Shown in pieces: positions 1 through 64,000 of a DNA stretch of 64,000 nucleotides (the first letter of the stretch is position 1; every line of letters starts with the position of its first letter). The DNA is from Desulfosporosinus youngiae DSM 17734 (GTDB lineage: Bacteria; Bacillota; Desulfitobacteriia; Desulfitobacteriales; Desulfitobacteriaceae). Location: assembly GCF_000244895.1 (NCBI RefSeq), contig NZ_CM001441.1, positions 4,554,198 through 4,618,197 of the forward strand. Reading direction: 5' to 3'. The notes under the pieces are model-generated. The model searched no databases. It was not told the DNA's origin and saw only the letters and a program-made list of their open reading frames with translations. The translations under genes were made by a program, and so were the position numbers.

Positions 1-258
1 ATCAAACATTTTAGTAGGTCCAATTGGCTCCGCTCCCTGAATCGTATGAATTATCTCTTTATGGGTAATTTCCTTAAATTGATTTTTCCAATCCTCAGCT
101 TTACCAAATCGCGTATCCATTCTCTCTACGGAATAAGAGATAATTGGTGTCAATTCAGCACCTTCATCCACCAACAGTTTCATAACCCGGGTAACCTCAT
201 GTATCGTACAGTGTGATCCTGTAATAGCAAACCCAATTTTCAACCCTGCAAACTTCAT
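1..258 (-). CDS. dpaB: Dipicolinate synthase subunit B, N-terminal part (cut by window edge)
   Basis: Flavoprotein-like subunit of dipicolinate synthase, which makes the spore-core chelator dipicolinate in the mother cell. The 86 codons present begin MKFAGLKIGFAITGSHCTI, typical of the Rossmann-like flavoprotein start of DpaB/SpoVFB. Full family members are near 195 residues, so more than half lies beyond base 1. The ATG at 258 follows GGAGGTG, and that ribosome site overlaps the last codons of dpaA, so the two are translationally coupled. Identification rests on the N-terminus plus its place directly after dpaA. Confidence 0.9.
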   Translation of the reverse strand, partial: MKFAGLKIGFAITGSHCTIHEVTRVMKLLVDEGAELTPIISYSVERMDTRFGKAEDWKNQFKEITHKEIIHTIQGAEPIGPTKMFD

Positions 259-262
259 CCCT

Positions 263-1180
263 TTACACCTCCACTTTACAAGTAGCGTTCACTGTGGTCA
301 AGTGACGAAGAATAAGTTGCGGGTAAATATGAGCTAGAATTCGTCCGGCTGTCTTTGGAGCTACAGTGCCGGGGAGTCCTGGAGCTAACAGCGCTTTGAT
401 ACCCAGACTCCGGGCATACTCAAAATCCGTGCCTCCAGGTCTGGACGCTAAATCAACAATAACAGCATCCCGCGCGACATTGTCTAACATCATGGGATTC
501 AGGATCAAATCAGGAACTGTGTTAAAGATGATTTCAGCGTGACCAATCTCATCTTTAAGCTCAGCAAAATCGACTGCCTGAAGTCCCATTTCGACCGCAC
601 GTGCCAAATCGGAAGGCTTACGGGCCACACCAGTTACCCGGGCTCCAATTCCTTGTAACATACGGGCCAGAGTCCAACCGCAACGACCTAAACCAAGAAC
701 AAAACTATTGCTGCCGTGAATTGTGATCGTCGTGGCCTCCATGGCCATTTGAATAGCTCCTTCTGCCGAAGGTATAGAATTAAGGATAGCAAGTTCATTT
801 AACTTTGCAGTTTCTACCAATTGGATTCCCAGATTATCTGCTTCTGACTTCAGCGCTGACCGCGCGAAGCCAATGAACAATGGTACGTGGGCTGGAATAG
901 CTTCCAGGACCTTCTTGTTTAAGATAATAGGTGAATCCGAGTATTTTGCTTTGACCTCCCCACGTTCATCCGTGCCGAACAACGGAAAAAGCAACACATC
1001 CACTTGGCCAACAGCGTGTTCCAGGGATGGCACAAGCGTCATTCCCGAAATGGGAGAAGCCTTTTCAAATCCGACCCCGACTATGTAGGCTCCCTGTTTT
1101 TGAAGCTCGGGAATTAAATACAGTTCCCGATCATCTCCCCCGATTACAGCCAAACGCATTCCTTTCAAACCCGCACTCAT
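263..1180 (-). CDS. dpaA: Dipicolinate synthase subunit A
   Basis: Oxidises the dihydrodipicolinate-pathway intermediate to dipicolinic acid during sporulation, together with DpaB. The 305-residue length fits the family. The N-terminal segment (MRLAVIGGDDRELYL) is characteristic of SpoVFA, and a second Rossmann motif GLGRCGWTLA near residue 163 is the nucleotide-binding site. The ATG at 1180 follows GGGGG at good spacing. It is followed by dpaB after 4 bases and preceded by dapB, so pathway enzymes for lysine and dipicolinate are adjacent. Expression in other spore formers is from a sigma-K promoter; I could not define one here. Confidence 0.95.
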   Translation of the reverse strand: MSAGLKGMRLAVIGGDDRELYLIPELQKQGAYIVGVGFEKASPISGMTLVPSLEHAVGQVDVLLFPLFGTDERGEVKAKYSDSPIILNKKVLEAIPAHVPLFIGFARSALKSEADNLGIQLVETAKLNELAILNSIPSAEGAIQMAMEATTITIHGSNSFVLGLGRCGWTLARMLQGIGARVTGVARKPSDLARAVEMGLQAVDFAELKDEIGHAEIIFNTVPDLILNPMMLDNVARDAVIVDLASRPGGTDFEYARSLGIKALLAPGLPGTVAPKTAGRILAHIYPQLILRHLTTVNATCKVEV

Positions 1181-1264
1181 TTTTATGCCCCCTTTGAGAC
1201 AGTGTCCAATTGACTACTATCCATTATATGAGGGTATGCAGGCTCCGGTTACGCTCAAAATTAT

Positions 1265-2068
1265 TTAATCGAGGAAATTCTCAAGCCCTATTACCAGTTC
1301 CGTCAGTTCCGCGGCTTTTCGTATACCCAGAATCACCCCAGGCATATAGGTCTCTCTGGAAAAAGCGTCATGTCTGATCGTCAGCGCCTGACCCAGCCCA
1401 CCGAATAAAACTTCCTGGTGAGCAATCAGACCGGGTAAACGTACAGAGTGAATATGAATTCCTCCAAGGTCGGCGCCACGGGCACCTGGGATTTTTTCGT
1501 ATTCGTTCGGATGTCCTTGGATCATGGGTTGACGGACTTCTAAAATTCCTTCCGCCGTTTTTAAGGCAGTTCCTGACGGAGCATCCAGCTTTTGATCATG
1601 ATGCATTTCGATGATATCAACATTCGGAAAATATTTTGCGGCTTCTCCGGCAAAACGCATCATCAAGATTGCCCCGATCGAAAAATTTGGTGCCAAAAAA
1701 GCACCTACGTTTTGTTTTTCTACAAGGGTACGAATTTCAGCTATTTCAGCTTCATCTAAGCCTGTTGTCCCGATCACCGGAACCACTCCAGCCATAATAG
1801 CAATCTTGGCGTTATTAAAAACCGATTGGGGATTCGTAAAATCAACTAAGACATCAGCTCGCGAAGAACGTAAAAATTCAAGCCCCAATGGACCCGTAAT
1901 ATCGATTCCAACTCTCGGAGCACCAACAACAAACCCAACATCCATACCCTGATGCCGAGTATCTGAAGCTCCCACTAAAAGGAGATCATCTTCTCTTAAA
2001 ATCGAACGGATCACTTCTTGACCCATCTTCCCACTAGCTCCAGCGACGAAAACACGAATTTTCTTCAA
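1265..2068 (-). CDS. dapB: 4-hydroxy-tetrahydrodipicolinate reductase
   Basis: NAD(P)H-dependent reductase of the diaminopimelate/lysine pathway. The N-terminal GxxGxMG motif (VAGASGKMGQEV, residues 8-19) binds the nucleotide. The catalytic signature EMHHDQKLDAPSGTAL lies near residues 152-167, and PNFSIGAILM is also a family motif. Length 267 is normal. The start is TTG (2066-2068) preceded by AGGAGGGG. It lies downstream of a rho-independent terminator and upstream of dpaA/dpaB, the usual context in Clostridia-like spore formers. Confidence 0.96.
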   Translation of the reverse strand: MKKIRVFVAGASGKMGQEVIRSILREDDLLLVGASDTRHQGMDVGFVVGAPRVGIDITGPLGLEFLRSSRADVLVDFTNPQSVFNNAKIAIMAGVVPVIGTTGLDEAEIAEIRTLVEKQNVGAFLAPNFSIGAILMMRFAGEAAKYFPNVDIIEMHHDQKLDAPSGTALKTAEGILEVRQPMIQGHPNEYEKIPGARGADLGGIHIHSVRLPGLIAHQEVLFGGLGQALTIRHDAFSRETYMPGVILGIRKAAELTELVIGLENFLD

Positions 2069-2097
2069 CGAAACCCCTCCTGCGATGATAAGTCAAA

Positions 2098-2127
2098 AAC
2101 CCCGTTGCTAAAACGCAATCCGGGGTT
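2098..2127 (-). terminator. Intrinsic terminator after the ylmC-like gene
   Basis: On the minus strand AACCCCG pairs with CGGGGTT, with an inner TTGC/GCAA extension, followed by TTTTTGAC. It lies between the stop of the 89-residue YlmC-like gene and the start of dapB, so it ends the upstream transcript. Being only 30 bases ahead of dapB, it could also act as an attenuator, but no competing antiterminator was seen. Confidence 0.7.
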
Positions 2128-2180
2128 AAAGCTTTTCCATTCATTTTATTGGGTATCCCGTCCTCTGTCAAATTGAATTT

Positions 2181-2450
2181 TCAACGTATTCTATCGGTTC
2201 TATTCTGCAAATCAATAATAATGACCTCAGACCCTACTTTTTTAACGGTTTGCCATGGAATTACGAGATGGTCACGTTCACGATCCCCTTTAGAACCCCA
2301 AAAGCCCGAAAAACCGCCTCGGGAAGTTAGAATAATCGCTTCAACAGATCCGTTCGCAGAAATATCAAGATCTGCATCCCCAACCAATCCCAGTTTTGCT
2401 CCATCAAAGAGATTAATGATTTCTTTTCCGCCAAGATCACTTAAAAGCAT
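2181..2450 (-). CDS. YlmC/YmxH-family PRC-barrel sporulation protein
   Basis: Small 89-residue protein beginning MLLSDLGGKEIINLFDGAKL, with GDADLDI in the middle and a hydrophobic IPWQTVKKVG segment. This is the PRC-barrel-like YlmC/YmxH family found only in spore formers, commonly between the M16 peptidase gene and dap/dpa genes, as here. Biochemical function is unknown. The ATG at 2450 has a GAGAGG ribosome site. It is followed by a terminator. Confidence 0.85.
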   Translation of the reverse strand: MLLSDLGGKEIINLFDGAKLGLVGDADLDISANGSVEAIILTSRGGFSGFWGSKGDRERDHLVIPWQTVKKVGSEVIIIDLQNRTDRIR

Positions 2451-2466
2451 CTAATCCTCTCCCTAC

Positions 2467-2778
2467 TCACTTCCGCAGTCTTATCCATGCCTTTAAAACA
2501 AATGGTTGTAAAATCGCCAATAATAAAGAAATAACGGCTAATGGCTCAACAAAAAATACCGAGTTATTCCACCAATCTTCCGGTATCTTTAAAAAGGAAA
2601 ACAAGAGTTCCAGAGAAAGGTAAATCCCCCCTGCGGTACCCACCAATTGGCTTAAGGCCGCAGCAAGAATATTAGATGAAGGCTGAGATGTCCGCCACAT
2701 CAACCGATATTTTCGTTCGCGAACAGATACAATAATACCCATAACCAGAAGTGTCACCCCAAGGGCTTGCATTTTCAC
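2467..2778 (-). CDS. Small membrane protein of unknown function
   Basis: 103 residues with about three predicted membrane segments: residues 4-20, 37-65 and 77-95. The C-terminus is basic (KAWIRLRK). I do not recognise the family. It lies between dut and the ylmC-like gene on the same strand, 16 bases ahead of the latter, so the two are probably co-transcribed. A strong terminator lies just upstream, after dut, so this pair has its own promoter or depends on readthrough. Confidence 0.65.
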   Translation of the reverse strand: MKMQALGVTLLVMGIIVSVRERKYRLMWRTSQPSSNILAAALSQLVGTAGGIYLSLELLFSFLKIPEDWWNNSVFFVEPLAVISLLLAILQPFVLKAWIRLRK

Positions 2779-2828
2779 TCCTCCTTATGGGGAGTTTATG
2801 ATAAGACAAATTTGCTTAGAACAAAAAC

Positions 2829-2853
2829 ACAGAAGGATTTTATACCCTTCTGT
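2829..2853 (-). terminator. Intrinsic terminator after dut
   Basis: On the minus strand ACAGAAGG pairs perfectly with CCTTCTGT around a nine-base loop and is followed by GTTTTTGTT. It lies about 75 bases past the dut stop. The rest of the 2779-2926 gap shows nothing else. Confidence 0.75.
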
Positions 2854-2926
2854 TTGAAGATCCTTTATATGGTTGAAATAAGTCAACTCACCATACTAAT
2901 CATCGAGTTAACTGCCAGCCAATACT

Positions 2927-3379
2927 TTAAACCCCCGTTGAGCCAAATCCACCTGTTCCCCTAGCAGTTTCTCCAAGTTCCGCGACCTCTTCAAAGACCG
3001 CCTTAAAAATCGGCATGAATACTAATTGAGCTATTCGGTCTCCGGGATTTACTATAATAGCTTTTGGGCCAAGATTTTGGAGCAGTACCTGAATTTCCCC
3101 TCGATAATCGGAATCGATCACTCCTACACCATTTGTCAGCCCAATTCCGTAACGGCTGGCCAGACCACTGCGGGCAAAGACAAGGGCTACTACATGCGGA
3201 CCCGGAAGTTCAATGGCCAGACCCGTTGGAATCTTAACATTCTCTCCAGGATTTACGGTTAATGAGTCTACTAAATCAGCACAGAGATCAACCCCTGCTG
3301 AGGCAGCTGTTGCATAGGCAGGAAGAGCCAATGACTGGTCCCTTACCTTTTTAATTTTTACCCTTATAGAGTCTGACAC
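2927..3379 (-). CDS. dut: dUTP diphosphatase (dUTPase)
   Basis: Trimeric dUTPase; hydrolyses dUTP to dUMP and pyrophosphate. All five family motifs are visible: ASAGVDL (residues 26-32), FARSGLASRYG, NGVGVIDSDYRGEI, DRIAQLVF and the C-terminal RGTGGFGSTG that closes the active site. The 150-residue length is standard. The start codon is GTG at 3377-3379 with a GGGGG ribosome site. It is downstream of the M16 peptidase gene, from which it is separated by a gap holding a perfect inverted repeat. Confidence 0.96.
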   Translation of the reverse strand: MSDSIRVKIKKVRDQSLALPAYATAASAGVDLCADLVDSLTVNPGENVKIPTGLAIELPGPHVVALVFARSGLASRYGIGLTNGVGVIDSDYRGEIQVLLQNLGPKAIIVNPGDRIAQLVFMPIFKAVFEEVAELGETARGTGGFGSTGV

Positions 3380-3412
3380 TTAAGGTCCCCCCAAACTCAA
3401 TGTTCGTGGTTA

Positions 3413-3452
3413 GATAGTCGATATTCTATCCGTACCACGAATATCGACTATC
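3413..3452. repeat. Perfect 14-bp inverted repeat between mlpA and dut
   Basis: GATAGTCGATATTC (3413-3426) and its exact reverse complement (3439-3452) flank a 12-base loop. No T-run follows on the minus strand, so it is not a standard terminator. It could be an operator for a dimeric regulator or an mRNA hairpin in the dut leader. Confidence 0.6.
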
Positions 3453-3510
3453 GGATCTAAGACTGCAAAACTAAACCCAGATATTCGAACGATGATCCTC
3501 AAACCACGAT

Positions 3511-4788
3511 TTACTCCCATCCTGTTTGCTTTAACAAATCAGATAATACCACTTCATGACCAGCAGGCCCTAAGGTCATAATGCTGATTTTATCCTTTTG
3601 CCAAAGGCGCCCAATCAAGCGCAAAACATCCTCTTGAGTTACGTTTTCTAGTTTCTCTACGACTTCCTCCGGCGAAAGCACACGATTGTAGGTCAGTTCT
3701 GTCTTACCCAGACGACTCATCCGACTGCTTACTGCTTCCAAGCCCAGATATAACCCGCCTTTAATTTGAGCTTTTGTTCTTGTCAATTCTTCAAGGCTGA
3801 TTCCCTTTTTCTTCATCTCCATCAATTCTTCGAGAATACATACGATAACTTCCTGAGTGTTTTTCGGGCTCGTTCCCGCATAGATCGCAAATAACCCGGT
3901 GTCAACGTAGGTTGAATGATAAGAATAGACAGAGTAAGCTAATCCGCGCTGTTCCCGGATCTCTTGAAACAAACGAGAGCTCAGTCCACCCCCTAGAATA
4001 TTATTAAATATGTGCATAGCATAGATATCCTCATCATCTTGACCCAGCCCAGGTACTCCCAAGATGATATGCATCTGTTCTGTATCTTTCTTCTGATAAT
4101 ATTCAATGGTATGGCCGTTAGGCGTTTCCTCAAGTACCCTTCGCCCTCCCCGCTTAAAGGTGCCAAAGTGTGGGGAAAGCTTTGCCACAACATCATCATG
4201 CTTTATCTTGCCGGCGACAGAAATCACAACATTATCAGGTGCATAATGCTCGGTCAGAAAATGCATGATTTTATCCCGCCTCAGAGCTCTGATACTCTCT
4301 TCTGTTCCTAATATTGGCTTGCCAAGGGGATGATCATTCCATACACGTTCTGAAAAGACATCATGGATTAACTCGTCCGGAGAATCTTCATACATTTTAA
4401 TCTCTTCTATGACAACATTCTTTTCTTTTTCAATTTCCTTTTCATCAAAAAGGGAACTGAAAAACATATCACTTAGAACATCAATGGCAAGATCCAAGTC
4501 CTCATCAAGTATTTTAGCATAATAGCAAGTATATTCCTTGGTCGTGAACGCATTCAACTGACCGCCAACCGCCTCAAGTGACTCTGCTAAAACACGAGCG
4601 CTTCGATGTTCCGTTCCTTTGAAAAACATGTGCTCGATAAAGTGAGAAATCCCCTCAAATCCTTCACGTTCATCCCGAGACCCGGCTCCCACCCATATTC
4701 CTATGGCGGCCGAACGAACATGGTCGAGTTCTTCTGTAATAATCCTAACTCCGTTAGGAAGCAGCGTCTTTTTATACAATAAATTCAC
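3511..4788 (-). CDS. mlpA: M16-family zinc peptidase (MlpA/YmxG type)
   Basis: Processing-peptidase-like zinc protease. The inverted zinc motif HxxEH appears as HFIEHMFFKG (about residues 48-57), with the downstream glutamate in EEIKMYEDSPDE. The C-terminal half carries the second M16 domain including GGGLSSRLFQEIREQRGLAYSVYS. Length 425 matches the Firmicute family encoded beside pnp, dut and dacF. The annotated GTG (4788) has a poor ribosome site; an in-frame TTG three codons downstream sits better relative to AGAGGGA. Substrates are unknown. Confidence 0.92.
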   Translation of the reverse strand: MNLLYKKTLLPNGVRIITEELDHVRSAAIGIWVGAGSRDEREGFEGISHFIEHMFFKGTEHRSARVLAESLEAVGGQLNAFTTKEYTCYYAKILDEDLDLAIDVLSDMFFSSLFDEKEIEKEKNVVIEEIKMYEDSPDELIHDVFSERVWNDHPLGKPILGTEESIRALRRDKIMHFLTEHYAPDNVVISVAGKIKHDDVVAKLSPHFGTFKRGGRRVLEETPNGHTIEYYQKKDTEQMHIILGVPGLGQDDEDIYAMHIFNNILGGGLSSRLFQEIREQRGLAYSVYSYHSTYVDTGLFAIYAGTSPKNTQEVIVCILEELMEMKKKGISLEELTRTKAQIKGGLYLGLEAVSSRMSRLGKTELTYNRVLSPEEVVEKLENVTQEDVLRLIGRLWQKDKISIMTLGPAGHEVVLSDLLKQTGWE

Positions 4789-4803
4789 TCCCTCTTACTT
4801 CCT

Positions 4804-5964
4804 CTAATGAAAGGAAATAAACCTCTTAAGGAACGACTTTTCTTTAACTTCATTTTCACTGATTAAAGGAATGCTATTTATCTTTTCTTCTCCCAACCAA
4901 ACCTCAAAACGACCTAGTCGTTCTCCGGCTTGAATGGGAAGATCCGTTGATTTCTCCCATTCGATACGGGTTAATAGTTTTTCCCGGTCAGCCTTTGGAA
5001 GGCTGACATCGAGGGGATCTGTTGTTAGGACTTTGACTGGTTTATTAACATGCGGAAATTCAGCAATAACCTGTCCGACATCAGCCAGGCGAACAGTCTC
5101 TGTGTTTTCGAAGCCCCACTCTAAAAGTTTCTTAGCATCCCCAAAGCGATCAGGTGCATTGAGAACAACAACTAATAGTTGACGTCCTTCTTTAGTTGCG
5201 GAAGCCACCAGGCATTTGCCTGCAGCGGTCGTCGTACCTGTCTTTATTCCATCTGCATAAGGATAGTTCCAAAGCAACTTATTCGTGTTCCTGACATCCA
5301 TGAAGACGTCGGGCTCAATAAAATGAATTTCGGTTTCCTTTTGCCGGGTTATTGATTGAAATTGGGGAATCTGCAAACCATATCGTGCCATTACGGCTAA
5401 GTCGTAGGCTGTAGAGTAATGTTCCTGACGCGGTAAGCCATTCGTATTGACAAAATTCGTATTTTGGGCACCAAGTGTCAAGGCTTTACGATTCATAAAT
5501 TTAACAAACTGCTCTTCACTTCCGGCAATATGTTCCGCGATCGCAACACATGCGTCATTGCCAGAGCGGACCAAGGCTCCTGTAATTAGTTCATAAAGAG
5601 TAATTTTTTCTCCTGGATCAAGATGTATGGTTGACTCTCCAACAGCTGCCGCTTTTTCACTTACAGTAACGACTTCATCTGGGCGGCCTAACTCAAAGCC
5701 CAAGATTGCAGTCATAATTTTTGTGGTACTGGCTGGAGGACGGCGTTTATGAGCCTGTCTATTAAAAAGAATATCCCCTGTTGCCACGTCCATCAGCACT
5801 GCGGCATTAGCGGTGACTCCTGAAGGACCTGCCGGTGTAGCTGCCTGTTTATCTATGGGCTTTGTCGCTGGAGCACTATATACAGGGTTCACCAGTACTA
5901 AGTTTATGCTAATAACACAAAGAATAACGCAGCACCAAGTCCGCGAGCACTTTAACCGAGTCAT
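4804..5964 (-). CDS. dacF: D-alanyl-D-alanine carboxypeptidase, DacF-like
   Basis: Low-molecular-weight penicillin-binding protein that trims the terminal D-Ala from peptidoglycan stem peptides. A signal peptide spans residues 1-31 (ending VYSA). The three catalytic motifs are present: STTK (about 79-82), SGN (about 134-136) and KTG in DGIKTGTTTAAG (about 241). The C-terminal beta domain follows. The sporulation-gene neighbours suggest the spore-cortex DacF subtype rather than vegetative DacA; that subtype call is inference. Confidence 0.9.
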   Translation of the reverse strand: MTRLKCSRTWCCVILCVISINLVLVNPVYSAPATKPIDKQAATPAGPSGVTANAAVLMDVATGDILFNRQAHKRRPPASTTKIMTAILGFELGRPDEVVTVSEKAAAVGESTIHLDPGEKITLYELITGALVRSGNDACVAIAEHIAGSEEQFVKFMNRKALTLGAQNTNFVNTNGLPRQEHYSTAYDLAVMARYGLQIPQFQSITRQKETEIHFIEPDVFMDVRNTNKLLWNYPYADGIKTGTTTAAGKCLVASATKEGRQLLVVVLNAPDRFGDAKKLLEWGFENTETVRLADVGQVIAEFPHVNKPVKVLTTDPLDVSLPKADREKLLTRIEWEKSTDLPIQAGERLGRFEVWLGEEKINSIPLISENEVKEKSFLKRFISFH

Positions 5965-5988
5965 TTAACCACCTCAACTTTTAATTTA

Positions 5989-6744
5989 TCATGAGGTAGT
6001 ATCTCCGCTCTGTTCAGATGTTATTAGCTCATCAAGCGTCTGGAAAATATATCCCTCTCTTGTCAGTTGTTCGAGAATTGTCGGCAAAGCTTTGACTGTA
6101 TTTGCTTTGGGATGCATTAAGACGATGGCACCAGACTTATTCGGCTTAATTCCAAATCGTACCGCTGGATTGACGATACGTTTTGTAATAATTTCCGGCG
6201 TACTGTCCGGACGCCAGTCTACCGTATCTAAGGTCCAGAGAATCGTCTTATAGCCTAGCTCATCAGCAGCTCGTAATCCGGACACACCCTTCTCCCCATA
6301 AGGCGGAGCATACAGGTGGGTTTTCTTGCCGATGATTCCCTCGATAATACTTTCTGTTTTTTTGATTTCTTCCCGGTTAGCTCCTACGGACAGTTGATCA
6401 GGGTGTGGATGAGAATATCCATGGTTTTCGATTTGGTGACCCTTGCCAGCTATTTCCTTTAATAAGTCCGGGTTTTTCTTAGCCCAACGCCCTGTAACAA
6501 AAAAAGTAACCGCTGCTTTGTTCCTGGCCAATTCGTCTAAGATTGGTGGTATATATTCTTCTCCCCAATCCACATTAATCGTTAACGCCATGATTTTCTG
6601 ATTCGTCTTAACTTGCTCAATTGGCTTAGAGACTGGCGTATTGGATGTGGCAACCCAACGCTGTGCTGCAATTCCAGCAAATAAGAGAAAGAAAATCCCG
6701 CCAAACGAGAGCATTCGCCGCGAGATTTTTAAATTAATGAACAT
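5989..6744 (-). CDS. ylxY: YlxY-type polysaccharide deacetylase-like protein
   Basis: NodB-fold protein of 251 residues with an N-terminal membrane anchor (residues 7-28). The usual TFDDG is replaced by NVDWGEEY, as in the YlxY/PdaB-like sporulation group, while the metal-binding HGYSHPH and APPYGEKG motifs are retained. The start at 6744 is chosen because AAGGGGGG precedes it; a longer frame upstream to 6789 lacks support. Its position directly after pnp is the classical ylxY locus. Whether it is an active deacetylase is uncertain given the altered Asp motif. Confidence 0.88.
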   Translation of the reverse strand: MFINLKISRRMLSFGGIFFLLFAGIAAQRWVATSNTPVSKPIEQVKTNQKIMALTINVDWGEEYIPPILDELARNKAAVTFFVTGRWAKKNPDLLKEIAGKGHQIENHGYSHPHPDQLSVGANREEIKKTESIIEGIIGKKTHLYAPPYGEKGVSGLRAADELGYKTILWTLDTVDWRPDSTPEIITKRIVNPAVRFGIKPNKSGAIVLMHPKANTVKALPTILEQLTREGYIFQTLDELITSEQSGDTTS

Positions 6745-6823
6745 ATGCGTCCCCCCTTCCTTAAAATTTATGCGGAGAGGAGGACTCACAGACTGATCAT
6801 CATGGATTATTTGGTTAAAGTCG

Positions 6824-8971
6824 TCAAGATTTCGGAATGGTTGGGTTCTCTTTACGTGGCATAGCTTCCTTACGAGATAGATTTAACCTGCCTTGTTTGT
6901 CGATAGCAGTTGCTTTAACCGTAATCTCATCCCCAACTTTAACAATGTCTTCAACTTTTTCGACGCGCTCGTGAGCCAGCTGCGAAATATGAACAAGCCC
7001 TTCTTTACCGGTAAGGCCTAAAACTCCTGGTATAACTTCTACAAAAGCTCCGAAATCCATGACCCTGGTTACTTTACCCTGATAGATTTTACCGACTTCT
7101 ACTTCCTGAGTTAAGGCCTGAATAATTTTCATGGCCTTATCTCCGCCTTCACCACCGACAGACGATATGAAGACACGGCCATCATCCTCTATATCGATTT
7201 TAACATCTGTTTCCTCAACAATCTTCTTGATGGTTTTTCCGCCGGGTCCAATGACATCCCGAATCTTATCCGGATGAATCGTCATGGTGATTATTCTTGG
7301 CGCATAGATAGAAAGCTGCGGACGTGGTTTATCCATAACAGCCAACATTTTATCTAAGATAAAGAGCCGTCCCGCCTTAGCTTGAGTTAAAGCTCTTAAT
7401 AGGATTTCTCTGGAAACACCCATGATTTTAATATCCATCTGCAAAGCAGTTACCCCTTTGCTGGTTCCAGCCACTTTGAAATCCATATCTCCAAAGTGAT
7501 CTTCCATACCCTGGATATCCGTAAGAATTGCAATTTGATCCTCTTCTTTAATGAGACCCATGGCGATACCTGCTACAGGTGCCGAAATGGGTACCCCTGC
7601 ATCCATTAAGGAAAGAGTGCTGCCGCAAACCGAGGCCATTGAACTAGACCCATTGGATTCCAAGACCTCTGAAACTAAGCGAATGGTATAAGGAAAGTCA
7701 TTTTCGTCTGGAAGCACAGGGAGTAAAGCACGCTCCGCTAAAGCACCATGACCAATTTCTCTGCGTCCCGGTCCTCGCATAGGCCGGGTTTCTCCAACAC
7801 TGTAGGGAGGGAAATTGTAATGATGTATATATCGTTTCGACCTTTCCAGACCCAAACCATCTAAAATCTGTTCATCTCTGGCAGCGCCTAGAGTCGTGAC
7901 CGTCATGACCTGGGTTTGACCACGGGTAAACAAGCCTGTCCCATGTGTGCGGGGCAGAATTCCAACTTCGACGGTAATTGGGCGAACTTCATCCACTGCC
8001 CGACCATCCGGCCTGATCTGCTCGTGTGTGATCAATTTACGCACAATCTGATGCACAATATCTTCCAGGACGTTTTTTATGACTTTTGTATCATCCGGGA
8101 ACTCTTCTGCAAAGTGGCTCAAGGTTTCAGTTTTAACCTCATCGATAGCACTCTCCCGTGCTTTTTTCTCTTCGACACGGACGGCCTTATCTAATTTTTC
8201 GTAGGCATAGGCCTTAACCGCCTCAACAATAGTTTCCGGGTTCCCAGCAATCACCACTTCAAGTTTTTCTTTGGCAAGGCCCATTTGAACTGCTTCCTCG
8301 CGATAGTCTTGAATGAACTTAGCAATTTTCTTGATTTCTTCATGCCCGAACATAATCGCTTCTAATATTCTATCCTCTGGTACTTCATGAGCACTTGCTT
8401 CTACCATCATAACCGCATCCTGTGTTCCTGCTACTGTGAGAAGCATTTCGCTTTTTGCAGCCTGTTCTATGGTAGGATTAATGATGTATTCATCTTCTAC
8501 AAGTCCAACCGTCACTGCCGCGATAGGACCTTCGAAGGGAATGTTCGATATGGTTAATGCCGCCGATGCAGCATTTATAGCTGTGATGTCTGTTGCAGAA
8601 TCTTGATCAACCGACATAACGGTTGCTACTACCTGGACTTCATTGCGAAAGCCTTGTGGAAATAAGGGGCGAATGGGGCGGTCAATTAAACGTGCTGATA
8701 AGGTAGCCTTCTCACTCGCTCTTCCTTCACGTTTAATAAATCCTCCTGGGATTTTCCCTGCGGCATACATTCGCTCTTCAAATTCAACGGTCAAGGGAAA
8801 AAAATCAATACCCTCCCGAGCTGCAGCACTGCAGGTCGCAAATGCAGTTACTACTGTATCTCCATAGCGGAGAAAAACCGCACCTCCCGCTTGCTTACCA
8901 AGTTTCCCGGTCTGGAAGGTCATAGTTCTTCCGCCAACCGAGAGCGACTTTTCAAGTATTTCCTGTTTCAC
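6824..8971 (-). CDS. pnp: Polyribonucleotide nucleotidyltransferase (PNPase)
   Basis: Phosphorolytic 3'-5' exoribonuclease, trimeric. Two RNase PH-like domains are separated by an alpha-helical linker; [20 protein letters not shown] near residue 85 and [18 protein letters not shown] near residue 395 are diagnostic. A KH domain ([10 protein letters not shown], about 567-576) and an S1 domain ([20 protein letters not shown], about 617 onward) complete it. 715 residues is normal. The GTG start (8971) follows AAGGAGG. It is downstream of rpsO, the conserved order, with a terminator-like hairpin between them. Confidence 0.98.
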
Positions 8972-9090
8972 AATGGAACCTCCTTAAATCTATTCAAATC
9001 CTTTTTAACTTGTTTCCTCTTCGACATATTCTTATTATTTCCTGCAATTTGCAGAAATAAAACTAAATAAGGAATAATAATCGAAAATGT

Positions 9091-9148
9091 AAAAAGGAGC
9101 TGTCCTTTTCATGAATGTCCTTAGACATCATTTTGAGGCAGCCCCTTC
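9091..9148 (-). terminator. Hairpin terminator between rpsO and pnp
   Basis: On the minus strand GGGGCTG and CAGCTCC arms, with inner pairing of ATGATGTC against GACATTCAT, are followed by TTTTT. It lies just past the rpsO stop, so it would terminate or attenuate rpsO transcripts before pnp. The rest of the 8972-9168 gap is AT-rich leader with no further feature. Confidence 0.65.
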
Positions 9149-9168
9149 TTTCTCCTTTAGGATAAGGA

Positions 9169-9435
9169 TTATTTCCGCAACCCAAGTACACCAATGATAT
9201 TACGATAACGATCGAAATCGACATTTTTCAGATAGGTTAATAACGCACGTCTCGAACCAACCATTTTTAAAAGTCCACGACGGGAATGGTGGTCTTTCTT
9301 ATGCGTCTTAAAATGCTCTGTTAAATACGTAATCCGCTCAGTGAGAAGCGCAATTTGCACTTCCGGAGACCCAGTGTCCCCTTCGTGTTGGGCGTGCTTT
9401 AAAATAATCTCTTGTTTTCTCTCAGGTGTCATCAT
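9169..9435 (-). CDS. rpsO: 30S ribosomal protein S15
   Basis: Primary 16S rRNA-binding protein of the small-subunit platform. The 88-residue sequence has the family hallmarks [29 protein letters not shown] and [11 protein letters not shown]. The start is the first of two tandem ATGs (9435), with GGAGG upstream. In related genomes it directly follows ribF; here about 37.5 kb of other DNA has been placed between the two, and rpsO is driven by its own promoter at 9532-9560. Confidence 0.98.
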
Positions 9436-9439
9436 GACA

Positions 9440-9525
9440 GTTTTCCTCCAATTTTTATAATTCCCTACTGCCCAGGTGAACGTTGGAGACTTCGTTTAGC
9501 CGAGTCAGCGGGTCCTAATAGTTTC
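9440..9525 (-). promoter_or_regulatory. Possible S15 autoregulatory leader of rpsO
   Basis: The roughly 90-base 5' leader between the predicted start site and the rpsO ribosome site is GC-richer than its flanks and can form local stems (for example GGACCCGCTGACTCGGCT). Firmicute rpsO leaders often bind S15, and this is where such an element would be. I cannot match it to a specific published class by eye. Confidence 0.35.
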
Positions 9526-9531
9526 TCAAGT

Positions 9532-9560
9532 AGTATACATGGTAATTATGCTTTTGTAAA
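9532..9560 (-). promoter_or_regulatory. Sigma-A promoter of rpsO
   Basis: On the minus strand TTTACA (-35, 9555-9560) and TATACT (-10, 9532-9537) are separated by exactly 17 bases. The -35 box overlaps the last codons of the ribF 3' remnant. The same layout (TTTACG-17-TATTCT) is preserved at the true ribF 3' end at 47059-47087, which shows the promoter belonged to the ancestral ribF-rpsO junction. Confidence 0.75.
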
Positions 9561-9651
9561 GTTGCACAATTCTAACACATTTGGCATTTGAACCTGCATT
9601 TGAACACCTGGCATTTGAACAATCTTTTCCTAACTGTACTAAAAGTTCGTT
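9546..9651 (-). pseudogene. Displaced 3' end of ribF (remnant)
   Basis: Reading on the minus strand gives NELLVQLGKDCSNA, then two extra SNA-containing repeats, a two-base deletion, then VLELCNFTKA and a stop. The intact RibF at 47073-48008 ends NELLAQLEKDCSNA, KG, VLELCNFTKL. Many differences are in third codon positions, so the piece diverged while coding. Upstream of it the frame is closed by a TGA. Similarity continues past the stop into the rpsO promoter. It marks the left edge of the inserted 37.5 kb. Confidence 0.8.
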
Positions 9652-9709
9652 CACTCAGTATATAATCTTCAGGTAATGATATCAAGCCAACCTAAGTTTT
9701 TCCTTAATT

Positions 9710-10633
9710 CTATAAGACAGCCGGTTTTTCCATGATACTCTGATAAATACTATTCAGTCCCGGTTCTGCCAAGCGAAGGTCAAGTACTTTCAGCACTCCA
9801 TCCATTACAGCCGCTATGACTTGTGCCTTTTTAGCTTTTGGACAATCAATACTTATAGTCCTTCCTTCAACCAGAAACGTTTCAATTCGTTTTACCGCGA
9901 GTATCTTCTCTAAATCGACCGGAATCACAGCAAGGTCTATTTCAATTTTCGTTGGCAACCCTAACCTATCCTGTAATTCCGCCAAGCTGCCTTGAGCAAT
10001 AATTTCCCCGCGATTCATAATGCCAATCTGCTGGGCCAGTTCTTCGACATCATTAAGATTATGAGAGGAAAATAATATAGTTGTCCCCTCCTTGTTCCAG
10101 TTCCGGATCATTTCTTTTAATTCCAGGATGCCAATGGGATCCAGTCCGGTTGTCGGTTCGTCCAGTACAAGCAAATCAGGCTTGTGGATAATCGCCTGGG
10201 CCAAGCCCAGTCTTTGCTGCATTCCTTTGGAAAAAGCCCCCACCCTTCGGTGTCCCGCTTCCTTTAAGCCAACTTGTTCCAGCACCTCTTCACATCGTTT
10301 CTTCATTATCCCTTTTAATTTGGCGTAAAACCCTATCGTCTCCCAAGCCGTTAAATTATCATAGAAATTCATTCTCTCCGGCAAATAACCCACCTTTTTC
10401 TTAATCTCTTTATTTTTGGCATCATAATTCAATCCCTCAATTACGATCGTTCCCGCTGAAGGTTTGACTAACCCCAAAATCATTTTTATTAATGTTGATT
10501 TTCCAGCCCCATTATGCCCTAACAAGGCATAGATTTCCCCTTTTGCGATAGTTAAGTCAATATCCTTAACTGCTTGAAACTGACCATAAAACTTCTGGGC
10601 CTGTTTCACTTCCAACGTATTCATTGCTTCCAT
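9710..10633 (-). CDS. nosF: NosF, ABC ATPase for NosZ copper-site assembly
   Basis: ATPase partner of membrane protein NosY; the NosDFY complex is needed to build the tetranuclear CuZ centre of NosZ. Walker A is GHNGAGKST (near residue 35), the signature is FSKGMQQRL, and Walker B is LLVLDEPTTGLDP. The start at 10633 is chosen because AGGAGGGG lies six bases upstream; the frame stays open to 10705 but that part overlaps nosY and looks non-coding. It is the last gene of the operon. No clear terminator follows before the ribF remnant. Confidence 0.9.
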   Translation of the reverse strand: MEAMNTLEVKQAQKFYGQFQAVKDIDLTIAKGEIYALLGHNGAGKSTLIKMILGLVKPSAGTIVIEGLNYDAKNKEIKKKVGYLPERMNFYDNLTAWETIGFYAKLKGIMKKRCEEVLEQVGLKEAGHRRVGAFSKGMQQRLGLAQAIIHKPDLLVLDEPTTGLDPIGILELKEMIRNWNKEGTTILFSSHNLNDVEELAQQIGIMNRGEIIAQGSLAELQDRLGLPTKIEIDLAVIPVDLEKILAVKRIETFLVEGRTISIDCPKAKKAQVIAAVMDGVLKVLDLRLAEPGLNSIYQSIMEKPAVL

Positions 10634-10644
10634 AGGGTCCCCTC

Positions 10645-11481
10645 CTAATAATCCTGCTTGCGGCCAAAGAGGATGGCCGCAAGCAAAAGCGGGATGATCA
10701 TCCACAACAAAAGGGCCCCATATAATAAAAATTCCCCCGACCCTTGAGTGAACATCCTCGTCAAAGCGACCAACGTGGGACCAAAGGTTTCTTCACCGCC
10801 AAGCTGTAAGATGACCAATACACGCACCATATCCGCGGGATTGGCAAGCAGAAGCAGCAGCAATAAGGGTATGATGATGGATACATTCGACAATCCCGCC
10901 ACCCCTATGGCTAAAAAATCGTAAACTAAAATCATTAAAAACCAAATAAAAATCCCCAGACCAATGCCCTGAGCTCTTCGTGACACAATGACAGAAATGA
11001 GTATGGCTATACTGAGAAATACCAGGGCCAGTATCATGGATAAGAGCACAAACATAAGATAATCCATAATGTTGATTGCCCCTGTTTTCCAGGCTATTAC
11101 GACCCCCGCCCCCCCAAAACCAACTAAAATCGAGGCAATTAAAGCCAAAGCCAAACCACCGAACTTGCCGATAATTACCTCAGCTTTATTAATCGGCTGA
11201 GTGAGAAGCACATGAAGGGAGCCGGTCTCTTTTTCGCCGGCTACTGTCGCCGAACCCATCACCAGCGCAATCAGGGGCAGCAAATACAGCACCAGATTTA
11301 AAAGGCTGGCCGTAACTCGGTTAAATCCCTGCTGCCCTCCGATCCCAAGACTGGACAAGCCAAAAAAGGAAACCACCAGGGCAATTAAAGCGAAAACAAC
11401 GGTAAATGTTCCCAGCCATTTGCTGCGTATGGATTCCAAGAGTTCCTTTTCTGCTATGGTAACTACATTGATCCGCTGCAT
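10645..11481 (-). CDS. nosY: NosY, ABC-type membrane permease for NosZ maturation
   Basis: 278 residues with six predicted membrane helices, starting RINVVTIAEKELLESIRSKWL, the usual cytoplasmic start of ABC-2 permeases of the NosY family, and containing GEKETGSLHVLLTQPI in the first cytoplasmic loop. It partners NosF, encoded 11 bases downstream, and periplasmic NosD. It abuts nosL with no gap, consistent with a single operon. Confidence 0.9.
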   Translation of the reverse strand: MQRINVVTIAEKELLESIRSKWLGTFTVVFALIALVVSFFGLSSLGIGGQQGFNRVTASLLNLVLYLLPLIALVMGSATVAGEKETGSLHVLLTQPINKAEVIIGKFGGLALALIASILVGFGGAGVVIAWKTGAINIMDYLMFVLLSMILALVFLSIAILISVIVSRRAQGIGLGIFIWFLMILVYDFLAIGVAGLSNVSIIIPLLLLLLLANPADMVRVLVILQLGGEETFGPTLVALTRMFTQGSGEFLLYGALLLWMIIPLLLAAILFGRKQDY

Positions 11482-12021
11482 CTAATTCCCACCCTCTTCC
11501 CGAGTCTCCTCTGCATCCCGGTTTTGCACATTGAATTCTTCCTGATTGAACTCAATATCCAAGCCGATGGTTAATTGCTCTGTCAGCACCTGCTCCCAGG
11601 TCATTTGTCTTCCCCCTGCCTCTTCGGCAAATTTCCGGGCCGTCTCTTCGTCCGCAAAGGCTACGATTCCAAAACTCATAGGGGTATCGATCCGACCTTG
11701 TACATAAAAGGCCTCCTGAGCGCTGAGCCACTCCACGCTCTCGAAATCTTTTACATAAGCGGCGGCTATGCCGTTTTTTTTCCCTGCTTCTAATCTGCGC
11801 ATAAAAATAGACAGGCATCCTATATCATCAAAAATTTCAACTTGTCCTTGACTATCGATTGTCTGTGCCGCAAAGCGCTCATCAATGACAGTCATCCTGC
11901 ATACAGGACAAACATCGATTGTCGGATCAATCTCCCGGGGAGTCCTGTCAGTTTCTCCCGCCGAACATCCCAGAAGAGAGAAACACAGCCCTATCACCAG
12001 AGCCATCATCCTGCGCTTCAT
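11482..12021 (-). CDS. nosL: NosL, copper-binding lipoprotein chaperone
   Basis: A lipobox signal peptide (SLLGCSAG, lipidated Cys near residue 19) is followed by the NosL copper-binding motif CPVCRMTV and a characteristic FDDIGCLSIFM. NosL delivers Cu(I) to apo-NosZ through NosDFY. 179 residues is slightly long because of an acidic C-terminal tail. The ATG overlaps the nosD stop by four bases (ATGA), indicating coupled translation. Confidence 0.92.
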   Translation of the reverse strand: MKRRMMALVIGLCFSLLGCSAGETDRTPREIDPTIDVCPVCRMTVIDERFAAQTIDSQGQVEIFDDIGCLSIFMRRLEAGKKNGIAAAYVKDFESVEWLSAQEAFYVQGRIDTPMSFGIVAFADEETARKFAEEAGGRQMTWEQVLTEQLTIGLDIEFNQEEFNVQNRDAEETREEGGN

Positions 12022-13529
12022 TTTCGGCCTCCTCTCAGAAAATCTTCCCTCAGTTTAACACCATAAGAACTCGTCCCCAACGCTCGGCCGATTATTATCC
12101 CGGCAACGAGGAGCATCAGCAAAGAATAGACACCAAAGATCTTATTGGAAACCTGATTCTCCTCGACTTGAAACTGTGTCGTCCTCTCAATCTCCACTGG
12201 CTCAATCAAAGGATACAAATCTTCGGCTTTAGGAATTTCTATAACCGGAAACATGTTTTCGGCAAACTCCAACGCTGTAGCAGCGGGACTGTTCAAAAAA
12301 AGACGCACAGCGGGCATTTTATTCATTAAATAAGTGAAAATATTCCCGGTGAGATAGGGAGTATCCCCTATGCCGTTCTGATCCAGATCAAATCCTCTAT
12401 AGTCATTCCAGTAATTTCCTGTCCCTTCAGCATAGAACACATTCCCTTCCCCGATTCTCCCTGCCCGAAAGGCAATTTGCTCCATATTATCCATGAAATT
12501 ATTCTTCACTAACGTATTAAACCCCGAACTGGAAATCAGATCAATGCCAATATCATTAGCGGCCACTAAATTATTGCGAAAGGTATTGTGATAGGAGACA
12601 TCAAAAAGAACCCCCCTGGTATTGCCGAAAATAATATTCTCTTCTGCCAGGCAGTCGTTGCAGCTGGAGAACAGTACTCCGAAGGAGCGATGACCACGGT
12701 TATAGGCAAAGACATTCTGCCGGAAGGTTATTCTTTTGGAATACATGGGAGCCGCCCCTGCCACATTATTCGTAGCAATATTCCCTTCAAAATAATTATC
12801 ATCGGAATACATATAGTGAATGGCATAGCGCACCCCCTCAATGGTGTTATGCAAAAGACGATTGTCATGGGCATAGTTGAAGTAAATGCCATCTCTGGTA
12901 TCCGTAATCTTATTATTCTCGATCAAATTATTGGATGCCGCAAAAAGGTGAATCCCGTCGCCGCTTTCCCCTTCAAAAAGCGGCAGTATAGCATAGGTAC
13001 CATCCTTTCCGGCCTCTCCGGCTTCTTTTTCCGACTCTTTCAGCTTGCTTTTAGCGGGTCTCCCGGCAATCGTATTATTGCGGATCCTATTATGGGGAGA
13101 CTTCAGCAGATATATCCCAAAGAGATTATTCGCTAACTTATTCTCTTCAATAACATTGTAAGCCGAATGAATTTTTATCCCCGCATCGGAGGCCTGTAAC
13201 TTTTTACCGCTCCCTATGATCTGGAATCCTTTCACCGTCACCCCATCAGCCCTAATGCTGACCACATCTCCTTCCCCTCCCCCATCGAGAACCGGGGCAC
13301 CGATTCCTATCAGGGACACAGCCTTATCGATCACAATTCTTCCCAGGTAAGTACCGCTGCGGACATTGATACTATCCCCGGGAACAGCCCTTTCCAGAGC
13401 GGATTGAATACTCTCCGCCGAGCCGCCGCCCTGAACCTCCAGGGTGGCGGCTTGAACTGTCCACGGGATAACCCATAGAAAAAAAAACAAACTCAGCCAA
13501 AAGCATCGCTTATTCCTTTTGCTTTTCAT
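12018..13529 (-). CDS. nosD: NosD, right-handed beta-helix NosZ maturation protein
   Basis: 503 residues: Sec signal peptide (1-27, ending VQA), then a long series of parallel beta-helix repeats typical of CASH/NosD proteins (recurring N-rich turns such as NVIEENKLANNLFGIYLLKS). Unlike the soluble periplasmic forms of Gram-negative bacteria it ends with a membrane helix (about residues 466-485) and basic tail, which would tether it to the outer face of the membrane, sensible for a cell with no outer membrane. GGAGG precedes the ATG, which overlaps the preceding gene by 20 bases. Confidence 0.92.
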   Translation of the reverse strand: MKSKRNKRCFWLSLFFFLWVIPWTVQAATLEVQGGGSAESIQSALERAVPGDSINVRSGTYLGRIVIDKAVSLIGIGAPVLDGGGEGDVVSIRADGVTVKGFQIIGSGKKLQASDAGIKIHSAYNVIEENKLANNLFGIYLLKSPHNRIRNNTIAGRPAKSKLKESEKEAGEAGKDGTYAILPLFEGESGDGIHLFAASNNLIENNKITDTRDGIYFNYAHDNRLLHNTIEGVRYAIHYMYSDDNYFEGNIATNNVAGAAPMYSKRITFRQNVFAYNRGHRSFGVLFSSCNDCLAEENIIFGNTRGVLFDVSYHNTFRNNLVAANDIGIDLISSSGFNTLVKNNFMDNMEQIAFRAGRIGEGNVFYAEGTGNYWNDYRGFDLDQNGIGDTPYLTGNIFTYLMNKMPAVRLFLNSPAATALEFAENMFPVIEIPKAEDLYPLIEPVEIERTTQFQVEENQVSNKIFGVYSLLMLLVAGIIIGRALGTSSYGVKLREDFLRGGRK

Positions 13530-14112
13530 GTTCCTTAAACCTCCAAGCGGCCAGCAGCATAAGGATAATGCTCAGCCCCAGCAAATATCCGCCTGAATTG
13601 AAGCCTGTATGCGTAATGAAATTCGCAAGCTTGTTTGTGCCGATAATCGGAGGGGTGAAAGGATCTATCTTTATGGCCGCCCTGGGATCCAGTTGGGTCC
13701 CATAATCCCGCAGCCAGCGCCACAAATCGTATACTCCAATCATACCGCCCACAGATGCCAAACCGGCGCTAAGCCAAGCCAGCCACCTTTTCTTCACCAA
13801 AGCCGTAATAACAGCCAGGCCAATGATGACATAGGCTGCAATGGGAATAACCTGAAATTCAGGGAAGTCCTCTTCACTAATCCACTTCATGCCGATATAG
13901 TGATTGATATTATTGATAATGTCAATCCGTCCGTCCAGTTTGTCCGCATAGACAATCACAGACAAGCCTTCCGGATATTGAGGGGCCACCAAATCCAAAT
14001 GCCACCAAGGCAAGAAGAGAGAAGCCAAAAGAACTAAACCCGCTGCGCCGAACATGATTCTGCCTATGCTATTGAGATTTCCCTTGAGAAGTTTCTTCAT
14101 AATATTCATCAT
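13510..14112 (-). CDS. NosB-like integral membrane protein of the nos operon
   Basis: 200 residues with about four membrane segments (near 20-38, 88-107, 113-130 and 173-190) and an extracytoplasmic loop rich in Asp/Ile. It sits directly between nosZ and nosD, the slot held by nosB in clade II nos operons. I call it NosB-like from position and topology rather than a sequence motif. It overlaps nosD by 20 bases. Confidence 0.6.
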   Translation of the reverse strand: MMNIMKKLLKGNLNSIGRIMFGAAGLVLLASLFLPWWHLDLVAPQYPEGLSVIVYADKLDGRIDIINNINHYIGMKWISEEDFPEFQVIPIAAYVIIGLAVITALVKKRWLAWLSAGLASVGGMIGVYDLWRWLRDYGTQLDPRAAIKIDPFTPPIIGTNKLANFITHTGFNSGGYLLGLSIILMLLAAWRFKEHEKQKE

Positions 14113-14140
14113 TAAATACCACCTTCCCCGCCATTAGGGG

Positions 14141-14170
14141 GGGAGGGATCCCTGAACCGGGATCCCTCCC
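14141..14170. repeat. Strong intercistronic hairpin downstream of nosZ
   Basis: GGGAGGGATCCC (14141-14152) pairs perfectly with GGGATCCCTCCC (14159-14170) around a six-base loop. On the minus strand no T-run follows, so it is not a classical terminator. It lies 31 bases after the nosZ stop and 28 bases before the next start, where an RNA-stabilising or processing hairpin would raise nosZ mRNA relative to the maturation genes. Confidence 0.75.
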
Positions 14171-14201
14171 GTCGAGTTTCGTGCTAACGCTATGCCGAGC
14201 T

Positions 14202-16100
14202 TTAGAGGTCTTTGGGTTTTACAATAAACCACCCCTGCATTTCCTGGTGAAGAGCCGAGCAGAAGTTAGTGCAATAGAAGGGATAAACTCCCGCCTTATC
14301 CGCAACAAATTCAAATTTTATGGTTTCACCCGGTTGTGCTTCCGCATTAAGGTCATACATGCAAATTCCGAAGCCATGGGTAATATCTTCATCGAAATCC
14401 GTATTGGTTAAATACCAGGTCACATGATCTCCTTCATTGACCTCCACATGATCCGGGTAATAACGGCTGCGGAAGCCCATCTGATAGACCGTGACCTGAT
14501 TGCCGTCCCGTTCGACGCGGGCGTTTTCCTTTTCATAAACAGCCCCCGGCCGGTTGGGATCCTTGTCAAATACTTCCCAGGTCGTGATTTTATCCGCTTT
14601 GATCATCTGGGCAAAATGAGGCTCGGGGTCTGTGGGAACATCCATCAAGATTTTCATTTTATCTGTTGTCAGATCGATCAGCTGGGCACTTTCCGGATGA
14701 GATGGCCCAACGGACAAGAATTTGTCCTTGGCCAGCTTATTCAGGGAGACCAAATACTTGCCGTCGGGATCGACGGTATCCCCCTCGGCGGCACACAAGT
14801 GACCCGGGCAATAATGAACCGGGGTAATATCAACGACTTCAAAGGTATCCAGACTCCATTTAGCAATAGTACTGTCAATAAACAAAGTAGTATAGGCATA
14901 GCCGTTGCCATCAAATTGGGTATGCAAGGGCCCTAAGCCCACCGGCACTTCAGTCACTCTTACTTTCTCATAATTGACAATCGGGAAGCCCCGCTCTTCG
15001 CCCTGGAAGTCTTTGTTTTCAATACATTCCTTAAATTTCTCAAAGCTGAATACGGTAGCTACCGGAGCAACTTTGCCGTTGGCCACGATATATTTGCCAT
15101 CCGGGGTTACATCGACGCCATGGGGGCTCTTCATCGCCGGGATCAAATAGATGGAACCGGGAACATCAAGGGGATTGATCATTTTGGCTCCATCAACCAT
15201 TTCATATTTGCCGTCCTTGGCGGCTTGCTCAAGCAATTTCCAGTTGACAGCGACCACGTAGTCCATCTCCCGCTGAGAAGCATTGACCTCCAGCAGTTCA
15301 TAAGCTTCTTCGGTATTATAGGTTGTCAGGAAGGCCCAGCCTTCGCTGTCCAGCTTGCCGGCATCTGATAAATCAAAGGACCAGGGGGGCATGAGCACTT
15401 CCCACCCCACACTCATCTCACCTTCATTGGGATCAATCGCTACCGCCGCCAAGACGCAGTTGTAATCTTTCGATAAATTCTCAATGGGGGAATAGGTCCC
15501 GTAAGGTATCGGTCCGGCGAAGCGGGAACCCAGCATAAAGTATTCGGAGTTCGGTGTCATAAACACAGCGCTGTGGGGCCCGTAAATATTGGGAATATCT
15601 AAAATCTGGCTGGTTTTGAAAGAATCCAGATCAATGCGGGCCGCCCTGCTGTTGGCATTATCATTGACAAAGAGCCAGCGCCCGTCATAGTCGCCGCCTG
15701 TCTCACTTAAAGCAGGGTGATGAACATCCCCCCAGCTCCATTTTCCCAGCATTTCCTTGGATTCCGTGGTCCAGCCGTACCCTACAGCGGACTCGGGGGT
15801 AAATACAGGAATGGTTCTGATGCGCCGCATGGAGGGTACCCCATAAACAAAGACACTGCCGGAATGACCGCCTGAGGCAAACATATAATACTCATCCAAC
15901 TGGCCGGGCGGCACATAGGTCTTTAAAGCCGCTTGCACCACATCATCCGGCACCCCGTCTACGGATATCTTTTTTCCACCGATGGCAGCGGACTCTTCCG
16001 CTTTGGGATTAAGCTGAGACGATAAGAAAACGGCTAGTATCAAGCCCACCAACAGCCCCGCCAGGGACAATGCAATTTTTTTAAATAGTCCTTTTTCCAC
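14202..16100 (-). CDS. nosZ: Nitrous oxide reductase, Sec-exported (clade II type)
   Basis: Reduces N2O to N2 at a CuZ centre fed by a CuA site. The N-terminus is a single hydrophobic segment (residues 8-29) with no twin-arginine motif, so export is by Sec and the protein may stay membrane-anchored. CuZ ligand regions seen are SGGHSG (about 78), DVHHPALSE (about 127), GPHSAVF, SPHGVD, GPLHTQFD and EPHFAQM. The C-terminal cupredoxin domain has the CuA motif CTNFCSALHQEM (about residues 608-619). 632 residues is normal. It is the central gene of an operon with its own quinol-oxidising complex. Confidence 0.97.
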   Translation of the reverse strand: MEKGLFKKIALSLAGLLVGLILAVFLSSQLNPKAEESAAIGGKKISVDGVPDDVVQAALKTYVPPGQLDEYYMFASGGHSGSVFVYGVPSMRRIRTIPVFTPESAVGYGWTTESKEMLGKWSWGDVHHPALSETGGDYDGRWLFVNDNANSRAARIDLDSFKTSQILDIPNIYGPHSAVFMTPNSEYFMLGSRFAGPIPYGTYSPIENLSKDYNCVLAAVAIDPNEGEMSVGWEVLMPPWSFDLSDAGKLDSEGWAFLTTYNTEEAYELLEVNASQREMDYVVAVNWKLLEQAAKDGKYEMVDGAKMINPLDVPGSIYLIPAMKSPHGVDVTPDGKYIVANGKVAPVATVFSFEKFKECIENKDFQGEERGFPIVNYEKVRVTEVPVGLGPLHTQFDGNGYAYTTLFIDSTIAKWSLDTFEVVDITPVHYCPGHLCAAEGDTVDPDGKYLVSLNKLAKDKFLSVGPSHPESAQLIDLTTDKMKILMDVPTDPEPHFAQMIKADKITTWEVFDKDPNRPGAVYEKENARVERDGNQVTVYQMGFRSRYYPDHVEVNEGDHVTWYLTNTDFDEDITHGFGICMYDLNAEAQPGETIKFEFVADKAGVYPFYCTNFCSALHQEMQGWFIVKPKDL

Positions 16101-16152
16101 TTGCTAAAAACCTCCCTGTCCATTTGCATTACTCTATCGCGGATATCACTCT

Positions 16153-16695
16153 TCACTCTGAGCTATCCCTAGTGTCGTCCTTCTTTTGCTCTTCACTGTC
16201 GGATTGCCGGGCAGCCTCTCCGCCCGCTTCAGTTAATAACTCGAGAACCTGAGCCTTTTCCTCATCGCTAATATCCATTCTGGCGAACATTTCCGCCATT
16301 GTTCCTTCCGGTTCCTGTAAAAACTCCGCAAGAGTCTTCCCAAAACGATCCGGCACATCCCCATAGGCCTTGGTAAGATCAGGCCCTGTCACACCACCGG
16401 CTATTCCGTAATAACTCACTTCATGACACTGAGTACAGCCCTTTTGCAAAAAAAGCTCTCCTCGTTTGGAAGTTTCACCAGCGGCAGCGCCGGGATCGCC
16501 TCTTGGGGTGTCTGCAGACTTCTGGGGCTGCAAGCCGGCCGCATAGACCAGCTCAGCTTCCCGCTCATCCGGCAAAGCATAATTCGGCGCAGCGATGACA
16601 CTCCCTGTTATTCCTACCAAAAAACCCATTCCCAGCCAGATGCAAAAAAATGAAAGCAAGTGAAAGGATGGATTATTCCGCTCTTTTCCCGTCAT
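16153..16695 (-). CDS. Membrane-anchored monohaem cytochrome c of the nos operon
   Basis: 180 residues: N-terminal hydrophobic anchor/signal (about 11-36), one CxxCH haem site (GCTQCH, near residue 86), GITGPDLT-like segment after it with candidate Met ligands MAEMFARM, and a highly charged Ser/Glu/Lys C-terminal tail. The start ATG at 16695 has GGGGGTG upstream. Placed between the cytochrome b genes and nosZ, it is the likely electron donor to the CuA site. Confidence 0.85.
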   Translation of the reverse strand: MTGKERNNPSFHLLSFFCIWLGMGFLVGITGSVIAAPNYALPDEREAELVYAAGLQPQKSADTPRGDPGAAAGETSKRGELFLQKGCTQCHEVSYYGIAGGVTGPDLTKAYGDVPDRFGKTLAEFLQEPEGTMAEMFARMDISDEEKAQVLELLTEAGGEAARQSDSEEQKKDDTRDSSE

Positions 16696-16733
16696 TGATT
16701 CACCCCCCTACCGGTCCAAATTCTAATCCATAA

Positions 16734-17129
16734 CTACACATGCAGGGCAATATAAGTCAAAACCACCATGAGGATCAGTACGATTTCTGCTCCCCAAATC
16801 ACCCATGGCCTCTCTTCAGGCCTGCGGGATGTGCTTCTGTCCAGCCATGGCAATAAGATAACCCCGATAACCAGCAGCGCCGGAATCAGCAACCCCAAAA
16901 GCTGAGGGACAATCTTTAACAGGCCAAAAAGCCACATAAAATACCAATCCGGTTCAATATGAGTCGGGGTCATGACGGGATTGGCCGGGGGACCCAGATC
17001 CTTGGGAATTACTCCGGCCAGAAAAAGAACAACGCCAAAGATACCAAGGGCCACGCTGACTTCAGTGGTTAAATGGTTGGGAAAAAACGGTACCGCATCC
17101 TTATCCAATTCTTTTTTATTGATATCCAT
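16734..17129 (-). CDS. Cytochrome b, C-terminal subunit (subunit IV/PetD-like)
   Basis: 131 residues with three membrane helices, matching subunit IV of b6f-type complexes. The quinol-site PEWY motif appears as EPDWYFMW (about residues 59-66), with the usual Glu position replaced by Asp. It follows the cytochrome b6 gene by 13 bases and has an AGGAGG ribosome site. Together they form the split cytochrome b of a menaquinol-oxidising complex dedicated to the nos operon. Confidence 0.88.
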   Translation of the reverse strand: MDINKKELDKDAVPFFPNHLTTEVSVALGIFGVVLFLAGVIPKDLGPPANPVMTPTHIEPDWYFMWLFGLLKIVPQLLGLLIPALLVIGVILLPWLDRSTSRRPEERPWVIWGAEIVLILMVVLTYIALHV

Positions 17130-17142
17130 TCCTCATCACCTC

Positions 17143-17811
17143 CTACAGTGGACCGGAAATTCCCTGTTTACGGATCATTAAAAAATGAACAATCAGCAAG
17201 CCGATGGTAATGACCGGCAGGATCACGATATGGATAATAAAAAACCGTATCAGCGTATAATCCGTAACCTTGCTTCCGGCCTGTCCCAACAGTAAAAGCT
17301 GATCACCGACGACAGGAATTGACCCCAAGATCTTGGTGCCGATAATTGCCGCCCAGTAGCCTACTTGATCCATAGGCAAGAGATAACCCGTGAAACAAAA
17401 CATAATCACCAAAAGCAGCAGGAATACGCCTACTACCCAATTGAACTGACGGGGCGGCTTGTAGGCGCCGGTAAAAACAACCCGCAAAAAATGCAAAACT
17501 ACCATAACCAGCATCAGGTTGGCCGCAATGTTATGAACCGAACGCAAAGCCTTGCCCATAAAAACCTCATTATTGATAAACATCACGCTCTGATAGGCCC
17601 CTTCCATGGTCGGCTTGTAATAAAAGGCCAGCACGATGCCCGTAACAACCTGAACCAAAAACAACAAAAACGCAATCCCGCCAAAACAGAATATGAAACT
17701 ACGGGCATGCTTAGGGACAGGATGTTCAGCGATTTCTTTAAGCATGTCTTTTACCCCGACCTCTTTAGGCTCAAGCGCCACGCTAAACAACCTCCTCTTG
17801 TACCATGACAT
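17143..17811 (-). CDS. Cytochrome b6-type subunit (N-terminal cytochrome b)
   Basis: 222 residues with four membrane helices and the paired haem-ligand histidines: HNIAANLMLVMVVLH in helix B and HIVILPVITIGLLIVH in helix D. VTGIVLAFYYKP is typical of b6. The extra residues before MLKEIAEHPVPKH are the usual b6 amphipathic start. The gene overlaps the Rieske gene by 29 bases. It should take electrons from menaquinol and pass them to the Rieske protein and cytochromes c. Confidence 0.9.
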   Translation of the reverse strand: MSWYKRRLFSVALEPKEVGVKDMLKEIAEHPVPKHARSFIFCFGGIAFLLFLVQVVTGIVLAFYYKPTMEGAYQSVMFINNEVFMGKALRSVHNIAANLMLVMVVLHFLRVVFTGAYKPPRQFNWVVGVFLLLLVIMFCFTGYLLPMDQVGYWAAIIGTKILGSIPVVGDQLLLLGQAGSKVTDYTLIRFFIIHIVILPVITIGLLIVHFLMIRKQGISGPL

Positions 17812-18229
17812 ACCCCTCTTCCACCCAGGCCTTCAAACGGGTTAAAGGCTTCGGCGGCGGCCCTTCCAGAACATTCCCGTCTTCATCGAATATTCCGCCA
17901 TGACAAGGGCATTCAAAGCGTTTCTCTGCTTCATTCCACATTACAGTACAGCCAAGATGGGTGCAGACCCTGGAAAAGGCTCTATATTCATTGCCCTTTT
18001 TGAAAATCATAGCCGGAAGACCATCATAGACGATTTCTTTGGGCTTCTCCGACAGTTCCCCTTCCTTGAAAATCGCCATTTTCGGAGGAAGGGGCTTTAG
18101 AGCCCCGGGGGGGCTGATCATTTTCCCTACCGCGACTGCCGGAACTCCCACACTTAAAACCAAGGGCACCCCTGTCATGATTCCCAGGAATTTGCGTCTT
18201 GATAGTTCCCCTTTAGGATTGTTCTCCAT
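17783..18229 (-). CDS. Rieske [2Fe-2S] protein, Tat-exported
   Basis: 148 residues. A twin-arginine signal (SRRKFLG, residues 10-16) precedes a hydrophobic segment. The cluster-binding motifs CTHLGC (about 92-97) and CPCHGG (about 111-116) are intact. It overlaps the cytochrome b6 gene downstream and is overlapped by the small membrane protein upstream, so the Rieske/b/subunit IV set is made from one message. Confidence 0.93.
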   Translation of the reverse strand: MENNPKGELSRRKFLGIMTGVPLVLSVGVPAVAVGKMISPPGALKPLPPKMAIFKEGELSEKPKEIVYDGLPAMIFKKGNEYRAFSRVCTHLGCTVMWNEAEKRFECPCHGGIFDEDGNVLEGPPPKPLTRLKAWVEEGYVMVQEEVV

Positions 18230-18446
18230 TTTCCATACCCCCTTTGCGATCCAAAATCAAAACTCTCCATGTATAAACGGAAAAGGCGGCTGCAAAGCAA
18301 ATCAACCCCATAAAAATTACGATCCAATAAGCGTTTCCGGCTGTCCAACTCCTGGCGATCATGAAGGCCAGCGTTATGGCCGCCCATATTCCCAGTGCCA
18401 AAACCGCAAACCCTTCCTTATCCCCTTCTTCATCAAAAAGACTCAT
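18213..18446 (-). CDS. Small two-helix membrane protein of the nos operon
   Basis: 77 residues, with an acidic start (MSLFDEEGDKEG), two membrane helices (about 13-30 and 38-58) and a short charged tail. I do not recognise the family. Its gene overlaps the Rieske gene by 17 bases, so it is probably a small subunit or assembly factor of the bc-type complex. A ribosome site GGGGGAATA lies upstream. Confidence 0.65.
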   Translation of the reverse strand: MSLFDEEGDKEGFAVLALGIWAAITLAFMIARSWTAGNAYWIVIFMGLICFAAAFSVYTWRVLILDRKGGMENGEQS

Positions 18447-18480
18447 CGTTTATTCCCCCATTCCTCCTTAGAACTCCACT

Positions 18481-18825
18481 TCATCTGGGGTAAGCTTCCT
18501 CTAAATAGTGAAGGATCTCTTCTTCCTCTTTCTCTTTCATGAACGCCCCATAGCCCTTCATCAAATCAATAATTTCCGGCCAAGAAGAAGAACCCTGATA
18601 ATTCTGCACAGTATCCGCATCATGACAGGCTGTGCAGGTTGATTGGAAGGTAAGGTATCCTGCTTGCCCTTCAGCCTCCGCCCCTTCCGGCAGCGGAATA
18701 GCATAGGCTGCAAAAAGGGCAAAGCCAATCACCAAACCAATAACAACCATATTAAGCCCTAAAACTTTGCTTAATTTTTCGGCGACCAACCCCCGCAAAT
18801 TATCCAACCTCCTTTGTTTATCCAT
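18481..18825 (-). CDS. Membrane-anchored monohaem cytochrome c
   Basis: Single haem site CTACH near the middle, preceded by one membrane helix (NMVVIGLVIGFALFAAYAI), with a compact domain after it (LMKGYGAFM carries a possible Met ligand). The start is uncertain: ATG at 18825 is one base past the stop of the upstream gene, while TTG at 18798 has a near-perfect AAAGGAGG eight bases upstream and may be the true start. The frame stays open to 18885 inside the upstream gene. First electron-transfer gene after the ABC/DUF4418 genes in the operon. Confidence 0.82.
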   Translation of the reverse strand: MDKQRRLDNLRGLVAEKLSKVLGLNMVVIGLVIGFALFAAYAIPLPEGAEAEGQAGYLTFQSTCTACHDADTVQNYQGSSSWPEIIDLMKGYGAFMKEKEEEEILHYLEEAYPR

Positions 18826-18826
18826 C

Positions 18827-19276
18827 CTAAATGTTCTTCGAAGTCGAACCAGGGATCTTTTCCTGGAAAACCGCAGCCAAGCCAACGATTATGGTCAAGC
18901 CACCCAAGACACAGAGCACTTTAGCGGTGGCATGGCATTCCATCGGGCTCATACAAACTCCGATCCCCTGATTGGTGGGCAGAATAATCACGCCTAAACC
19001 CAAAATCATCAGAACCCCGCCCAAACTTTTCTGAGCAGGAAGGGATTGGTTGAACAGGAAGATTAGAGAGACCAAAACAATGATTATGCCGAAGAATATC
19101 TCCCCTTGACCTGTATAATGACAGCGCATGTGGACCATCTTCCCTGTGTTTAATTCCAGTAAACCTTGACAAACGGGAGCAAGATGAAATGGAGTCAAAA
19201 CGATCAAGAGGCCCAGCGCTGCCCCCAGTCCGCCAAGAACCTTAGCTAATTTTCCGTTTAAAATTTTAACCTTCAT
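18827..19276 (-). CDS. DUF4418-family membrane protein
   Basis: 149 residues with four membrane helices and conserved Cys/His positions in the exported loops: PVCQGL, MVHMRCHYTGQ and GVCMSPMECHATAK. This pattern is that of DUF4418, often encoded beside FtsX/LolD-type ABC transporters, as here. The Cys/Met/His-rich loops could bind metal, such as copper for NosZ; that is inference. It is immediately followed by a cytochrome c gene. Confidence 0.78.
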   Translation of the reverse strand: MKVKILNGKLAKVLGGLGAALGLLIVLTPFHLAPVCQGLLELNTGKMVHMRCHYTGQGEIFFGIIIVLVSLIFLFNQSLPAQKSLGGVLMILGLGVIILPTNQGIGVCMSPMECHATAKVLCVLGGLTIIVGLAAVFQEKIPGSTSKNI

Positions 19277-19306
19277 TCATTTAACCACCCATCCATTGGC
19301 TGTTGC

Positions 19307-20020
19307 CTATCCCGAACTACAAACGGTTTCCCTTGCCAAAACCTTTTCCTGCAGCTGTCCCTGACTTAAGCTGTAAACCCGCCCGGCATAAGCCGCTAAT
19401 TGAGGGTCGTGAGTAGCCACCACCACAATCTTCTTTTTTCCTGCCTGCTCACCCAGCCACTTCCCCACAAAGCCCTTTTTCTCCTCATCAAGCTCCGCCG
19501 TAGGCTCATCGGCCAAAATCATCTCCGGGTCATTAGCCAAGGCCCTGGCCATAGCCACCCGGCGTCTCTGACCACCGCTGAGCTGATACGGCAAAAAATC
19601 AGCCCGTTCCTCCAGCTCCAACTGTTCCAGCAAACGTTCAACTGCCTTGCTATCCGCCCCTCTATCCCCTGCTTTCCCTCCCCGGATCCAGAACGGAAGC
19701 ATGATATTTTCTCTGACAGTCAGGGTAGGGAGCAAATAGCACATCTGAAACAAGAAACCAATTTTACGGTTTCTTAATTCGGCTAAATCCTTTTCACCAT
19801 ATTGAAGGAGAGAGCACCCGTCTATCGTCACCTGTCCTTCCGAAGGCTTTAGCATACAACCCAAGATAAACAGCAGCGTACTCTTGCCACACCCAGACGG
19901 CCCATAGAGCACGAGAGACTCTCCGCTCCGCATGGTTAAATCAAGATTGCGCAGGGGAGTAACCCGCTCTCCCATACCATCCCGGTAATGGTGTGTAATG
20001 TTTCTTAATGATACTTCCAT
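19307..20020 (-). CDS. LolD/MacB-type ABC transporter ATPase
   Basis: 237 residues with Walker A GPSGCGKST (about 40-48), signature LSGGQRRR and Walker B ILADEPTAELD, and the start VSLRNITHHYRDG typical of LolD-like ATPases. It pairs with the FtsX-like permease encoded 10 bases upstream. This is a second ABC system of the operon, distinct from NosFY. Such mechanotransmitting ABC pairs act on extracytoplasmic partners; here probably metal-site assembly or cytochrome maturation. Confidence 0.85.
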   Translation of the reverse strand: MEVSLRNITHHYRDGMGERVTPLRNLDLTMRSGESLVLYGPSGCGKSTLLFILGCMLKPSEGQVTIDGCSLLQYGEKDLAELRNRKIGFLFQMCYLLPTLTVRENIMLPFWIRGGKAGDRGADSKAVERLLEQLELEERADFLPYQLSGGQRRRVAMARALANDPEMILADEPTAELDEEKKGFVGKWLGEQAGKKKIVVVATHDPQLAAYAGRVYSLSQGQLQEKVLARETVCSSG

Positions 20021-20030
20021 AGAAACCTCC

Positions 20031-21233
20031 CTACTTCAGCTCTCCTTCAGTCAAAGCGATGACGGGATCCAAGCGCGACGAACTTCTTGCCGGCCAGAAG
20101 GCTGCCAAACAACAGATGAGCAGAATAAAAACGATGACCCCCAAGCACGCGGCACAAAGCTGGGCTGCCTCAGGCAGCATAAAGGGAAAGGAACTGTGTC
20201 TGCTAAGGGATTTCGCCAGATAAAGCACCAAGCCATATCCGACCAGACAGCCCATGACGGCTGCCGCCAGTCCGCTGCAAAGGGTTTCCAGCATGACCAG
20301 CTTAAACAGGCTTCCTTTTTCCGTTCCCAGTGCCCGCAGCAGTGCCAATTCCTGCTGTCTTTCCAGTACCAGGGAAGAATAGCGTGATGCCAGAGAAGCT
20401 ATGGTGATTCCACAGATAATGACCAACATCAAACGCAGGATTTCTTTAAGCACCAGGAGCTCTTCCTTAAGCTCGGAAAATAATTTCCCTGCTGTCACGC
20501 TTTTAATCCCACGGATCCTGTCGATATCTTTGGCGACTTGACTCGGGTCGGCCCCCTCTTTGGTTTTAATCAGCACCGTCGAAACCAACTCATCCGGGTT
20601 CCCATCTTCTTGCCAATATTCCTGTAAATAGGGACTTTTTCCGGCAAGTCTTCGGGCCGTTTCGATGGGCACAAAAATCGTGTCGTCAATACTTCCTCCC
20701 ATCGGCTCCAAATAACCGGCCACATCAAAGGGCTCCGCTAAGACCACCACCCTGTCACCCAGAAAAGCAGGTACATTCCCACCGACAATAACCTCTGTGT
20801 TTTTTAAATCCCTGCCCACCCCTTTCGCTAATAATTCCCTGACCAGAAAATCCGTTTGTGGATCATAGCCAACCAGCCGGTATTCTTCCGGCAGGCTGCA
20901 ACAGCTTTGATTAAGAGTCTGGCTGAAGAATTGTGCCGATAGGGCTTCCACACCGGGAACCGTCTCAATCTCCTTCAACACTTCTGAATTCATATAGATA
21001 TTGGCAGGCACCCCGGTAAATAGAACTTGACCAGGTTCAAAGTGAGCATCTGCCGGTATAGCCATAACGTCCGCTCCCAGATTATCGACGGCACTTTGCC
21101 CTGCTTTCTCAATACCCCAGACCAACAGTATCCCGGCTGCCAGGGCGGCCGCGCAGACCATAACGACAAACAGGGTAAGCCCTTGCTGCCAAGGCCGCCT
21201 TTTGGCATTCCGCCAAATCAATTTTGCAAACAT
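20031..21233 (-). CDS. FtsX/MacB-like ABC permease, first gene of the nos operon
   Basis: About 400 residues: N-terminal helix (MFAKLIWRNAKRRPWQQG then a membrane segment), a large extracytoplasmic domain, and three C-terminal helices (about 255-380), the MacB/FtsX layout. The extracytoplasmic part includes SQTLNQSCCSLPEE with adjacent cysteines. The start at 21233 is preceded by GGAGGTG; the frame is open to 21320 but that lies at the predicted transcription start of the sigma-54-type promoter at 21333-21348. Confidence 0.85.
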   Translation of the reverse strand: MFAKLIWRNAKRRPWQQGLTLFVVMVCAAALAAGILLVWGIEKAGQSAVDNLGADVMAIPADAHFEPGQVLFTGVPANIYMNSEVLKEIETVPGVEALSAQFFSQTLNQSCCSLPEEYRLVGYDPQTDFLVRELLAKGVGRDLKNTEVIVGGNVPAFLGDRVVVLAEPFDVAGYLEPMGGSIDDTIFVPIETARRLAGKSPYLQEYWQEDGNPDELVSTVLIKTKEGADPSQVAKDIDRIRGIKSVTAGKLFSELKEELLVLKEILRLMLVIICGITIASLASRYSSLVLERQQELALLRALGTEKGSLFKLVMLETLCSGLAAAVMGCLVGYGLVLYLAKSLSRHSSFPFMLPEAAQLCAACLGVIVFILLICCLAAFWPARSSSRLDPVIALTEGELK

Positions 21234-21332
21234 CTTTTCACCTCCATGCCCAATTATACCTATCGTTGGGGCTATACCTTCAAAAGCTATACCTTCCAAA
21301 TGCTGAAGATTGTTACTCAAAGTCTATTTTTT

Positions 21333-21348
21333 TGCAATTATTGTGCCA
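21333..21348 (-). promoter_or_regulatory. Sigma-54 (-24/-12) promoter of the nos operon
   Basis: On the minus strand TGGCACAATAATTGCA matches the consensus TGGCAC-N5-TTGCA exactly, with the invariant GG and GC separated by the required 10 bases. Transcription would start near 21320, leaving a leader of about 90 bases before the FtsX-like gene. An activator of the NtrC family is required; one is encoded at 42544-43932. Confidence 0.82.
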
Positions 21349-21562
21349 ACAGCCCCTAAACTGCTGATCTGCAGGTATGTGAAGGTTTAAGGACATCTTT
21401 GTGAATCCCGGCTATGATCCATTGGGGCAGGAATGTCACTCAATCGTCCCACAAATGCCCCGGTTTTCGACCTTAACTTCAGGCAAAGTGACGGATTGTC
21501 TAAAATTGTGTTGGTACGCTATTTGCATTGGAATCTAATGAGGTCTCTGAGCAATAAAAAAA

Positions 21563-21612
21563 ACCCTCGCTCAAATACAAGTAGCCATAAAGACAACTTG
21601 TGAACCGAGGGT
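21563..21612 (-). terminator. Intrinsic terminator downstream of the zinc-ribbon operon (distal)
   Basis: On the minus strand ACCCTCG and CGAGGGT arms, with an inner ACAAGT/ACTTGT stem, are followed by a run of eight T. With the hairpin at 21651-21685 it would stop transcripts from the right before they reach the nos promoter. The remaining part of the 21349-21734 gap (21349-21560) holds no gene; it is where activator sites for the sigma-54 promoter would be expected, though no clear inverted repeat was found there. Confidence 0.75.
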
Positions 21613-21650
21613 CAAGGTAAACTGAATACGGAAAAAAGAATGATATAAAA

Positions 21651-21685
21651 GACGAACAGACAGCAGGTAAAACTGCCTGTTCGTC
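21651..21685 (-). terminator. Intrinsic terminator downstream of the zinc-ribbon operon (proximal)
   Basis: GACGAACAGACAG pairs with CTGCCTGTTCGTC with one mismatch; on the minus strand it is followed by TTTTATAT. It lies 50 bases past the stop of the last zinc-ribbon gene, in tandem with the terminator at 21563-21612. Confidence 0.7.
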
Positions 21686-21734
21686 TTAACTATTATGCCA
21701 CATTTTAGAATTCTTCTGTTTATTCAAAGATGTC

Positions 21735-22094
21735 TTATAGTCTATTGCCGCACTTTCCGCAAAAACGTGTGGCTGGAACGACGAGAGCGCCGCATTTGGG
21801 GCAGAATCTTATCTGCGGGGCAGCTTGGTGTGTGAGCGGCAAATCCTCATTCGGTGCATTATCGGACAGAAACAGCCAGTTGATGTCCTCGCCGTCCTCG
21901 CATAAGCCGATGGCTCCGGCGGGCGAAACCACATAAAAGCTGTCCTCATCGATGGGGTCTTCGCTGTCGCTTGTCTCGGCAAGCACCAGCAAGCCTTTTA
22001 CGTCGTATTTATCATCGGCAGTGGCAAAGCGCCAGCTTGTGCAGCGCGTGGCGGCAAACTCCACCGCCTCCAGCATGGTAATAAATTTATCCAT
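21735..22094 (-). CDS. Zinc-ribbon protein, last gene of the envelope operon
   Basis: 119 residues, apparently cytoplasmic: an acidic N-terminal domain of about 90 residues (LLVLAETSDSEDPIDEDSFY) followed by a C-terminal zinc ribbon with two CxxC pairs, FCPKCGAL and FCGKCGNRL. The N-terminal domain is not recognised. It is the final gene of an operon whose other zinc-ribbon proteins are membrane-bound, and lies 14 bases after its neighbour. Confidence 0.7.
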   Translation of the reverse strand: MDKFITMLEAVEFAATRCTSWRFATADDKYDVKGLLVLAETSDSEDPIDEDSFYVVSPAGAIGLCEDGEDINWLFLSDNAPNEDLPLTHQAAPQIRFCPKCGALVVPATRFCGKCGNRL

Positions 22095-22108
22095 TACGAA
22101 AAGCCTCC

Positions 22109-23431
22109 TTATTTGAATAACAGGTTATTACACCTCTTGCAGCGATCATTTTGTATGGGGTTCATCATGGAGCAGACGTTGCAGTAGATGATGCGGTCTT
22201 TGGATTTATCGTATTTCTCGTATGTACCGAATCTTGGGTGAAACCGCACCCTGTCGCCAACGGAAAGATAGTCGTACATATGCCGACCACTGTCCTTTTC
22301 CACGATGGTCTTTTTCTTGCCCGCGTCGGTGTTGATGATCGTGTTATATTCCGTATAAGTTCGCCAGTTGTCGTCCTCGCCGCCCCTATGCTCGCTTTTC
22401 TCCTTGCTGTACTTATTGACGACCACGCCCTCCCACATGGGCTGCTTGGTCTTTCGCAACGCCAGCAGATTAACGACCAGCATGAAAAGAGCAATGCCAA
22501 CACCGATGACAAGGGATTCTCCAAAGGGGAAATCGTCCATCAGCAGACCGGCGACGGGAAAGCCGATGAGTGGCACGAAAACCAATATCCACATACAGCC
22601 AATAGAGGATTTCTTGTTTTTCTGTGCGGCGGCCAGTATCTCCGGCGAATTACACCTGTCGGAAAAGCCGACCAGCCCCGAGCCGCCCTGTGGGGGAGCG
22701 GAAGATGCCGCTTGGCTTACCTCCATCGGCTCCGGCGTTCTCAAATTCACCGCCTTGCCGCAACCGATGCAAAATTCGGCTCCCTCCGGCAGCTTCGCGC
22801 CGCAGGCCGTACACACGCCGGGGGCGCCGGTCTGTGTGTTTGCGCCGCAGGCAGAACAGAAAGCCGCACCCTCCGTCAGTTTGTTTCCACAGCCCCGACA
22901 AAACATATCCGTATCACTCCTTACTATTTGAGGCGCGGCGGGTTTCCTCGCCGCTGGTTTCTTCTTTTTCCCGCGTCTGGCTGTGCGGATGACAAGTAGC
23001 AGCAAAAGCAGATAACCGATGGGCGAGAGAATATGGTAAATAATTGCCACCTCTCCCATCTCGTCAAATTCGCACAACGCGGAGGGCTTGTTGACGTATG
23101 GGAAAAGGCCAAGGTAGCGGATGCGCTCGGAGCGCGTTTTGCCCTCGTCCAAGGACGGCCATGCCTCGTCACTGCTATATATCACATATCCTCGGTACTC
23201 TTTGCCGTTTACCACAAACCAATAGCCCTTGGAAACGGTGCGGGAGCGGTTTTGCCCTGCGTCGGTATCATCCAACCGCGCCTGATAGCTGTCCACCGTA
23301 CCCATGACGGAATCGCCCCATATCGCCAGCGCCAGCGTAGAGAGGCTCAAATACATGGCAAACAGCAGCACGGCGCTGATAAGGATGAGAATGGGCAGAG
23401 GAATGTTTTTGCTTGTTTTCTTCTTTGCCAT
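22109..23431 (-). CDS. Multi-zinc-ribbon membrane protein
   Basis: About 440 residues. Two N-terminal membrane helices flank a DUF3592-like exported domain (motif-level resemblance only). Then come two tandem zinc ribbons (FCRGCGNKL/FCSACGA and VCTACGAKL/FCIGCGKAV, about residues 175-230), two more helices, a second soluble domain, and a final Cys pair set YCNVC/RCKRC. The start at 23431 is chosen for AGGAGC upstream; the frame is open to 23473. Function unknown. Confidence 0.72.
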   Translation of the reverse strand: MAKKKTSKNIPLPILILISAVLLFAMYLSLSTLALAIWGDSVMGTVDSYQARLDDTDAGQNRSRTVSKGYWFVVNGKEYRGYVIYSSDEAWPSLDEGKTRSERIRYLGLFPYVNKPSALCEFDEMGEVAIIYHILSPIGYLLLLLLVIRTARRGKKKKPAARKPAAPQIVRSDTDMFCRGCGNKLTEGAAFCSACGANTQTGAPGVCTACGAKLPEGAEFCIGCGKAVNLRTPEPMEVSQAASSAPPQGGSGLVGFSDRCNSPEILAAAQKNKKSSIGCMWILVFVPLIGFPVAGLLMDDFPFGESLVIGVGIALFMLVVNLLALRKTKQPMWEGVVVNKYSKEKSEHRGGEDDNWRTYTEYNTIINTDAGKKKTIVEKDSGRHMYDYLSVGDRVRFHPRFGTYEKYDKSKDRIIYCNVCSMMNPIQNDRCKRCNNLLFK

Positions 23432-23450
23432 CTCGACGCTCCTTTCATTG

Positions 23451-23837
23451 TTATTCGTAGTCCCGCTTTTCACGCCAGCCCACGCCGAACAAATACAGGA
23501 CGGTCACGATGAAAAGCGGCGGTAGCGCGAGCGCGGCATAGGAGTAAAGCGGAACGATCAGCAGCACCACCGCCGCCAGTTGTATATAGCCAAGCATCTG
23601 ACACCAGCAATGTCGGTGGAGTCTCCCTGCAAAGGCAAGGCCCGCGATGGCCGTTACCATAGAAAAGATGTACGCTATTCCAGCCGCGAAGCAGCCAGCT
23701 CCGGCGTAGGTGTGGTCCAGCGCCGCGTTGTCAATGAGATTCAAGCACCACAGCAGCATGGGCAGGGCGGCAAGCAGCATCAGTATGGATATAACTCGCA
23801 AAAAGAGCGGTGTTTTGCTGATTCCTTTCTTTGTCAC
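23451..23837 (-). CDS. Four-helix membrane protein
   Basis: 128 residues with four hydrophobic helices and short loops containing HRHCWC. No family recognised. It lies between two zinc-ribbon genes, 17 and 19 bases from its neighbours, and is part of the same operon. Confidence 0.6.
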   Translation of the reverse strand: MTKKGISKTPLFLRVISILMLLAALPMLLWCLNLIDNAALDHTYAGAGCFAAGIAYIFSMVTAIAGLAFAGRLHRHCWCQMLGYIQLAAVVLLIVPLYSYAALALPPLFIVTVLYLFGVGWREKRDYE

Positions 23838-23854
23838 ATTTTCCCTCCTGTTGT

Positions 23855-26167
23855 TTATTCCATACGAATGACATCCCCCAGTGCTGAATATTGGTATCCC
23901 TCTCCCTTCCTGAACTGAATATAGTCAGCCCCGTACTGCCCTTCGGATTTGTCACATGCAATCAGCATAACGCCATCGGGGAAATCTTTATAGTTTTCAA
24001 TGATAAGAGTATGTCCTACCGGGTCAAATACATAGTTACACGTATAATACTTCGACTCATCCAGTTCCGTGTAACGGGACATGATGCCTACATAAAATGC
24101 ACAGGTTTTCTCGTCCAATATCTTAATTGCTACGTCGAGATATGGATCATAATCCGGGTCTTGTGACCAGTAACCCTCAAACCATTTAGCTTCTATCCTC
24201 ATGCCTCCCAGCGGGATTACCGTGATCTTTTCTTTCACCTTAAATTCCTGCGTCAACGCCGGGGCATCCTCGTAATGGTCATCGCCCTTGTTCCATAGGC
24301 GAAGCTGGGTGGGCAATCCCGCCTGTATGTAGCCCACGATGGTGGCGTCAAGTGAAGCTCGCCCGTCCTTATCAAGCCCCACCGTCCAAGCTCCGCCCAC
24401 AGGTGCACCCGGCCGGGAGATTACCACGGTTGCGCCTGCGTATTTACTCTTTTCACCGTCGGGGATTTCCTCAATGATTTCAAACTCCAGCGGCGCATTA
24501 AGCGCCTGACGCAGCTCCGTGGCGTTTTTGCTGTAAGCCTTGAGGGAATCATAGCGCATCCGCTGTGCAACGTCCGAAAGCACAGGCTGGAGCCTTTCGC
24601 CCAAACGCGCCATATACTGCTCGATGCAATACTCACGGGCGGCGTCTGTTTCGGGAAGAAGCCCCGTGGTGTAGGCGTGCAGCCCAGCTTCGTTGGTGGC
24701 TACAAGCTGCTCCTCCGGGTTATCGAAAAAGTAACGGGCGCTGTAATTCTCCATAATACCGCGCAGGGCGGCGTTGAACTTTTCCGGGTCGTCGCCACGG
24801 TTTTTGTATAGTCCCATAATACGGGCGTACCATTCGGCCTCCGTCCACGGGTGTATCTCCTCGTTGTAAGCGATGACCACATTAAACAGGGCGTCCTTAT
24901 AGGTTTGGTCGGCTGCGACCATGAACTTGTTCAGAGAGTAGTCAAGGGCGATGACCCCCAGCATGGAGAGCTGTACCATGCCGGTGGTGATTTTTTTATA
25001 GTCCAGCAATGCCACGCCCACGTTGTAGGACAGCTTATATGCCTCAGCCGCCACCGTTTCGGCAGATTCGTTGCCCTTATATGCGTCTATCATGGTGTCG
25101 CCCAGTGATAAGGCGGAAACCCCAAGGAGCATATAGCCGCTTTTCTCCAGTATGTTTGCCGCCTGTTTATAGCCGCCGCCTTGCGCCGCCAGTTCGCTTA
25201 CGTCTATCAGCCAGCCCTGCACCTCATGTACCAGTTCCGCTTCAGCGTCACCGAGATATTGCTGGTATTGTATGGGTAAGAACTGCTTGTAAAATCCGCG
25301 CAGCAAACTGTCACCCACCTCGCCGGGCTTGCCGGACGCTTCAAATTCCTGCAAAATGGCGAGGGCGGTTTCATCGTCCAGACGTTTGCTGCTGAATTTG
25401 GACAGCAGCGCGTAGGGCGAACCGGCGTCCTTCAGTGTGACGGTGCAGTATTCCGAAAGATGGTCGGTGGTGATGGCAACAGTGTTGTCGGTGGTGTTTA
25501 CGGTGTAGTCCACAAGCTCCCATTCGCCGGTTTCCCTGTTGTAATACTCCGCCAGCACGGAGCCTTCCTCATCGGTGGAATCGGTTTCGCTTTCGTCATA
25601 GGGCAGCGTGATAGTCAAAAGCCCGTCAAACTCGGTGCGTTCACCGGCTGAAATGTCATAGGCCGTGCGTGTGCCGCCCTCTATGCTGTCGCTGTCGGCG
25701 GACAGCTCCTTTACCGACACCTTTTCTCCGTCCATTGCGTTATATGGGCCAAAGTCCACCGTCACGCCGCTATCGGTTGAAACTGCGGTCTGCCCTTCCT
25801 GCAAGGTAAAGCTGTCGCTTTTCTGTACGGAAGGGCGCTTGACCCCGCCGCCGACCATAAACCCCGGCCAACCGTAGAGGGCCACCGCCGCGATCTGTAT
25901 TAAGAGCAGGACGGACAACACAATGCACAGCGTATTGCGTCCGCCGTTTTTCTTCGGTGCTGCGGTGTTTTTTCGTTTTGGCGGCACAGCAGGTGGGGCG
26001 CTTTTTTGAGGCTGTGCCTCGACTATCGGCTGCATAGGCGGCACAGGTTTCGGCTGTGCTGCGGGGACAGGATTCGCGGGCACGTCAAGCACCGCCGCGC
26101 CGCATTTGGCGCAGAAGCGAGCGCCGGTATGAAGCTCCTTGCCGCAATTCGTACAATATTTTCCCAT
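23855..26167 (-). CDS. Large zinc-ribbon protein with exported ligand-binding-like domains
   Basis: 770 residues. An N-terminal zinc ribbon (YCTNCGKEL and FCAKCGAAV; Cys 5, 8, 19, 22) is followed by a Pro/Ala-rich linker, one membrane helix (about 83-106), then an exported part: a beta domain (about 120-250, with NRETGEWE and DHLSEYCTV), a long alpha-helical domain (about 255-560) and a C-terminal beta domain ending YSALGDVIRME. The beta and helical domains are paralogous to those of the lipoprotein at 26968-28959. No enzyme motif seen. Probably a sensor or structural protein with its ribbon in the cytoplasm. Confidence 0.7.
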   Translation of the reverse strand: MGKYCTNCGKELHTGARFCAKCGAAVLDVPANPVPAAQPKPVPPMQPIVEAQPQKSAPPAVPPKRKNTAAPKKNGGRNTLCIVLSVLLLIQIAAVALYGWPGFMVGGGVKRPSVQKSDSFTLQEGQTAVSTDSGVTVDFGPYNAMDGEKVSVKELSADSDSIEGGTRTAYDISAGERTEFDGLLTITLPYDESETDSTDEEGSVLAEYYNRETGEWELVDYTVNTTDNTVAITTDHLSEYCTVTLKDAGSPYALLSKFSSKRLDDETALAILQEFEASGKPGEVGDSLLRGFYKQFLPIQYQQYLGDAEAELVHEVQGWLIDVSELAAQGGGYKQAANILEKSGYMLLGVSALSLGDTMIDAYKGNESAETVAAEAYKLSYNVGVALLDYKKITTGMVQLSMLGVIALDYSLNKFMVAADQTYKDALFNVVIAYNEEIHPWTEAEWYARIMGLYKNRGDDPEKFNAALRGIMENYSARYFFDNPEEQLVATNEAGLHAYTTGLLPETDAAREYCIEQYMARLGERLQPVLSDVAQRMRYDSLKAYSKNATELRQALNAPLEFEIIEEIPDGEKSKYAGATVVISRPGAPVGGAWTVGLDKDGRASLDATIVGYIQAGLPTQLRLWNKGDDHYEDAPALTQEFKVKEKITVIPLGGMRIEAKWFEGYWSQDPDYDPYLDVAIKILDEKTCAFYVGIMSRYTELDESKYYTCNYVFDPVGHTLIIENYKDFPDGVMLIACDKSEGQYGADYIQFRKGEGYQYSALGDVIRME

Positions 26168-26179
26168 ATCTGCACCTCC

Positions 26180-26884
26180 TTATGGCCGCACCAGCGCCAC
26201 AAGCGCCGGTATCCCGTCGGGCGTATCCATCGTGCCGATGGCGTATTGCTTTCCGCTTTGCTCGTAGAACTGTGTCAGGCGAATCGTTCCCGCACCGGAT
26301 GCCCACAGGCCGCCGTTTTCCCACTTGCCCAGAAATACGCCGTCCTCCATATCCGTTTCGTCGAAGCGTTCTCCCTCGTTTGCCCAAAAAATCTGATACC
26401 AGTCGAGGGTGAGGCTCAGGCTCTCCGCCGCACCTGCAAGGGCGACATTGAGAAACTCCATAGCGCCCGCGTCATATTCGTTATCGGGGTCGTAAATAAT
26501 CAGTGCTTTCCAGCTTCCGGTCAGCGGGTCGATGTTGTCGATGATATTTGCGTCGGAGGGAACTCCGTCGTAAGCCATGTCCTCTGTGTACCAGAGAAAG
26601 TCCTCCAAATCGGGGCGTTCCTCCGTGGATAAGCTCACGCCTGTTACCTCCGGCGCGGGAATACTGCCGCTTTCCGTGGCCGCAGGCGGGGTTTCTTTCT
26701 CCGATGCCGGTGTAACGAGCGCTGTTTGCTCCGTCTTCGGCGCAGGAGATTGCTTTACTGCTGCTGACGGCAAATTGGGCGGTATGGTGAGAACGCCTAT
26801 CACAAGCATCAGCAGATTGGCCGCGATCAGTATTGCGGGCAAGATTTTATTGCCTCTGCCCGCAGATGGAATATTATCTCTCAT
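26180..26884 (-). CDS. Single-pass exported protein of the zinc-ribbon operon
   Basis: About 234 residues: one N-terminal membrane helix (about 15-35), a Pro/Thr/Glu-rich linker and a C-terminal domain of about 140 residues (LIIYDPDNEYDAGAM, GKWENGGLWASGAGTIRL). Start 26884 is chosen for GGAGG seven bases upstream; the frame stays open to 26995. No family recognised. The C-terminal half reads like a small beta-barrel domain. Confidence 0.62.
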   Translation of the reverse strand: MRDNIPSAGRGNKILPAILIAANLLMLVIGVLTIPPNLPSAAVKQSPAPKTEQTALVTPASEKETPPAATESGSIPAPEVTGVSLSTEERPDLEDFLWYTEDMAYDGVPSDANIIDNIDPLTGSWKALIIYDPDNEYDAGAMEFLNVALAGAAESLSLTLDWYQIFWANEGERFDETDMEDGVFLGKWENGGLWASGAGTIRLTQFYEQSGKQYAIGTMDTPDGIPALVALVRP

Positions 26885-26967
26885 GGATATGCCTCCAGTT
26901 TGTTTGATCCGATTATTGTGCGCTGTTTTCTCATGTTGGCCGACATATCTTGTGCTTGGGGTCGTTT

Positions 26968-28959
26968 TCACTTCTGACAGGTAATCACGCCCCACTCTTT
27001 ATCGTTGTGGTCTCGCATTGAGGCGCTGAACGATGTTCCGTCAGCGGAGAATACAAATTTTGCTCCCGCAATATTTGCCTCGCCTGTCGACCACCGCACA
27101 AAATAGCTGCCGTTGATGTAGGTGCTCCCGGTTTCATTATTTGAGCAGACGATTTTATAGTAAGAGCCGTCTCCAAAATCCTTTTCAAATGTGACTACAG
27201 TTGTCACATCAATATCCTTACCTGTTTCCGTAACATTCATGACCCCTGTATATGTTCCGGAATAGTCCACCTTATTGGTTTTTGTATTTAAAATGACCTC
27301 CATTTCGGTTTTTACAAAGGGTTTGAGCTTGGCACTCAAGGCAACCTTACCCTCTTCCAAGTCCTTTTCTGTTTTATAGAATTCCACCTTCATAGGGAAT
27401 CTCGCCGTTTCATGGGCACCCAGAGTGAACTTCATCTGTCCGTTTGCTTCGTCGTCAAGGCGGATGGTCCACTCTTTTGCCGTGGTTTTATCTGAAAGCG
27501 GGGCCAGTTTGACATATGCGTTGGCCCATTTTGCCTTCTCAGTGTCATAATCCTCCCTGAAGTTCAAGGTGTATACCCTATTTAGCAGTGCGGCAAGTTC
27601 TTTATACTCCTTTTCCCGCTGAGTTAGGGCATCAAAATACATATCCCGGCTCAGAGACTGGAACATAACCTGAAGGTAATCATAGATCTCAGCTTTGTAA
27701 TTGCTTGATATTTTATTGCGGTCGCTCTCCGACGGCCACGGATACTTGGACAGCTTGCCGTTCTTTTCATATGCGTCTATCCATGAATCCCAGTCGCTTG
27801 CTGCAACCTCCCAGTATTTGTTTACATAGTTGTCAATCTCGCTCTGCATTTTGTCGAGAGCTGTCTGCGGGGCGGATTTGTTTTCTTTGTTTATCTTCTT
27901 GAATAGATCGTACCAATCCTTGACACGGCGCTTGTTTTCGGGTCTTGCGTAATAGGCGTTGTACATATTTTTTGTGCTTTCATACTTGGTGTCGATGGCG
28001 AAATTCATCACATCGGTAAGCGCGATGTCAATCACTCCAACGCCCACATAGGCCACCTGAAATGAATCCAATAGATATTTTTTTGACGATGCCAAATTCA
28101 GCCCCAGATTCAACACGGTTTTCATTCCGCTGATCGACGTTTCTTTGCTTGTCAGTCCGTTGCTGTATGCGTCATACGCGAACTGGGTGCAGGAGGTCGC
28201 GATGCCCAAAACCGTCAACGCGTTGCCGAACGGTTCGGTGATCATATCGTCGTATGCGCCTCCAAGCGATACGAGAGTGGGGATATTTGTTTCAGCGAAC
28301 ATCGGCAGTGAGCTGTTTGCATTTAAAAACGCTGATATAACATCCTCTTGCCACGACACACCCTGCTCGGCGTAGGTTTTGAGCAGCTGCTCCGCTTGCT
28401 TTGTCGTCATGTAAGCGGCGTAGACGTTGACATCGGAAATGTATTCGCTGCGCTTTCCTGCGTTCGTGACCTTAAACACGCTATAGGTGGAGAGGTGGTC
28501 GGTGAGAATATGCACCTTGTTGGCTTCAGCGTCCACCGTATAAAGGACATCCTCCCATTGCTTTGTTTCTTCGTTTAGATACTTGCCGCAGACCGACAGA
28601 ATTTCCTCGTCGGCACTAAGTCCCGCGTCGTCATAAGGAATTGCAAGCTCTACAACCCCATCGGGCTGACCCGAGGACAGCGTAAAATCGTAGGCGTAGA
28701 TGTCAACATCACTGTCAACGGGAGTGGGCGTTACCTTTTGTATGGTAATCTTCTCACCAGTCTCCAACAGACAGCCGAAGTCCATTGCTGCGCCGTCCTT
28801 TGAGGCAACGGCCGTCTGGTTTTCCTCCACCGTAAAGGTTTCGGATTTCTGTGTGCCGGGAGTCTTAGCCTGATTACCAGAGCCGCAGCCGGAAAGCCCC
28901 GCCGTCAAAGACAGCAGCATGGTGATTGCCAGCAGGAAGGATAGTATTTTTCGTTTCAT
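26968..28959 (-). CDS. Large lipoprotein, paralogue of the 770-residue zinc-ribbon protein
   Basis: 663 residues with a lipoprotein signal (SLTAGLSGCGSG, lipidated Cys near 25). The mature part repeats the layout of the protein at 23855-26167: TFTVEENQTAVASKDG against TLQEGQTAVSTDSG, NEETKQWEDV against NRETGEWELV, DHLSTYSVF against DHLSEYCTV, then a long helical region and a beta C-terminus. It lacks the zinc ribbon and membrane helix and is anchored by lipid instead. Function unknown. Confidence 0.72.
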   Translation of the reverse strand: MKRKILSFLLAITMLLSLTAGLSGCGSGNQAKTPGTQKSETFTVEENQTAVASKDGAAMDFGCLLETGEKITIQKVTPTPVDSDVDIYAYDFTLSSGQPDGVVELAIPYDDAGLSADEEILSVCGKYLNEETKQWEDVLYTVDAEANKVHILTDHLSTYSVFKVTNAGKRSEYISDVNVYAAYMTTKQAEQLLKTYAEQGVSWQEDVISAFLNANSSLPMFAETNIPTLVSLGGAYDDMITEPFGNALTVLGIATSCTQFAYDAYSNGLTSKETSISGMKTVLNLGLNLASSKKYLLDSFQVAYVGVGVIDIALTDVMNFAIDTKYESTKNMYNAYYARPENKRRVKDWYDLFKKINKENKSAPQTALDKMQSEIDNYVNKYWEVAASDWDSWIDAYEKNGKLSKYPWPSESDRNKISSNYKAEIYDYLQVMFQSLSRDMYFDALTQREKEYKELAALLNRVYTLNFREDYDTEKAKWANAYVKLAPLSDKTTAKEWTIRLDDEANGQMKFTLGAHETARFPMKVEFYKTEKDLEEGKVALSAKLKPFVKTEMEVILNTKTNKVDYSGTYTGVMNVTETGKDIDVTTVVTFEKDFGDGSYYKIVCSNNETGSTYINGSYFVRWSTGEANIAGAKFVFSADGTSFSASMRDHNDKEWGVITCQK

Positions 28960-28981
28960 AACGATATCTCCTTTCGCACGC

Positions 28982-29542
28982 TTAGGCTATTGGAAGCTTA
29001 AATTTAACGGTATCGTACATGACGTTATATTTCATGATGATTTCTTTTTCGTCCGGTTTTAATTGGAACACCATCCAACCGCTATTCGTTTCACCGGGGT
29101 CGATCGCCTCCTCAAAATACATTCCTTCGGTTTCAAAATTCCATACATCTCTGTTGCGCGACTCGTCCGATAGCTCGGCGTCGTACTCTCCGTCTCGAAC
29201 GATGCAGAGCAGCGGATCCTTTGCAAACTGTATTTCATCAGAGATATTTTTTACAGTGGCATAAACTTTGACATAGACGGACCCCTCCACATATTTCTGG
29301 AGAATGCTCGAATCGTCAATAATTTCGATCTTGTCGATTGTAATCTCAATGCCGTCGACCTCTGCCGCCTCGCCGATGCCGTAATACTTGTTTTCATCCG
29401 CTCCCGCTTTACTGGAGGGAGTATTTCCCGATTCGGTGGGCGCGGAGCTTTCTGACGGTGATTTACCGCCGTTCTTTTCACCGCAAGCGGCGAAGGTGAG
29501 CATAAGTACCAATGATAAAAATATAATTAATGTCTTTTTCAT
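28982..29542 (-). CDS. DUF4352-like lipoprotein
   Basis: 186 residues: lipobox FAACGEKN (Cys 20), a Ser/Pro/Gly-rich linker, then an immunoglobulin-like domain resembling DUF4352 (GEAAEVDGIEITIDKIEI, VKVYATVKNISDE, DPGETNSGWMVF). Such domains occur on Firmicute surface lipoproteins and bind unknown ligands. Same operon orientation and spacing as its neighbours. Confidence 0.7.
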   Translation of the reverse strand: MKKTLIIFLSLVLMLTFAACGEKNGGKSPSESSAPTESGNTPSSKAGADENKYYGIGEAAEVDGIEITIDKIEIIDDSSILQKYVEGSVYVKVYATVKNISDEIQFAKDPLLCIVRDGEYDAELSDESRNRDVWNFETEGMYFEEAIDPGETNSGWMVFQLKPDEKEIIMKYNVMYDTVKFKLPIA

Positions 29543-29586
29543 AAGATTACCTCCTAAAATTCTTGTTATAGCAAGCCAACTTCCAG

Positions 29587-30078
29587 TCAGTCGATCTTGT
29601 ATCCTTCATACCGGGGTCCATCTTTTGTTTCGCCTTTAAATAATATAGTCGTTTCACCGTTTACCTTTGTACTCCCATCCTCAAGGATAAAAGTATATTT
29701 TGAATCTATTGTGATTTCACTGTCTTCATGGGGAATCTTTTGAACATATGAAGCTGTTCCCGAAGCCGGATCATAGGATAATTCAAAAGGTTCTTCACCT
29801 TTAGCATCGCTGGATGCCACCAATTTATTTTCGTTCTTTGTGAACACGACAGTATGCTGCTGTTCTTTGCCGTCATAATAGGTGTTCATAGAATACGTCC
29901 CGGCGACATCGTCAAGGGAAAGCCCGGCCTTTCCTTTTTCCTCTTCGCCGGAAGGGGCATTGCTTGCTTCAGCCGGAGCAGAACCTTGAGCTTGCGATCC
30001 TCCTTCTCTTTTCTCACCGCAGGCGGCGAGAGTGAAAATCATTATAAACACCAGAAATAAAACCATAAGCTTTTTCAC
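29587..30078 (-). CDS. Small lipoprotein
   Basis: 163 residues: lipobox TLAACGEKR (Cys 20), low-complexity linker, then a small beta domain (AGTYSMNTYYDGKEQQHTVV, ILFKGETKDG). The N-terminal 30 residues are nearly the same as in the preceding lipoprotein, suggesting duplication of the export module. Resembles generic lipocalin-like domains but no family can be named with confidence. Confidence 0.65.
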   Translation of the reverse strand: MKKLMVLFLVFIMIFTLAACGEKREGGSQAQGSAPAEASNAPSGEEEKGKAGLSLDDVAGTYSMNTYYDGKEQQHTVVFTKNENKLVASSDAKGEEPFELSYDPASGTASYVQKIPHEDSEITIDSKYTFILEDGSTKVNGETTILFKGETKDGPRYEGYKID

Positions 30079-30091
30079 GATACTACCTCCA

Positions 30092-31981
30092 TCATTTGTT
30101 CTCTCCGTTCAGGTTATCCCCAACGGTTCCTGTGACGTTTTTTTCAAAGCCGACTTCGCCAAGCTTCCCGGCGGTTTCTGCCACCTTTTTTATCGTGCTG
30201 TCTTTGCCAAGCATCTCGCCGTAGGTACCGCCGACGGCATCGCCGTAGGCATCACCGACTGCGCCACTGGCTGCGTTAAAGGTCCCCTTCACTGTGCCCT
30301 TTACCAATGCGTCGGTCAAATCCTCGCCGTCGTTGACAGCCTCTGCAACCTCGCCCGCAACCGTGCCGCCGAAGGATACGCCCGCCTTGCCGATACCGCC
30401 TTTCATCATGGTGGTTGCGGCTTCGGTGCCGCCCTTGATTGCACCCTCTGTAAAGGAGCCCCAGCTTGCACCCTTTTCCATCATGGTGGAGCCGACATTT
30501 TTGATTCCCTTATAGGTGGCGGACACAGTCTTTCCGCCTGGAACTACCGCTTCGCCCGCAGCCATCGTGTAATCGGCAATATCCACGGTAGCTTCGAGAA
30601 TATCGACAGCTGTGTCTCGCCGCTGGGCGTAATCGTTCATCTTCTGACGATACTCCTCGTCTCTTTCCATGCGTCGTTTAAGCTCATCTATAACCTGCTT
30701 TTCGCTGGCGCCGCTCATGCCAAGGTCGGTGGCAACGCGCTCAACCTTCTCCTTGCGGCTTCGCTCCTGCCGCTCACGCTGCAAGTCCTTCTCAAGCTGA
30801 CGGCTCTCATCACTGCGCTCTTGGTTGCGCTGAGAATCCTCGCTGACATTTTGCCTGAACTGCGCTTCATCCTGCCCGATGGTCTTTGCATTATCCGCGC
30901 GGTGCTCAAGCTGTTCGGAAAGCTCCTCGGGGGTATAGGTAGCACCGCTGACGGGGTCGGTATAGGTGCCGTCGCCGTTTTGGACAAAGGTGCGCTTCTG
31001 CCCGTTTACAGGGTCGGTTGCCTCAATATCTCCGTCGCCGTCAAAGCGCAGCCATCGGCTCAGACCGCTGCCCGAAGGTACGGGAGCGGGTGCGCCGCCT
31101 GTCCCCACGGGCACAGTCGGGATGAAGCCGCCCGTATTCCCAAACAGAATGGACAGCAAAATCGCAAGAATGCTGATGGTAATGGTGGCCAACGGTCCGG
31201 CATGGTCGGCGTCTTTTGCGCTATTGCCACCAAAATTATATCGGAAGCCCCAGCCTCCGTCCTCCGGTTTGTAATATTCCCACTTTCCCTTAGCTCCTGC
31301 GTTTTGTGTAGAGTCGGTATCCTCTATTGGATATGGGTCGGAAAATCCAACTGTCTCCATATCAAAAGTCCATTCGTCGTCGTATGAATGTTCATTTGTT
31401 GTGCTCCCCCCCTCCACATCGTAAATTGTCTCGGTTCTGGTACAATGAAATTTTAGTTTGAATAAAATATGATGCTCCAATTCCTCATCGTCATAGCTCG
31501 TTGTCTCAAGAGAGCCTTCATAAGGAACCATTCTAAATTTACTGACGTTGGAATAGTTTTCCGAGACCGAAGGTGTCAGCACGGTATAGACAATCTCATC
31601 CGGCACTGAAAATTTCCCTACAATCCATCTGCTATCTGTCGCACCGAATTTGCGCTCCATTTCTTTATCTATCCTGTAATTAGCCCTTCCCTCAACGTGG
31701 AATGCTGTTATCGAATGGTTGTCGCCATAACCGCGCATATCCGATACGGTGTTGGCAGGATATTCAAAATAGAACCGCCCGTCTTCGTGGGATTTAATGG
31801 TGATTTTTTCCGGTTCCAATTCACCGGAATCACTGAACAATTGTTTTGTTATTGTCATAGTTTCCGGCAATGCGATAGGCTCTTCGATTATTTCTTCTGC
31901 CATGGCTGTTATGGGGAAAAGCAGCACACAACAAAGCGCCACGAATAAAATTGCGGAGAGTTTTTTTCCTATCTTTTTCAT
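30092..31981 (-). CDS. Exported protein with coiled-coil and Ala/Gly-rich C-terminal module
   Basis: 629 residues: signal peptide (1-27, ending AMA), an exported beta-rich domain (about 30-260), a membrane helix (ITISILAILLSILFGN, about 290-310), then a cytoplasm-facing or second-compartment part: DGTYTDPVSGATYTPEEL, a strongly charged coiled coil (about 400-490) and a Gly/Ala-rich helical end (GKTVSATYKGIKNVGS). That C-terminal style recalls pre-toxin regions of secreted polymorphic toxins, but no toxin domain is seen. ATG overlaps the upstream stop by four bases. Confidence 0.68.
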   Translation of the reverse strand: MKKIGKKLSAILFVALCCVLLFPITAMAEEIIEEPIALPETMTITKQLFSDSGELEPEKITIKSHEDGRFYFEYPANTVSDMRGYGDNHSITAFHVEGRANYRIDKEMERKFGATDSRWIVGKFSVPDEIVYTVLTPSVSENYSNVSKFRMVPYEGSLETTSYDDEELEHHILFKLKFHCTRTETIYDVEGGSTTNEHSYDDEWTFDMETVGFSDPYPIEDTDSTQNAGAKGKWEYYKPEDGGWGFRYNFGGNSAKDADHAGPLATITISILAILLSILFGNTGGFIPTVPVGTGGAPAPVPSGSGLSRWLRFDGDGDIEATDPVNGQKRTFVQNGDGTYTDPVSGATYTPEELSEQLEHRADNAKTIGQDEAQFRQNVSEDSQRNQERSDESRQLEKDLQRERQERSRKEKVERVATDLGMSGASEKQVIDELKRRMERDEEYRQKMNDYAQRRDTAVDILEATVDIADYTMAAGEAVVPGGKTVSATYKGIKNVGSTMMEKGASWGSFTEGAIKGGTEAATTMMKGGIGKAGVSFGGTVAGEVAEAVNDGEDLTDALVKGTVKGTFNAASGAVGDAYGDAVGGTYGEMLGKDSTIKKVAETAGKLGEVGFEKNVTGTVGDNLNGENK

Positions 31982-32928
31982 GCCACAGCCACCTCCTTTT
32001 TGCCTTTTGAGACAATGACGAATATCAAAGCAGCAATTAGCAGCACCGTTCCCAGCCACGCACACCAGCGCAGACCCATAGCCGATAGAGCCACGCCAAG
32101 GGCAAAGCCCAGCGTCATGCCGCTTATACAGCGCGTGACTCCTATGTAGGACGGCGTTCTGCCCTTGGAAAGACTGTTTGCAGCCGAAAAAGCAAGCCCC
32201 CATAAAAACCCGCCCTGCTTACCGATGCCCTGCAGCAGCATTATAAAGGCGATAATGCCCACCATGCTGTTTTGCAGTGACTGGGTGCTATTCATGAAAG
32301 CGTAAAGGAGCAAAGAAGCGCCTACTCCGCCCAAAAGCGGGGCAACAGCAGTTATGCTCTTAACTGCAATCCCACTGAAAAAGCCCTTGATACCGCCGCC
32401 TATCCCCGAAAACGGCGCTTTTTTCTGGAACAGCGGCACAATGGCGGCGTTCAGAAAAGCAGCGACCGCCACCTTGCCTAAAATTCCGCCCACAGCGCCG
32501 AATACGCCGCCGAACATCCCGCCCTGTGCAAAGGTAAGGAAGCTGAGAATGCGTACCGGAAGCGGATTGATTCCGAAAGAACCCAGCAGCGCAAGCACCA
32601 GCCAGACAAGCCCCAACAGTGCGGTAGGGAGAATATGTTTGGGATTTTTCAGCACCGTCAACGACTGGCGGATATATGTAATGATGAATTTTCCCGCACC
32701 CATCGGACTGTGCTGTGGAGCATTACCCGAAGCCCGGTTTATCGGCGGCTTCTTCTTTGTACTGTTCATTGTTTTCGGAATTCCTTGCTCGGATTTTGCG
32801 GCCTGCGGTGGTGTCTCCGTACTTATTTGTGCAGATTCATTGCTTTGAAAAGCATTGGCTCCGCACTTTGCACAGAATTTCGCTCCCTCATTCAGAGCCG
32901 TGCCGCAGCTTGTGCAGAATTTACCCAT
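31978..32928 (-). CDS. Zinc-ribbon membrane protein
   Basis: 316 residues: N-terminal zinc ribbon (FCTSCGTAL and FCAKCGANAF; Cys 5, 8, 19, 22), Ser/Pro-rich linker, then about six membrane helices separated by Gly-rich loops (GGGIKGFFSG). The start at 32928 is chosen because it gives the canonical MGKFC ribbon start, as in the 770-residue protein (MGKYC). Coupled to the next gene by an ATGA overlap. Confidence 0.7.
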   Translation of the reverse strand: MGKFCTSCGTALNEGAKFCAKCGANAFQSNESAQISTETPPQAAKSEQGIPKTMNSTKKKPPINRASGNAPQHSPMGAGKFIITYIRQSLTVLKNPKHILPTALLGLVWLVLALLGSFGINPLPVRILSFLTFAQGGMFGGVFGAVGGILGKVAVAAFLNAAIVPLFQKKAPFSGIGGGIKGFFSGIAVKSITAVAPLLGGVGASLLLYAFMNSTQSLQNSMVGIIAFIMLLQGIGKQGGFLWGLAFSAANSLSKGRTPSYIGVTRCISGMTLGFALGVALSAMGLRWCAWLGTVLLIAALIFVIVSKGKKEVAVA

Positions 32929-32969
32929 AATACTCACTCCTCTTTCATTAATCACTCGCTTTTGCCGCG

Positions 32970-33479
32970 TTACCATCCGGTGATGTCTGCCGTTACGCCG
33001 GTTTCACGAAGCAGCTTTTGTGCGGCATCCAGTACCGCCTGCTTTTGAGTCATTCCGTGCAGCAGCTCTACCCGCATGGTCTGATCCTTATCGCCAAAGG
33101 TAAGGTACATCCGCTCCTTATCAATTTGAACGGCGCTCAGGCGCACGCCATGTACCCCGTCGAGACCCCATCGGTAGATTCTGCTGCCAATTAACACACC
33201 AAAGGTAGATACTACAGTTTCCTCGGTGTCTTTTTTTATTTGGCGGCCCGGTATGGAGATAAGAGCCGATGGCACTGCGAGGATGCGATTATCCCAAATG
33301 AGTGTTGCGTCATAGAGCAGACGGCTCTGCCTCACCAATAACACGAGAGAGATAAGGCTGATCGATCCAAAGACGAAAACCGCTTCTAACATGAATGCCA
33401 TGCCGAGCCACACCGCCAAACAAATACTGGCTGCGAACAATAAAGCATATCCATTACGTCGTTTGCGGATTAATTTCAT
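32970..33479 (-). CDS. Two-helix membrane protein, first gene of the zinc-ribbon operon
   Basis: 169 residues: basic start (MKLIRKRRNGY), two adjacent membrane helices (about 10-50) and a cytoplasmic PH-like beta domain (IPGRQIKKDTEETVVSTFGVLIGSRIYRW). The C-terminus holds a short helix. Start 33479 has GGAGGAGGG upstream, though spacing is long; the frame is open to 33533. Preceded by the terminator of the LuxR-type gene, so the operon should have its own promoter in 33480-33555; I could not define one. Confidence 0.62.
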   Translation of the reverse strand: MKLIRKRRNGYALLFAASICLAVWLGMAFMLEAVFVFGSISLISLVLLVRQSRLLYDATLIWDNRILAVPSALISIPGRQIKKDTEETVVSTFGVLIGSRIYRWGLDGVHGVRLSAVQIDKERMYLTFGDKDQTMRVELLHGMTQKQAVLDAAQKLLRETGVTADITGW

Positions 33480-33554
33480 TTGCACCAACCCTCCTCCAGT
33501 ATTCATTTTAGGGAAGGATGCCTCAAAAAGCATCGTTCGAAAGGGTGAATTTAC

Positions 33555-33588
33555 AGAAAAAAGCCTCTCACCCTTTTGGGTGAGAGGC
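33555..33588 (-). terminator. Intrinsic terminator after the LuxR-type regulator gene
   Basis: GCCTCTCACCC (33563-33573) and GGTGAGAGGC form a near-perfect hairpin with a four-base loop; on the minus strand it is followed by TTTTTT. It separates the regulator gene from the zinc-ribbon operon. Confidence 0.88.
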
Positions 33589-33621
33589 CGGTTAAACCCA
33601 GTATTTATGCGGTTTTATGGT

Positions 33622-35034
33622 TCATCCAACCGTTTGGTTCTTCAGCAGGGTACTGATGAGCTCCGCACGGCTCCCTACATCGTATTTTGAAAAAATACTT
33701 CTTGCGTGTGTTTTAACGGTATTCTCACTGATGAACAAAGCCCCGGCAATCTCGCGGTTGGATTTTCCTGAAAGGATCAGCTGCAATACCTCCTGCTCCC
33801 GGACGGTCAGCGGGTCAAGAGTTTTAATTTGACGAACAATGTCCGTTTGCTGTGACTGACTCATATTGTCATAAGCGGCAAGGTAGGCATGGCTTTTCAG
33901 CAACAGAACAAGCTGATGGTTGAGGGGCGGCAGCATAACCAATGTAACGCATACCACCGTCAGGGCAATCACCGCCACCTCCGCACCGGGAAGCCCCATG
34001 GATGTCACAGCCATCCCCAAGACGCCTCCGCAAAGGACGCCGAATACATTGGCGGAAAGACCGATGCCAAAGGTTTGTGCCGGGTTATCGCTATAATCCA
34101 GCATTTCTCCAAGGATGCTCCACCAAAACAGATCGAAAATACCGCAAGCACCGAGCATCAGCGTATCCACAATCAGATAGCCGGAGGTGTTTCGCCCTAA
34201 CAGCATAAAGCTGATGAACGCTCCCATAATCATTGCCATTCCGATATACAAAATTCTGGAACGCTTTGCTTTCATAGGCAGGTTGCGCATAATAGCAAGC
34301 ACCACGATATACGGCACTGCCCAATACCAACTCACCAGCCCTGTCAGATGCTCAAAAGCGGGGTTGATGACCTGATACATCAGTCCGGAATTAATTGTAA
34401 TGATAAAGACAAAAAGACACAGCAATATTAGCGGGTTTTTAATGCCGCCATTCGTCTTATTTTTAAATGTTTTGTTTTGCTCATTCTCCTGCTCCAACGG
34501 CAGCATCCAAATAAAAACCATGCCAAGAACAAGACAAAGCATAGAAAGACCCAGCCCGATAAAGGGCGATCGGTTCATGGCAACCACGTTGACCGCAATC
34601 ATCAATAGGTTGGAGCAAATCAGAACGTCGGCGCAGGACTTGATACGCTCGTTTTTGGGCGTAAAGGCTCTGAGAAAATATCCCCATGCCGCCACCGCGC
34701 AGCCGCTGGCATACCCGCCGATAATCAGGCCGCCGGCCCATAAAGCGGAGGGAGTAAAAAAGAAGGGGATGGTGACGGCTAAGCATACGACCATTGAGCC
34801 CATCATCATGCTTTTGGCTGCCGCCTGGGTTTTGACAAACAGGCCGCAGGTGAAAAGCCCTGTAAAATGTGCGATAATCGCAGCCAGTATGTAATGGCCG
34901 GCGTCTGTTCCACGCAGATCCAACAGACTATACAGCACCTGTCCCTCAAACTGGAAGGACAGAATATAGGCAAAGAGAAATGAAAATCCGGCAACAGAAA
35001 GCCTGCGGGCACTTAAAGATTTAAGTCCGTTCAT
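33622..35034 (-). CDS. Membrane-bound LuxR-type regulator (MFS-like 12-TM plus HTH)
   Basis: 470 residues. Residues 1-390 contain about twelve hydrophobic helices in the layout of a major facilitator transporter; residues about 405-465 form a LuxR/FixJ HTH (LTVREQEVLQLILSGKSNREIA, then ISENTVKTHARSIFSKY). Such one-piece membrane regulators are known in Actinobacteria and Firmicutes. It lies directly upstream of the zinc-ribbon operon and is the obvious candidate controller. Overlaps the excisionase-like gene by four bases (ATGA). Confidence 0.85.
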   Translation of the reverse strand: MNGLKSLSARRLSVAGFSFLFAYILSFQFEGQVLYSLLDLRGTDAGHYILAAIIAHFTGLFTCGLFVKTQAAAKSMMMGSMVVCLAVTIPFFFTPSALWAGGLIIGGYASGCAVAAWGYFLRAFTPKNERIKSCADVLICSNLLMIAVNVVAMNRSPFIGLGLSMLCLVLGMVFIWMLPLEQENEQNKTFKNKTNGGIKNPLILLCLFVFIITINSGLMYQVINPAFEHLTGLVSWYWAVPYIVVLAIMRNLPMKAKRSRILYIGMAMIMGAFISFMLLGRNTSGYLIVDTLMLGACGIFDLFWWSILGEMLDYSDNPAQTFGIGLSANVFGVLCGGVLGMAVTSMGLPGAEVAVIALTVVCVTLVMLPPLNHQLVLLLKSHAYLAAYDNMSQSQQTDIVRQIKTLDPLTVREQEVLQLILSGKSNREIAGALFISENTVKTHARSIFSKYDVGSRAELISTLLKNQTVG

Positions 35035-35240
35035 TTGATAACCTCCCGCTCATCGGAGGCTCCGCCTTTTTTAACCCATTCGTCAATGTCGGCAGTTTTG
35101 AAACGCCAGAGCTTTCCCACCTTGGATGCGGGCATACCCCGCTGTTCAATCCAACGCATGACCGTGTGGCGCTTCACGCCAAGATAATCGCAGACCTCTT
35201 GCAGGGATATCCATCTATCTTGAATGTTGTTTTCCGGCAT
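35031..35240 (-). CDS. Excisionase-like helix-turn-helix protein
   Basis: 69 residues from MPENNIQDRW; winged HTH of the excisionase/MerR-like DNA-binding family (LQEVCDYLGVKRHTVMRWIE, GKLWRFKTADIDEWVKKG). Start 35240 follows GAGGTG; the frame extends to 35300 without support. It could be a recombination directionality factor for the serine recombinase at 40153-41853 or a regulator; translational coupling to the LuxR-type gene favours a regulatory link. Confidence 0.75.
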   Translation of the reverse strand: MPENNIQDRWISLQEVCDYLGVKRHTVMRWIEQRGMPASKVGKLWRFKTADIDEWVKKGGASDEREVIK

Positions 35241-35399
35241 GTTAAGCACCTCGCTTTCTTTCAAAGGCATGCGATTGACCATATAATAATGGTACTCCAA
35301 ACAAGGTATGAAAGCAATCTCTATTGTAGCTTTATGTAGTATTTAGTTGTTTAGTGAATAGGATTTCTCAATAATTGCCCTGAAAACTTTGGTAAATTA

Positions 35400-36488
35400 T
35401 TATTCCATTTTAATTTTCTCCAGCATTTCTTCGCCCGTAATTTTACCGTCAAGATAATCACTCCGAGCCTGCCGCGCCAGCTTTGCCCATCGGGCATACT
35501 CCTCCGAGGACATGTCCTTACCGCTAAACTCTTCTGGCGATTTACCGTCCGCACGGTAACGGCGAGAGTACACCTTGTTGTACTCGGTCAGGAAAGCCAG
35601 CAAATAATCGTTTCCCTGCAGGCCCTGATCATAAAACAGCTTTGCGCCAACCTGCTTGCAGGTGCGATCACCTTTATATGGCCGATCACAGAAATCCCGT
35701 TTACGCTTATCGGTCAACACAAAATAGCGGCTGCACAGTTTGCATCGCTTAATGAACTGGGCATTTTTCAGCATCTCGGTAAACTCAAAATAGAGAATCT
35801 CATCCAAATATTCAAACAGATAGTATGGCATCAGACTGACGCCTCCGCCATCCTGGTGCATGATTTCCAAAAACTCATCTGTTTCCCGCAGATTCCAATC
35901 ATGGATATCCTTAAGCGTATCCATATCCACCTTGCCATTTTTCTTTGGCAGCAGCTCATATTTTATCTTCACAGTAGCCTCGGCAAAGCCGGGGTACTCC
36001 GATACAAACTCACAAAGCCGCTGGGACATTTCCTTGTCCGAGTGGCTTTCTTTATCTAAACAGGTGATAACCGCTTTCGTGCATACCTCCTGTAGTTCTA
36101 AAATGTGTTCCAATTCCTCTATACAGGTTGTAAGAGGTCTAAGCAAGGCAGCCTCAAATTCGTCTTTGGCATAGATGGGTTCTTTCAAAATGTTGTTCAG
36201 CAAGCCCACCAAGAAGAAATAAACATAGCGGTGCTTATCCGCAATGGTTTCCGCAACATCAAATATTTTGTTCCTGATTGTCTGATAGTTTTCCATCGTC
36301 AGCGGAATGGATTTCGTTTCGGTGAGCAGTGTTGTGTATTCCTCGAAATCCATTTCCACAAATTCAATCAATCCATTCCCAGTGAACTTTTGCGCATACT
36401 GCGTCACTTTGTCCGGATAGGCATAAGCCATGGAGTAAATCAGCTTATCATTTCCCTCAAAAACTTTAATCAGTGGGTACTGTTCCAT
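35400..36488 (-). CDS. DUF6076-type mobile-element protein
   Basis: About 362 residues. The C-terminal part has a zinc-binding-looking segment CKLCSRYFV then FCDRPYKGDRTCKQVG, typical of DUF6076 proteins in clostridial mobile elements; the N-terminal two thirds are helical. The start at 36488 has AGAGGAG five bases upstream; the frame continues to 36704 and would collide with the divergent ATPase gene. Function unknown. Confidence 0.68.
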   Translation of the reverse strand: MEQYPLIKVFEGNDKLIYSMAYAYPDKVTQYAQKFTGNGLIEFVEMDFEEYTTLLTETKSIPLTMENYQTIRNKIFDVAETIADKHRYVYFFLVGLLNNILKEPIYAKDEFEAALLRPLTTCIEELEHILELQEVCTKAVITCLDKESHSDKEMSQRLCEFVSEYPGFAEATVKIKYELLPKKNGKVDMDTLKDIHDWNLRETDEFLEIMHQDGGGVSLMPYYLFEYLDEILYFEFTEMLKNAQFIKRCKLCSRYFVLTDKRKRDFCDRPYKGDRTCKQVGAKLFYDQGLQGNDYLLAFLTEYNKVYSRRYRADGKSPEEFSGKDMSSEEYARWAKLARQARSDYLDGKITGEEMLEKIKME

Positions 36489-36655
36489 AGGCACTCCTCT
36501 CGCAAATAATCGATTTTCCTCAAACCAGCGTTTCTGCGATTCGCTGTGTATTTCTGTTTCTGGATATAGGACAATGGTATCACAAGGAATAGAAGTTTTC
36601 AACATTCGATTTGTTGCACTTTTAAAGCAAGTTGAATTAAGAGGAGGAATCACAA

Positions 36656-37756
36656 ATGTCAAAAAAATTAAAAACCATGGATGCGGAAACCTTGATGACC
36701 ACACCCATGGAGCCGCTGAAATTTATTGTCAGCGGTCTGCTACCCGAAGGACTGCATGTGCTTGCAGGCTCACCGAAAATTGGCAAGAGCTGGTTAGCCC
36801 TGTGGATCTGCTTACAGGTGGCAAAGGGTGAAAATGTATGGAAATTCGAAACGCTACGAGGCGAAGTCCTGTATCTTTGTTTAGAGGATAGTTTTGCAAG
36901 AATCCAAAGCAGGTTGTTTGAAATTACCGACGAAGCACCGCCTACGCTGCACTTTGCAATCATGAGTGCAACCATTGGCAATGGTTTAGAGCATCAGATT
37001 GAAAGTTTTATTACCGAGCATTCCGACACAGGCTTGATTGTCATTGACACCCTGCAAAAGGTTCGCAAAACAGTGTCAGCAAATGTGAATCCTTATGCCT
37101 CAGATTATGATGACATCAACACACTGAAGCAGATCGCGGACCGTCATCATCTTGCCATCCTGCTCGTACATCATCTTCGAAAAACAAGTGATGCCGATCC
37201 GCTCAATATGATTTCGGGTACCAGCGGTATTGCTGGTGGTGCTGATACAAACTTTGTACTGCAAAAAGACAAGCGAACGGAAAGTACCGCAACGCTCATC
37301 TGCACCGGCAGAGATATCGAGGGACGGGAATTGTTCTTGGAGTTCAACAAGAACAAATTTTTATGGGAGCTGCTGGAACCGATTAAAATGGAGCAGCGGA
37401 TCATACCGGAGGAAATTTTTCTTCTCTGTGATTTGATAAAATCGGCAGGCAGCTTCACTGGGACGGCAACCGAGCTAATAGAAAACTTGAATCTGGATTG
37501 TAGCCCTGCAATTCTGAAGAAGAGAATCATTAGGCATATGGAGCATCTGGGTAGAAACGGCATTCATTATTCCGAGAACAGGACTTTTGAGCGGCGGGAA
37601 TTTACTCTCCGCTATGACGGTAATGACGATATGACGGCAGAATCACGCCCCCAAAACTTGCCGTCTTTGCTGTCAGCACTGTCACAGGACAGTCATCTCG
37701 CCGCCGTTGCCCCCTGTTCGCCCCTGTGTGGCGAGATTAACGGTGGATTGGCATAA
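36656..37756 (+). CDS. RepA-like AAA ATPase of a mobilizable element
   Basis: 366 residues, RecA/DnaB-fold ATPase: Walker A GSPKIGKSW (about 39-47), Walker B LIVIDTLQKV (about 124-133), plus HHLRKT and SGTSGIAGGAD motifs of the plasmid RepA (hexameric helicase) family. C-terminal winged-helix-like region. It is the first of the plus-strand mobilisation genes, divergent from the DUF6076 gene. The start ATG follows AGGAGG. Its role is likely replication of the excised circle. Confidence 0.8.
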   Translation: MSKKLKTMDAETLMTTPMEPLKFIVSGLLPEGLHVLAGSPKIGKSWLALWICLQVAKGENVWKFETLRGEVLYLCLEDSFARIQSRLFEITDEAPPTLHFAIMSATIGNGLEHQIESFITEHSDTGLIVIDTLQKVRKTVSANVNPYASDYDDINTLKQIADRHHLAILLVHHLRKTSDADPLNMISGTSGIAGGADTNFVLQKDKRTESTATLICTGRDIEGRELFLEFNKNKFLWELLEPIKMEQRIIPEEIFLLCDLIKSAGSFTGTATELIENLNLDCSPAILKKRIIRHMEHLGRNGIHYSENRTFERREFTLRYDGNDDMTAESRPQNLPSLLSALSQDSHLAAVAPCSPLCGEINGGLA

Positions 37757-38075
37757 CTCCACCTAACTCGAATAAAACCGCAAATTGAGCCACTGTTGCG
37801 GACAACTTCGGATTTGCACTTATTTCAGATAAAACGAGGGCGTTTCGGCTACATTTCTCACCCCTTGGGTGAGGCGAGCAGAGCGTCGGGCTATACGCCC
37901 GCCACAGCTCGCTCGGGGCAGAAGCCCCGGACCCCACTTTTGGCACATAGCATTTCTGCGGAAATGCAGAGCCGCGAAAGCGGCGATGTGCCTCACGGGC
38001 GGAACCAGTTCCCCCGTGTGCCCCCTCCGCTCTCCGAGGGGGCAGAAACGAAATAATACGGAAAGGATGCGTTGC
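37757..38075 (+). other. Hairpin-rich intergenic region, candidate oriT
   Basis: 319 bases with no convincing gene but six or more inverted repeats: CTCACCC/GGGTGAG, GCGAGC/GCTCGC enclosing GGGC/GCCC, CGGGGC-AGAA-GCCCCG (37914-37929), and a three-way junction at 37942-37992. Its place immediately upstream of mobC and the relaxase is where a MOBP-type oriT is expected. The exact nic site cannot be assigned by eye. Confidence 0.5.
37942..37992 (+). ncRNA. Predicted three-way-junction structure with two stable tetraloops
   Basis: An outer stem GGCACAT (37942-37948)/ATGTGCC (37986-37992) encloses two hairpins: GCATTTC-TGCG-GAAATGC (50-67; a UNCG-type loop) and GCCGC-GAAA-GCGGC (71-84; a GNRA loop). 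Both loops belong to the most stable RNA tetraloop classes, which suggests selection at the RNA level or a protein-recognised single-strand DNA structure. Transcription has not been shown. Confidence 0.45.
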
Positions 38076-38381
38076 ATGAAAAAGAAGCCCTTTGCCTTTC
38101 GCATCAGCGAAAGCACCTATCAAACCCTGAAACGAAAAGCCAATCGTGGCAGGGTTACCATGACGGAATTTTTAGAACGAGCCATAACCGATAAGGAAAT
38201 CGTTTTGGTAGACGGTATTCAGGAGCTTATCAGTGAGCTGAAAGCCATCGGCAGAAATCTTAATCAGCTTACCACTCTTGCCAATATGGGAAAAGTGGAT
38301 GCCGTTTATCTTGCCGAAACAAAGGCGCAGTTAAGTGGTATCTATGAAAAACTCTCTGCACTTTGCGAGGTGAACCGGTAA
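38076..38381 (+). CDS. mobC: MobC-like relaxosome accessory protein
   Basis: 101 residues: an N-terminal ribbon-helix-helix-like start (MKKKPFAFRISESTYQTLKRKA) and the MobC-family signature ELKAIGRNLNQLTTLAN. It helps the relaxase open oriT DNA. GGAAAGG precedes the ATG at 38076 (an in-frame ATG at 38067 is too close to the ribosome site). Its stop overlaps the relaxase start by one base. Confidence 0.85.
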   Translation: MKKKPFAFRISESTYQTLKRKANRGRVTMTEFLERAITDKEIVLVDGIQELISELKAIGRNLNQLTTLANMGKVDAVYLAETKAQLSGIYEKLSALCEVNR

Positions 38382-39763
38382 TGGCAACGGTCAACTTCAT
38401 CCCCTGTAAAAAGCAAAATGCCTTCTCCATGCGAAATGAAATCGAATATATTTTGCAGGATTTCAAGGTGTGCATCGAACCGGAGAAATTCAATTGTGAC
38501 CACACCGTCAACTACCAAACCTATTCCGAGTGTGCAGATAAGACAGGCTGTATCCGCTTAATCTCCGGCAAGGACTGCTGTCCCGAAACAGCCTTCCAAG
38601 AATTCATGGCAACCAAGAACAGCTTTAAAAAGGCTGACCAAACCATGTTCTATCATTACGACCAAGCCTTCAAGGACGGCGAAACCATTTCACCCAAAAC
38701 CGCACATGAGATTGCTGTTAAATTTGCGGAGGATAATTATCCCGATTATGAAGTGGTCATCGCCACCCATGTGGACAACGAACATCTGCATTCTCACTTT
38801 ATTATCAACTCGGTCAGCTTTAAAACAGGCAAAAAATTACACCAGGGCCCCAAAACACTACTAAAACTCCGGGCATATTCCGACCGAATTTGTCGGCAAT
38901 ATGGGCTGACCACCCTTGAGCCATACAACGGCGGTAAATCGAAAAGCCTTGCCTCTCGGGAATACCGTGCCGCCGCCAAGGGGCAAAGTTGGAAGTTTTC
39001 ATTGATGAACGCAATTGATACGGCGATGAAAATCAGTGGCACAAAAGCAGAGTTTATCAAGAATATGGAGCAACAAGATTACGCGGTAAAATGGACAGAG
39101 AACAGAAAATATATCACCTATACCTGCCCCAACACCATGTCCTGCCGGGATTTGAAGCTCCATGACAACCGCTATTTAAAGGAGATGATGGAGCGTGAAT
39201 TTGAGTTTAGAAGAATTGAAGCAACGGAACGCAGGCTCGCAGCCAGTCGACCCGATTCCCCAGCAGCCATTGCAGAACAGCCCGTCTTGTCCTCTGACAC
39301 AGGAGAAGCTGGACAACCTGTTCTACAATCAAGGACTGATTTGGGATGGAATCGAGAACTTGGAGAAACAGCAGAAAACCTTACAACAGCAGCTCCACAG
39401 CATCAAAATACAACTGGACAATCTTCCTGCGAGGTCGGAGCTGGAGCAAAGCAGCAAGATCCTGTTGCAGATACAGCAGACGGTGTCACCGGCTGGGAAT
39501 CAGAAAGAGAAGCATTTTTCTCTGCCGAAGCTGCGGCTGCCGCACTTGATATGGACACCGCTGTGGGTGATAATCCCTTTGACCTTGCTGGCATTGGCGG
39601 CAGCGTGGTTCAGCTGGGGCGCGCTTTGGAACGGCTGGACAACCCTGTTCCCCTAAAGGATGCCTCCACAAAACCACCGCAGAATACCGGCAGAAGGAAA
39701 AAATTAGCTATCGGTCAAAAGGAAGATGACCATAGCGGACACGATTTTGAAATGAAGATGTAA
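38381..39763 (+). CDS. MOBP-type relaxase/mobilisation nuclease
   Basis: 460 residues. The N-terminal 260 residues form the relaxase domain, with the metal-binding three-His motif HVDNEHLHSHFIINS (about 130-144) and an early active-site Tyr region (NYQTYSE). The C-terminal 180 residues are low-complexity Ala/Glu/Gln-rich and coincide with a second overlapping frame (39195-39656). GAGGTG precedes the ATG at 38381. Nicks oriT and pilots the strand during conjugative mobilisation. Confidence 0.87.
   Translation: MATVNFIPCKKQNAFSMRNEIEYILQDFKVCIEPEKFNCDHTVNYQTYSECADKTGCIRLISGKDCCPETAFQEFMATKNSFKKADQTMFYHYDQAFKDGETISPKTAHEIAVKFAEDNYPDYEVVIATHVDNEHLHSHFIINSVSFKTGKKLHQGPKTLLKLRAYSDRICRQYGLTTLEPYNGGKSKSLASREYRAAAKGQSWKFSLMNAIDTAMKISGTKAEFIKNMEQQDYAVKWTENRKYITYTCPNTMSCRDLKLHDNRYLKEMMEREFEFRRIEATERRLAASRPDSPAAIAEQPVLSSDTGEAGQPVLQSRTDLGWNRELGETAENLTTAAPQHQNTTGQSSCEVGAGAKQQDPVADTADGVTGWESEREAFFSAEAAAAALDMDTAVGDNPFDLAGIGGSVVQLGRALERLDNPVPLKDASTKPPQNTGRRKKLAIGQKEDDHSGHDFEMKM
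39195..39656 (+). CDS. MobB-like membrane protein encoded inside the relaxase gene
   Basis: 153 residues in the +1-type frame relative to the relaxase, starting at GTG with AAAGGAG about ten bases upstream. It has a coiled-coil segment (LEKQQKTLQQQLHSIKIQL), a Pro-rich stretch and a C-terminal membrane helix (LWVIIPLTLLALAAAWFSW). The relaxase frame over the same DNA is low-complexity, as expected when the second frame is the constrained one. ColE1 and RSF1010 have membrane MobB proteins overlapping mobA in the same way. Confidence 0.6.
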   Translation: MNLSLEELKQRNAGSQPVDPIPQQPLQNSPSCPLTQEKLDNLFYNQGLIWDGIENLEKQQKTLQQQLHSIKIQLDNLPARSELEQSSKILLQIQQTVSPAGNQKEKHFSLPKLRLPHLIWTPLWVIIPLTLLALAAAWFSWGALWNGWTTLFP

Positions 39764-39775
39764 AGGAGATGCGAT

Positions 39776-40069
39776 ATGACAAACGAGAAATTAGCGGCAC
39801 AGCATTATCTGAAAACCAATATCCTCGGCGCTTACGAAACCGCCGATATCATTTGGCAAAGCGACAGCGAGGGTACCTCTCACCGCACCTTTGCAGACAG
39901 CTTTGTTTACACGGATGAAACCTCCCATACCATTGAACGGGATATGGTGGTGGAGGACAGAGTGTTCCGGGTGCATTCTGTGTTCCCCGTAAAAAACGCC
40001 TCTACCCCCACAAAAAAGATGCTTTCAGTGATTGAAAACGACCTCGAAAAAGCGCTTAAAAATGCTTGA
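39776..40069 (+). CDS. Small protein of the mobilizable element
   Basis: 97 residues, mixed alpha/beta, no signal or membrane segment (NEKLAAQHYLKTNILGAYET at the start). AAAGGAG precedes the ATG. It lies between the relaxase and recombinase genes, a position usually taken by small accessory genes in this class of element. Family not recognised. Confidence 0.6.
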   Translation: MTNEKLAAQHYLKTNILGAYETADIIWQSDSEGTSHRTFADSFVYTDETSHTIERDMVVEDRVFRVHSVFPVKNASTPTKKMLSVIENDLEKALKNA

Positions 40070-40152
40070 TTTCAGTAGACTTGTGGAACCTGTTGCGGTA
40101 TGCTTGGGTTACCGTATTCAGTTTGCCACAACAAGAAGGAGGATTTTAAACG

Positions 40153-41853
40153 ATGGCAAACAACGAAAAATATACCATACTCTACGGCAGACTAAGCCAA
40201 GAAGATGACCGTGAGGGTGAGAGCAACAGCATCCAAAATCAGCGGCTGATTCTCACCAAGTACGCAGAGGAAAAGGGCTTTGGCAATATTCGTTTTCTTT
40301 TCGATGACGGTTTCAGCGGAACAAACTTCAATCGTCCTTCGTGGAATGAGATTATGGAGCTGATTGAAAGCGGACAGGTGGAAACCTTGATTGTCAAGGA
40401 TATGAGCCGACTCGGCAGGGATTATCTGCAAACCGGCTTTCTCATGGAGCATACCTTCCCCAACAACAATGTTCGTTTCATTGCGATCAATGATGCGGTG
40501 GACACGCTCTACGGCGATAACGACTTTGCTCCGTTCCGGAACTTATTTAACGATTTTTATGCGAAAGACTGCAGCAAAAAGATTCGGTCGGTGAAGAAAG
40601 CACAGGCTGAGCGCGGGGAACGGGTTGGGACAAGACCACCCTATGGGTACAAAAAAGACGAGAGCAATCCCAAACAGATTGTTCCCGATCCAGAAGCCGC
40701 CGAAGTGGTCAAGCACATTTTTAAGCTGTGTGCCGAGGGCAGGGGCCCCAAGCAAATCGCAAGGCAACTCACGGGAGAACAGGTGGTAAATCCAAGCAAT
40801 TACTATTTTAATCAGACCGGAGTGGCATTGACGAACTTGGATACCACCAGGCCCTACAGATGGCGAGATAACTCCATCGTCAATATTTTGGATGATGAAA
40901 CTTATCTGGGGCACACGGTCAGCATGAAGCACACCACAGCATCTTACAAAAACAAAAAGCAGATCATCCGCCCGAAATCCGAATGGCTAAGGTTTGAAAA
41001 CACCCATGAGGGCATCATCGACCAAGAAATCTGGGATATTGCCCATGCGGTTCGAGAGCACAAAAAGCGTCCGAGAAAAAACATGGAGAACCCTAACCCT
41101 TACTCAGGACTTGTATTCTGCGCCGATTGCGGAAAGCCTTTGGTGCTACACCGTGCCCACACCATGGACGAGAGTAAAAACAATTTCGCCTGCTCCACCT
41201 ACAAGCAGTATGGCAAAGAAACCTGCTCCGCCCATTACATCAGGGAGAGTCAGCTTGCGGCGGTAATTTTGGATGATCTAAAGCGTGTCACCCACTTTGC
41301 AAGGCAAGATGAAGTGCTGTTTGCAGAGTGCATCAACCGCAAAAACACCGCCGATACGAGGAAAGAAATTACCGCGCTGCAAAAAGAGCTGGAGGGTATG
41401 CGAAAAAGGGATTTGGAGCTTACGGCACTTTTTAAGCGCCTCTACGAGGACAATGTGTTGGGTCGTATCCCCGATGAGCATTACCGAACCCTGTCCGATG
41501 AGTACACCGTAGAGCAAAAAGCCTTACGGGAACGCATGCCAAAGACTGAAGTCAGAATGGATAAGCTCAAAAACTCCCTTACCAACGTGGACAGGTTTAT
41601 TGAAAAGGCGAAAAAGTATACCGACCTTACCGAACTGACTCCGGAACTGCTTCGGATGTTTATTGCAAAAGTTGTGGTGGGCGAAAAGGCTGAGAAATAC
41701 TCCCGCACTGCTCCGCAGGATATTTGGATTCACTACCGTGACATTGGGATGCTGAATGATGTCAAAGAGGAATTCGATATTCCATCCATGGAAGAGTTCT
41801 ACAGAATGGATGATGAAATGATATTTGATGATGAGCTGCCAGCCGCAATTTAA
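40153..41853 (+). CDS. Large serine recombinase (TnpX/Tn4451-like)
   Basis: 566 residues: N-terminal resolvase domain with catalytic Ser in YGRLSQEDD (about residue 15) and RLGRDYLQTG, then a recombinase domain (GYKKDESNPKQIVPDPEAA), a zinc ribbon (FCADCGKPL ... CSTYKQ ... CSAHYI, about 317-363), a coiled coil and a DUF4368-like C-terminus. Catalyses site-specific integration and excision of the element. AAGGAGG precedes the ATG. A short hairpin (TTGTGG/CCACAA with inner CGGTA/TACCG) lies in the 83-base gap before it. Confidence 0.93.
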   Translation: MANNEKYTILYGRLSQEDDREGESNSIQNQRLILTKYAEEKGFGNIRFLFDDGFSGTNFNRPSWNEIMELIESGQVETLIVKDMSRLGRDYLQTGFLMEHTFPNNNVRFIAINDAVDTLYGDNDFAPFRNLFNDFYAKDCSKKIRSVKKAQAERGERVGTRPPYGYKKDESNPKQIVPDPEAAEVVKHIFKLCAEGRGPKQIARQLTGEQVVNPSNYYFNQTGVALTNLDTTRPYRWRDNSIVNILDDETYLGHTVSMKHTTASYKNKKQIIRPKSEWLRFENTHEGIIDQEIWDIAHAVREHKKRPRKNMENPNPYSGLVFCADCGKPLVLHRAHTMDESKNNFACSTYKQYGKETCSAHYIRESQLAAVILDDLKRVTHFARQDEVLFAECINRKNTADTRKEITALQKELEGMRKRDLELTALFKRLYEDNVLGRIPDEHYRTLSDEYTVEQKALRERMPKTEVRMDKLKNSLTNVDRFIEKAKKYTDLTELTPELLRMFIAKVVVGEKAEKYSRTAPQDIWIHYRDIGMLNDVKEEFDIPSMEEFYRMDDEMIFDDELPAAI

Positions 41854-41863
41854 GGCATAGCAA

Positions 41864-41891
41864 AAGGCGGACAGCCGAAACTGTCCGCCTT
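41864..41891 (+). terminator. Intrinsic terminator after the recombinase gene
   Basis: AAGGCGGACAG and CTGTCCGCCTT form a perfect 11-bp stem with a six-base loop, ten bases after the recombinase stop; a TTTTTT run follows after a further ten bases. Confidence 0.8.
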
Positions 41892-41931
41892 ATACCCCGC
41901 TTTTTTAGGCGGTTCACAAAGTATCCTTATG

Positions 41932-41961
41932 AACACCCGCTTAAAAGCAAGAGTGTTTTTT
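41932..41961 (+). terminator. Probable second terminator at the right end of the mobile region
   Basis: AACAC and GTGTT arms with an inner GCTT/AAGC stem are followed by TTTTTCTTT. It lies just before the host-like lipoprotein gene and probably close to the right boundary of the mobile element. Confidence 0.5.
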
Positions 41962-41992
41962 CTTTAGACCTAATCATAAGGAGGTTTTATTT

Positions 41993-42547
41993 ATGGAAAA
42001 AGCAGCGGCTAAAATCATCTTCAGTCTTGTCCTAAGCCTGGTTTTCCTCATCAACGGCTGCTCCTCAGGCCAAGAACCCAGTCCGGCCGCCACTATGGCT
42101 CCAAAAGGAAAAGCCGGGATTGAGGTTTTCAGCAAAACTATGGAGCTTAATGAAATTGTTGATTTAGAGACTATGAAAATAAGGATCATTAATGTCAGTT
42201 TGGTAAGAAACACCGATCCCGACCCAGATGCCCCCTTGGGTAAAATCGCTTTAGGTGTGGAAATCGGGAACACCTCCAAACAAGATATCCAATTTCATCC
42301 TGAGGACTTCAAAATGACCATCGACGGCAAAGAAATTACCTCACCGGATCTTACCTTGACTTCATCTTTAGGCGGGACCTACCCTCCTCAGAGGGTACAA
42401 CAAGGCTTTATCACGTTTCCCGTCAGGGAACATGAAGTCACCTCCGTGAAGGAATTGCAATTAGCCATTCCCCCTACCACAGATCAAGATGGCTCAGCCA
42501 CTGAGGCCAAAGAGTACACCATTTTCATTGACGATTTAGAAGCTTAG
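41993..42547 (+). CDS. DUF4352-like lipoprotein
   Basis: 184 residues: signal peptide with lipobox LINGCSSG (Cys near 22), a short linker, then an immunoglobulin-like domain (LGVEIGNTSKQDIQFHPEDF, FPVREHE). Codon and base use are closer to the surrounding host genes than to the zinc-ribbon operon, so it may be host DNA flanking the element. AAGGAGG precedes the ATG. Its stop overlaps the convergent response-regulator stop by four bases. Confidence 0.7.
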   Translation: MEKAAAKIIFSLVLSLVFLINGCSSGQEPSPAATMAPKGKAGIEVFSKTMELNEIVDLETMKIRIINVSLVRNTDPDPDAPLGKIALGVEIGNTSKQDIQFHPEDFKMTIDGKEITSPDLTLTSSLGGTYPPQRVQQGFITFPVREHEVTSVKELQLAIPPTTDQDGSATEAKEYTIFIDDLEA

Positions 42548-43932
42548 CCACGTCTGAAGTCATACTTATTTATCAATCTATGGATTGTCTTGCGATTCAT
42601 CCCGGCTGATTTAGCCGCCTGAGTGATATTGCCATTATGTTTGTCCAAAAGTTCCTTAAGGTATTTTATCTCAAATCGTTTCAACCAAATATCCTTTGCC
42701 TCATGAAAGGTAAAGGAGCCCAGATTCTCCTGCTCAGGGAGAATCTCTTTTTGTTCTTCAATGACTTTTTCCGGCAGATCACAAATTTTAACCATCTCCG
42801 ACTCCGACAGGGAGATCGCTCTTTCCACAACATTACGCAGCTCACGGATATTCCCTGGCCAAGAATAACGTTTCATTGCCTTCATTGCCTCAGGAGTGAA
42901 GCCTCCCACCCTCTTATCCATATCTTGCGAGAATTTCTTACAGAAATGATTAACCAATAAAGGAATGTCCTGCTGCCGTTCATACAAGATGGGAAGCTTA
43001 AGGGTAATGACGTTGATTCGATAATAAAGATCTTCTCTGAACTCTTTGGTGCGGACTGCTTTTTCCAAATCGCGATTCGTAGCGGCCAAAACCCGAATAT
43101 CGATATTGATCAAGCGATTGCCCCCTACCCTTCGGATCGCCCGTTCTTCCAAGGTTCTTAAAAGCTTGGCCTGCATGGCCAGAGTCAGCTCCCCCAATTC
43201 ATCCAGAAAGAGAGTCCCCCCATGGGCCATTTCCAGCAGACCCTGCTTAGTGTTGTTCGCTCCTGTAAAGGCTCCTCTTTCATAACCAAATAATTCACTT
43301 TCCAAGAGATTTTCCGGTAAGGATGCACAATCCACGGGAATAAAAGGTCCTGTGGAACGTCTGCTGTTTTTGTGAATAGCCCGAGCGATGACTTCTTTAC
43401 CGGTACCGCTTTTCCCCAGGATCAGGATGGAGGCATCACTATTGGAAATCTTGCCAATAGTTGCCAGGACATCTTGCAGCCCTCCCCGTGCACCAATAAT
43501 ATTATCGGTGTTTAGACCTTCCTGCAGCTGAGCCCGCAGCAGTTCGTTTTCCTCGGTTAAGGCGATATGCTGAAGCGCCTTATTAATGGTCAACTGCAGC
43601 TGTTCGATGGGAAAAGGCTTGGAAAGATAATCATAGGCCCCTTCTTTCATGGCTTGTACAGCTGAATCTACTGAAGCATAACCTGTGATCACAATGACTC
43701 TTGCCTTGGGGGCACATACTTTGGCTCTTTCCAGCACTTCAAATCCGCCGCATTTAGGCATTTTGATATCGGTTATGATCAGGTCAGGCTGCAGCCCGTA
43801 AATTTCTTCCAAAGCCTCACAACTATCTTCATAGGTAGTGCATTTATATCCCATGCGGTGGATAACCCTGGCACAGGTTTCCAGCATATCCGGCTCATCA
43901 TCGATGACAACGATATGTCGATCCTCACCCAC
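42544..43932 (-). CDS. NtrC-type sigma-54-dependent response regulator
   Basis: 462 residues: receiver domain with phospho-acceptor Asp in DLIITDIKMPK (about 50-60); AAA+ domain with Walker A GKSGTGKEVI (about 170), GAFTGA loop (YERGAFTGANN) for sigma-54 contact and GGTLFLDE; C-terminal Fis-type HTH (NITQAAKSAGMNRKTIHRLI). Partner kinase is encoded immediately upstream with an 8-base overlap. It is the only sigma-54 activator in the window; the only recognisable sigma-54 promoter is that of the nos operon at 21333-21348. Confidence 0.95.
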   Translation of the reverse strand: MGEDRHIVVIDDEPDMLETCARVIHRMGYKCTTYEDSCEALEEIYGLQPDLIITDIKMPKCGGFEVLERAKVCAPKARVIVITGYASVDSAVQAMKEGAYDYLSKPFPIEQLQLTINKALQHIALTEENELLRAQLQEGLNTDNIIGARGGLQDVLATIGKISNSDASILILGKSGTGKEVIARAIHKNSRRSTGPFIPVDCASLPENLLESELFGYERGAFTGANNTKQGLLEMAHGGTLFLDELGELTLAMQAKLLRTLEERAIRRVGGNRLINIDIRVLAATNRDLEKAVRTKEFREDLYYRINVITLKLPILYERQQDIPLLVNHFCKKFSQDMDKRVGGFTPEAMKAMKRYSWPGNIRELRNVVERAISLSESEMVKICDLPEKVIEEQKEILPEQENLGSFTFHEAKDIWLKRFEIKYLKELLDKHNGNITQAAKSAGMNRKTIHRLINKYDFRRG

Positions 43933-45235
43933 TCAAATCATCCTCCCGGTTCTTTGGCGCACAGGGCAAAATCATACTAAAGCAACTGCCTTCATGGGGA
44001 GTGCTCTCCATTCGCAAAAAACCGCCGTGCTCTTTCATAATGGTCAGGCTAATCGGTAATCCCAACCCTGTGCCCAATTCTTTTTCTTTTGTACTAAAAA
44101 AGGGGTCAAAAATAGCAGTCATCAGTTCTTCCGGTATTCCCGTGCCATTATCCTCAATATCTATTTGAACATTATTTTGCTCGGTATCATGTTTCGTCGT
44201 GATGATAATCTGTCCTCCTGCCGGCAGTGCATCTTTGGCATTGGTTAAGATATTGACAAGCACTTGCTCCAGTTGGTCTTTATTGCCGTTAACGATTGGT
44301 AGGGGGTTGAGGTTAAGAATAAAGATGATATCCTTGCGGGAAAACTGTCTTTCCAGCCAAACCACCGTTTCCTTGATTAAATTCCCCAGATCGACTAAGG
44401 CTGTTTCGTTTTTCGTTCGTCTGGAAAAAGAGAGTAACCCTCGAGTGATATGAGCTATCCGTTCTGTATGCTTTTTTATAACCAGCAGGTCTTTGACGAC
44501 CTCTTCAGGCAATTCTTTTTCCGAGGCCTCTAAAAGAAGCCATTCTAATCTGGACAGAATGATCCCTGTAGGATTGTTAATCTCGTGAGTAAGATTAGCC
44601 GCCAATCTTCCTGCAGCAGCTAACCGCTCAGAATAGATCAGCTGAAGCTGGGTCCTTTCCAGCTCTTTAATGGTTCTGAGCAATGACCTATTAAGCTGAG
44701 TAATTTCCTTATTAGCTTCTTCCAAATTATTCTTTTCCCGGGCCAGGCGATTCAGTAATTGAGAGCGTTGCAGAGTCGCCGCGACTTGGTTGGCTATGGC
44801 TAAGATAATTTCCAGAAAATCCCGGCTTAGCCCTTCTTTAACGGTGCTCTTAAGGGTAATCACGCCAAATATTTCCGTACCTGAGATCAACGGCACACAA
44901 ATATGGGACCGGAAAATTCTTCTGCAGGTTTCCCCGGCACTACAGGGACAAGCTTGATCCTGCCCTGAAATCATCGGCAATTGATCCCGTAAAGCCTTGC
45001 AATCTCCCGATGTTAACCCACTGCAAGCGTAATCTTCAGCCAATATATTAAAATTGCATTCGTAGTGAACAAAAATCTCCTCGATCTCTTCTTTTATTGC
45101 CGGTAACAGCTCTTCTATTTTTATGGGCAAAAAACCCGTTAAATTGTTTATTTTATGAAGTGCAATAATCTGTTTTTTCAGTTCCTCTTCAGAAGATGAC
45201 AACATGCTTTGCCTCATATCCATCCTGTCACACAT
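43925..45235 (-). CDS. Soluble histidine kinase with Cys-rich GAF sensor
   Basis: 436 residues, no membrane helix. Residues about 35-170 form a GAF-type sensor with seven cysteines between 60 and 113 (YEC, YACS, GDCK, ACPCSAGETC, HIC). A coiled coil leads to a DHp domain (LTHEINNPTGIILS, His about 218) and HATPase_c (NILTNAKDALPAGG, DNGTGIPEE, GTGLGLPIS). The Cys set suggests a metal, Fe-S or redox/thiol sensor in the cytoplasm. It overlaps both neighbours by 8 bases. Confidence 0.92.
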   Translation of the reverse strand: MCDRMDMRQSMLSSSEEELKKQIIALHKINNLTGFLPIKIEELLPAIKEEIEEIFVHYECNFNILAEDYACSGLTSGDCKALRDQLPMISGQDQACPCSAGETCRRIFRSHICVPLISGTEIFGVITLKSTVKEGLSRDFLEIILAIANQVAATLQRSQLLNRLAREKNNLEEANKEITQLNRSLLRTIKELERTQLQLIYSERLAAAGRLAANLTHEINNPTGIILSRLEWLLLEASEKELPEEVVKDLLVIKKHTERIAHITRGLLSFSRRTKNETALVDLGNLIKETVVWLERQFSRKDIIFILNLNPLPIVNGNKDQLEQVLVNILTNAKDALPAGGQIIITTKHDTEQNNVQIDIEDNGTGIPEELMTAIFDPFFSTKEKELGTGLGLPISLTIMKEHGGFLRMESTPHEGSCFSMILPCAPKNREDDLSG

Positions 45236-46235
45236 CCTTAGCAGCCTTAATTAATGCGGCAAGATTCTCCGGCTTGGTATCCAAAGGTATTTCACATCCT
45301 GAACTTAAAATAAACCTTCTACCGGCTGCCAGACTTATCAACTCTTTACCTTCACGAAGGATCTCCTGAGGCGTTTTATTAATAAAGCGGTAGGGTTTAA
45401 TATTTCCGGACACCAAAAAGTCTCCTTCCCACTTTAATGCTTCTTCCAACGGCACTTCATAATCTATACCGGCAATATCCACTCCGCATTGGCGATAGTA
45501 GGGCAAAAGCCCTTGGCTGTTTCCCGTTATCATCAGCCAGGAGGCTCTCGCCCCCGCTGATTTGAATTGGGAAAAAACAGCACGGATATGGGGTAATATA
45601 TAGCGGCCATACATCTCACTGGGAAGAATGCTTTGAGAAGAGCTGGGATCGATTACCGCCGAGATATGAGCGCCTTGAGCAAGTAAGGCCAAGCCGGATT
45701 TTAAAGAAACTCCGGAAGCGAACCTTATTATGTCTTCAAATTCACAAGGCGAATCAAGCAAAAGATATAAGAGTCTTTCCAATCCCATCAATTGGCTGGC
45801 AATACTCATAGGTCCCAATACCACTCCTACAATAGGCAGATTATCTCCCAGCTCAGCCTTTAGAAAGGCGGCAGCCCGCAGTAATTCCGGCATTCTGCCA
45901 TCTGTTAAAGGGTTGAAATCCGGTAATTCTTTTAATTGTTTGGGATCTTCCAATCTGTATTTTTCAATATACGGATAAGCATTTTCCGGAAAATATATTT
46001 TTGATCCCAAAGCCTCTGCTTCGATGCAGTTATCTCCATAGACAAAGACCGCATCATAGTCGAATTTCTGCTGTGAATTCAACTGACATTGCGCCAAAAT
46101 TTCTCCGTTTTGCAGATATTCTTTTAATTTTACCTTTGTTAAAAATGCCGCCCCTCCAAATACCAACGGAATACAAAGTGACTTACCAAAAGCATGACCT
46201 GCCAGAGCAGCCTCTAACCTCTGTAACCTATTCAC
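45228..46235 (-). CDS. URO-D/MtaA-fold methyltransferase-like protein lacking the His-x-Cys zinc motif
   Basis: 335 residues of the uroporphyrinogen-decarboxylase/methylcobamide:CoM methyltransferase superfamily (GVVLGPMSIASQLMG, AVIDPSSSQSILPSEMY). In MtaA-type enzymes the zinc ligands come from a His-x-Cys pair and a later Cys. Here the first site reads WLMITGNSQG, with no His or Cys, while the later Cys (LSSGCEIPLDTKPEN) remains. It may therefore not activate a thiol substrate. It is coupled to the corrinoid-protein gene by a four-base overlap. Confidence 0.82.
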   Translation of the reverse strand: MNRLQRLEAALAGHAFGKSLCIPLVFGGAAFLTKVKLKEYLQNGEILAQCQLNSQQKFDYDAVFVYGDNCIEAEALGSKIYFPENAYPYIEKYRLEDPKQLKELPDFNPLTDGRMPELLRAAAFLKAELGDNLPIVGVVLGPMSIASQLMGLERLLYLLLDSPCEFEDIIRFASGVSLKSGLALLAQGAHISAVIDPSSSQSILPSEMYGRYILPHIRAVFSQFKSAGARASWLMITGNSQGLLPYYRQCGVDIAGIDYEVPLEEALKWEGDFLVSGNIKPYRFINKTPQEILREGKELISLAAGRRFILSSGCEIPLDTKPENLAALIKAAKDV

Positions 46236-46888
46236 TCCACAACATTCCCTTCATAAACCTGGAGAAATCTTATCAGTTCAAAGGCATCTTTCGCTATCAT
46301 ATCCACATCGAGATCCTCTTTTTCTAATTGTTTAACAGAAGCCCCCCCAGCTATCACCATAATATCCGCCCTATTCTCTTCCCTTAGCAACCTCTTTATC
46401 TCTCTAATGCCCGCCGCTGAGGAAAAGATTAAGCTGCTCACTCCGATAAAATCTGCCTTTTCCGCTTTAGCAGTCATTACGAATTGAGCAGGTGGAACAT
46501 CTTTGCCTAAGTCGATTACTTTATAACCCACCGTTCTTAAGAGAGTCGTGACGATGTTTTTCCCCAAATCATGGATATCCCCTTGAATTGTACCCATGAC
46601 AAATACTCCTTTTAACCGGAAGGAACCAAACTCGGCAGGCAATTTTTCCATCTCCGGACAAACCACCTCATCGACAACCTCTTTCATTGCTCTGGCCGCT
46701 AATAAAATTTCTAAGAGATTGAATTGATTCATATTGCATTTTGCATCGAGGGAATCCAAAGCTCTTGTCAGCCCTTCTACTAATTGAGTTATCCTATAAC
46801 CTTTGGCTAATAAATCCCTTGCGATAAAAACAGACTCCTTTGCATTCCCTTGTATGACGGTTTCCACTAAGTCGGCGACATCGTCCAA
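46232..46888 (-). CDS. Corrinoid (B12-binding) protein, MtbC/MtaC-like
   Basis: 218 residues: N-terminal four-helix cap domain (about 1-90) and B12-binding Rossmann domain with the base-off motif GDIHDLGKNIV (about 103-113) and GVSSLIFSS plus VIAGGASV. Carries a methyl group between methyltransferases in this family. Start is TTG (46886-46888) with AAGGTG upstream. It is the first gene of a four-gene operon ending with a two-component system. Confidence 0.9.
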   Translation of the reverse strand: MDDVADLVETVIQGNAKESVFIARDLLAKGYRITQLVEGLTRALDSLDAKCNMNQFNLLEILLAARAMKEVVDEVVCPEMEKLPAEFGSFRLKGVFVMGTIQGDIHDLGKNIVTTLLRTVGYKVIDLGKDVPPAQFVMTAKAEKADFIGVSSLIFSSAAGIREIKRLLREENRADIMVIAGGASVKQLEKEDLDVDMIAKDAFELIRFLQVYEGNVVE

Positions 46889-46958
46889 ATCTTCACCTTC
46901 TCTCTATGGACTATTACCAACCTTTTATTTCTCCCGACAACAGCTATATACCTCTATT

Positions 46959-46987
46959 TTACTAGATGCTGAACAGCTTTAGGTCAA
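46959..46987 (-). promoter_or_regulatory. Probable sigma-A promoter of the corrinoid/two-component operon
   Basis: On the minus strand TTGACC (46982-46987) and TAGTAA (46959-46964) are spaced 17 bases. The -35 box directly abuts the T-run of the terminator at 46987-47032. Leader to the TTG start is about 65 bases. Confidence 0.5.
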
Positions 46988-47032
46988 AAAAAGCTTGAAC
47001 ACCCTGTGAATACAAGGGTCTTCAAGCTTTTT
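46987..47032 (-). terminator. Intrinsic terminator after ribF
   Basis: AAAAAAGCTTGAA and TTCAAGCTTTTT arms continue into ACCCT/AGGGT with one mismatch; the minus strand ends with a run of seven T. It ends the ribF operon 40 bases past the ribF stop. Confidence 0.9.
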
Positions 47033-47058
47033 ATAGCATCATAACTGTCAAAGACAGT

Positions 47059-47087
47059 AGAATACATGGCAATTATAGTTTCGTAAA
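47059..47087 (-). promoter_or_regulatory. Vestigial rpsO-type promoter at the ribF 3' end
   Basis: TTTACG (47082-47087) and TATTCT (47059-47064) at 17-base spacing on the minus strand, at the same place relative to the ribF stop as the rpsO promoter at 9532-9560. If active it would make an RNA of about 65-70 bases ending at the terminator 46987-47032. Confidence 0.45.
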
Positions 47088-48008
47088 GTTGCACAGTTCC
47101 AATACACCTTTGGCATTAGAACAGTCCTTTTCTAACTGAGCTAAAAGCTCGTTTACCCCATTGAATTTTCGTTCATCACGCAAACGTTCTACGATCATTA
47201 CTGTAATCTCCCTGCCATACAAATCACCGTCAAAATCAATGAAATGAACTTCAACCACCGTATCATACATTTCATGAAAGGTAGGCTTCATACCGATGTT
47301 CATCATCCCTAAGACGCGCGTTCCGTCAATCAAGCTCCAAACCGCGTAGACCCCCCGCTTCGGAATCAGATAATCTTCGGAAGTGAGAATATTGGCAGTT
47401 GGATAACCAAGCTGACGACCGCGCTCTTCTCCATGTACCACTATCCCGCGCAAGCAAGGAAGTCTCCCAAGCAGAGAACTCGCCGATTGAATATCCCCTT
47501 GAAGTAATGCTTTACGGATACTGCTCGAGGAAATCACCCGGCCACCCATTGTCTGAGCTTGAAGTACACTAACTCCAAATCCATGTTTCTGCCCTAAGGC
47601 CTGAATCAACTCAGGATTACCCTTACCTTGGGCACCAAATGAATAATTAAACCCCACCACAACATGAATCACTCCAAGGGGTATGAGAATCTTCTCTACA
47701 AACTGTTCCGGGGAAGTGTTCGCCATCTCCATGTTAAAGGGGAGATGGTAAACAGTACGGACCCCAATCTCCTCCATATAATGCAATCGTTCCTGAGTCG
47801 TGGATAATAGCTTTATTCCCCGTTCGGGGAATAATACTTTTAGAGGGTGAGGTTCAAAGACCAAAACGTCGAGTCCCACTCCTAAACGTTCAGCTTGTTC
47901 CAGTCCATGCTCAAGTAATCGACGATGTCCCAGATGTACTCCATCAAAATTACCTAACGCTAAGACACATGGCTCTCTTTCTATAGGTAAACTAGTTCGA
48001 ACTTGCAC
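47073..48008 (-). CDS. ribF: Bifunctional riboflavin kinase/FAD synthetase
   Basis: Makes FMN and FAD. The N-terminal nucleotidyltransferase domain has GNFDGVHLGHRRLL (about 18-31) and GFNYSFGAQGKG; the C-terminal kinase domain has GEERGRQLGYPTAN and GVYAVW. 311 residues is normal. Start GTG (48006-48008) follows AGGAGGG. Its C-terminus (KDCSNAKGVLELCNFTKL) is duplicated in degenerate form at 9546-9651, next to rpsO. Confidence 0.96.
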   Translation of the reverse strand: MQVRTSLPIEREPCVLALGNFDGVHLGHRRLLEHGLEQAERLGVGLDVLVFEPHPLKVLFPERGIKLLSTTQERLHYMEEIGVRTVYHLPFNMEMANTSPEQFVEKILIPLGVIHVVVGFNYSFGAQGKGNPELIQALGQKHGFGVSVLQAQTMGGRVISSSSIRKALLQGDIQSASSLLGRLPCLRGIVVHGEERGRQLGYPTANILTSEDYLIPKRGVYAVWSLIDGTRVLGMMNIGMKPTFHEMYDTVVEVHFIDFDGDLYGREITVMIVERLRDERKFNGVNELLAQLEKDCSNAKGVLELCNFTKL

Positions 48009-48071
48009 CGATTTGACCCTCCTATATTATCTAAACTTGGCTGCCAAGCTTTCAAGTTTTGCAGCCAAGTA

Positions 48072-48992
48072 TCATGCGAAAACTTTATGGGGATAAAGAC
48101 TGTCCTCTCGCCAGACCCCAATTCCGATTAATTCTTCACCCTCCATGACCTGAACAAAACTCGATGTTCCAACGTAGGATCCCGCCTCGGGCAGCGAATT
48201 CTTTTCGGCGGAATGAATAAGGACTTGTGCTTTTTTTGTAGGCAATCCGTGGCGAAAAGCCTTGGCACGCGCTTCGGCTAAGAATACCCTTGGCAGATCA
48301 AGGCCAGCGGTCAACGGAAGCAGAAAAGAATCGTTACCGGTACGTACAGCCTCTCCAATTTCCTCAAGTGTCCAGCTGTCTTGGATCTTAAATGGCCCGG
48401 AACGAACTCGCAGCAAATAGGACATATGCGCTCCACAGCCCAAAACTTGTCCCATATCATGACATAATGTCCTTATGTAAGTTCCTTTTGAGCACTCAAT
48501 CTCTAAAATCGCCTTAGGATACTCTTCCTCAAACCATTCTTTCAGGTTCAAGCGATAGATAGACACTTCACGTGAGGGTCTATCTATCGATATCCCTTGC
48601 CGGGCATATTCGTAGAGATGCTTGCCTTCTTTGCGAACAGCGGAATACATCGGAGGCACCTGGGACACTTTCCCTATAAAGCCGGGTAAAATTCGTTCTA
48701 AATCCTTTCTCTTCAGCCGGGGAGAAATCTCTCGAATTACTTTACCATATGAGTCCTGAGTATCCGTTGTAACCCCAAAGGTTACTTCGCTGATATAAGC
48801 TTTCCCTTGTTCTGTTATATACTCTGCTAAACGGGTTCCCTTGCCCACACAAATTGGCAATACGCCGGCCACACCAGGATCCAGCGTTCCGGTATGTCCT
48901 ACTTTCTTTAGTTTCAAAGTTTTCCTTATCCAGACAACGACATCCGAAGACGTCATTCCTGTCGGCTTGAGAACGTTAATGATTCCTTCCAA
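48072..48992 (-). CDS. truB: tRNA pseudouridine(55) synthase
   Basis: Isomerises U55 in the T-loop of tRNAs. Family motifs: INVLKPTGMTSSDVV, KKVGHTGTLDPGVAGVLP with the catalytic Asp (about residue 39), and CSKGTYIRTLCHDMG. 306 residues. The start is TTG (48990-48992) with GAGGAGG nine bases upstream, lying inside the end of nrnA (17-base overlap), indicating coupled translation. Confidence 0.96.
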   Translation of the reverse strand: MEGIINVLKPTGMTSSDVVVWIRKTLKLKKVGHTGTLDPGVAGVLPICVGKGTRLAEYITEQGKAYISEVTFGVTTDTQDSYGKVIREISPRLKRKDLERILPGFIGKVSQVPPMYSAVRKEGKHLYEYARQGISIDRPSREVSIYRLNLKEWFEEEYPKAILEIECSKGTYIRTLCHDMGQVLGCGAHMSYLLRVRSGPFKIQDSWTLEEIGEAVRTGNDSFLLPLTAGLDLPRVFLAEARAKAFRHGLPTKKAQVLIHSAEKNSLPEAGSYVGTSSFVQVMEGEELIGIGVWREDSLYPHKVFA

Positions 48993-49959
48993 CCTTTAAC
49001 GCCTCCTCAATCACTGTAATGATGCTTTGTTTTGCTTCTGCTATTGGGACACGGAATGTACAACCCGCAGCCCGATTATGCCCTCCTCCGCCAAACTGAG
49101 CGGCTATCTCATTAACGTTCAGCCAGAGGTTCGATCGCAGACCTCCTTTAATTTCCAGAGGTCCCACTTCTTTTAGCAGCACCGCCACCTCTACGCCCGC
49201 AATACTGCGTGCGTGATTGACCAGACCTTCACTCAATTCCTGCCCCGCACCGCTTTTTTGAAAATCCTCTAAGCTTAAGGTCATGAGGGCTAACTGACCC
49301 TCAGCGTATAGTTCGAGCCCATTTAAAGCATATTGCAGCAACTTGATTTGAGAAAGAGGCTTTTGATCAAAAAGGCTATGGTGAATATTCGAGATATTAA
49401 TATCCTTATCCATCAACTCAGCTGCCAAACGGTGAGTTTGCGCTGTGGTGTTGCTATACTGAAAGCAGCCCGAATCTGTCACGATGGCTGTGTAAAGGTT
49501 AGTAGCTATGTCCCTGTCGATCTCTACGCCAAGCAGGTTAATGAGAATCAAGGCCAGTTCTCCGACAGCACTCGCTCGGGAATCAACCCAGTTCACGTGC
49601 CCAAAGTACTGATTCGAGATGTGATGATCTAGGTTAAGCACCATAGTATCTTTTGAAATATCCGACATAGAAAGACTAACACGCCCTAAATCAGTACAGT
49701 CCACAAACATCAGGGTTTCGGGCTGAGGATCAGGCAACTGCTGACTTATTCGGGACGCTCCCGGCAAAAACACTAAATTGCCAGGTACGGAATTCGGGTT
49801 GTAAAAGGATACTTCCTTCCCGATTTTCTCTAATGCCAGTCCGATTGCCAGCATTGATCCCAAACAATCTCCATCAGGCGATACATGGGAGAAAAGCGCC
49901 ACTTTTGGCGCTTTTCTTAGAACCGCGATGAATTCTTCGACAAGGCTATTTTTATTCAT
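48976..49959 (-). CDS. nrnA: DHH-family oligoribonuclease/pAp phosphatase
   Basis: Degrades nano-RNAs and 3'-phosphoadenosine 5'-phosphate. DHH motifs: FSHVSPDGDCLGSM (first metal site), DCTDLGR, LDHHISNQYFG, and the C-terminal DHHA1 motif GGGGHNRAAGCTF. Start 49959 chosen for AAGGAAG upstream; a longer frame to 49998 lies within rbfA. It overlaps rbfA by 8 bases and truB by 17. Confidence 0.94.
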   Translation of the reverse strand: MNKNSLVEEFIAVLRKAPKVALFSHVSPDGDCLGSMLAIGLALEKIGKEVSFYNPNSVPGNLVFLPGASRISQQLPDPQPETLMFVDCTDLGRVSLSMSDISKDTMVLNLDHHISNQYFGHVNWVDSRASAVGELALILINLLGVEIDRDIATNLYTAIVTDSGCFQYSNTTAQTHRLAAELMDKDINISNIHHSLFDQKPLSQIKLLQYALNGLELYAEGQLALMTLSLEDFQKSGAGQELSEGLVNHARSIAGVEVAVLLKEVGPLEIKGGLRSNLWLNVNEIAAQFGGGGHNRAAGCTFRVPIAEAKQSIITVIEEALKVGRNH

Positions 49960-50326
49960 GAGAATCTTCCTTACCCGTTTCATCGGATGCCCCAACATCC
50001 TTCAACAATTTGGCAATATGTGCACCATGTTGAATGGAAGGATCGTATTTGAAAACGATGGATGGCGTATGCCGGAGCCGTACTCGTTTTCCGATCTCAC
50101 TGCGAATAAACCCTGCTGCCCTATTTAAGGAATTCAATGAAGCATTTCCTTCTTCCTCAGTTCCCAAAACGCTAACATACACTTTTGCATGTGATAAATC
50201 GTCAGCGACATCAACACTTGTCAGAGTTACAAAACCTATACGGGGATCTTTTAATTCCACTCGAATAAGTTGAGATATCTCTTCTTTAAGTGTTTCTGCC
50301 AACCGATTAGGTCGATGTTTTGACAT
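49952..50326 (-). CDS. rbfA: Ribosome-binding factor A
   Basis: 30S maturation factor with a KH-like fold. Recognised from RLAETLKEEISQLIRVELKD, DLSHAKVYVSVLG and RSEIGKRVRLRHTPSIVF. 124 residues. Located between infB and nrnA as in most Firmicutes, 24 bases after infB. Confidence 0.96.
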   Translation of the reverse strand: MSKHRPNRLAETLKEEISQLIRVELKDPRIGFVTLTSVDVADDLSHAKVYVSVLGTEEEGNASLNSLNRAAGFIRSEIGKRVRLRHTPSIVFKYDPSIQHGAHIAKLLKDVGASDETGKEDSHE

Positions 50327-50350
50327 ACCTATACCTCCAGGGGGAATTTA

Positions 50351-53257
50351 CTATAATGTGCGCTTAACTTCTTCCATGATAAACGCCTCAATAATGTCTG
50401 CTTCCTTGAGATCATTATATTTTTCGATTCCAATTCCGCATTCAAAACCCTCGGCAACCTCTTTAGCATCATCCTTAAATCGCTTTAATGATTCCATAAC
50501 ACCCTCATGAATGACTATGCTATCCCTGATAACGCGTACTTTTGCAGAACGAATGATTTTCCCTTCGATTACCATACATCCAGCCACTGTGCCTGCTTTT
50601 GGAACTTTAAAGACTTGGCGGACTTCTGCCTTGCCCACCACAACTTCTTTAAAGGAAGGATCCAGCAAACCGGTCATGGCTGCTTTGACATCTTCAATGG
50701 CATCATAGATGACTCGATACAGACGTAAATCGACACCCTCCAGTTCGGCCGTTGCCTTTGCATTAGCATCCGGTCGGACATTGAAGCCTAAAATAATGGC
50801 ATTTGAAGCTGAGGCCAGCATAATATCTGTTTTATTGATTGCACCGACTCCGCCATGGATTGGGTTAACACGTACCTCACTTGTCGAAAGGCGCAGCAAG
50901 GACTGCTTTAGGGCCTCGACGGATCCTTGCACATCCGCTTTAATAATAATATTCAATTCTTTGATTTCACCCTCTTTAATCTTATCAAAGAGGTCTTCTA
51001 AGCTGACTTTGACAGCTACGCTTTGCTTGGATTCTTCTGCTTTTCGTACAGCGATACGTGCTGAGGTTATCTGGCGAGCCAATTTTTCATCGGCCACAAC
51101 GTAGAAAGGTTCTCCCGCTTCAGGCACTTCAGATAAACCCTGTACTTCAACCGGCATAGATGGCCCGGCCTTTTTGACACGCCGGCCTTTTTCATCCAAC
51201 ATGGCCTTAATCCGGCCATAAGCACACCCGGCAACTGCCACATCCCCGATGTTAAGAGTTCCTTTAGAAACCAGAACGGTTGCCACCGGACCCTTTCCCT
51301 TATCTAACTCTGCCTCAATAACATTTCCAGCCGCAGGCCGATTCGGATTTGCTTTATAATCACGGATTTCAGCGACCAATAAAATCATCTCAAGCAGTTG
51401 TTCGATGCCAATATTATTCTTTGCAGATACAGGAACGGCAATCGTATCTCCGCCCCATTCTTCAACAACGAGACCGTACTCAGTCAGTTCTTGCTTTACT
51501 TTATCCGGAGATGCATTTTCTCTATCTATCTTATTAATAGCCACGATGATCGGAACCTCAGCAGCCTTTGCGTGATTAATCGCTTCAATAGTTTGTGGCA
51601 TGATTCCATCATCAGCAGCTACTACTAATATGGCTATATCTGTAACTTGCGCACCACGAGCACGCATTGAAGTAAACGCTTCGTGTCCGGGGGTATCTAA
51701 GAAGGTAATTTTTTGACCATTGATTTCTACTTGATAAGCCCCGATATGCTGCGTAATTCCTCCTGCTTCCGAAGCAGTTACATGAGTCGTACGAATGGCA
51801 TCTAAGAGAGAGGTTTTCCCGTGGTCAACGTGTCCCATTACGGTAACGACCGGTGGACGGAAAACAAGATCTTCAGGATCATCTTGGATCTCCTCAATAA
51901 TTGCCAATGATTTCTCGGCCTTAACCTCTACTGTAACACCCATTTCGCCTGCCAAAATCGTTGCGGTTTCAACGTCCAACTCCTGATTAATAGTAGCCAT
52001 AACTCCCAGATTCATAAGCTGTTTAATCAGTTCTCCCGCCTTACGACTCATTTTGGAGGCTAAATCTTGAACGGATATCGAACCCTGTATCACAATATGC
52101 TTCGGAGTAGTATCCCGCACTTCTTTTTTGGGACGCTTTTGAAAACGTTTATGTTGTGAGCGAAGTGCATTTTCTCTTTCTTTTTCCTGTTCCCGTTTGC
52201 GCTCGTAGGCTTTGTCTTGAGCTTTCTTGTTAGCAGGCATCTGTCTCTTGGCTTGCTCTACAATCATTGGAGACGGTGGCGCACCCGCACCTGCACGTGA
52301 AGACATGCCTGGACGCGGACCTTGAGACTGTCCTTGATACCCTGGACGGGGTCCCTGGGACTGACCTTGGTAGCCTGGACGCGGACCTTGGGACTGTCCC
52401 TGATACCCTGGACGGGGTCCCTGGGACTGACCTTGGTAGCCTGGACGCGGGCCTTGAGACTGTCCCTGATACCCTGGACGAGGTCCCTGGGGCTGACCTT
52501 GGTAGCCTGGACGCGGGCCTTGAGACTGTCCCTGATACCCCGGACGGGGTCCCTGGGGCTGACCTTGGTAACCCGGTCGGGGTCCCTGAGGCTGACCTTG
52601 ATAGCCCGGTCGGGGTCCCTGGGGCTGACCTTGGTAACCCGGTCGGGGTCCCTGGGACTGACCTTGATAGCCCGGTCGGGGCCCCTGGGGCTGACCTTGG
52701 TAACCCGGTCGGGGTCCCTGGGGCTGACCTTGATAGCCCGAACGGGGCCCTTGAGACTGTCCCTGATACCCTGGACGGGGTCCTTGGGGCTGACCTTGGT
52801 AACCTGGTCGGGGTCCCTGAGGCTGACCTTGGTAACCCGGTCGGGGTCCCTGGGGCTGACCTTGATAACCCGGTCGGGGTCCTTGAGGACGCCCTTCCGC
52901 TCCCGGACGCGGACCTTGGGAACGCACTTCTGTTCCAGGACGGGGACCTTGGGAACGCACTTCTGTTCCAGGACGGGGACTTTGTGGCTGTCGTTCTATT
53001 GCTGAACGGGGTTCTTTCAGCTTACTGTCTTGTTCTGATTCAGTTGCAATTGGCTTAGTTTCTTTAGTATTTTTGTGTTCAGAATGCTCCAAATTTGTCT
53101 CCTTTCCTTTCAGCTGGTTCCGTAAACGATCCGCATCTTTTTGATCAACTGTACTTAAATGATTTTTCACATCTGTTCCCATAGCCACGAGTCTTGTCAT
53201 CACTTCTTTACTGCTAAAATTTAATTCTTTTGCTAATTCATGAACACGAATACTCAT
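50351..53257 (-). CDS. infB: Translation initiation factor IF-2 with long repeat domain
   Basis: 968 residues. N-terminal IF2N domain (1-55, [18 protein letters not shown]), then a disordered region containing about twenty 11-residue repeats (GYQGQ-P/S-QGPRP type, about residues 97-316), a second IF2N domain ([17 protein letters not shown]), and the G domain with [20 protein letters not shown] and NKID, followed by domains II-IV. Firmicute IF-2 is usually 700-900 residues; the excess is due to the repeats. ATG start. Confidence 0.97.
52310..52969 (-). repeat. 33-bp coding minisatellite in infB
   Basis: About 17 copies of a 33-base unit encoding [11 protein letters not shown] or [11 protein letters not shown], preceded by three related units ([22 protein letters not shown]). 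Copies differ at synonymous sites (for example two styles of Pro-Gly codons in blocks), showing repeated unequal exchange. The P/S alternation defines sub-blocks. The antisense frames are also open but only as shadows. Confidence 0.95.
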
Positions 53258-53301
53258 TTAACCACCCCCACATAATCGGCTCCCACATTACGCTCCAAGC
53301 A

Positions 53302-53598
53302 TCAGCTCCTTGCTAGTAATATAGCTTTAGCAAACCCTTGATCCAAAACAAGCACTGCTGAACGCGGCGAAAGTCCTATAGCACATCCTAATTCCAGTTT
53401 TGTCCCAGTGACAAGCACTGGTAATTTAATATCATTAGCCCACTGAGTATACTTTTTCTGTGCCCCGTGAGCATCTTCAGCTATGATAAGAAGAGATCCT
53501 TTTCTTTTTTTGACCATGGCTTCAATTTGAGCATCACCGGAAGCAATTTTACCAGCCCGTCGGGCAATTCCAATTAAGGATTGGATACGTGTATTCAC
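53302..53598 (-). CDS. ylxQ: L7Ae-family ribosomal protein YlxQ
   Basis: 98 residues of the L7Ae/L30e/S12e family (IGIARRAGKIASGDAQIEAMV, LIIAEDAHGAQKKY, LGCAIGLSPRSAVLVL). In Firmicutes it binds K-turns and RNase P. Start is GTG overlapping the ylxR stop by four bases. Conserved position between ylxR and infB. Confidence 0.93.
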   Translation of the reverse strand: MNTRIQSLIGIARRAGKIASGDAQIEAMVKKRKGSLLIIAEDAHGAQKKYTQWANDIKLPVLVTGTKLELGCAIGLSPRSAVLVLDQGFAKAILLARS

Positions 53599-53858
53599 GA
53601 AGATAGTTTTCCTTCCAAGTTCGCAAATACCTCTGGGTCTACATCCACTCCAAATGCTTTCCGGAAACGCCGCTCTTTGACAGCCGTTTGAAAACAGACC
53701 GAGCTAGGACAAAGGTATGCGCCACGACCATTCCGTTTTCCAGTGGGATCAAGCTCTACAATCCCTTCCGGAGTCCTTACAATTCGCAACAGCTCTTTTT
53801 TGGGCTTCATTTCCTGGCACCCCAAGCACATCCGCATCGGGACTTTTCGTGTCTTCAT
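53595..53858 (-). CDS. ylxR: YlxR-family nucleic-acid-binding protein
   Basis: 87 residues. Diagnostic motifs: PMRMCLGCQEMKPKKELLRIVR and GRGAYLC (DUF448). Encoded between nusA and ylxQ in the standard order; four bases after nusA. Confidence 0.95.
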   Translation of the reverse strand: MKTRKVPMRMCLGCQEMKPKKELLRIVRTPEGIVELDPTGKRNGRGAYLCPSSVCFQTAVKERRFRKAFGVDVDPEVFANLEGKLSS

Positions 53859-53862
53859 ACCA

Positions 53863-55233
53863 TCACCTCTTCCCTTTCTTTTTTCTTTCCTTAGAAGCTT
53901 CGGTATTATAGCCCGATAAATCTTCCCCGGCTTGATCCACTTCTTCGTCAGTAATTATCTCAAAGTCATCCATTTCAAGAGAGTCGAGTTCCTCTGCATA
54001 CCCGGCATAGGTTTCATCGTTTTTGTCGGTATTGTTTTCTGTAAGCTGCGAACCCGCTTCAATTGAGTCTTCTTCGTACTCTTGATAATCTTGAAAATCC
54101 TCTGTGTCTGTATAGTCATCATATTCTGAGTACTCCTCATAGTCGCCGTACTCATCATAAGTTTCATACTTCCCTTGCCCTTGGGGAATGATATTGTGAG
54201 CAATTGCTTGGGATTCACTTTTTATGTCAATCTTCCAGCCCGTAAGTTTAGCTGCCAGACGAGCATTTTGACCTTCTTTTCCAATGGCTAACGAAAGTTG
54301 ATAGTCAGGAACTACAACAATGGCGACTTTCTCATTGAGTTTTGGATAGACTTGCACTACTTTTGCCGGAGAAAGGGAATTAGCCACAAATTCCTGAGGA
54401 TCAATTGAAAAGTTCACAATGTCAATCTTTTCCCCTTTTAATTCTGTGACAATGGTCTGTACACGCACTCCTTTAGGTCCAACACAGGCTCCAACAGCAT
54501 CTACATTAGGATCACGTGAATAAACTGCAATTTTGGAGCGTGCCCCAGCTTCACGCGAAACCCCTTTTATTTCTACGATCCCGTCATGTATTTCAGGCAC
54601 TTCAAGCTCAAACAAACGTTTTATCAGCCCCGGATGGGTGCGAGACAGCATAATTTGCGGTCCCTTCGTTGTCTTCTTAACTTCTACAACATAGGTTTTG
54701 ATACGATCAAAGGATTGGTACACTTCTCCAGGTATTTGTTCCTGAGCGGGAAGTACCGCTTCTATCTTCCCTAAATCTACGATGACGTTCTTCTGTTCAT
54801 ACCGCTGGACGACACCGGTCACGATATCCCCTTCACGATTAACAAATTCATCGTATATCATGCCTCGTTCCGCTTCTCTAATGCGTTGTACAACAACCTG
54901 CTTCGCAGTTTGCGCCGCAATTCGTCCAAAATCACGAGGAGTTACTTCGTATTCAACAATGTCTTCAAGTTGGTAATTAGGATCGAGATTACGCGCCTCC
55001 ACCAAGCTAACCTGAGTCCGAGCATCCTCCACGATGTCTACAACGGTTTTACGGGCATAAACTTTAAACTCACCGGTTAAGCGATCAATCAGAACTCGAA
55101 CATTTTGTAAGGATCCGAAATTCTTCTTGTATGCTGAAATCAGTGCTGCCTCAATTGCCTCAAACAGAATCTCTGCAGAAATTCCCCGTCCTTTTTCCAA
55201 GTCGTGAAGGGCCTCGATGAACTCCATATTCAT
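53863..55233 (-). CDS. nusA: Transcription termination/antitermination factor NusA with acidic tail
   Basis: 456 residues. N-terminal RNAP-binding domain (1-125), S1 domain (about 135-200, VVQRYEQKNVIVDLGKIEAVLP), two KH domains (GACVGPKGVRVQTIV; AIGKEGQNARLAAKLTGWKIDI). After residue 350 comes a Tyr/Asp/Glu-rich tail (YDEYGDYEEYSEYDDY and onward) of about 100 residues ending in a basic cluster KERKKKGKR. Related Firmicute NusA proteins usually stop shortly after the second KH domain, so the tail is unusual. Confidence 0.96.
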   Translation of the reverse strand: MNMEFIEALHDLEKGRGISAEILFEAIEAALISAYKKNFGSLQNVRVLIDRLTGEFKVYARKTVVDIVEDARTQVSLVEARNLDPNYQLEDIVEYEVTPRDFGRIAAQTAKQVVVQRIREAERGMIYDEFVNREGDIVTGVVQRYEQKNVIVDLGKIEAVLPAQEQIPGEVYQSFDRIKTYVVEVKKTTKGPQIMLSRTHPGLIKRLFELEVPEIHDGIVEIKGVSREAGARSKIAVYSRDPNVDAVGACVGPKGVRVQTIVTELKGEKIDIVNFSIDPQEFVANSLSPAKVVQVYPKLNEKVAIVVVPDYQLSLAIGKEGQNARLAAKLTGWKIDIKSESQAIAHNIIPQGQGKYETYDEYGDYEEYSEYDDYTDTEDFQDYQEYEEDSIEAGSQLTENNTDKNDETYAGYAEELDSLEMDDFEIITDEEVDQAGEDLSGYNTEASKERKKKGKR

Positions 55234-55270
55234 TTTTCCTTGTTCCTCCTTATTCTATTGTGCAAGTAAT

Positions 55271-55729
55271 TTAAAAATCCAGTGCCAAATGAGCTTTCTT
55301 TACCAAAATGCGTGGAATAGCGACGCGCTCATCATTGTATTCTAAAACGATTTCATCGTTAATTAGTCCAACAAGATTTCCCGTGAATTTCTTGAATCCT
55401 TGAAAAAGAGACGTCGTATGCACCATAACCAAACTTCCCTGAAAACGAACAAAGTCCTCTTCCTTTTTAAGCGGACGTTCAAGTCCAGGAGAAGACACTT
55501 CCAGCATGTAGGCTTGAGGAATAGGATTTTTCCGATCCAACATTTCACTCACAACGTGGCTGATAGATGAACAATCATCCATGTCTACACCACCGTCTTT
55601 ATCTATGTAAAGGCGCAAATACCAATGCGCACCTTCTCTCACGTACTCAACGTCGATCAATTCAAGCCCTTTTTCTTCTACAATAGGCTCAACCATGATG
55701 TGAATTTGTTGTTCTATTGATTTATTCAT
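55271..55729 (-). CDS. rimP: Ribosome maturation factor RimP
   Basis: 152 residues; needed for 30S assembly. Recognised from EKGLELIDVEYVREG, LRLYIDKDGGVDMDDCS and YMLEVSSPGLERPLKKEEDF. First gene of the rimP-nusA-ylxR-ylxQ-infB-rbfA-nrnA-truB-ribF operon. A promoter candidate lies at 55802-55829. Confidence 0.96.
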   Translation of the reverse strand: MNKSIEQQIHIMVEPIVEEKGLELIDVEYVREGAHWYLRLYIDKDGGVDMDDCSSISHVVSEMLDRKNPIPQAYMLEVSSPGLERPLKKEEDFVRFQGSLVMVHTTSLFQGFKKFTGNLVGLINDEIVLEYNDERVAIPRILVKKAHLALDF

Positions 55730-55748
55730 CTGAAATCGCTCCTTTAAA

Positions 55749-55820
55749 ACGTAACGTAACGAACATTCTTCTTTCTCATAGTCTGACGAAGATACCTTAA
55801 AGTTATACTTTACGTTACGT
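55749..55820. repeat. Inverted ACGTAACGTAA repeat flanking the rimP promoter start
   Basis: ACGTAACGTAA (55749-55759) and its exact reverse complement (55810-55820) flank 50 bases. The right arm lies within the promoter spacer; the left arm is about 20 bases from the rimP start. The arms could close a hairpin in the leader or be operator half sites. Confidence 0.5.
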
Positions 55821-55829
55821 ATTGGACAA
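55802..55829 (-). promoter_or_regulatory. Probable sigma-A promoter of the rimP-nusA-infB operon
   Basis: Minus strand TTGTCC (55824-55829) and TATAAC (55802-55807) with a 16-base spacer. Upstream (55834-55858) is a hairpin AAGGAG-GGGTT/AACCC-CTCCTT. The rest of the gap to 56094 holds no gene; it is AT-rich and includes a 16-base exact match to the ribF 3' end at 55902-55917. Confidence 0.5.
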
Positions 55830-56094
55830 ACGAAGGAGCGGGTTAGAACCCACTCCTTACCATCAAGACTACAAATTTCCTTATACTAATATAGCATATT
55901 CATTGGAACTGTGCAACCTACTACTAATTTAGAATTTAAAGCATTCGCCGCATTTCCACACATCTGAACCGAAAAGCTTACCGCAATTTGATATTCATCA
56001 GCTATAATATTCTTCGAACCATTAATTATAAACTTAGTGATCCCGTTCAGCTAAAGCCGAACATTAATACTCCCGAAAGCTTCAGTTGACTTTA

Positions 56095-57195
56095 TTAATA
56101 TCGTGTCGAAAGTTTAGCATTAATCCGACTTATGATCTTAATAACTGTGGCATCCAAGGATGTTTCATTCTTTAATCTTGCTGACGGTATCCAGAAAGTA
56201 ATAACTTTTTTCCTATTCTTTTTTAAATAAGTGTAGATTATTTGCGCTTCATCAATATCCTGAGGGGTTAACTTACCAAAATCAAGTTTATCTATATCCA
56301 GAAACTTTTCCCGGATCATCCGGCTTAGGGACTGTCTCATCTCTATACTGTCTGAGCTTACTCCATCAATCATTTTTCCATAAAGCAACTTATTTCCTTT
56401 GATCAGGAACAATTTAGCACGATCATCGTCTAAGAATTCGACTGCTAAGATATTTCTATTTTTACTTGATGACTGAACTAACGTTTGTTTTCCAATAACA
56501 TGCCTCAGACCTAAGTAATACTCTCTATACTTGGCCGCTTTTTCAAATTTAAGATTTTCAATAGCTGTGTCCAATTGTTGAGAAAGTTCCTGGACAGGTA
56601 GGAAATCATTTCCATTGAGAAGCTGTTGTATTTTTTCAATGTAATCCCAATACTCATCAGGTTGTACTTGCCCGGTACAAACCCCTAAACACCTACCCAA
56701 CTGCCGAAACAAGCAGCCATTAGTACTCTTGACTAATCTAGGACTAGTACATTTTCGAATAGGGTAAAAATCATTTAGGTATTTTACAGCATTCTCTACC
56801 TGATGCGAACTGGTGAATGGACCAAAATATAGAGCATCTTCGTCCGCCTTTTCATTTACGACAATCACCTTCGGGTATTGTTCGGCTGGTATCTTTATAT
56901 AAAGATATTTCTTAAAGTTCTTCATTTGCCTGTTATACCGGGGTTTTATTTTCTTAATAAGGTAGCATTCTTCAATTAAGGCATCCAACTCAGTATCCGT
57001 AACTTGATAATTGAACCTATGAATATGCTGTATCATTTCTTCAACTTTTGGATCTCTATCCTTTTGGTAATGAAAATATTGAGATATCCTGTTTTTTAAA
57101 TCCTTAGCCTTTCCGACATAGATTACATTGCCCAATAAATCGAGCATCATATAAACACCTGGTCTTTTTGGAAGTTGCTTGAGTTCCTCTTTCAA
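56095..57195 (-). CDS. UvrC-like GIY-YIG nuclease (short form)
   Basis: 366 residues. An N-terminal GIY-YIG domain (KRPGVYMMLDLLGNVIYVGKA, residues 9-29) and the UvrC Cys region (RPLVKSTNGCL-like, CLGVC) are present, with a UVR-like helix pair (LEKFEKAAKYREY type). It lacks the C-terminal RNase H-like nuclease and HhH domains of full UvrC (about 600 residues), so it resembles Cho-type or stand-alone UvrC homologues. Role is probably DNA repair or element-associated cleavage. It lies in the slot between rimP and proS, often occupied by polC. Confidence 0.8.
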   Translation of the reverse strand: MKEELKQLPKRPGVYMMLDLLGNVIYVGKAKDLKNRISQYFHYQKDRDPKVEEMIQHIHRFNYQVTDTELDALIEECYLIKKIKPRYNRQMKNFKKYLYIKIPAEQYPKVIVVNEKADEDALYFGPFTSSHQVENAVKYLNDFYPIRKCTSPRLVKSTNGCLFRQLGRCLGVCTGQVQPDEYWDYIEKIQQLLNGNDFLPVQELSQQLDTAIENLKFEKAAKYREYYLGLRHVIGKQTLVQSSSKNRNILAVEFLDDDRAKLFLIKGNKLLYGKMIDGVSSDSIEMRQSLSRMIREKFLDIDKLDFGKLTPQDIDEAQIIYTYLKKNRKKVITFWIPSARLKNETSLDATVIKIISRINAKLSTRY

Positions 57196-57304
57196 AATCT
57201 TTGTCTCCGTAAGATTTTCTTAGACTACCTATTATTATAGCATACCGCATTTTCATTGGCATGAGTTCACTACCATAGGAATGGTGAAAAAGTGTCCCCT
57301 TGCC

Positions 57305-58129
57305 CTATCTGACCCAGAGATTCATGTCTTCAAAAGAACCTGCGATATGACAATTGTTAATCAGGCGTCCTTGATATCTATAGCCAAGTTTATGGAATAC
57401 CCTGTTTATTCCAAAAGACCGGGCACGTGCTAAAGTGTAGATGTTAAATGAACCTAACTTTTGAACTTCCTGTTCTAAAATAACTAATAAGCGTTCCGTT
57501 AAGGAATGGCCACGGTATTCTTCTATCGTAGCACAATCTGTCATTTCACAACGGTTAAAAACTGGGTCAGGGTAAGCAGCTGAAACGGCAATCAGCCTCT
57601 CTTGTAAAAATGCACCGGCAAAAATGTTCCCATTCTGTATCAGGGAGGCAATATATTGTGGGTACATAGAAGTGGGATAACTCGTAAAAACCCGGGTTAA
57701 TACTTGTGATATTTGTTCAGCAAAGGATTCATTTAAGAGTTTTAACTCCATTCCGTGAGGCAAGGCTTGTAACTGTCTCGTAGGTTCTGTCCGAACAGCA
57801 TGAATAAGATCGTTCTCTGCTTGTAACTTATTGGATTGACCTCTTACCTTACTGACATAATAGGCGAGACTGACCGAAAATTCCTTACCGTTACCTCGGA
57901 AAATATGGCCTTCGGTACAAAAGCCAGCCTTTAAAAATTCGGGAACATCTGTCGGAAATGTCCATAGCCAGATTTTCTCCAGCTTCTTTTTTACCGCGAA
58001 ATCAATGAGCTGTCTGCTAAACAAAGACGGCTTTAAACCTCGTGTATAGCCATTGATAACCAAACGTTTATTCCTTTCATCCATAAGGATGTGGCTTGAG
58101 AAATTATCTGGATTCAGAGTATTAAGCAT
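57305..58129 (-). CDS. ablB: Beta-lysine N-acetyltransferase
   Basis: GNAT-family enzyme (274 residues) acetylating beta-lysine to the compatible solute N-epsilon-acetyl-beta-lysine. Motifs: LWTFPTDVPEFLKAGFCTEG in the N-terminal half and the GNAT acetyl-CoA site (TIEEYRGHSLTERLL). Overlaps ablA by 8 bases, the standard ablAB pairing, which supports the call. Confidence 0.88.
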   Translation of the reverse strand: MLNTLNPDNFSSHILMDERNKRLVINGYTRGLKPSLFSRQLIDFAVKKKLEKIWLWTFPTDVPEFLKAGFCTEGHIFRGNGKEFSVSLAYYVSKVRGQSNKLQAENDLIHAVRTEPTRQLQALPHGMELKLLNESFAEQISQVLTRVFTSYPTSMYPQYIASLIQNGNIFAGAFLQERLIAVSAAYPDPVFNRCEMTDCATIEEYRGHSLTERLLVILEQEVQKLGSFNIYTLARARSFGINRVFHKLGYRYQGRLINNCHIAGSFEDMNLWVR

Positions 58130-59402
58130 TTGCCTTTCCTCCGTAACTGCCGGAAACTTTTCTCCTCTCCAATCGCATATTATCCTGAGGTATCAGACTG
58201 ATTCGTTCCCCTCTCAGCAATTTAGCAAGACCAGTCTGGCGCTTTTTCGAGCTGGTACAGACCTCAGAGCATGTCTTGCAACGGCTTGCTTTATTTTCCG
58301 GTTCCTGGTATACGGTGATAACACCTTCATAATTACGCAGAATGACTTTATCGTTTGAATGCAAAATCATATAGTTGGGTTGAAGGGGGATTTTCCCGCC
58401 TCCTCCTGGGGCATCAACAACAAAGGTGGGAACGGCGAAACCGGAAGTGTGCCCTCTTAACATTTCGATAATTTCCAAGCCTGTACTGACGGATGTCCTG
58501 AAATGCTCAATGCCAGTAGATAAGTCGCATTGATACAAGTAGTAGGGCCTTACCCGGCATTTTACTAGTTCATGAACCAGCTTTTTCATAATTATAGAAC
58601 AATCATTGATTCCTTTAAGCAAAACCGATTGGTTTCCAAGCGGAATTCCTGCATTAGCTAGTTTATTGAGGGCATTGCGGGCTTCAGCTGTAAGCTCCTG
58701 GGGATGATTAAAGTGTGTGTTGATCCAAATCGGGTGGTATTTTTGCAAAACCCCCACGAGGTGATCCGTAATGCGCATAGGAAGAACGACTGGGGTTCTT
58801 GTCCCAATACGGATAATCTCAACATGCGGAATTGCACGCAGATTCGACAAAATATACTCCAAGCGCTCATCAGAGAGGGTTAATGGATCTCCTCCCGATA
58901 TGAGGACATCACGTATTTGATGATTGGAACGAATATATTCCAAGGCAGCCTTAAAGCGATTTAAAGGTAACGCCTGGTCTGTCTGTCCTGCCATTCTTCT
59001 TCTGGTACAATGTCTGCAATACATGGAGCATTGATCCGTTACCAGCAGCAGAACACGGTCAGGATAGCGGTGTGTCAGTCCACGTACAGGTGAATCGGCC
59101 TCTTCATGCAGCGGGTCTTCTAAATCACATGAGGATTTGTTTAACTCATGAATTGAAGGCACTGCTTGTTTTCTAATGGGACATTCCGAATCCTGGGGAT
59201 TTATTAAGGAAAAATAGTAAGGTGTGATTGACATGCGGAAATTACCTAGGCAACGCTTAATTTGATCTGCTTCCGCGGCAGGGAGAGACATAACTTTGAG
59301 CAATTCCTCCTGGGTTGAAATTCTATTAGACATTTGCCAATGATAATCATTCCATTGCTCGTCAGTTATATGTGGCCATAACTTCAGTCGTTGTTCGTTC
59401 AT
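58122..59402 (-). CDS. ablA: Lysine 2,3-aminomutase
   Basis: Radical-SAM, PLP-dependent conversion of L-lysine to L-beta-lysine. CxxxCxxC cluster motif CSMYCRHC (about 134-141), followed by TRRRMAG; PLP Lys region LLKGINDC; SAM motif SGGDPL. About 426 residues. The start at 59402 follows GAGGAGG; the frame remains open to 59513 upstream. With ablB it makes an osmolyte known from methanogens and some salt-tolerant bacteria. Confidence 0.93.
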   Translation of the reverse strand: MNEQRLKLWPHITDEQWNDYHWQMSNRISTQEELLKVMSLPAAEADQIKRCLGNFRMSITPYYFSLINPQDSECPIRKQAVPSIHELNKSSCDLEDPLHEEADSPVRGLTHRYPDRVLLLVTDQCSMYCRHCTRRRMAGQTDQALPLNRFKAALEYIRSNHQIRDVLISGGDPLTLSDERLEYILSNLRAIPHVEIIRIGTRTPVVLPMRITDHLVGVLQKYHPIWINTHFNHPQELTAEARNALNKLANAGIPLGNQSVLLKGINDCSIIMKKLVHELVKCRVRPYYLYQCDLSTGIEHFRTSVSTGLEIIEMLRGHTSGFAVPTFVVDAPGGGGKIPLQPNYMILHSNDKVILRNYEGVITVYQEPENKASRCKTCSEVCTSSKKRQTGLAKLLRGERISLIPQDNMRLERRKVSGSYGGKANA

Positions 59403-59534
59403 TTGTTCTACCTCCTCGTCTTTTACAAGAGTTATGCACTCTGTTATCAACAGCGCCAGGCTCGGTTTCATAAAAACTTGGCCTAACACTAAGGAACAAT
59501 CGATAGCGCACAAACACTAACAACCCCATGTGTA

Positions 59535-59563
59535 ATCATAAGTTGTCTGTTAGTAAATGTCAA
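59535..59563 (-). promoter_or_regulatory. Sigma-A promoter of ablAB
   Basis: Minus strand TTGACA (59558-59563) and TATGAT (59535-59540) with a 17-base spacer, a near-consensus promoter. Leader of about 125 bases to the ablA ATG. Confidence 0.78.
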
Positions 59564-59596
59564 CCCCCTGCTCTTGTAATATTTACCACAATTTTG

Positions 59597-59947
59597 TCAT
59601 AACAGGTTCTCAGTTCCTAATTTACTTCCTACCCTATGGAATTTTTTATTGGACAGCAGGGTCTGCGTCCATTCATTGACCGCTTGCCCGAGTTCCTGAT
59701 TGGTCATTCCCTGGATATCCCTATCGAGGATAAATTGCGCCCGTTCAAATTCGGATCCGGATCCGAATTTGAGGAGGTAAGTTATCCGTCAGCCGCCTTC
59801 CGGTCTCAACGGCGGCGCAAGGCAAACCCTCTCAGCCTGGTATTTGATCAGGTTAATTTCAGCCGCGATTACCTGGGTGGTGCGTCCACTGATGACATCA
59901 GTTCCTGTATCAGTCGTGGATATCACACTCCTGGGGGCTAATTTCAC
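59597..59947 (-). pseudogene. Degenerate gene remnant, N-terminus resembling DUF3102
   Basis: On the minus strand, GTG at 59947 opens a 52-codon frame containing GRTTQVIAAEINLIKYQ, resembling the start of DUF3102 proteins (phage/plasmid-type), then stops. A second frame after the palindrome at 59745-59772 reads FERAQFILDRDIQGMTNQEL and continues to a stop at 59597. The two pieces are not in one frame. No ribosome site of note. The rest of the 59564-60077 gap holds only the hairpin at 59963-60023. Confidence 0.45.
59745..59772. repeat. Perfect 28-base palindrome
   Basis: The sequence is its own reverse complement over 28 bases, centred between two adjacent GGATCC hexamers (arms TCAAATTCGGATCC). 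It lies at the break between the two parts of the degenerate gene at 59597-59947, so it could be a deletion/insertion scar or a protein-binding site. Confidence 0.85.
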
Positions 59948-59962
59948 TCATAGGATATCTAG

Positions 59963-60023
59963 TTTTATACAGGAAAGTACCCTGCTGTCTGGTCAAGACA
60001 GCAGGGTACTTTCCTGTATAAAA
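59963..60023 (-). terminator. Very long perfect hairpin downstream of proS
   Basis: A 28-base arm (59963-59990, ending CCCTGCTGTCT) pairs without mismatch with 59996-60023 around a five-base loop GGTCA; the ends are TTTTATA/TATAAAA. It lies 55 bases after the proS stop and can act as a bidirectional terminator. The stem is much longer than usual, so it may have spread as a repeat element. Confidence 0.75.
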
Positions 60024-60077
60024 CAGTATATTAGGATAAGAGTTAACAAGCTCAGCTTGTGCTACCAAAGAGTAGGA

Positions 60078-61811
60078 CTAGCACTGTAAAGCTTTTTCAA
60101 TCATGGTTTTTACCTGTTGAGCAAGGTCTTCTGCCTTCACCAGCTGAGTCTCACCAGATTTGCGTTCTCTCAGTTCAACTTGACCATTAGCCAGAGTTTT
60201 GCTTCCCAGGGTTACCCGCAAAGGATATCCGACCAAATCGGCATCTTTAAATTTCACACCCGCGCGTTCATCGCGATCATCGAGAACGACTTCCACGCCA
60301 AGACTCTTAAGCTCCTGATAAAGTTTATCCGCGGTCTCCACGACTAAGGTATCTTTCGTGCTTGCTGTTACAATGACACATTGGTAGGGAGCAATGGGCA
60401 TAGGCCAGACAATGCCAAACTCATCATGATTTTGTTCGATGGCAGCGGCAATTGTTCTGCTTACGCCAACACCGTAGCAACCCATCACACAACTTTTCTC
60501 TACTCCCTTTTCATCTAAAAAGTTTGCTCCCAGTGCTTTACTGTACTTTGTTCCCAGTTTAAACACTTGGCCTACTTCAATTCCCCGAGCTTCTTTAAGG
60601 GGAGCACCACATTTGAGACAAGCTTCGCCAGGCTCAACCATCCGTAAATCCAGGACCTGGTCAATGCGGAAATCCCTCCCGGAAACAACATCAACATAGT
60701 GATGTTCCGCTTTGTTGGCTCCACACACAGCCTTTTTCATGAGAGGAACCTCTGCGTCAGCGACAACCATAAGCCCTTCAGGCACCTTAACAGGCCCTAC
60801 AGAACCCGGCCCGCACCCCATAATCTCCTCAACTACCTCGGGGGAGGCTAGTTGGAGGGATACAAATCCACCTAAAGCGTTGTTTAATTTAATTTCATTC
60901 AGGGTTCGGTCTCCGCGGACCAAGACCAAAAAGGTCTTCTCATCTCCTTGATACAATAAGGACTTAACTAAGGTGGTCTTCGGTACTGCCAAGAACTCAC
61001 TAATGTCCTCAATCGTCTTGACTCCCGGTGTAGATACTAGCTTCATTTCTCCTTCAGGAGATATATCTTCGACCGCTTGGGGACGGCATTCGGATTTTTC
61101 CGTATTGGCAGCGTAATCACACCCTGAGCAATAAACCACTGAATTTTCTCCTGAATCGGCCAGAACCATAAATTCATGAGATCCGCCTGTCCCTCCAATA
61201 GCACCAGGGTCTGCTTCAACTGGACGATAGGTTAACCCGCAACGAGAAAAGATACGGCAATAAGCATCGTACATTTTCTGATAACTCTCATGCAAACCTG
61301 CCTCATCACGGTCAAATGAATAGAGATCTTTCATCACGAATTCCCGGCCGCGCATTAACCCGAAACGCGGGCGTCGCTCATCCCGGTACTTATTTTGAAT
61401 TTGATAAAGAAGCAGCGGCAGTTGTTTATAAGACCGGATTTCACCACGCACAAGGTCGGTAATAATTTCTTCGTGGGTTGGGCCAAGGCAGAATTCTCGA
61501 TTATGGCGGTCATTTAGGCGAAATAACTCTGCGCCATAGACATCCCAGCGTCCGCTCTCCTTCCATAATTCCGCTGGCTGCATAATTGGCATAAGGATTT
61601 CTTGTCCGCCTCTGGCATCCATTTCTTCCCGCACAATCGCTTCAATCTTTTTTAGCACTCGTAATCCTAAGGGCAAATAAGTGTATAAACCCGATGCCGA
61701 TTTACGAATTAAACCTGCCCGAACCATCAGTTGATGGCTGATAACCTCAGCTTCAGCTGGCACCTCGCGGAGTGTAGGATTTAATAGTTGACTGACAAGC
61801 ATGTTGTCCAT
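60078..61811 (-). CDS. proS: Prolyl-tRNA synthetase
   Basis: 577 residues, bacterial ProS type with the editing (YbaK-like) insertion in the middle (about 240-390, [15 protein letters not shown]). Class II motifs: [20 protein letters not shown], motif 2 [17 protein letters not shown], and motif 3 [15 protein letters not shown]-terminal anticodon-binding domain. Usually precedes polC and rimP in Firmicutes; polC is not in this window. Confidence 0.97.
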
Positions 61812-61950
61812 TCCTTTCCGTTATGATTTTGCTTTTTTATCAGTTTCGCAAATAAATTCTCTAAGTATATCATCGATTTTCTATATAAATGTAGGTAATC
61901 TATCGTTTTTTTAATTTATTAGAAGTGCCAGTGTTGGATAGCAGCGTCGC

Positions 61951-63033
61951 CTAAAGCTTCTGATGCCCTTGAACATATTCCTCAATTTCGTGGAGCAGGG
62001 CAGCTAACAATTCTTGTTCCGGAAGGCGGGCTACAATCTCACCTTTGCGAAATAACAGCCCCATACCTTTTCCGCCTGCGATCCCATAATCAGCTTCACG
62101 AGCCTCTCCCGGTCCGTTAACTGCGCATCCCATAACCGCAACTTTTAAAGGCTTGTCCAGTGGCGGAAGTTGAGACAGCCGTTCCTCAACTTGCTCCGCT
62201 AGTGCAGCCAGATCAACCTGTGTCCGACCACAGGTTGGGCAGCTAATTAACTCTACGCTGCGCTGTCTCAAGCCAAGGACCTGTAAAATCTCTAAAGCGA
62301 CCGGAATTTCCCGCACAGGGTCTCCCGTTAGGGACACTCGAACCGTATCCCCAATTCCTTCCGCAAGCAGGGTTCCGATTCCTATCGCTGATTTCACGAC
62401 ACCGGAGCGCACGGTCCCCGCTTCAGTTACCCCCAGATGCAGAGGATAGTCGACAACTTCATGAATCTTGCGATATGCCTCAAGCATCAAGGGAACCGAA
62501 GAGGCTTTAAGGGAGACCTTAAGCTTATCATACCCTTCCTCTTCAAGTATCCGTATATGCCCTAAGGCACTTTCAACCATACCCGCAGCAGTAGGTCCTC
62601 CGTACTTTTCAAGAAGTTCCTTTTCCAATGACCCAGCGTTCACCCCGATACGGATAGGGATCTGTCGTTCTCCAACAGCGCGCACAACCTCCTGAACTTT
62701 CCAGCGCGCACCAATATTACCCGGATTTAATCTCAATCCATGGACCCCTTGTTCAACTGCCTGAAGGGCCAAGCGGTAATCGAAGTGAATATCTGCAATA
62801 ACGGGGAGCGGACTGGCTGCAGATATTTCTTTGAGGGCTTTAGCCGCCTCTCCATCTAAAACGGCAAGACGCACGATTTCACACCCGGCATCAGCTAAGC
62901 TTTGAATTTGAGCAAGAGTGCCGGGAATATCACGTGTATCCGTATTGGTCATGGATTGTATGACAATTGGGGCTCCGCCACCGACTTTCACAGACCCAAC
63001 CTGCACTGGCTTGGTCATCTTTCTCTGTATCAT
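61951..63033 (-). CDS. ispG: 4-hydroxy-3-methylbut-2-enyl-diphosphate synthase
   Basis: [4Fe-4S] enzyme of the MEP isoprenoid pathway, converting MEcPP to HMBPP. Motifs: PIVIQSMTNTDTRD near the start, LGVTEAGT, and the cluster Cys regions CPTCGRTQVD and GCAVNGPGEA. About 360 residues from the ATG at 63033, chosen because GGGGGAA precedes it; a frame from 63054 overlaps the rseP stop codon. Conserved order rseP-ispG-proS. Confidence 0.95.
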   Translation of the reverse strand: MIQRKMTKPVQVGSVKVGGGAPIVIQSMTNTDTRDIPGTLAQIQSLADAGCEIVRLAVLDGEAAKALKEISAASPLPVIADIHFDYRLALQAVEQGVHGLRLNPGNIGARWKVQEVVRAVGERQIPIRIGVNAGSLEKELLEKYGGPTAAGMVESALGHIRILEEEGYDKLKVSLKASSVPLMLEAYRKIHEVVDYPLHLGVTEAGTVRSGVVKSAIGIGTLLAEGIGDTVRVSLTGDPVREIPVALEILQVLGLRQRSVELISCPTCGRTQVDLAALAEQVEERLSQLPPLDKPLKVAVMGCAVNGPGEAREADYGIAGGKGMGLLFRKGEIVARLPEQELLAALLHEIEEYVQGHQKL

Positions 63034-63053
63034 GACTCTTCCCCCTGTAAACA

Positions 63054-64000
63054 TTACCCGGCTTTCACAAACAAGCGCAGGACATCTTTGTAGGTTACGG
63101 CAAGCATTAAGCCCATAAGTAACACAAACCCTACTAAATGAATCATATTTTCCTTTTCCGGATTAAGCGGTTTCCCTCTCAAACCTTCAATCAGCAGGAA
63201 AACCAGCCGGCTTCCATCAAGGGCAGGGATAGGAAATAAGTTAATTAGACCCAATTGAATGCTTAAAACTCCCGTTAAGCCCAAAAGATTAGAGAATCCT
63301 TCCTTAGCCCCTTCTCCGATCACCTGGGCAATCATGACGGGACCTCCGACATCAGCCGGGATCTTTCCCGTGACCATTTGGGTCAAAGTCACAACAATTA
63401 ACTTTGTAAAATCTATAGAGCGTTGAATTCCTACACGAGTTGATTCAAAGATGGAGGCATGAACATACGTGACTTCCGGCGCAATCCCAATCATACCATT
63501 CCCTGATTGTGGGTCCTTTTCTGTCTTTATTGACACCGTTTGGCGTTGCTGTTCGCTTCCTCGTTCAATAGTTAAGCTTAAAACCTGGTCTGGTTTGGAA
63601 TGAATTAATTCTGTCAAACGAGCCCAATCTGCGGTTATTTCCTGATCGACCGCAATGATTCTATCTCCCGGTTGAATTCCGGCTGTCGCCGCTGGTTTAC
63701 CTTTAACTAAAGAACCAACCATATTGCTATTCCCTTGGGCTGGAATCCCCAGATAAGCAAAGACGCTTATAAACATGATAATCGCCAGAACGAAGTTCAT
63801 AATCGGTCCGGCCGCAATGACAGCCATGCGCTGCCACACCGGCTTATTCATAAAGCTTCTCGCATCATTATTTGAGACAATCATTGGCTGGCCATTTTTA
63901 TCGAGTTCTGCATCCATCCCATGAAGTTTAACGAACCCACCCAGAGGAATCAGACGCAGAGCATAAAGTGTTTCTCTCCCCTGGTAACCCACGATTTTCG
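63054..64000 (-). CDS. rseP: Site-2 membrane protease RseP (N-terminus beyond window)
   Basis: Intramembrane zinc metalloprotease of regulated proteolysis. The part present covers LRLIPLGGFVKLHGMDAE, a membrane helix, the PDZ domain (GKPAATAGIQPGDRIIAVD) and the C-terminal motif NLFPIPALDGSRL holding the third metal ligand Asp. The HExxH region lies past base 64000. The frame is open at the edge (KIVGYQGRET), so the internal GTG is not the true start. Confidence 0.93.
   Translation of the reverse strand, partial: KIVGYQGRETLYALRLIPLGGFVKLHGMDAELDKNGQPMIVSNNDARSFMNKPVWQRMAVIAAGPIMNFVLAIIMFISVFAYLGIPAQGNSNMVGSLVKGKPAATAGIQPGDRIIAVDQEITADWARLTELIHSKPDQVLSLTIERGSEQQRQTVSIKTEKDPQSGNGMIGIAPEVTYVHASIFESTRVGIQRSIDFTKLIVVTLTQMVTGKIPADVGGPVMIAQVIGEGAKEGFSNLLGLTGVLSIQLGLINLFPIPALDGSRLVFLLIEGLRGKPLNPEKENMIHLVGFVLLMGLMLAVTYKDVLRLFVKAG

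Follow-up and report, generated by a model that had tools for sequence, protein, structure and literature searches.

A probable MobB-like gene nested within a relaxase gene of a putative integrative mobilizable element of Desulfosporosinus youngiae

The mobilizable element and its genes

The window (the whole 64,000-nucleotide stretch of Desulfosporosinus youngiae DSM 17734 DNA analysed here) contains a set of mobilization and integration genes on the forward strand. These include an AAA_25 ATPase gene (36656-37756; PF13481, E = 6.5e-25) upstream of mobC, mobC itself, encoding a MobC/NikA-like relaxosome accessory protein (38076-38381; PF21983, E = 1.6e-13, and PF05713, E = 1.1e-8), a gene for a relaxase of the MobA/VirD2 type (38381-39763; PF03432, E = 6.2e-34), an ORF for a 97-aa protein without family match downstream of the relaxase (39776-40069), and a gene for a large serine recombinase (40153-41853; PF07508, PF00239, PF14287, and PF13408). 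The 460-aa relaxase comprises, according to its family match and to alignment A3, a catalytic domain, a linker, and a conserved tail, and the linker is encoded over a second, nested ORF, which is the main subject of this study.

Homology with other loci, as judged by blastn, stops just beyond the recombinase gene, at 41936-41966, in seven of eight loci (the eighth, L008, is cut by a contig end at the element's right end), and this position is therefore taken as the right end of the shared element. Since it carries a relaxase of its own (PF03432) together with an integrase, the large serine recombinase, the element is taken to be a probable integrative mobilizable element (IME). Reading the ORFs of 22-37 kb by eye, with a family scan of a minority of them, brought no T4SS gene to light. 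A search of the host genome with the coupling-protein family PF02534 gave no match inside the window and matches just at 1.549 Mb, about 3 Mb away, in two adjacent pieces in different frames (G000:C1:1548506-1549472); any helper resident in this genome may therefore be missing or defective. To the left of the element, at 14202-18885, a nitrous-oxide-reductase-like gene and cytochrome b/Rieske/cytochrome c-like genes were recognised by eye.

The nested open reading frame

In the ORF list, a 153-codon ORF with a GTG start occupies positions 39195-39656 of the forward strand, in the +1 frame of the relaxase gene. The GTG is preceded at a distance of 10 nt by a ribosome-binding site, AAAGGAG (39178-39184), and a TGA at 39186-39188, two codons before the GTG in the nested frame, closes the frame upstream. 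Start codon, ribosome-binding site, coordinates, and frame all agree exactly with those given in an earlier note written from the sequence alone, and the predicted product has 153 aa.

The note had also described this frame as encoding a coiled coil and, at the C-terminus, a membrane helix. The helix is predicted here too, with a Kyte-Doolittle maximum of 2.1 in the C-terminal hydrophobic segment and a model helix over residues 123-151 (39561-39647). The AlphaFold2 model of the nested protein, built with 8 sequences and of low confidence (mean pLDDT 60.3), contains helices at residues 5-13, 36-75, 78-97, and 123-151, a pattern in keeping with a short helix at the N-terminus, a predicted coiled coil (residues 36-97, at 39300-39485), and the membrane helix. 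The short helix falls on a conserved N-terminal motif, LSLEELKQRN (residues 3-12, at 39201-39230). Related nested proteins share a common layout, with an N-terminal motif resembling LSxEELKxRN separated by a spacer from a predicted coiled coil, after which come a stretch of basic residues and the C-terminal membrane helix. Four residues (E7, L8, N12, and G101) are invariant among 22 nested proteins, and Kyte-Doolittle maxima near the C-terminus range from 1.7 to 3.0 in the 40 loci passing a filter set at 1.6. Because basic residues precede the C-terminal helix, we infer a tail-anchored, N-in topology. Comparison of the window protein with Pfam, NCBIfam, and PHROG models gave no confident family and only weak sub-threshold matches, the best being DUF2730 (E = 0.0039; 17.7 bits, below the cut-off of 24.9), and 22 aligned nested proteins gave just isolated weak matches in NCBIfam.

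The relaxase frame over the same bases had been described as low-complexity, and it does look linker-like. In the AlphaFold2 model of the relaxase, no secondary structure is assigned to residues 289-372; because this model is poor throughout (mean pLDDT 42.4), the weak amino-acid constraint on the stretch, described below, is the better evidence for a linker.

Selection on the two frames

Codon-level conservation of both frames had been proposed as a check. Possible and observed single-base changes in codon alignments were classed as nonsynonymous (N) or synonymous (S) in each frame, with the relaxase frame written first and the nested frame second, so that constraint on the nested protein is expressed as dNN/dNS and constraint on the relaxase as dNN/dSN (95% limits are given in brackets). 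In the window set of seven sequences, the region upstream of the overlap gives a relaxase dNN/dSN of 0.07 (0.05-0.11) and, for the empty +1 frame, a dNN/dNS of 0.76 (0.50-1.18). Within the overlap, the nested dNN/dNS is 0.29 (0.19-0.40) and the relaxase value is 0.75 (0.49-1.14). From upstream to overlap, dSN falls from 0.516 to 0.131 and dNS rises from 0.050 to 0.346.

The same pattern extends to the eight other sets, which come from other branches; several sets consist of two or three sequences, and some have saturated synonymous rates. The nested dNN/dNS lies between 0.19 and 0.39 in all nine sets, its upper 95% limit being below 1 in each (the widest is 0.91), and the relaxase dNN/dSN is 0.27-1.63 in the overlap versus 0.06-0.11 upstream. 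Some constraint on the relaxase persists in the overlap: it is clear in set 2b (0.32, 0.12-0.70), and values of 0.76 (0.59-0.95) and 0.66 (0.51-0.87) were obtained in two mixed sets. Constraint on the relaxase returns in the tail downstream of the overlap, with values of 0.08-0.38 in five sets. Mixed sets 2 and 3 were split after their result had been seen, and the values from before the split are given here along with those from after it; before it, nested constraint was weaker, at 0.72 (0.54-0.92) and 0.80 (0.60-1.09), because the members carry different C-terminal modules. The upstream control of set 5 is itself slightly below 1 (0.80, 0.66-0.97). At the level of sequence, these values indicate that purifying selection acts on the protein encoded by the nested frame and that, within the overlap, this frame is the more constrained of the two.

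Conservation of the start site

The start signal of the nested frame is likewise conserved. Among the 43 long-type loci in which the motif could be placed, ATG, GTG, or TTG stands at the nested start in 41 (one more locus is unreadable) and AGGAG precedes it in 39, and the relaxase residue encoded over the start varies among Y, R, H, L, and N. Neither the start codon nor AGGAG was found in any of 11 short relaxases, of which 7 match a looser ribosome-site pattern such as AAGGA.

Chance was assessed by resampling synonymous codons with the relaxase protein held fixed. The nested frame of the window stays open in 1.15% of such resamplings, and for many members taken alone the result is weak (P up to 0.48); the family as a whole gives stronger evidence. 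Over 41 loci selected for an open frame, which leave out L030 because of Ns and include L148, a chance frame in a distant relaxase, the +1 frame contains 0 stops in 6754 overlap codons versus 105.8 expected.

Distribution of the nested gene

A relaxase-domain scan of the genome collection returned 19 loci, comprising 8 close homologues and 11 of short type. The close homologues have relaxases 91-95% identical to the query and nested proteins 75-88% identical, with the nested frame open in all eight. An intact relaxase over a nested frame interrupted by stops, the pattern named beforehand as refuting, therefore occurs in 0 of 8 close homologues; among the 42 long-type loci described below, it occurs in one (L057). 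The reverse arrangement was seen in L004, where the relaxase frame stops early at a nonsense codon (5023) and the nested frame continues, representing either a natural example of a nested frame outliving its relaxase frame or an assembly error. The nested protein of L004 is identical to that of L010, and intact copies exist. The 11 short relaxases are 43-48% identical, have ORFs of 346-362 codons from stop to stop, and are without both about 100 aa of the linker and the nested frame. ORFs resembling the 97-aa protein of the window (39776-40069) come after the short relaxases in L014, L015, L016, L020, and L022.

Searches with nested-protein profiles gave matches in 18 of 394 genomes of one order, in 7 of 391 from the class to which that order belongs, and in 5 of 299 from the phylum of the window, weak and false matches included. 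All true relatives among these matches are encoded within a relaxase ORF, in some cases one that is broken or cut by a contig end, and no free-standing copy of the nested gene was found by the nested-profile searches. The remaining matches were weak and to unrelated or unconfirmed proteins, and L043-L047, L058, and L064 were dropped as having no relaxase. Relatives with as little as 24-38% identity to the window protein retain the motif, the coil, and the membrane helix. In viral contigs, profile A2 found one locus, and the window nested protein and relaxase found none; plasmid and phage collections searched with the nested proteins gave no match.

A search led by the relaxase alone (profile A3, E <= 1e-25) was chosen to lessen the bias towards the nested frame. 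It matched 66 of 197 genomes of the order at 147 places, 90 of which were examined (30 loci returned by the search and 60 further regions fetched); its score cut and ranking lean towards the clade because A3 was built from 11 nested-gene and 2 short relaxases. Of the top 21 places (at least 332 bits), 20 have a +1 ORF with a C-terminal hydrophobic helix at the same site, the twenty-first, L073, being a broken copy. In total, 125 non-redundant relaxase ORFs were tabulated, and the 53 scoring at least 300 bits divide into 11 of short and 42 of long type, the latter drawn from the relaxase search (20), the nested-profile searches (15), and the first scan (6), together with the window.

The nested frame is intact in 40 of the 42 long-type relaxases, and in the intact loci it is +1 to the relaxase. 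This count includes L025, the same locus as L004, which fails the filter because its relaxase ends early and was counted intact. The exceptions are L057, whose nested frame is stopped with the relaxase open (it passes the filter on the part of the frame after the stop and was counted broken), and L037, in which the frames are disturbed. Below 300 bits, 72 relaxase ORFs yielded a nested ORF in two only, both contig-cut members of the same clade; two broken members, L048 and L073, also score below 300 bits and lie outside the 42. The Bacillota elements with the nested gene span at least four taxonomic families. In L031 and L033, the N-terminal parts of the nested proteins are near-identical and the membrane segments and relaxase tails differ, which probably reflects recombination inside the overlap with both frames kept.

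Comparison with known mobilization systems

Nested mobilization genes are known from Gram-negative plasmids such as ColE1 and RSF1010, and the earlier note had drawn both parallels. In ColE1, mbeB was indeed located in the +1 frame inside the relaxase ORF, mbeA. Like the window gene, it encodes one hydrophobic segment, and the plasmid is typed as mobilizable; unlike it, MbeB has this segment in the middle of the protein (about residue 89 of 172) and not at the C-terminus, and ColE1 is a replicating enterobacterial plasmid, whereas the window holds an integrated Firmicute element. The window gene has the defining arrangement of a MobB/MbeB-type nested gene, being a complete gene within the relaxase gene in another frame. 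It falls outside the MbeB family by sequence, since ColE1 MbeB matches PF04837 (MbeB_N) at 3.6e-22 and the window protein gives no match at E <= 1; hhalign between the two proteins returned a probability of 0.2%, from single sequences and with low power. On this evidence, the window gene resembles MobB/MbeB in arrangement but not MbeB in sequence.

The RSF1010 parallel holds as well: mobB lies within mobA/repB in a different frame and is needed for mobilization (PMC2200642). The window gene is likened to this mobB of RSF1010/R1162 by arrangement alone, and the RSF1010 relaxase, unlike that of the window, is fused to a primase.

Related arrangements occur on other plasmids. The Staphylococcus aureus plasmid SAP084A has the same order of mobC, relaxase, and a coil/membrane-helix protein (DUF334 by annotation; its gene goes by the name MobB), in the +1 frame with an overlap of 35 nt. 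That protein differs from the nested protein of the window in being encoded almost wholly outside the relaxase gene and in having two membrane helices, and hhalign gave a probability below 1% for the pair (single sequences, low power). The plasmid NZ_CP104069.1 of Alicyclobacillus fastidiosus encodes a 163-aa coil protein with a C-terminal membrane helix (WP_268008835.1) in the +1 frame, fully within a relaxase ORF (relaxase locus 2426-3796; nested frame 3159-3653); its relaxase belongs to a different branch from that of the window, and hhalign found no similarity between the two nested proteins. In the PLSDB gene table, which is incomplete by its own description, this nested frame is listed as a hypothetical protein and the relaxase is unlisted. 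The Waltera intestinalis plasmid LC817946.1 carries an unannotated +1 ORF (3282-3860) for a coil protein with a C-terminal membrane helix, whose ATG stands behind AAGGAG over KEELEHE, what looks like the same relaxase motif as in the window clade. Unlike the window gene, it overlaps the last 323 nt of the relaxase gene and runs beyond it, and its relaxase lies outside the 55-row clade described below; the extent of its overlap is thus intermediate.

Searches of the open-access literature turned up no account of such a gene inside a Firmicute relaxase gene, and one may exist in subscription papers. The terms 'MobB', 'overlap', and 'membrane protein' are absent from an IME review (PMC5704250), and passages of a paper on a serine-recombinase IME family (PMC12904643) mention no nested gene.

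Proposed function and alternative explanations

The nested ORF is very probably a real, hitherto unlabelled protein-coding gene, and its product may help the element move between cells. The earlier note had suggested that a Firmicute element with a serine recombinase uses MobB/MbeB-style overprinting, and the selection data and the intact frame in 40 of 42 long-type relaxases support this at the level of sequence. The reading that we hold probable is that a MobB-like gene is overprinted in the +1 frame of the IME relaxase gene and encodes a tail-anchored coiled-coil protein that brings relaxosome, membrane, and helper coupling protein together. Ribosomes would initiate again within the relaxase message, at the GTG behind AAAGGAG, yielding a 153-aa protein with its N-terminal motif, coiled coil, and basic stretch in the cytosol and its membrane helix at the extreme C-terminus. 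Probably as a coiled-coil oligomer, this protein would become part of the relaxosome (relaxase, MobC, and nicked oriT), keep it at the membrane, and assist in offering it to a helper conjugative system through that system's coupling protein, while the relaxase would read the overlap as a loosely constrained linker joining its catalytic domain to its conserved tail.

A helper's coupling protein is invoked because the element, as far as its ORFs were read, has no recognisable T4SS gene. The MobB of RSF1010 associates with the membrane. A role in bringing the relaxosome to the membrane and the coupling protein is proposed because RSF1010 MobB is both nested and needed for mobilization, and because relaxase transport signals are said, in the title of a 2007 paper by Parker and Meyer (cited in PMC3297438), to require MobB. 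The assignment of a MobB-like function follows position and architecture, since hhalign indicated no kinship with MbeB or the staphylococcal protein. Counting against it, elements with short relaxases manage without the nested gene.

It is also conceivable, though we consider it rather unlikely, that the nested protein is real and does a different job, such as entry or surface exclusion, shielding of the host's membrane, or regulation of the helper system. A small ColE1 gene adjoining mbeB is annotated as 'MbeD family mobilization/exclusion protein', and the present tests bear on coding and not on function. However, no free-standing copy appeared in the searches made, the ORF and the linker are jointly absent from short relaxases, and other relaxases have, at the same place, a following or overlapping gene for a protein with a coil and membrane helices; the nested gene is therefore tied to the relaxase.

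Far less probable is a frameshift fusion, in which ribosomes shift from the relaxase into the +1 frame and produce a membrane-anchored relaxase. The intact nested frames are all +1, where a +1 (or -2) shift leads, and an anchor fused to the relaxase would be a simple tether; however, a shift requires neither the start codon nor the AGGAG that are kept in 41 and 39 of 43 loci, and it has little room upstream of the start because of the in-frame TGA two codons before the GTG. A frameshift fusion was accordingly rejected on the conservation of the start codon and ribosome-binding site.

That no protein is made, the open +1 frame being a by-product of biased composition or an RNA/DNA signal in the linker, is the least credible explanation: the weak synonymous shuffle of many members speaks for it, but chance, composition, and an RNA-level signal are rejected by the dN/dS pattern and the conserved start site, as substitutions track nested codons, remote relatives keep the protein's motif, coil, and membrane helix, the start and ribosome-binding site are kept, and dNN/dNS is near 1 in none of the nine split sets, though one mixed set reached 0.80 (0.60-1.09).

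The nested protein is a candidate for bringing the DNA of elements without a transfer machine of their own to the machine of a helper. Beside the nested mob genes of Gram-negative plasmids, it points to a sequence-unrelated family in integrated elements of Bacillota, for which the searched libraries contain no model. The locus also offers a clean natural case of overlapping-gene evolution, in which constraint falls on one frame and far less on the other, and in which both seem to have been lost jointly. It further suggests that annotation easily drops a transfer gene or, as in one plasmid gene table, leaves out the relaxase instead.

Evolutionary history

The tree comprises 75 rows, namely 69 of the 125 tabulated relaxases and six rows from the plasmid and phage collections, with low-scoring rows picked by hand; some of its joins rest on long branches and may be false. 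The nested-gene clade contains 55 rows (support 98/97). Within it, the 11 short relaxases group together (100/100) and adjoin nested-gene rows (100/99), and the simplest reading is therefore that the nested gene and the relaxase linker were lost together, once.

Membrane proteins, most of them partly coiled, also accompany some relaxases beyond this clade at the corresponding place, and the degree of overlap varies. The overlapping cases described here are all +1, with overlaps of 23 nt, 35 nt, 323 nt, or the complete gene (the Alicyclobacillus plasmid and ColE1). The 23-nt overlap belongs to a Clostridioides difficile plasmid whose protein has another architecture, with five hydrophobic segments, and a Fusobacterium plasmid has a membrane protein at the corresponding place with no overlap. 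By scan, most of the distant relaxases examined from the same genomes have no such protein; the arrangement is therefore not universal.

We put forward, tentatively and with more doubt than conviction, that the usual direction of overprinting is reversed here, the membrane gene being the frame under selection and the relaxase sequence a loose spacer. An operon of mobC, mobA, and mobB with a shorter +1 overlap, of the kind seen in the plasmids with 23, 35, or 323 nt (the last having a similar-looking start site), might have had its mobB swallowed by a 3' extension of the relaxase gene, the spacer later being lost together with mobB. If this were true, hidden mobB genes of unrelated sequence may be common in mobilizable elements and would have been overlooked, given the tendency of annotation to retain a single frame at each locus. 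Two distant relaxases (L084 and L150) have +1 ORFs of 295 and 353 aa that overlap by 248 and 263 nt, respectively, and contain strong hydrophobic segments.
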